Positions 1-15,602 of a DNA stretch of 15,602 nucleotides are shown piece after piece. The number at the start of each line of letters is the position of its first letter. Position 1 is the first letter of the stretch. Source of the DNA: Deltaproteobacteria bacterium (GTDB lineage: Bacteria > Bdellovibrionota_F > JAHFAK01); NCBI GenBank assembly GCA_023250585.1, contig JAHFAK010000048.1, positions 1-15,602 of the forward strand, given 5' to 3'. The notes beneath the pieces were generated by a model. The model made no database searches and was not told where the DNA came from. It saw nothing but the letters and a program-made list of their open reading frames with translations. The position numbers were made by a program, and so were the translations under genes.

Positions 1-1155
1 GTAGAAATTTTTAATAGCGATCAGAAGAAGATATTTGAAGGCGAAGATGAAGTTAAACTTACGACGGAAGATAATAAGGTTACCCTTCTGCTTCATGAAG
101 TCACGAGTACAAGTTCTGAATGTTCTGGCATTACGATTCTCAAAGCAACTCCTTCAAATACGCAACCAACCTATGGAGAAAAAGTAACATTTACCGTTGA
201 TGTAGAAAATACTTCGACAAAATATAAGAAGCTGTATTTTAATCTCGATAATGATGAGGGTACGCTCAGTGTTGAATCAGGAGAAATAACGGGCGATAGT
301 TTTTCTTTTGAATGGACTGCGCCAAGTGCGAGTGAATCGTCAGAGAAAGTAGGCGAGGCTCAAATCGATATTTCAATTGGGTATAATGAAACCGTAAAAT
401 GCTCAACGCTTACCAAAAAAATTGGGTACGGAGAAACAAAATACATTGGGGCAAAACTCTATGTTGATTTTATTAACATATGTAAAGAAATTGGTGATGA
501 TAAGAGTCGCTATACGGGAAAAGATGAAACGGATTTTGAACATGAAATTTTCATTGGAGCACCTAAGTGTGCAGACAAGGGCCTGAGTTTCGATTACAAT
601 GATACCTATGGATATACAACAGTAAGCATATCCGATGACCCAGAACTTACGGTAACCGAATTTACGACTCACATTTATGTACAATTTGGATCAAAATTTG
701 AGAAAGAAGGAAACACAATTCTTCCTCAAGTGCTCTTTTCCAAAGGAAATATCTCATTATGGAGTTATCCGAAAGTAACAGGTGATTCAATTTCAAAATT
801 TACCCTAGAGCTCGATCTCTATGATTCTGATCAAAAAAAATTTCCAAGCGACGAAGAAAAATTAGTAACGAATGAAATCACTCGAGATGATACATTTCAT
901 TTAGTCACGGTTTCAGTGGCAAATTACGATAAACGGGCAAACATTCGGTTTTATTATGATGGAATACTTATTAAACAATATACGTTTGACCGCGAATTAA
1001 AACTCGGAGACTCTGCTCAAGATTTAGTCATTGGATATGCCGAAAGCGAGTATCCTATTGATTTCTATGGAATTATTGACACTTTTGCTCTCTATAACTA
1101 CGAAAAAACTTCTGAAGAAATCCAAGAAGAATATCAAGAGTTTATATCAAATTAA
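1..1155 (+). CDS. LamG/concanavalin-like domain protein, 3' part only
   Basis: Frame 1 is open from the first base to the TAA at 1153-1155, so 384 codons are visible and the start lies outside the window. Roughly residues 45-140 are Ser/Thr/Glu-rich beta-strand sequence resembling an Ig-like or CARDB-like module (ATPSNTQPTYGEKVTFTVDV). Residues of about 170-380 look like a laminin-G/concanavalin-A-like jelly roll. The segment around residues 299-370 has the usual pattern of this fold: a strand beginning LVTVSVAN, then FYYDGILIK, then an IGYAES strand and a final IDTFALYN strand. Such domains usually bind carbohydrate or protein at the cell surface. A short charged helix (EEIQEEYQEF) closes the protein. 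No catalytic motif is visible. The nearest downstream structure is the palindrome at 1205-1318, which may end its transcript. The fold call is by pattern; the ligand is unknown. Confidence 0.75.
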   Translation, partial: VEIFNSDQKKIFEGEDEVKLTTEDNKVTLLLHEVTSTSSECSGITILKATPSNTQPTYGEKVTFTVDVENTSTKYKKLYFNLDNDEGTLSVESGEITGDSFSFEWTAPSASESSEKVGEAQIDISIGYNETVKCSTLTKKIGYGETKYIGAKLYVDFINICKEIGDDKSRYTGKDETDFEHEIFIGAPKCADKGLSFDYNDTYGYTTVSISDDPELTVTEFTTHIYVQFGSKFEKEGNTILPQVLFSKGNISLWSYPKVTGDSISKFTLELDLYDSDQKKFPSDEEKLVTNEITRDDTFHLVTVSVANYDKRANIRFYYDGILIKQYTFDRELKLGDSAQDLVIGYAESEYPIDFYGIIDTFALYNYEKTSEEIQEEYQEFISN

Positions 1156-1157
1156 GA

Positions 1158-1190
1158 TTATGCACAGTCTGTGGATAACTCTGTGTATAG
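1158..1190. promoter_or_regulatory. cluster of three DnaA-box-like 9-mers
   Basis: Directly after the stop codon at 1155 lie TTATGCACA (1158-1166, + strand), TGTGGATAA (1170-1178, i.e. TTATCCACA on the minus strand) and TGTGTATAG (1182-1190, CTATACACA on the minus strand). The first two match the DnaA-box consensus TTWTNCACA exactly and the third has one mismatch. The first two also form an imperfect dyad around the T at 1168. They could be DnaA binding sites, or the dyad could be an operator for another protein. No other origin features such as dnaA, dnaN or AT-rich 13-mers are visible here. Confidence 0.4.
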
Positions 1191-1204
1191 TTTTTAGTTG
1201 TTCG

Positions 1205-1318
1205 GCGGGAGTGAGCTATCTTCTTTTTTGATTTTTTAGCGACGTCGCTTCCATGATAATTTTAAGAACAGGAAAGCGCGATCGCTAAAAAATCAAAAAG
1301 AAGATAGCTCACTCCCGC
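1205..1318. repeat. long palindrome with conserved core, copy 1
   Basis: The left arm 1205-1242 and right arm 1282-1318 are reverse complements, apart from one extra T in the left arm (six T versus five A), giving a stem of about 37 bp. The arms start GGGAGT just inside the outer edge and end AGCGA at the core. The 39-nt core 1243-1281 begins cgtcgcttccat and ends taagaacaggaaagcgcga; cgcttcc and ggaaagcg in it can partly pair and extend the stem. The same core recurs at 7949-7987 with 35 of 39 bases identical, while the stem arms there have a different sequence. The element sits between the LamG-like gene and valS. It may act as a terminator, but it lacks a simple U-tract and the core is too conserved for that alone. 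Confidence 0.85.
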
Positions 1319-1344
1319 TCTTAACTGGAGACGTTATTCTTTGT

Positions 1345-1372
1345 TTGATTTTCCCAGAGAAGTCGCTAATAT
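1345..1372 (+). promoter_or_regulatory. candidate valS promoter
   Basis: TTGATT (1345-1350), a 16-nt spacer and TAATAT (1367-1372) resemble a sigma-70-type promoter. The -10 box ends only 9 nt before the valS ATG, so transcription from it would give a very short or leaderless mRNA. This fits the lack of a Shine-Dalgarno sequence before valS. The -35 part lies in a stretch (CTTTGTTTGA) that is also found beside the second palindrome. Confidence 0.4.
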
Positions 1373-1381
1373 GTTTTTCGC

Positions 1382-3823
1382 ATGATATTTCCAAAAAGCT
1401 ATACGACCAAAGAAATTGAAGAAAAATGGCAAAAATTTTGGGAAACGAAAAATATTTATGCCTATGACCCTACAAGTAAACGGCCTATTTTTTCTATAGA
1501 CACGCCACCTCCGTATGTTTCGTCTGCTCATCTTCATGTCGGACATGCAATGAGCTATTCACAAGCGGAATTCGTTATCAGATTCTTTCGTATGAATGGC
1601 TACAACATTTTTTATCCCATGGGATTTGATGATAATGGGCTTCCCACAGAGAGATTTGTAGAAAAAAAATACAAAATTAATAAAGGCAAAGTAAAACGCA
1701 ATGAGTTTGTGGAGTTGTGTTTAAAAGAAACAAAGATAGGCGGCGAGACCTATAAAAAACTCTGGAAATCTTTAGGACTTTCCGTTGATTGGAATTTGCT
1801 CTACTCAACGATTGATCCTCGGTGCCAGCGCTTGAGCCAACGTTCATTTATTGACCTCTATAAAAAAGGTCGAATTAGCCGTCATGATGAGCCTATGATT
1901 TGGTGTCCGCAATGTCGAACTGCGATTGCGCAAGCTGAAATTGAGACAGAAGAGAAATCAACAGAACTTCATACAATTATTTTTAAAACACTGGAAGGGA
2001 ATGAGTTAAAAATTGCTACAACAAGGCCTGAATTAATTCCTGCCTGTGTAGGGTTATTTGTGAATGAAAATGATGACCGCTACAAAGCATTAATTGGTAA
2101 AGAAGTTCAGGTCCCTCTTATGGAGCACACCGTAAAAGTATATGCTGATAGTGAAGTTGCTATGGATTATGGAACAGGGCTCATGATGGTATGTACATGG
2201 GGCGATACAGAAGATGTTCGCCGTTTCAAGGAATTTAAGCTCGATACTCGAATGATTCTTGATGAAGGTGGTCGTTTTACCGAACATGCCCCGATTTTAC
2301 ATGGATTAAAAATAGAAGAAGGACGAAAAAAAATTATTGAGCTCCTCAAAGAAAAAAATTATCTCATTGAAAGTAAAACCTTAACTCACCAAGTTGGTAC
2401 TCATGAACGATGCCAAAATGTCGTTGAATATTTAAGCACTCCGCAATGGTTTATTAAAATTCTTGATTTAAAAGAAGAATTACTTGCTCGTGGCCGAGAA
2501 CTCAATTGGTATCCCGACTATATGAAGCATCAGTATGAAGAGTGGGTGCAAAATCTTAAATGGGATTGGTGTATATCACGACAACGCTATTATGGAGTTC
2601 CTTTTCCTGTATGGTATTGTAATTCGTGTAACGAGATTATTTTGCCCGCAGATTCTGAGCTTCCTGTAGATCCAACGCTCCATAGTCCGCATACAAAAGA
2701 ATGTTCAAAATGTGGATCAAAAGAATTTCGGCCTGAAAGCGATGTTATGGATACATGGATGACATCATCGCTTACGCCTCTCATTAATTCCCATTGGGGT
2801 GATAAGGAAACAAGAATTAGGCAAATGTATCCAATGACGGTGAGAGTTCAGGCATTTGAGATAATTCGGACCTGGCTGTTTTATACGCTTGTAAAATCGC
2901 ATTTACATACGAATTCATTGCCATGGAATGATGTTATGATCAGCGGTTGGGGCCTCGATGCTCATGGAAAAAAAATGAGCAAATCAAAAGGAAATTTTGT
3001 TCCACCGGAAGAGATTATTGAAAAATACGGAGCGGATGCCCTGCGCTATTGGGCCGCGGGCGCACATCTTGGTGCTAATCTCAATTATACCGAAGAAGAA
3101 GTTAAAGAAGGACGAAAGCTTTGTTTGAAACTTTGGAATGCATCGCGTTTTATCTCAGAGCATATTGCTGAGGTGAATGAATCAATGCCAAGGACATTAC
3201 AACCTTCGGATGAATGGATTCTTTCGCGGCTTTCAACTGTTATTGAAACTGCTACAACGAGTTTTAAAAAATATGATTTTGCTCGCGCGCGTAATTCTCT
3301 TGATCGTTTCTTTTGGCTCGATCTTTGCGATAGCTATTTAGAAATTGTAAAAGCCCGCCTTTATAAGCCAGAAATCTATGGCATTCCTGCAAGCAACGCG
3401 GGAAAGTACGTATGTAAAATTATTCTTACTCATATTATAAAATTATTTGCGCCATTCTTGCCTTATATTACGGAAGAATTATTTGACGTATTTCAATTTT
3501 CTAAAGATGAAAAGGTCCACAGTATACATGTCTCATCATGGCCAAAAGTGCAGCCAGAATGGTCCAATAAAAATGCCGAAGAGCTGGGAGAATTTATTGT
3601 AGATATAGTTAAACAAGTACGAAAATATAAAACAACTGAATCTCTGGCATTAAATACAGAAATAACCGAACTTTCTATAACATGTGATCGCGTATTACAG
3701 CCTTCTATTCAAAAAGCTTTTATTGATATTCAATCAGCCACACGGTCACATTCTATTTGTTTTAGCGAGAATGCTTCTATCTTGTGTGAAAAATTTCCAG
3801 GAAAAATTGGAATTAAAATCTAA
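1382..3823 (+). CDS. valS: valyl-tRNA synthetase, compact archaeal-like type
   Basis: A class I aminoacyl-tRNA synthetase of 813 residues that charges tRNA-Val with valine in the cytoplasm. The HIGH-type motif is HVGH (52-55) within PPPYVSSAHLHVGH, and the KMSKS loop is intact at 531-535 (GKKMSKSKGN). The editing (CP1) domain lies between them and carries TTRPELIPACVG and DYGTGLMMVCTWGDTED. The latter has the cysteine-containing MVCTWGD form, and with MDTWMTSSLTPL it is typical of archaeal-like ValRS. Cysteine pairs CNSC and CSKCG at about residues 414-445 suggest a zinc-binding knuckle. At 813 residues it is shorter than usual bacterial ValRS, and the C-terminal coiled-coil tRNA-binding arm appears to be missing. 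The ATG at 1382 gives the normal family N-terminus (Y-T-KEIEEKWQKFW). No good ribosome binding site precedes it. Its stop overlaps the end of the convergent minus-strand gene by 11 bp. Confidence 0.95.
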   Translation: MIFPKSYTTKEIEEKWQKFWETKNIYAYDPTSKRPIFSIDTPPPYVSSAHLHVGHAMSYSQAEFVIRFFRMNGYNIFYPMGFDDNGLPTERFVEKKYKINKGKVKRNEFVELCLKETKIGGETYKKLWKSLGLSVDWNLLYSTIDPRCQRLSQRSFIDLYKKGRISRHDEPMIWCPQCRTAIAQAEIETEEKSTELHTIIFKTLEGNELKIATTRPELIPACVGLFVNENDDRYKALIGKEVQVPLMEHTVKVYADSEVAMDYGTGLMMVCTWGDTEDVRRFKEFKLDTRMILDEGGRFTEHAPILHGLKIEEGRKKIIELLKEKNYLIESKTLTHQVGTHERCQNVVEYLSTPQWFIKILDLKEELLARGRELNWYPDYMKHQYEEWVQNLKWDWCISRQRYYGVPFPVWYCNSCNEIILPADSELPVDPTLHSPHTKECSKCGSKEFRPESDVMDTWMTSSLTPLINSHWGDKETRIRQMYPMTVRVQAFEIIRTWLFYTLVKSHLHTNSLPWNDVMISGWGLDAHGKKMSKSKGNFVPPEEIIEKYGADALRYWAAGAHLGANLNYTEEEVKEGRKLCLKLWNASRFISEHIAEVNESMPRTLQPSDEWILSRLSTVIETATTSFKKYDFARARNSLDRFFWLDLCDSYLEIVKARLYKPEIYGIPASNAGKYVCKIILTHIIKLFAPFLPYITEELFDVFQFSKDEKVHSIHVSSWPKVQPEWSNKNAEELGEFIVDIVKQVRKYKTTESLALNTEITELSITCDRVLQPSIQKAFIDIQSATRSHSICFSENASILCEKFPGKIGIKI

Positions 3824-4448
3824 AGTAAAGTCGAAGTGCTGGCGTATACCACGTAATCATATTTTTTCCCCGAGGTTCAATAATCATAGAATAATGCAGT
3901 ACCGCTTGAATTATTACTGAAGGGGTTAGTATATAACCGATCCCTCCTTCAACGTTTGTTCCAATATCGGTATATCTATAGTGTGACTTAGATAATTGGG
4001 ATCCAGCTGCATTCTCTGTCTCAATATCACCTTTTCGTAAGTATACTCCTGGCATGAATCCAAGAAAAGGTATTACGGGAAATGTTTTATATTGAAAAAT
4101 GTATTTGAAAGCGGGGCCAACTCCAAAAATAAGAAAAGAGTTATCGGATATTATTGATTCTCCATCTGCATTAATGCTTTCGTTTTGAGAAGAATGTTTT
4201 ACATTAATATGTATTTCTGGACCAAAATGCAATCTACTTCGTTGGAACTTATGGCCGAATCCTAAGTTCAGTGCATAGCTATTGCCGGCAGTATTCCAAT
4301 CACTGCCTGTTACATGGGTATATCCACCATCAATGGTTAAGTATGAATAAGCATATTTTTTGAGATCTTTAGATTTGGTGAATCCGCTTGCTGGAAATAT
4401 AATAATTAAAATAACGAGAAGAGGTTTGAATTTTTGTATTATGTTCAT
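3813..4448 (-). CDS. small outer-membrane beta-barrel candidate
   Basis: This 211-residue protein starts with a signal peptide: basic MNIIQKFKP, a hydrophobic core of about residues 10-19, and likely cleavage after about PASG or GFTKS. The rest alternates polar and hydrophobic residues with frequent aromatic girdle residues (YLTIDGGYTH, YALNLGFGHKF, LHFGPEIHINV, FPVIPFLGFMPGVYL). It ends in LRLYFRF, and a terminal Phe is the usual BAM recognition signal of outer-membrane proteins. The size would suit an eight-stranded barrel. No enzyme motif is visible. It begins 5 nt after the papain-family lipoprotein gene on the same strand, so the two are probably co-transcribed. Its tail overlaps the end of convergent valS. 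The barrel call is from pattern; the specific family is not recognised. Confidence 0.65.
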   Translation of the reverse strand: MNIIQKFKPLLVILIIIFPASGFTKSKDLKKYAYSYLTIDGGYTHVTGSDWNTAGNSYALNLGFGHKFQRSRLHFGPEIHINVKHSSQNESINADGESIISDNSFLIFGVGPAFKYIFQYKTFPVIPFLGFMPGVYLRKGDIETENAAGSQLSKSHYRYTDIGTNVEGGIGYILTPSVIIQAVLHYSMIIEPRGKNMITWYTPALRLYFRF

Positions 4449-4453
4449 ACGAA

Positions 4454-5674
4454 TTATTCTACTTCAACAAGTGCATTGGCATCAAGAAGACTATTTTCAA
4501 TCCATGTATAGGTGAGATATGCAAGGCCATCATTTCCCCAACTTGAATCCCAGGAATTTTTAATAATGATATAACCCCCGCCTTCAACATTGGGATCATC
4601 TGCATAGCCAACGGCAAGAATGGCATGGCCACAAATAGGGCTTCCTTCGCAATTAGCTACTTCAAATACCCATGATACAGTTCCTTGTTTTTTTGTTGCA
4701 ATAGTAAAATCACTATTTGCATTAATCGAAAGTATCGTTGGGTATCCTCGATAGAGAGCTTGTTTAATTCTTCCAAGTGAAGCATACAAAGCATGTGAAG
4801 TGATTATTTTCTGTCCTTCAAAAGCATCAGCATGGGGGTCTTCAACTTTTCCATCGTCTCCTCCTCCTTGTGCTTCGGTTTCTGAACAGAAAAATCCGGG
4901 ATGATCTTTGCTATATTCTGCGCAATCTTTATTTTCTCTATTATACGGCCATGAATCTTCATCTACAAAAGGAACAGCTTGACTGATAAACTCACTAATG
5001 ACGACATCAGGAAAAAGACCTGAACTATCCCAACTGTTTTCTACTCGTTTTCCCCAATAGTATGTGTCTTGTTCCGATAAATTGGCAGAAGATTTTTTTC
5101 GTTCAATGAGAATCTCTGTCCCCGCGTTTAATGCGAATGAAACACAGGTGCCCCGTTCGCCCTGATTTTTAATTGAGGGAAGAAGTTCATCGTATGATTT
5201 AATGAGAGCAGTGGAGCCTACTCCCAAAGTAGCAGAATCAGTAACATCACAATTAGGAATTTCTGAGGGACATTCTTTTTTGTAAAGATCAATGAGCTGT
5301 ACTGTTTCTCCGCTATCAAGTGTTACCGTTCCACTTGAATCAGGAACAAGTCGAGCTATCCGTGCTCCTTTATGTTGATTGGCAATAACAATGGTAGTAA
5401 ATTCGCTTAAGTCTGCTTCATATTGAATGGAAAGTGTTTCAGTCGTATCATAAATTGGAGCATAATAACCTTTTTGAATATCTGAACTTGTCACATTGAC
5501 GGTTTCTGGATTAACATTGCTATCTTCATTGGTAGCATTATTATCATCATCCGTAGTATTTGAAGACACTTCATTACTTGTACTAGTAGAATCAGCGAAT
5601 GGCCAACAACTACTTAAAATCATTGACGATATTATTAGTATTCCGACTGTTTTTATACGCTTAAGATTTTTCAT
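4454..5674 (-). CDS. papain-family (C1A) cysteine peptidase lipoprotein
   Basis: The ATG at 5674 gives a 406-residue protein with a lipoprotein signal peptide: MKNLKRIK, a hydrophobic stretch, and lipobox LSSC with Cys23 as the lipidated residue. An in-frame TTG at 5707 would add 11 residues and weaken the signal, so I prefer 5674. Residues 26-60 are a Ser/Thr/Asn/Asp-rich linker. The catalytic domain covers about 160-406. It has Q171 (oxyanion hole) and C177 in IKNQGERGTCVSF, H350 in CGHAILAVGY, and N373 in IIKNSWDSSWG, so the papain set is complete. Cysteines 136, 142, 251, 263, 342 and 348 could form disulfides in an exported protein. It is probably an active protease tethered to the outer membrane. 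It lies 35 nt after the oxidase-like gene and 5 nt before the barrel gene. No typical inhibitor-type propeptide motif is visible in the N-terminal region. Confidence 0.85.
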   Translation of the reverse strand: MKNLKRIKTVGILIISSMILSSCWPFADSTSTSNEVSSNTTDDDNNATNEDSNVNPETVNVTSSDIQKGYYAPIYDTTETLSIQYEADLSEFTTIVIANQHKGARIARLVPDSSGTVTLDSGETVQLIDLYKKECPSEIPNCDVTDSATLGVGSTALIKSYDELLPSIKNQGERGTCVSFALNAGTEILIERKKSSANLSEQDTYYWGKRVENSWDSSGLFPDVVISEFISQAVPFVDEDSWPYNRENKDCAEYSKDHPGFFCSETEAQGGGDDGKVEDPHADAFEGQKIITSHALYASLGRIKQALYRGYPTILSINANSDFTIATKKQGTVSWVFEVANCEGSPICGHAILAVGYADDPNVEGGGYIIIKNSWDSSWGNDGLAYLTYTWIENSLLDANALVEVE

Positions 5675-5709
5675 ATAATTACAAAAGAGAAGCAAGTTTG
5701 GTGCCAAAA

Positions 5710-6381
5710 TTACTGAAATCGTGCTTGTTGTATATGTCGGATGCTTTCCTCTTTATGAAGGCGTTCATCAAGTGCAATTTGGCGAAAAAGATCTGCAAGA
5801 TTTTCAAAATCTTTATAATCATTTTTAAAGTCACTTTCAAATGGTTGGTTTTCGAGCTCAGGATGTTCTTTTACATATTCCATATATTCATGTTCCGCAT
5901 GATCTTCAAAGTCAGCATTCATCGCATAACTTAATGAGGGCTTAATTACGTAAAGTATCCAGCTGATATGAAAATATACAAAAGCCATAATTTGAGGTAA
6001 AATGCGATGCAGGAAAAGATTTTCTTTGAGCCCTTTTTCAACGGTCATTTCCTCAAGAATAAGCAAATGCCATTGCTCATTATCTTGCTGATGACGGGAT
6101 TCTGTAACAAATTCGAAAATTTTTCGGGCAAAATGTCGTTTTCGATAGGTATGAGTCATGGCAATATATGCGACATGTTCCCATGCCTGATATGGAACGC
6201 GAGCAATTACTTCGAGAACTTTAAATTTCTGGAGACTTCGCTTGTTACCATAAAAAAGGTTCATGGAGAAAAATAATATCCGAGCTAGAATACTATAACG
6301 ACGTCGTGGCAGTGCAAGTGTTTTTTCCTGTTCTTTTGGTAAATCGATTGTGTTTAATGATAGTGAAGCCCCATGTCCCAT
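5710..6381 (-). CDS. alternative-oxidase-like diiron protein
   Basis: This 223-residue protein has the diiron-carboxylate pattern of alternative oxidase, the membrane-bound quinol oxidase that reduces oxygen to water without pumping protons. Candidate ligands occur in the correct order: E57 in LEVIARVP, E102 and H105 in NEQWH, E159 in FEDHAEHEY, and E206 and H209 in DERLH. Tyr166 lies 7 residues after E159, the spacing of the catalytic tyrosine in the trypanosome enzyme (E213 to Y220, from memory). LE-x-IA-x-VP matches the family LETVAAVP. Hydrophobic stretches at about 31-45 and 122-150 suit a monotopic membrane protein. Overall similarity is divergent: FEDHAEH replaces the usual LEEEA-x-H. 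The ATG at 6381 is the only sensible start, and no clear Shine-Dalgarno sequence precedes it. It heads a minus-strand block with the peptidase and barrel genes. A related diiron hydroxylase is possible but fits less well. Confidence 0.75.
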   Translation of the reverse strand: MGHGASLSLNTIDLPKEQEKTLALPRRRYSILARILFFSMNLFYGNKRSLQKFKVLEVIARVPYQAWEHVAYIAMTHTYRKRHFARKIFEFVTESRHQQDNEQWHLLILEEMTVEKGLKENLFLHRILPQIMAFVYFHISWILYVIKPSLSYAMNADFEDHAEHEYMEYVKEHPELENQPFESDFKNDYKDFENLADLFRQIALDERLHKEESIRHIQQARFQ

Positions 6382-6387
6382 AGACTT

Positions 6388-6416
6388 TTTCTATCAAGCT
6401 GTGAGGAGACTGTCAA
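6388..6416 (-). promoter_or_regulatory. candidate promoter of the oxidase-like gene
   Basis: On the minus strand, a perfect TTGACA (6416-6411) is followed after 17 nt by TAGAAA (6393-6388), which ends 6 nt before the ATG at 6381. The -10 match is weak. If used, the transcript would be essentially leaderless. A motif AACTGAGCCA...AAGC-CT lies just upstream (6446-6426) and recurs upstream of hpnH. Confidence 0.35.
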
Positions 6417-6463
6417 TGTGATTACAGCGCTTATTGTGGCTCAGTTTTTTTAATAAAATCTAG

Positions 6464-6496
6464 GTTGTTATCATTCCGACGAAGGCCAGGATGACA
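6464..6496. repeat. degenerate inverted repeat
   Basis: In the 160-bp gap between the 88-residue gene and the oxidase-like gene, tatcattccg and ccaggatgac form an imperfect hairpin around cgaagg (about 9 of 12 positions pair). It resembles the widespread GTCATTCC...GGAATGAC small palindromes and could be a worn repeat, or a weak terminator for the hpnH pair. The rest of the gap holds no gene I can support. Confidence 0.3.
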
Positions 6497-6541
6497 ATTG
6501 AAGGGACTCTTCCAAATTGAAGTGAAGCAGGATTACGTTCT

Positions 6542-6808
6542 TTAAGTCGTCTTATCTCGTGCCTTTTTTGTTTGCCATGCTTCCCAGGATTTGCCGGCGG
6601 CTGTATCAACTCCCGTAAAACGAATATCTTTAATATGATCATAAGAAATACTCATAGGAGTTGGATTATTTGAGGCAAAGACTTCTAATGTTTTTTTTGT
6701 ATGATCACGATTAAAAATATATCCCGTGAGTGATAATCCATTGGTAAGATCTATAGTAACGTCTCCACGGTAATCAAATGCTTGATCAATAAAATTGTTA
6801 TCTAACAT
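6542..6808 (-). CDS. conserved 88-residue protein of unknown function
   Basis: A small soluble protein with no signal peptide or membrane segment. The N-terminal half (FDYRGDVTIDLTNGLSLTGY) reads as short beta strands like those of Sm-like or SH3-like barrels, and the C-terminal half carries IRFTGVDTAAGKSWEAWQ. From memory, the signature FTG-x-DTAAGKSWEAW occurs in small uncharacterised bacterial proteins, so this looks like a real conserved gene. It starts 10 nt after the hpnH stop on the same strand, which suggests one transcript. The ATG at 6808 has no convincing Shine-Dalgarno sequence. A role related to HpnH is possible from position only. I do not know a function. Confidence 0.75.
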   Translation of the reverse strand: MLDNNFIDQAFDYRGDVTIDLTNGLSLTGYIFNRDHTKKTLEVFASNNPTPMSISYDHIKDIRFTGVDTAAGKSWEAWQTKKARDKTT

Positions 6809-6818
6809 ATGTTATTTA

Positions 6819-7838
6819 TTATGCGGGTTTTAACATAAAACGTACGGTATCGAATAATCCTCGAATTGAACTGAAGGTGTCATTTACCGCACTTGGCTCA
6901 TAGCCACAGTGGACCATACAGTTGGCGCATTTTTCATGTTTGCCAGTCCCATAATTATCCCATTCCGTAGTTTCAATAAGTTCTTGAAACGTTTTTGCAT
7001 AGCCGTCTTGTAAAAGATAGCACGGTTTTTGCCAGCCAAATATATTGTACGTCGGATTTCCCCACGGCGTACATTGATACTGTTTTTTTCCTTGTAAAAA
7101 TGCTAGAAATAAAGGGCTTTGATTAAAACGCCATCTTCTTTTCGGGCTTTGTAAAATTTGTCTAAAAAGATTATGAGTTTCTTGTCGTTTGAGAAAATGT
7201 GATTGGTCAGGAGCTTTTTCATATGAATAGCCAGGAGAAAGCATCATTCCTTCTACTCCTAAATCCATCATTGTATCAAAAAATTCTCGTACTCTGTCTG
7301 GTTGTGCTCCCAAGAATAAGGTTGAATTCGTTGTGACACGAAAGCCTCGTTTGAGCGCTTCTTTAATACCATCAACTGCTTGTTCATAGACTCCATCCCG
7401 GCATACGGCTTCATCATGTTCTTCTTTTAATCCATCCATATGAATGCTGAAGGTAAGATATTTAGATGGTTTAAATAAATCAATTTTGCGCTTTAGAATA
7501 ATTGCATTGGTACAGAGGTAGACATATTTTTTTCGTGCAATAATTCCTTCGACAATTTCATGAATCGTTGGATGTAGCAGCGGCTCGCCACCTGGGATAG
7601 AAACCATGGGAGCGCCACATTCATCAACTGCATTGATGCATTGCTCTGTTGAAAGGTGTTTTTTCAAAATATGCGCTGGATATTGAATTTTTCCACATCC
7701 CGCGCAAGCTAGATTACAATGAAAGAGCGGTTCTAACATCAGAACTAGAGGATAGCGAGTATTTCGCTTAATTTTTTGTGTAATAATATAAGAGGCAACT
7801 TTTGCCATTTGTGAGATAGGAACTGCCATATACGTCAT
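6819..7838 (-). CDS. hpnH: radical SAM adenosylhopane synthase HpnH
   Basis: HpnH attaches the 5'-deoxyadenosyl group of SAM to diploptene to make adenosylhopane, the first step in building extended C35 hopanoids. The radical SAM cluster motif is C41-NLA-C45-AG-C48 in CNLACAGCGKIQYP, which is the exact family form. VSIPGGEPLLHP is the GGEP SAM-binding motif. Other near-invariant family stretches are YVYLCTNAIILK, HMDGLKEEHD, SPGYSYEKAPDQ and the cysteine-rich tail KCANCMVHCGYEPSA. Length (339 residues) is normal. The ATG at 7838 has GGAGAG 11 nt upstream. Family proteins usually begin MA[VI]P, which would correspond to the ATG at 7829; a TTG at 7865 is less likely. No squalene-hopene cyclase or other hpn gene is in the window; only the 88-residue gene follows. 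The second long palindrome lies upstream. Confidence 0.95.
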   Translation of the reverse strand: MTYMAVPISQMAKVASYIITQKIKRNTRYPLVLMLEPLFHCNLACAGCGKIQYPAHILKKHLSTEQCINAVDECGAPMVSIPGGEPLLHPTIHEIVEGIIARKKYVYLCTNAIILKRKIDLFKPSKYLTFSIHMDGLKEEHDEAVCRDGVYEQAVDGIKEALKRGFRVTTNSTLFLGAQPDRVREFFDTMMDLGVEGMMLSPGYSYEKAPDQSHFLKRQETHNLFRQILQSPKRRWRFNQSPLFLAFLQGKKQYQCTPWGNPTYNIFGWQKPCYLLQDGYAKTFQELIETTEWDNYGTGKHEKCANCMVHCGYEPSAVNDTFSSIRGLFDTVRFMLKPA

Positions 7839-7877
7839 AAAAACATTTTCTCTCCGATCCGTCAAGACGTTTGGCTC

Positions 7878-8056
7878 AGAGCTTGTAATGGCTCAGTTAA
7901 TGGGGTGAGTTAGGGAGTAGGCATGTTGCAAAAAAGTATTCCTATCGACGTCGCTTCCATAATATTATTAAGAACAGGAAAGCGCGCTCGATAGGAATAC
8001 TTTTTTGCAACATGCCTACTCCCTAATAACTGAAGCATTACCAGAGCTTTGTTTGA
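7878..8056. repeat. outer imperfect inverted repeat and flanks of palindrome copy 2
   Basis: Outside the perfect stem, 7878-7899 (AGAGCTTGTAATGG then CTCAGTTA) and 8027-8050 (TAACTGAAGCATTACC then AGAGCTTT) form a second, imperfect inverted repeat, with most of about 22 positions matching after two small gaps. The right flank, ending CTTTGTTTGA at 8056, aligns with the right flank of copy 1 (1322-1348): TAACTG-R-AG is shared, and so is the ten-base CTTTGTTTGA. The unit therefore appears larger than the stem itself. Confidence 0.55.
7910..8026. repeat. long palindrome with conserved core, copy 2
   Basis: Arms 7910-7948 and 7988-8026 are perfect reverse complements over 39 bp. The core 7949-7987 starts cgtcgcttccat and ends taagaacaggaaagcgcgc, and differs from the copy 1 core at only 4 of 39 positions. 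Apart from GGGAGT near the outer edge and TCGA or GCGA at the inner edge, the arm sequence is unrelated to that of copy 1. The element fills the gap between the OmpA-family gene (ending at 8072) and hpnH, both on the minus strand. In copy 1 the neighbouring genes are on the plus strand while the core has the same orientation, so the orientation is not tied to transcription. Confidence 0.88.
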
Positions 8057-8071
8057 GTATAGCTGCGTTTT

Positions 8072-9892
8072 TTATTTTTGTGTTTTAATAATTCTTAGTT
8101 CTACACGACGATTTTTCATTCGATCGGTTTCTGTGTCATTAAGGGCGATTGGTTGTTCTGAGCCATATCCTTTATACCTAAGTTTCTGTGCGGCGACTCC
8201 TTGAGCAATAAGATATTCTCTGACTTTTTTTGCTCGTTCATTTGATACGAGAATATTGCGTTCCTTGCTTCCCGTATTATCAGCATAACCTTCAACTTGG
8301 ATAAGTTTCATTTCTTGATGCTTTTTAAGATACTCAACAATTTTATCAAGTACTTGTAATGAATTAATTGTAATATCCATTTTTCCTGTTTCAAAATAAA
8401 TTTTTTGAGAGGTGATTATTTTATTGCCCTCTTGTTCTATTGAAATTTCCGTGTTTGATTCCTCGTTTTTTTCTTCTAAAACCTCATCTGCTTTTTTCTC
8501 TTTTTGAAGGAGTTCTTTTTTTGTGTCTTTTACTTTGGACGATGGAAGCATTTTTGGAGGAGGTTGTTTTTCGAGCAGAAATTCTTTGCTGAGAATTTTT
8601 TCTTCTTCATCAATAGAAATATCAAATTCTTTTGAAATATATCCTTGTTTTGAAATAACGATAGTTCTTTTTTTAAAAGGTAGGTCATCAAGAATAAAAC
8701 GACCATCTTTCTCTGAAAGCACTCCCTTTCTTTCTCCTTTAACTACAATGAGGCAATCTTCGATGGCTTTATCATTCCATCTATCTTTAATGACACCTCG
8801 AAGTGTAGCAGAACTTTTTTTCTCTGGATAGTGATGGACTATCAACGTTTTTGTTAATGTCCGGGACGGAGAAAAAATAAAGGACATACCAGCCAAGAAT
8901 GTAATATCAGGAACGGGGAGGACGTCTCTTCTTTTGAAAATTCCTATTTCTCCGCCAATATTTATCGCAAGTGATGAATTATCATAGGGGAAAATTTTGA
9001 TTCCTCCAGAAATTCGTTGAGGGGTATGAATAAAAGGGAATCCGGCATTGAGCGGATATTCTCCTGAATATTCACATCCTAGAATCATATTTTTAAATAG
9101 CCATTCAAGGCCTCCCGCGTATTGTAGTTGATCATAGAAAAGTGTATCCGTATAAAAAAGTTCATTCATATTAAGTGCCGTGAGATCTTCAGGTGTGCCA
9201 TCAAAGTGAAAGCCCATATTGCCATGGAACCGAAATGGTTTATTAAATCTTTGGATAAGATCAAAAGTAATTTCTCCTTTTGCCGTATAGTTAAATATTC
9301 TATCTCGAATGTTCAAGTCCCCAACGCGTGTTTTCATTTCAAGCTTTCCGGTAGTTGCAAAATAGAATGCTTTAAAAAATGAATATCCCGTTTTGCTACT
9401 CAAAGTTAAATTTCCCATTTGTTGAATAAGTTCAGCGTTGTTATCTTCAAGATTCGAAGTTGCGCTTGTTGCTACTGCAAATTCACTAAAAATAAGCGGT
9501 ACATAGGTAAGTGAGAAAATATGATCCAATCTCATAGAAGAAGTCCCATCGGAGATAAGCGATTTTTGATTCATAAATTTTGCATTATATGATCCATAAA
9601 ATCCTTGAGGATTAAGCGGGAGGATTTGTGCGGATTCGACTCGAAAGAACCCGCCATGTCCCTGAATGCCAACGCTTCTATAATCAAAAATTGGTAAGGG
9701 CTTAGGTTCAGGACATACGGGAGTTTCTTTTGTTTCGGAGGTTATATTCTCTTGTTTAGAAGGAATAGTTTCCGATACTTCTTTTTTTTCAGAAGTTTTT
9801 TCTGTATCCTTTTTGGTTTCATTAGTTTCCTGAGCAAAGCTTGCCATGGAAAGAATAAAACAAATAGATAGTAATTTCAGTATGTTACGCAT
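8072..9892 (-). CDS. OmpA-family protein with carboxypeptidase-regulatory-like domain
   Basis: A 606-residue envelope protein. A signal peptide (1-20, cleaved near ASFA-Q) is followed by a Lys/Glu/Thr-rich stretch (21-60). Residues 70-350 form a long beta-rich region with aromatic alternating strands (YVPLIFSEFAVATSA, GGIKIFPYDNSSLAINIGGEIG), likely an outer-membrane barrel. Residues of about 362-428 are a carboxypeptidase-regulatory-like beta sandwich (SATLRGVIKD, EKDGRFILDDLPF, TIVISKQGYISKEF). A charged linker (442-485) leads to an OmpA C-terminal peptidoglycan-binding domain (494-603) starting IYFETGKMDI. D538 (GYADNTG) and R553 (SNERA) have the 15-residue spacing of the diaminopimelate-binding pair, and KNRRVELRI closes it. 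It probably anchors the outer membrane to peptidoglycan. A strong GGGAGGAG precedes the ATG at 9892, with a good promoter upstream. Confidence 0.9.
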   Translation of the reverse strand: MRNILKLLSICFILSMASFAQETNETKKDTEKTSEKKEVSETIPSKQENITSETKETPVCPEPKPLPIFDYRSVGIQGHGGFFRVESAQILPLNPQGFYGSYNAKFMNQKSLISDGTSSMRLDHIFSLTYVPLIFSEFAVATSATSNLEDNNAELIQQMGNLTLSSKTGYSFFKAFYFATTGKLEMKTRVGDLNIRDRIFNYTAKGEITFDLIQRFNKPFRFHGNMGFHFDGTPEDLTALNMNELFYTDTLFYDQLQYAGGLEWLFKNMILGCEYSGEYPLNAGFPFIHTPQRISGGIKIFPYDNSSLAINIGGEIGIFKRRDVLPVPDITFLAGMSFIFSPSRTLTKTLIVHHYPEKKSSATLRGVIKDRWNDKAIEDCLIVVKGERKGVLSEKDGRFILDDLPFKKRTIVISKQGYISKEFDISIDEEEKILSKEFLLEKQPPPKMLPSSKVKDTKKELLQKEKKADEVLEEKNEESNTEISIEQEGNKIITSQKIYFETGKMDITINSLQVLDKIVEYLKKHQEMKLIQVEGYADNTGSKERNILVSNERAKKVREYLIAQGVAAQKLRYKGYGSEQPIALNDTETDRMKNRRVELRIIKTQK

Positions 9893-9909
9893 ACTCCTCC
9901 CTATCTATT

Positions 9910-9938
9910 ATTATACGGTATTTTTCTTAAAAAATCAA
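9910..9938 (-). promoter_or_regulatory. promoter of the OmpA-family gene
   Basis: On the minus strand, TTGATT (9938-9933), a 17-nt spacer and a perfect TATAAT (9915-9910) lie just before the strong Shine-Dalgarno GGGAGGAG and the ATG at 9892. The implied leader is about 10 nt. This is the best sigma-70-like promoter in the window. Confidence 0.7.
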
Positions 9939-9994
9939 CTATATAGATTGCGGCGTGTTATAGATGAAAATATAAAATTTTGGATCAATTATTT

Positions 9995-12877
9995 TTATTC
10001 GAAGTTTTTTCCGTATGTTGTTTTAAAATCATAGATCTTAGAAATAGAAGTAAAACCTTCTATTGTTTGTGTTTTGTCAAAAGTGCCTTGAATTTGGAAG
10101 GAAAATAAACTGCCCTGAGTATCTTTTTTGAATGCAGTATCCAAAATGGCAACGATTTTTTCTTTGGTGAGATTTTGTACTTCATGTGCTTCTTGTATAT
10201 GGTAATTAAATTGTTCCTGCAATTTAAAAGCACATAACCATAAACGATTATTGGCTTCATCAAATGTTTTTGGATCTTCAAGGAGTTGGGCAATCACACC
10301 TTTTTTAAATTCTTCGATGTGCTTCGTATCGAGTTTATTAAATTCGGTGAGCATGTTTTCGATAAATTGATACGATTCAGTGTTGAGCTCTTTTCTCGTG
10401 TACTCACTGGATTGAAGAAGGAAAAAGAATAGAGGAATTTGATCGTTCAGTAATCTAAGTTGAGCTGAAGCAACATACCCAAGTTGTTTTTTTGTTCTTA
10501 ATTCCGCAAAAAACTCTGGAGCAAGCCAACTTGAAAATACGCGAAAAGCAGCACGGGTCTGAGCATCTTTAACGGGATAATAAAATGCATTGAGATTTGC
10601 GCTGTTGTTTACGGGGCGAGGTAGACTATACACAAAGGGTGCTTTTTGTTTTTGATATTTAAGAAATTCAGCTTGATATACAGAGGTCTGAGGCTTTGAT
10701 GCATAGTCCTTTTGCAGTGTTGTGATACATGCGTTAAATGATTTTTCTATTTTTTCTTGATGAAGATTTCCAAAATACGTTGCTTTAATATGAATATGTG
10801 AAAGCAGATCTTTACTATAGTTGAGCAATTCGTCATACGAAACAGTTTCTAATTCTTTTAGAAATTCATCAAACGAATAAGTCTTTTTAATAAAAAAAAG
10901 CTCCGGGATTCCCAGCACTTGCCGATAAGCATCATTATAGACTTCATTTCTTTTTTCCCTGCTATACGCTTCGAAAATATGCGTAAATGCATCTTTTTCA
11001 AGGTGATTAATGGAAAGACGCGATGCCATACTTTCAAGTACATCGAGAATTTTATCACTATAACCATCAAGTTTCAGAGAAAAACATTGATCGTAACTGC
11101 ATGGTTCAAGCGCTACTGAAACTCCTGCAGTTTCTATAGGGTAAAGGTACTCTGTCAAAAGATAATTAAGGCTTTGAATATAGAGATTTAATAGCACTGA
11201 TTCTCGAGCTGATTGAATACCTTTAGCGATATACACATTCAACAGAATAGATGCCCGTGGTTTTTTGAATAGAGTATCATTTTGTAACCATGCTTTTCCC
11301 CATTCATTATCAATAATACGAATAGGCTTTGCTTTTTCTTTATGAGCAACTAAAGAAAAAGCTTCGGCAATAAAATTATTTTTTTGGGGAAGTTTATAAT
11401 GCTGTGAAAGTTTTTGCGCAGCAATTTTTTTTACAAGAGAATCTTTGAGAGTAGTGAGAGCATATTGAGTCCCGTAAATTGGTTCAGTTTGAGTTGCTTT
11501 AATACTTCGTGATTTAAAAACAATGGTCAGATTTGATACCGTAAGCGTATTGAGAAAATTTTGAAAAAGTTCTGGATTGTATTCTTTAATAAGAAAACTA
11601 TCTTCTTCGAGCGATTCCAAAGGGTATTCTTTGATTGCAGAGGTATATCTTAACACTTCATTCACGGGAGAACCTTTTTCTTGATTTTCATAATCAATGC
11701 GTGCGAGTTTTTGAAGATCTTCCCAATGATACTTCTGCATCCCTTGTGTTTGAAGCACATGAATATAGGCAAATATTTCTTCAATTACTCGTTCATATTG
11801 TTGCAAACCTTTTTTGGTTAATTGTAATTGGATTTCAAAAAGGGAAAATGTCTCGTAATTTTCAGAAAGGCCAGCAAAGAGTTTTGTTACTAAACCCTCT
11901 TTTTGTAAATAAGAAAAAAGGCTTCCTTCTCCTTCATCGCCAATAAAGTAAGACACAAGCCGGGGTATCTTTGCTTTATACTGTTTTTTTTGTGCGGGTG
12001 TTTGAAAATAAAGAGTCATTTCCTCAAGATCTTTTACCGGAACCATCTCTATCATGTTAGGTTTTTTATTTTCTGTAAAAGGAGCCTGAAGCTCCGGAGG
12101 AGTTTTTTGTTTGTTTTCAAGACTTCCAAAAACAGTAGCGAGATTTTCTTCCATGGTATCGAGCGGCTGGCTTGAAAGCAGCACAAGCGTTGCTCCTCCT
12201 GCTGAATAGTAGGTTTTCATAAATTCAGTGACAATCTTTGCATTTGCATTTTTGAGTGTTTCACTATTGCCCGTTGAGTACTGTCTCCAGGGATGGTTTT
12301 CTTGAGCAGCTAAACCTAAAAGTCTCCATTCTCTCCATGCATCGTTTTCTAGGTTTTTTTTACTTTCTGAATTAACTGCCTGGACTTCTTTTTCAGTGAA
12401 TTGATCTTGGATTAATGGGTTAGCAAATAAATCGCCAAATCGTTTAATGGATTCAAGGCATGATTCATTACTTACTGTATAGAAAAAGACGGTTCGATCG
12501 CCGGCAGTAAATGCATTGGTCATTCCTCCTTGCGCTTTGACGAATTTTTGAAAACTATCAACCTCGGGATAATTTTTACTACTAATAAAAATCATGTGCT
12601 CCAAAAAATGTGCAAGTCCTTGATTCTCCGCTGGATCCTGATTAGCTCCTACATTAAACGACAATGCTCCTGCGGCAAATTGCGAATCTTTTTCTTCAAT
12701 CAATACGACTTTTAAACTATTGGGCAAAATGAATTTACGAATTTTTCTTCCAAATACATCTGTTTGATTAATAACACTATATCCTTCTCTTTTCATACGC
12801 TCCTCATTCTTTTTTAAAGAACAGCTACATACTAAAAGCGCATATAAAAGTAAAAGAGAATATTTTCTCGGCCACAT
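9995..12877 (-). CDS. M16 insulysin/pitrilysin-type zinc peptidase lipoprotein
   Basis: A 960-residue inverzincin metallopeptidase that degrades peptides in a closed chamber. The inverted zinc motif is H90-FLE-H94, with E93 as catalytic base. The third ligand is E171 in AVNSESKKNLENDAW, 77 residues after H94, the spacing I recall for insulin-degrading enzyme. GANQDPAENQGLAHFLEHMIF and the C-terminal ELRTKKQLGYVAS (substrate-binding Arg/Tyr region) are typical of the insulysin branch, and full length (four M16 domains in one chain) is normal. The ATG at 12877 is preceded by AGGAAAGGA and starts a lipoprotein signal (MWPRKYSLLLLYALL, lipobox VCSC, lipidated Cys19). An ATG at 12946 would bury that signal and is rejected. 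Ser follows Cys19, so outer-membrane sorting is likely by the +2 rule. TACAAT on the minus strand at 12929-12924 could be its -10 box. Confidence 0.93.
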   Translation of the reverse strand: MWPRKYSLLLLYALLVCSCSLKKNEERMKREGYSVINQTDVFGRKIRKFILPNSLKVVLIEEKDSQFAAGALSFNVGANQDPAENQGLAHFLEHMIFISSKNYPEVDSFQKFVKAQGGMTNAFTAGDRTVFFYTVSNESCLESIKRFGDLFANPLIQDQFTEKEVQAVNSESKKNLENDAWREWRLLGLAAQENHPWRQYSTGNSETLKNANAKIVTEFMKTYYSAGGATLVLLSSQPLDTMEENLATVFGSLENKQKTPPELQAPFTENKKPNMIEMVPVKDLEEMTLYFQTPAQKKQYKAKIPRLVSYFIGDEGEGSLFSYLQKEGLVTKLFAGLSENYETFSLFEIQLQLTKKGLQQYERVIEEIFAYIHVLQTQGMQKYHWEDLQKLARIDYENQEKGSPVNEVLRYTSAIKEYPLESLEEDSFLIKEYNPELFQNFLNTLTVSNLTIVFKSRSIKATQTEPIYGTQYALTTLKDSLVKKIAAQKLSQHYKLPQKNNFIAEAFSLVAHKEKAKPIRIIDNEWGKAWLQNDTLFKKPRASILLNVYIAKGIQSARESVLLNLYIQSLNYLLTEYLYPIETAGVSVALEPCSYDQCFSLKLDGYSDKILDVLESMASRLSINHLEKDAFTHIFEAYSREKRNEVYNDAYRQVLGIPELFFIKKTYSFDEFLKELETVSYDELLNYSKDLLSHIHIKATYFGNLHQEKIEKSFNACITTLQKDYASKPQTSVYQAEFLKYQKQKAPFVYSLPRPVNNSANLNAFYYPVKDAQTRAAFRVFSSWLAPEFFAELRTKKQLGYVASAQLRLLNDQIPLFFFLLQSSEYTRKELNTESYQFIENMLTEFNKLDTKHIEEFKKGVIAQLLEDPKTFDEANNRLWLCAFKLQEQFNYHIQEAHEVQNLTKEKIVAILDTAFKKDTQGSLFSFQIQGTFDKTQTIEGFTSISKIYDFKTTYGKNFE

Positions 12878-12916
12878 AATATAATCCTTTCCTGCTGAAT
12901 TGATCTTCTGATTTTT

Positions 12917-12946
12917 TTGAAATATTGTAGCTGCTCCTCCTAACAT
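12917..12946 (+). promoter_or_regulatory. candidate promoter of the O-methyltransferase gene
   Basis: TTGAAA (12917-12922), an 18-nt spacer and TAACAT (12941-12946) lie in the 86-bp divergent gap between the M16 gene and the methyltransferase. The -10 box is 17 nt from the ATG, with AAAGGA as Shine-Dalgarno between them. It overlaps the possible M16 promoter, so the two genes may be co-regulated or compete. Confidence 0.4.
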
Positions 12947-12963
12947 AAAGCAAAGGATTTTAT

Positions 12964-13599
12964 ATGAATATCGTACCTCAGGAAATAGAAGCTTACGTTA
13001 AAGAGCACACCAATCCAACGTCAGCGCTTCTTCAAGAGCTTGAAAAGGAAACCTACTTACGGATTCCTCTGCCTCAAATGCTTTCCGGGATTGTTGAAGG
13101 CAGCCTTTTGCAGATACTCATTCGCGCAAGCAATGCAAAGCATATTCTTGAGGTTGGGACATTTACTGGTTTTTCAGGGCTCATGATGGCTGAGGCTCTT
13201 CCCGATGATGGACAGCTTATTACCTGCGAGATTTCTTCTCTCCATGCTGAATGTGCGCAGAGGTATTTTGCACGTAGTCCACATGGCAAAAAGATTACGC
13301 TTAAATTAGCTCCTGCAATGGAAACATTGAAAGCCTTAGAATCAAACGCATTTGATTTTATGTTTATTGATGCTGATAAGGTTAATTATCCTTCTTATTA
13401 CGAAGAAGGCATGCGCCTCATTCGGCCCAATGGAATTATTGCCATTGATAATACTCTTTGGAGCGGAGAAGTTCTTCATCCTCGAGATAAAGATAGTAAA
13501 GCAATTGATGGTTTAAATAAAAAAGTACGCAATGATAACCGTGTTGATGTGGTTATGCTAACGGTTCGAGACGGGTTGAGTATTATTAAAAAGAAATAA
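12964..13599 (+). CDS. class I SAM-dependent O-methyltransferase (family 3)
   Basis: A 211-residue cytoplasmic methyltransferase of the caffeoyl-CoA O-methyltransferase-like family, which methylates catechol-type hydroxyls in a metal-dependent way. SAM-binding motif I is ILEVGTFTGFSGL (61-73). ITCEIS (86-91) ends the second strand, with E89 in the usual ribose-binding acidic position. DFMFIDADKVNY (131-142) and IAIDNTLWSGEV (159-170) carry the metal ligands: D136 with D162-N163, spaced 26 residues apart as I recall for the plant enzyme. The N-terminal helix LRIPLPQMLSGIVEGSLLQ is typical. Length is normal for the bacterial members. The ATG at 12964 has AAAGGA about 7 nt upstream. The true substrate cannot be read from sequence; neighbours give no pathway. 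Confidence 0.92.
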   Translation: MNIVPQEIEAYVKEHTNPTSALLQELEKETYLRIPLPQMLSGIVEGSLLQILIRASNAKHILEVGTFTGFSGLMMAEALPDDGQLITCEISSLHAECAQRYFARSPHGKKITLKLAPAMETLKALESNAFDFMFIDADKVNYPSYYEEGMRLIRPNGIIAIDNTLWSGEVLHPRDKDSKAIDGLNKKVRNDNRVDVVMLTVRDGLSIIKKK

Positions 13600-13628
13600 G
13601 AGCGCTCAACTTTTTAAGCGCTCTTATT
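13595..13628. terminator. bidirectional intrinsic terminator
   Basis: A perfect 12-bp stem (AATAAGAGCGCT at 13595-13606 with AGCGCTCTTATT at 13617-13628) has a 10-nt loop. It overlaps the stop codon of the O-methyltransferase gene and lies 12 bp from the end of the convergent minus-strand gene. It could end transcription from both sides. The U-tracts are short. Confidence 0.8.
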
Positions 13629-13640
13629 CTGGGCACGTTA

Positions 13641-15602
13641 TTAATGCGCAAAAGTGAAGAGAGCATCTACACTTCCCGAAATTGTTTCTTTGCTAATGCT
13701 ATCAAACGGAATTCCTTCTTCATCATCAATTGCGGATGAATCAGGATCAAAGTGTCCCATAAAGTAGTTATTCGTCGGTAAATAGAGACCAACGATGTAT
13801 ACTTCTCCTTCAATGAATTGAATAAAGTAGATGTCCGTCTCTTTTAAGAGTATGCGAGAAGTTAGTTTCTCGGGGTCATATTCATTGAGCGCATAGGTTC
13901 CTGTATTATAGGTAAGTCCAAGAAGCATTTCCTTTCCATCTTTTTCAATAGGAATAACATTCATTGCTTCTTCAGTTAATGCTGAAAGTGGGACTACTGT
14001 GCCGGGAGAGCCATTACTTAAATCAATTTTTGCAAGCATGGTATAGAGACTCGATGTTTGTGAGAGATCACACGATGCGTTTTCAACATTACGATCTCGG
14101 TATTGTGAGTTAGGGTAATCGGTTAAATTACACATGGTTCCATTAGCATCATTGAACCAGTTATCGGATTTCCATACGAGTGCATTGCCGCTCGAATCTT
14201 TCTTTGCTTCGCAGCTTGTTTTTGTTTCGTCAATTGCATAGTTGGAACAGAAGCCTTGTTGGTTGTTAGAATCATTTTCAGTAAACTGTCCATGACAGCT
14301 CATGACACCGGCGCTTTTCTGATTAACTTCTCCAACGAAATAAATATTACCTTCTGAACCTTGAACCAACTTTGAAACCTGATTACCTGGATAGTAACTT
14401 TCATCTGAACAAATTGCGTTTTTGCCTTTATAGTCATTGTTTGTAAGAGCATCGAGTTTCTTCCAGAAGTCAGTATTACAGTCAACGAGTTCAGTTGCGC
14501 GTTCGTCTTGGTCACTCGTACTCTTATCATCATCAATTGTTGGATCAAATCTATAGAAGCATTGCTGCCAGTTTTTTTCTCCTGATACAGTACTTCTTCC
14601 ATGGTAAATAGCTAGATCAGAGTTTTGATTATCTTGGATAATATTGAATTCCCAATTTTCGTTGGCAACTTGTTCTGCCTCATATGAACCATTCACTAAG
14701 CGTAATAACCGGATACCAGAACCTCCCTGTTGTTGCCAATATCTGAAAAACACTGCGCCGTTCTTGTAGACGACCCAATTATCAACATTTGTTTTTGGAT
14801 TGACAATCTCTTGAGTTTCTCCGGTAGCCTTAACGTATTTAAATAATGCAACGTCATTGGAATTTGCATAACGTGCTTTAAAATAGGCATTATTGGAGCT
14901 ATCAAATTGAACTGCTGTATCACGCGAGTTCCATGTGTCTATGGTAAGATCGGGATTCATACAGGTAATATCTTTTAAATGAGCACCATGATTATTTGCT
15001 ACATCAGCGGTAACTTCAATATCTCCCGTTACCATGAAAATCTGGCAGGTTGATCGTGATGATTCTTCCCAAGGATTTGCTTCAGTTTCCGCTTCTGGGC
15101 TTCGGAATAAAAATTGATGTTCGAAGATAAGCCATATATCTTGCTTATCTTTTCCATCCGATCCAGCGTATTTATACGAAGCTGCAACAATAGATACTTT
15201 TGGAATTGGAAATTCTCCCCAGGGATTTTCTTTGTTAGCAGTTTCTTCTTCAACTCCTGCAGCTACTTCAGGGGGAACATCTTCATCTAAATTTTCCGAT
15301 CCGTTTGTTTCCAAATCTTCATTAACATTTCCCACCTGCTGAAAAGCAGCTTCAATGAGCCGCGTAAGTCCACTTTTTCCGCGGATCTTTCCATAAACAC
15401 CTGACGCATCTTGTGTTTTTTCTGAGCTGTTTTTCAAGAGGAAATTCGAGCTGGTATCGGTCTCATCAATTAACGCAACACCTGAAATACCATCAGCGAA
15501 TGCTTTTAAATCAGGAATTACAAAGCCGGTACATCCTTCGCAATCTCCGAATTGTTGGCCATTGTTTTCAAACGTGAGGCCTTCATCGCCCGATGATTGA
15601 TC
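13641..15602 (-). CDS. large acidic protein of unknown function, 5' end outside window
   Basis: The minus-strand frame is open from the TAA at 13641 to the right edge, with no stop, giving 653 visible residues; the start is not in the window. An internal TTG at 15437 is not a convincing start because coding sequence (FADGISGVALIDETD) continues upstream. The visible N-terminus has FGDCEGCTGFVIPDLKAF and then an acidic stretch (ENLDEDVPPEVAAGVEEE). From about residue 130 there are repeated beta-hairpin-like segments with F/Y-rich strands (NAYFKARYANSNDVALFKYV, GAVFFRYWQQ, NIYFVGEVNQ, EVYIVGLYLPTNNYF). These suggest a beta-propeller, but without a clean WD or Kelch repeat. Many Asn, Asp and Ser residues and about a dozen cysteines suit an exported, disulfide-bonded protein. 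The family is not recognised. Confidence 0.8.
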   Translation of the reverse strand, partial: DQSSGDEGLTFENNGQQFGDCEGCTGFVIPDLKAFADGISGVALIDETDTSSNFLLKNSSEKTQDASGVYGKIRGKSGLTRLIEAAFQQVGNVNEDLETNGSENLDEDVPPEVAAGVEEETANKENPWGEFPIPKVSIVAASYKYAGSDGKDKQDIWLIFEHQFLFRSPEAETEANPWEESSRSTCQIFMVTGDIEVTADVANNHGAHLKDITCMNPDLTIDTWNSRDTAVQFDSSNNAYFKARYANSNDVALFKYVKATGETQEIVNPKTNVDNWVVYKNGAVFFRYWQQQGGSGIRLLRLVNGSYEAEQVANENWEFNIIQDNQNSDLAIYHGRSTVSGEKNWQQCFYRFDPTIDDDKSTSDQDERATELVDCNTDFWKKLDALTNNDYKGKNAICSDESYYPGNQVSKLVQGSEGNIYFVGEVNQKSAGVMSCHGQFTENDSNNQQGFCSNYAIDETKTSCEAKKDSSGNALVWKSDNWFNDANGTMCNLTDYPNSQYRDRNVENASCDLSQTSSLYTMLAKIDLSNGSPGTVVPLSALTEEAMNVIPIEKDGKEMLLGLTYNTGTYALNEYDPEKLTSRILLKETDIYFIQFIEGEVYIVGLYLPTNNYFMGHFDPDSSAIDDEEGIPFDSISKETISGSVDALFTFAH

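Follow-up and report, generated by a model that had tools for sequence, protein, structure and literature searches.

The Hairpins of the Window

The stretch of DNA analyzed here (the window, 15,602 nt in full) belongs to a deltaproteobacterial genome of 2.24 Mb, represented by 164 contigs and 96.7% complete, and contains two long palindromes. The first is a bare hairpin, hereafter class B, which follows a gene with its stop codon near 1155 and precedes the start of valS at 1382. The second, hereafter class A, is held within a MITE. The features are as follows, the protein-coding genes being given as context only.

1205..1318, + strand: class B bare hairpin, arms 1205-1242 and 1282-1318
1243..1281, + strand: conserved core of the class B copy, loop variant CCATGATAATTTTAAGAAC
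1382..3823, + strand: valine--tRNA ligase (valS; NF009687 and TIGR00422), downstream of the class B copy
6819..7865, - strand: adenosyl-hopene transferase HpnH (TIGR03470), adjoining the class A copy
7877..7884, strand not assigned: left target duplication CAGAGCTT
7885..8041, + strand: 157-bp class A element (MITE) holding the second hairpin, ends GTAATGGCTCAGTTA / TAACTGAAGCATTAC
7885..7899, + strand: left terminal inverted repeat GTAATGGCTCAGTTA
7910..8026, + strand: class A hairpin, perfect 39-bp arms 7910-7948 and 7988-8026
7949..7987, + strand: conserved core of the class A copy, loop variant CCATAATATTATTAAGAAC
8027..8041, - strand: right terminal inverted repeat, reading TAACTGAAGCATTAC on the + strand
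8042..8049, strand not assigned: right target duplication CAGAGCTT
8072..9892, - strand: OmpA-domain protein gene, adjoining the class A copy

Both palindromes are present where a first-pass annotation of this DNA had placed them, and direct comparison confirmed that their cores (1243-1281 and 7949-7987) are identical at 35 of 39 positions. Its description of the arms as perfect or near-perfect inverted repeats was also borne out, since the 39 bp of 7910-8026 pair perfectly and the arms of 1205-1318 pair throughout apart from a T/A run that differs by 1 nt. The folding energies are -70.8 kcal/mol for 1205-1318 and -78.3 kcal/mol for 7910-8026 (z -13.7 and -16.5), and none of 200 shuffles folded as well as either hairpin. 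The palindrome at 7910-8026 is only the interior of a larger unit, the 157-bp element, with the direct repeat CAGAGCTT at both flanks. No Rfam RNA match at gathering score was obtained in the window, and no terminator-like site was seen around its class B copy. Elsewhere in the window, the translation of a minus-strand gene at 4454-5707 displays papain-like protease motifs and a lipoprotein-like start.

A Dispersed Family of About 79 Copies

Both palindromes belong to a family of about 79 hairpin repeats scattered in a single genome. A 22-nt core was found in 76 places with zero to two mismatches, and searching at exactly three mismatches added just 6 places, compared with 3 for a reversed-core control; such a copy number excludes a chance origin. 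Seventy-five of the 76 places lie inside a hairpin, and the remaining one (L171) is half a copy that lacks a matching left arm. A covariance model, scored on the best 150 candidates, so that weak copies may have been missed, added two copies with more diverged cores (L227 and L228), one on contig C24 (L226) and a gap-interrupted one on contig C44 (L229). The copy on C24 (L226:1118-1236) has a diverged loop and arms quite unlike both class consensuses, and yet they pair perfectly. Our analyses refer to 76 distinct copies: of the 75, L122 was set aside, as it does not differ from L004 across 100 nt, and L227 and L228 were included.

The first-pass annotation had itself pointed out that its reading would fail if the core had no other copies in the genome or if most copies had their arms in common. 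Neither is the case: besides the number of hairpins, 35 of 36 and 31 of 31 of the 33-bp arms are different, with only a class consensus in common. Its statement that arms differ from copy to copy is thus right in that nearly all are distinct, but they are not unrelated, a consensus being recognizable for each arm class.

We found no member of the family in the sole other genome of the phylum or in 57 wider relatives (58 genomes), nor in plasmid and phage collections. A degenerate core scan of viral contigs gave one match, without a hairpin. An exact 17-mer of the core, searched against a genome contig collection, had single matches in unrelated genomes among the matches listed, which look like chance.

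MITE-Borne and Bare Hairpins

Class A comprises 41 distinct copies, the window copy at 7910-8026 among them, in which the hairpin is the heart of a 157-bp element with ends GTAAY..CTCAGTTA. These ends begin mostly with GTAAT or GTAAC, and in 39 of the 41 copies both ends agree with the consensus at no fewer than 11 of its 15 positions. As the ends vary, they were located copy by copy for measuring the target duplications; at least 7 of the 8 duplicated bases are identical in 31 of 39 measurable copies, against 0.13% of mismatched pairings. In its ends and target duplications, class A is therefore a conventional MITE. Such elements, inserted with 8-bp duplications, would need a transposase acting in trans. 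No autonomous partner of these ends was seen in the 164-contig assembly, and in the loci read the end pattern encloses short elements only.

Some further elements were noticed alongside class A. Three collapsed class A relics (L240, L241 and L246) are about 36-43 bp long with target duplications, that of the 43-bp L240 being GTTCAAAA, and L249 is a one-armed class A copy devoid of its right arm. The relics and the one-armed copy have sequences consistent with replication slippage across a palindrome. Six loci (L244, L245, L247, L250, L252 and L256) hold MITEs with the same GTAAY..CTCAGTTA ends and another hairpin cargo, GGATCCCGTGGTCAAGCCACGGGATGACA, which resembles CGTC-type REPs. Near the IS200-type gene of contig C13 (L230), and also beside L170 and L174, both of them class A copies, the motif of the class A ends is fused to TTTCACACCTTC, which may be a further element nested within the MITE ends.

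Class B comprises 35 copies, including the one at 1205-1318 in the window. They are bare hairpins, and in 31 copies the arms stop abruptly at 36-46 bp. Their flanks are no more similar to class A ends than shuffles are (mean score 13.1 vs. 12.9); as a group, they have no target duplication, and the flanking words that copies have in common do not go beyond chance. The idea that class B consists of decayed class A elements is thus unsupported by the flank test for the group, yet the right flank of L121 is end-like. Three class assignments (L005, L175 and L028) were made by hand. According to simple ORF calls rather than curated genes, class B copies often occupy tight gaps between co-directional genes. 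Their neighbors include atpG/atpD, carA/carB, purA and queC, among which carA, queC and the hslU-like gene before purA were identified by reading translations.

Inverted arms may also arise as assembly or amplification chimeras, and the N run that breaks the copy on C44 (L229:1576-1679) suggests that these palindromes are hard to assemble. Such an origin is scarcely credible here, considering that about 79 hairpins follow one design with a common core and defined ends, that class A copies have 8-bp target duplications and that the arm ends of class B are so tightly bounded.

Arm Pairing and Covariation

Arm mismatches were counted in 67 well-measured copies, in 49 of which the arms are perfect. 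Within copies, 24 of 2583 pairs (0.9%) are mismatched, whereas between copies the mean arm identity is 0.81 in class A and 0.72 in class B, that is, a difference of 19-28%. Core identity between copies is 95% in class A and 88% in class B. In an alignment of 45 copies, 97.3% of the cells pair. Two-sided changes account for 491 cells and one-sided changes for 22, these being counts of sequences and not of independent events; 14 of the 22 one-sided cells fall at one pair beside an alignment gap. By any measure, the observed covariation was reached in none of 500 shuffles.

Covariation this strong is what one would expect of hairpins selected as RNA, for mRNA stability, RNase III processing or attenuation, with compensatory substitutions keeping the arms complementary. 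The placement of class B copies between genes of essential operons (atpG/atpD, carA/carB), where they are probably transcribed, agrees with this possibility, and the NEMIS elements are a precedent for processing by RNase III (PMC2229807). Nevertheless, RNA compensation would predict G-U intermediates and mostly transitions, and neither predominates. The remaining arm mismatches are 5 G-T and 12 A-C (p = 0.14), with no G-U bias for an RNA of the core strand, and the two-sided changes include 192 of the transversion type and 124 of the transition type. One-sided states are nearly absent, though a 38-bp stem should tolerate one mismatch, and bases have changed together in blocks of three. Moreover, the core of class B copies between co-directional genes (simple ORF calls) lies in one orientation in 11 cases and in the other in 10, and there is no T-run 3' of the hairpins; an intrinsic terminator would be marked by at least 6 T among the 8 nt that follow the hairpin, and no copy has this on either strand. 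Selection on a transcribed double-stranded RNA, one of the explanations offered by the first-pass annotation, is thus disfavored on several grounds, and we regard it as very improbable.

The three-base blocks lie at the edge of the core, which is normally asymmetric, with CGACGTCG on the left and GCGCG(C/A)TCG on the right. In L018, the left side has CGAGCGCG in place of CGACGTCG, the exact complement of its own right arm, while L132, L168(-) and L181 have on the right side GCGACGTCG, complementary to their own left arm. In each block, three neighboring bases have changed to follow the opposite arm, with cases in either direction, as judged from sequence comparison within one genome. Multi-base changes copied from arm to arm are the criterion for inverted repeats homogenized by template switching, and the blocks of these four copies read as the signature of quasipalindrome correction (PMC8604942, PMC8794818, PMC7202029). 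The data come from a single genome whose only phylum-mate is devoid of the family, so these events are unpolarised on orthologous loci. Uncorrected intermediates occur as well, as in the class A copy of L129, whose only mismatch is C-A.

Taken together, the excess of two-sided changes, the lack of G-U bias, the transversions and the copied blocks argue for homogenization of the arms at the DNA level and not for compensatory selection on RNA. The annotation had also suggested that one arm might be copied into the other by some mechanism, and it is this suggestion that the near absence of one-sided states and the blocks sustain.

Exchange and Inversion of the Core

The cores have a history separate from that of the arms, as the annotation had suspected. 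The right-core types AGGAA, GGGGT, AGACA and AGAAA are each present in both arm classes, and the two main types show no association with class (Fisher p 0.45). On an arm tree, class changes once and right-core type 16 times (shuffles, 16.7 +/- 1.4), a randomness that may partly be noise, given that the tree was built on 36 sites. Pairs of near-identical arms with different cores stand independent of the tree: L029 and L165, as well as L168 and L221, have arms one base apart and different core types. Among arm pairs within two differences, 57% have the same core type, compared with 45% overall. In class A, the core is oriented in either direction relative to the unequal MITE ends (18 vs. 17), and hairpins one base apart show opposite core orientations. 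Core types unlinked to arms, together with both orientations, therefore indicate that cores flip within copies and are swapped between copies.

The core also retains an asymmetric, mismatched tip helix, strictly intact in 62 of 76 copies. Arm-to-arm copying alone would tend to erase this asymmetry, and thus either exchange or selection must oppose it. Enzymes of the HUH type (Y1 or RAYT-type single-strand transposases) read such mismatched tips, and one of them could move class B hairpins, perhaps the core as well, the core being conserved as the site that it binds and cleaves, as REP/REPIN systems do; this reading can coexist with arm homogenization. Y1 genes do occur in the genome, one of the IS200 type and three RAYT-like (L231:1210-1863, L233:1384-2058 and L232:1450-2019), and class B is REP-like both in lacking target duplications and in its placement beside coding regions. 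However, no hairpin of the family flanks any of the Y1 genes, unlike in RAYT/REPIN systems, the scores against the NCBIfam RAYT models are under the curated cut-off, and the ends of the class B arms have neither a GTAG tag nor a conserved cleavage site. We consider the participation of such a transposase rather unlikely. A bolder version, in which the core is an exchangeable cap whose mismatched tip is recognized by a dedicated enzyme (e.g., a RAYT-like Y1) that moves it between palindromes independently of the arms, seems to us more doubtful still. If true, the family would be an inside-out REPIN, with a mobile tip and arms re-templated at each site. A likeness of the loop to the CRESS-virus origin nonanucleotide was dropped because the motif varies among copies and is AT-rich.

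Comparison with Known Repeats

The annotation knew of no named family with this design. That is only partly right, class A being a conventional MITE by its ends and duplications and class B being REP/REPIN-like in size, placement and lack of duplication. The nearest analogue is the REPIN, an inverted REP doublet associated with RAYT transposases, in whose hairpins compensatory changes on both sides are reported as common (PMC3116915). The family described here has likewise short, dispersed, intergenic and non-coding hairpins in many copies, with two-sided compensatory changes. REPINs conserve their outer ends and vary inside, whereas in this family it is the tip that is conserved, on arms that drift. 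In addition, we found no GTAG tag and no adjacent RAYT, and the arms are much longer and often perfect (37-41 bp).

CGTC-tagged REPs and the Rickettsia RPEs (PMC3733652) are likewise palindromes found in many intergenic copies, no dedicated transposase is known for them, and the core of the present family contains CGTC. The CGTC REPs have stems of 8-9 bp, loops of 4-5 nt and the tag at one end, while the present hairpins, with CGTC in their interior, measure about 38 bp and have a loop of about 18 nt.

The terminal repeats of IS66 start with GTAAGCG, and its insertions have 8-bp duplications (PMC11946415). Class A is similar to IS66-ended MITEs in its length of about 157 bp, its inverted ends starting with GTAA and its 8-bp target duplications. 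Derivation from IS66 is not supported, since the ends continue with T or C in place of GCG and the agreement is limited to GTAA and the duplication length; the interior is a hairpin of about 117 nt, and the genome has no IS66 transposase, an IS66-type DDE domain being absent from it.

Arm homogenization and spacer inversion by template switching have been documented elsewhere (PMC8794818, PMC8604942, PMC7202029). The present hairpins share with those cases the homogenization of arms in multi-base blocks and the inversion of a spacer between perfect inverted repeats. Those studies dealt with single inverted repeats or RNA genes; here, the process involves a dispersed family and is accompanied by exchange of cores between copies.

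Probable Concerted Evolution along Two Axes

Our data are most likely explained by a MITE/REP-like family subject to concerted evolution along two axes, the arms within each copy and the core between copies. We consider it probable that the repeats are non-autonomous and evolve at the DNA level, with arms re-templated within the copy and cores exchanged between copies and flipped. One arm would repeatedly serve as the template for the other, by template switching (quasipalindrome correction) at stalled or folded replication intermediates, and the arms would in this way stay complementary, faster than point mutations build up. We infer that template switching at replication does the copying rather than recombination repair, the sequences alone fitting both, and that the core is moved by conversion between copies rather than by a dedicated enzyme. 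If the core and one arm were converted ectopically and the arms then corrected against each other, the result would be a new core on unchanged, perfect arms. Exchange between copies and flips within them would be the main cause of the similarity among cores, which under such exchange needs no selection, and selection for an enzyme-binding site may act as well. The bare hairpins of class B would have settled mostly in short intergenic gaps.

The ingredients of this process are known, and it is the layout, a conserved tip on drifting arms, that is the reverse of REPINs. To our knowledge, limited to openly available papers, core exchange separate from arm homogenization has not been described for a bacterial repeat family.

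When the two arms of a hairpin covary, this is usually taken to prove that RNA structure is under selection. In the family described here, very strong covariation across about 79 natural copies looks like a by-product of DNA copying from arm to arm. If arm mutations are resolved either way equally, the ratio of between-copy divergence to within-copy mismatch suggests that correction outpaces mutation roughly 20- to 30-fold. The family thus calls for caution in the inference of RNA structure and provides material for a quantitative model of arm homogenization.
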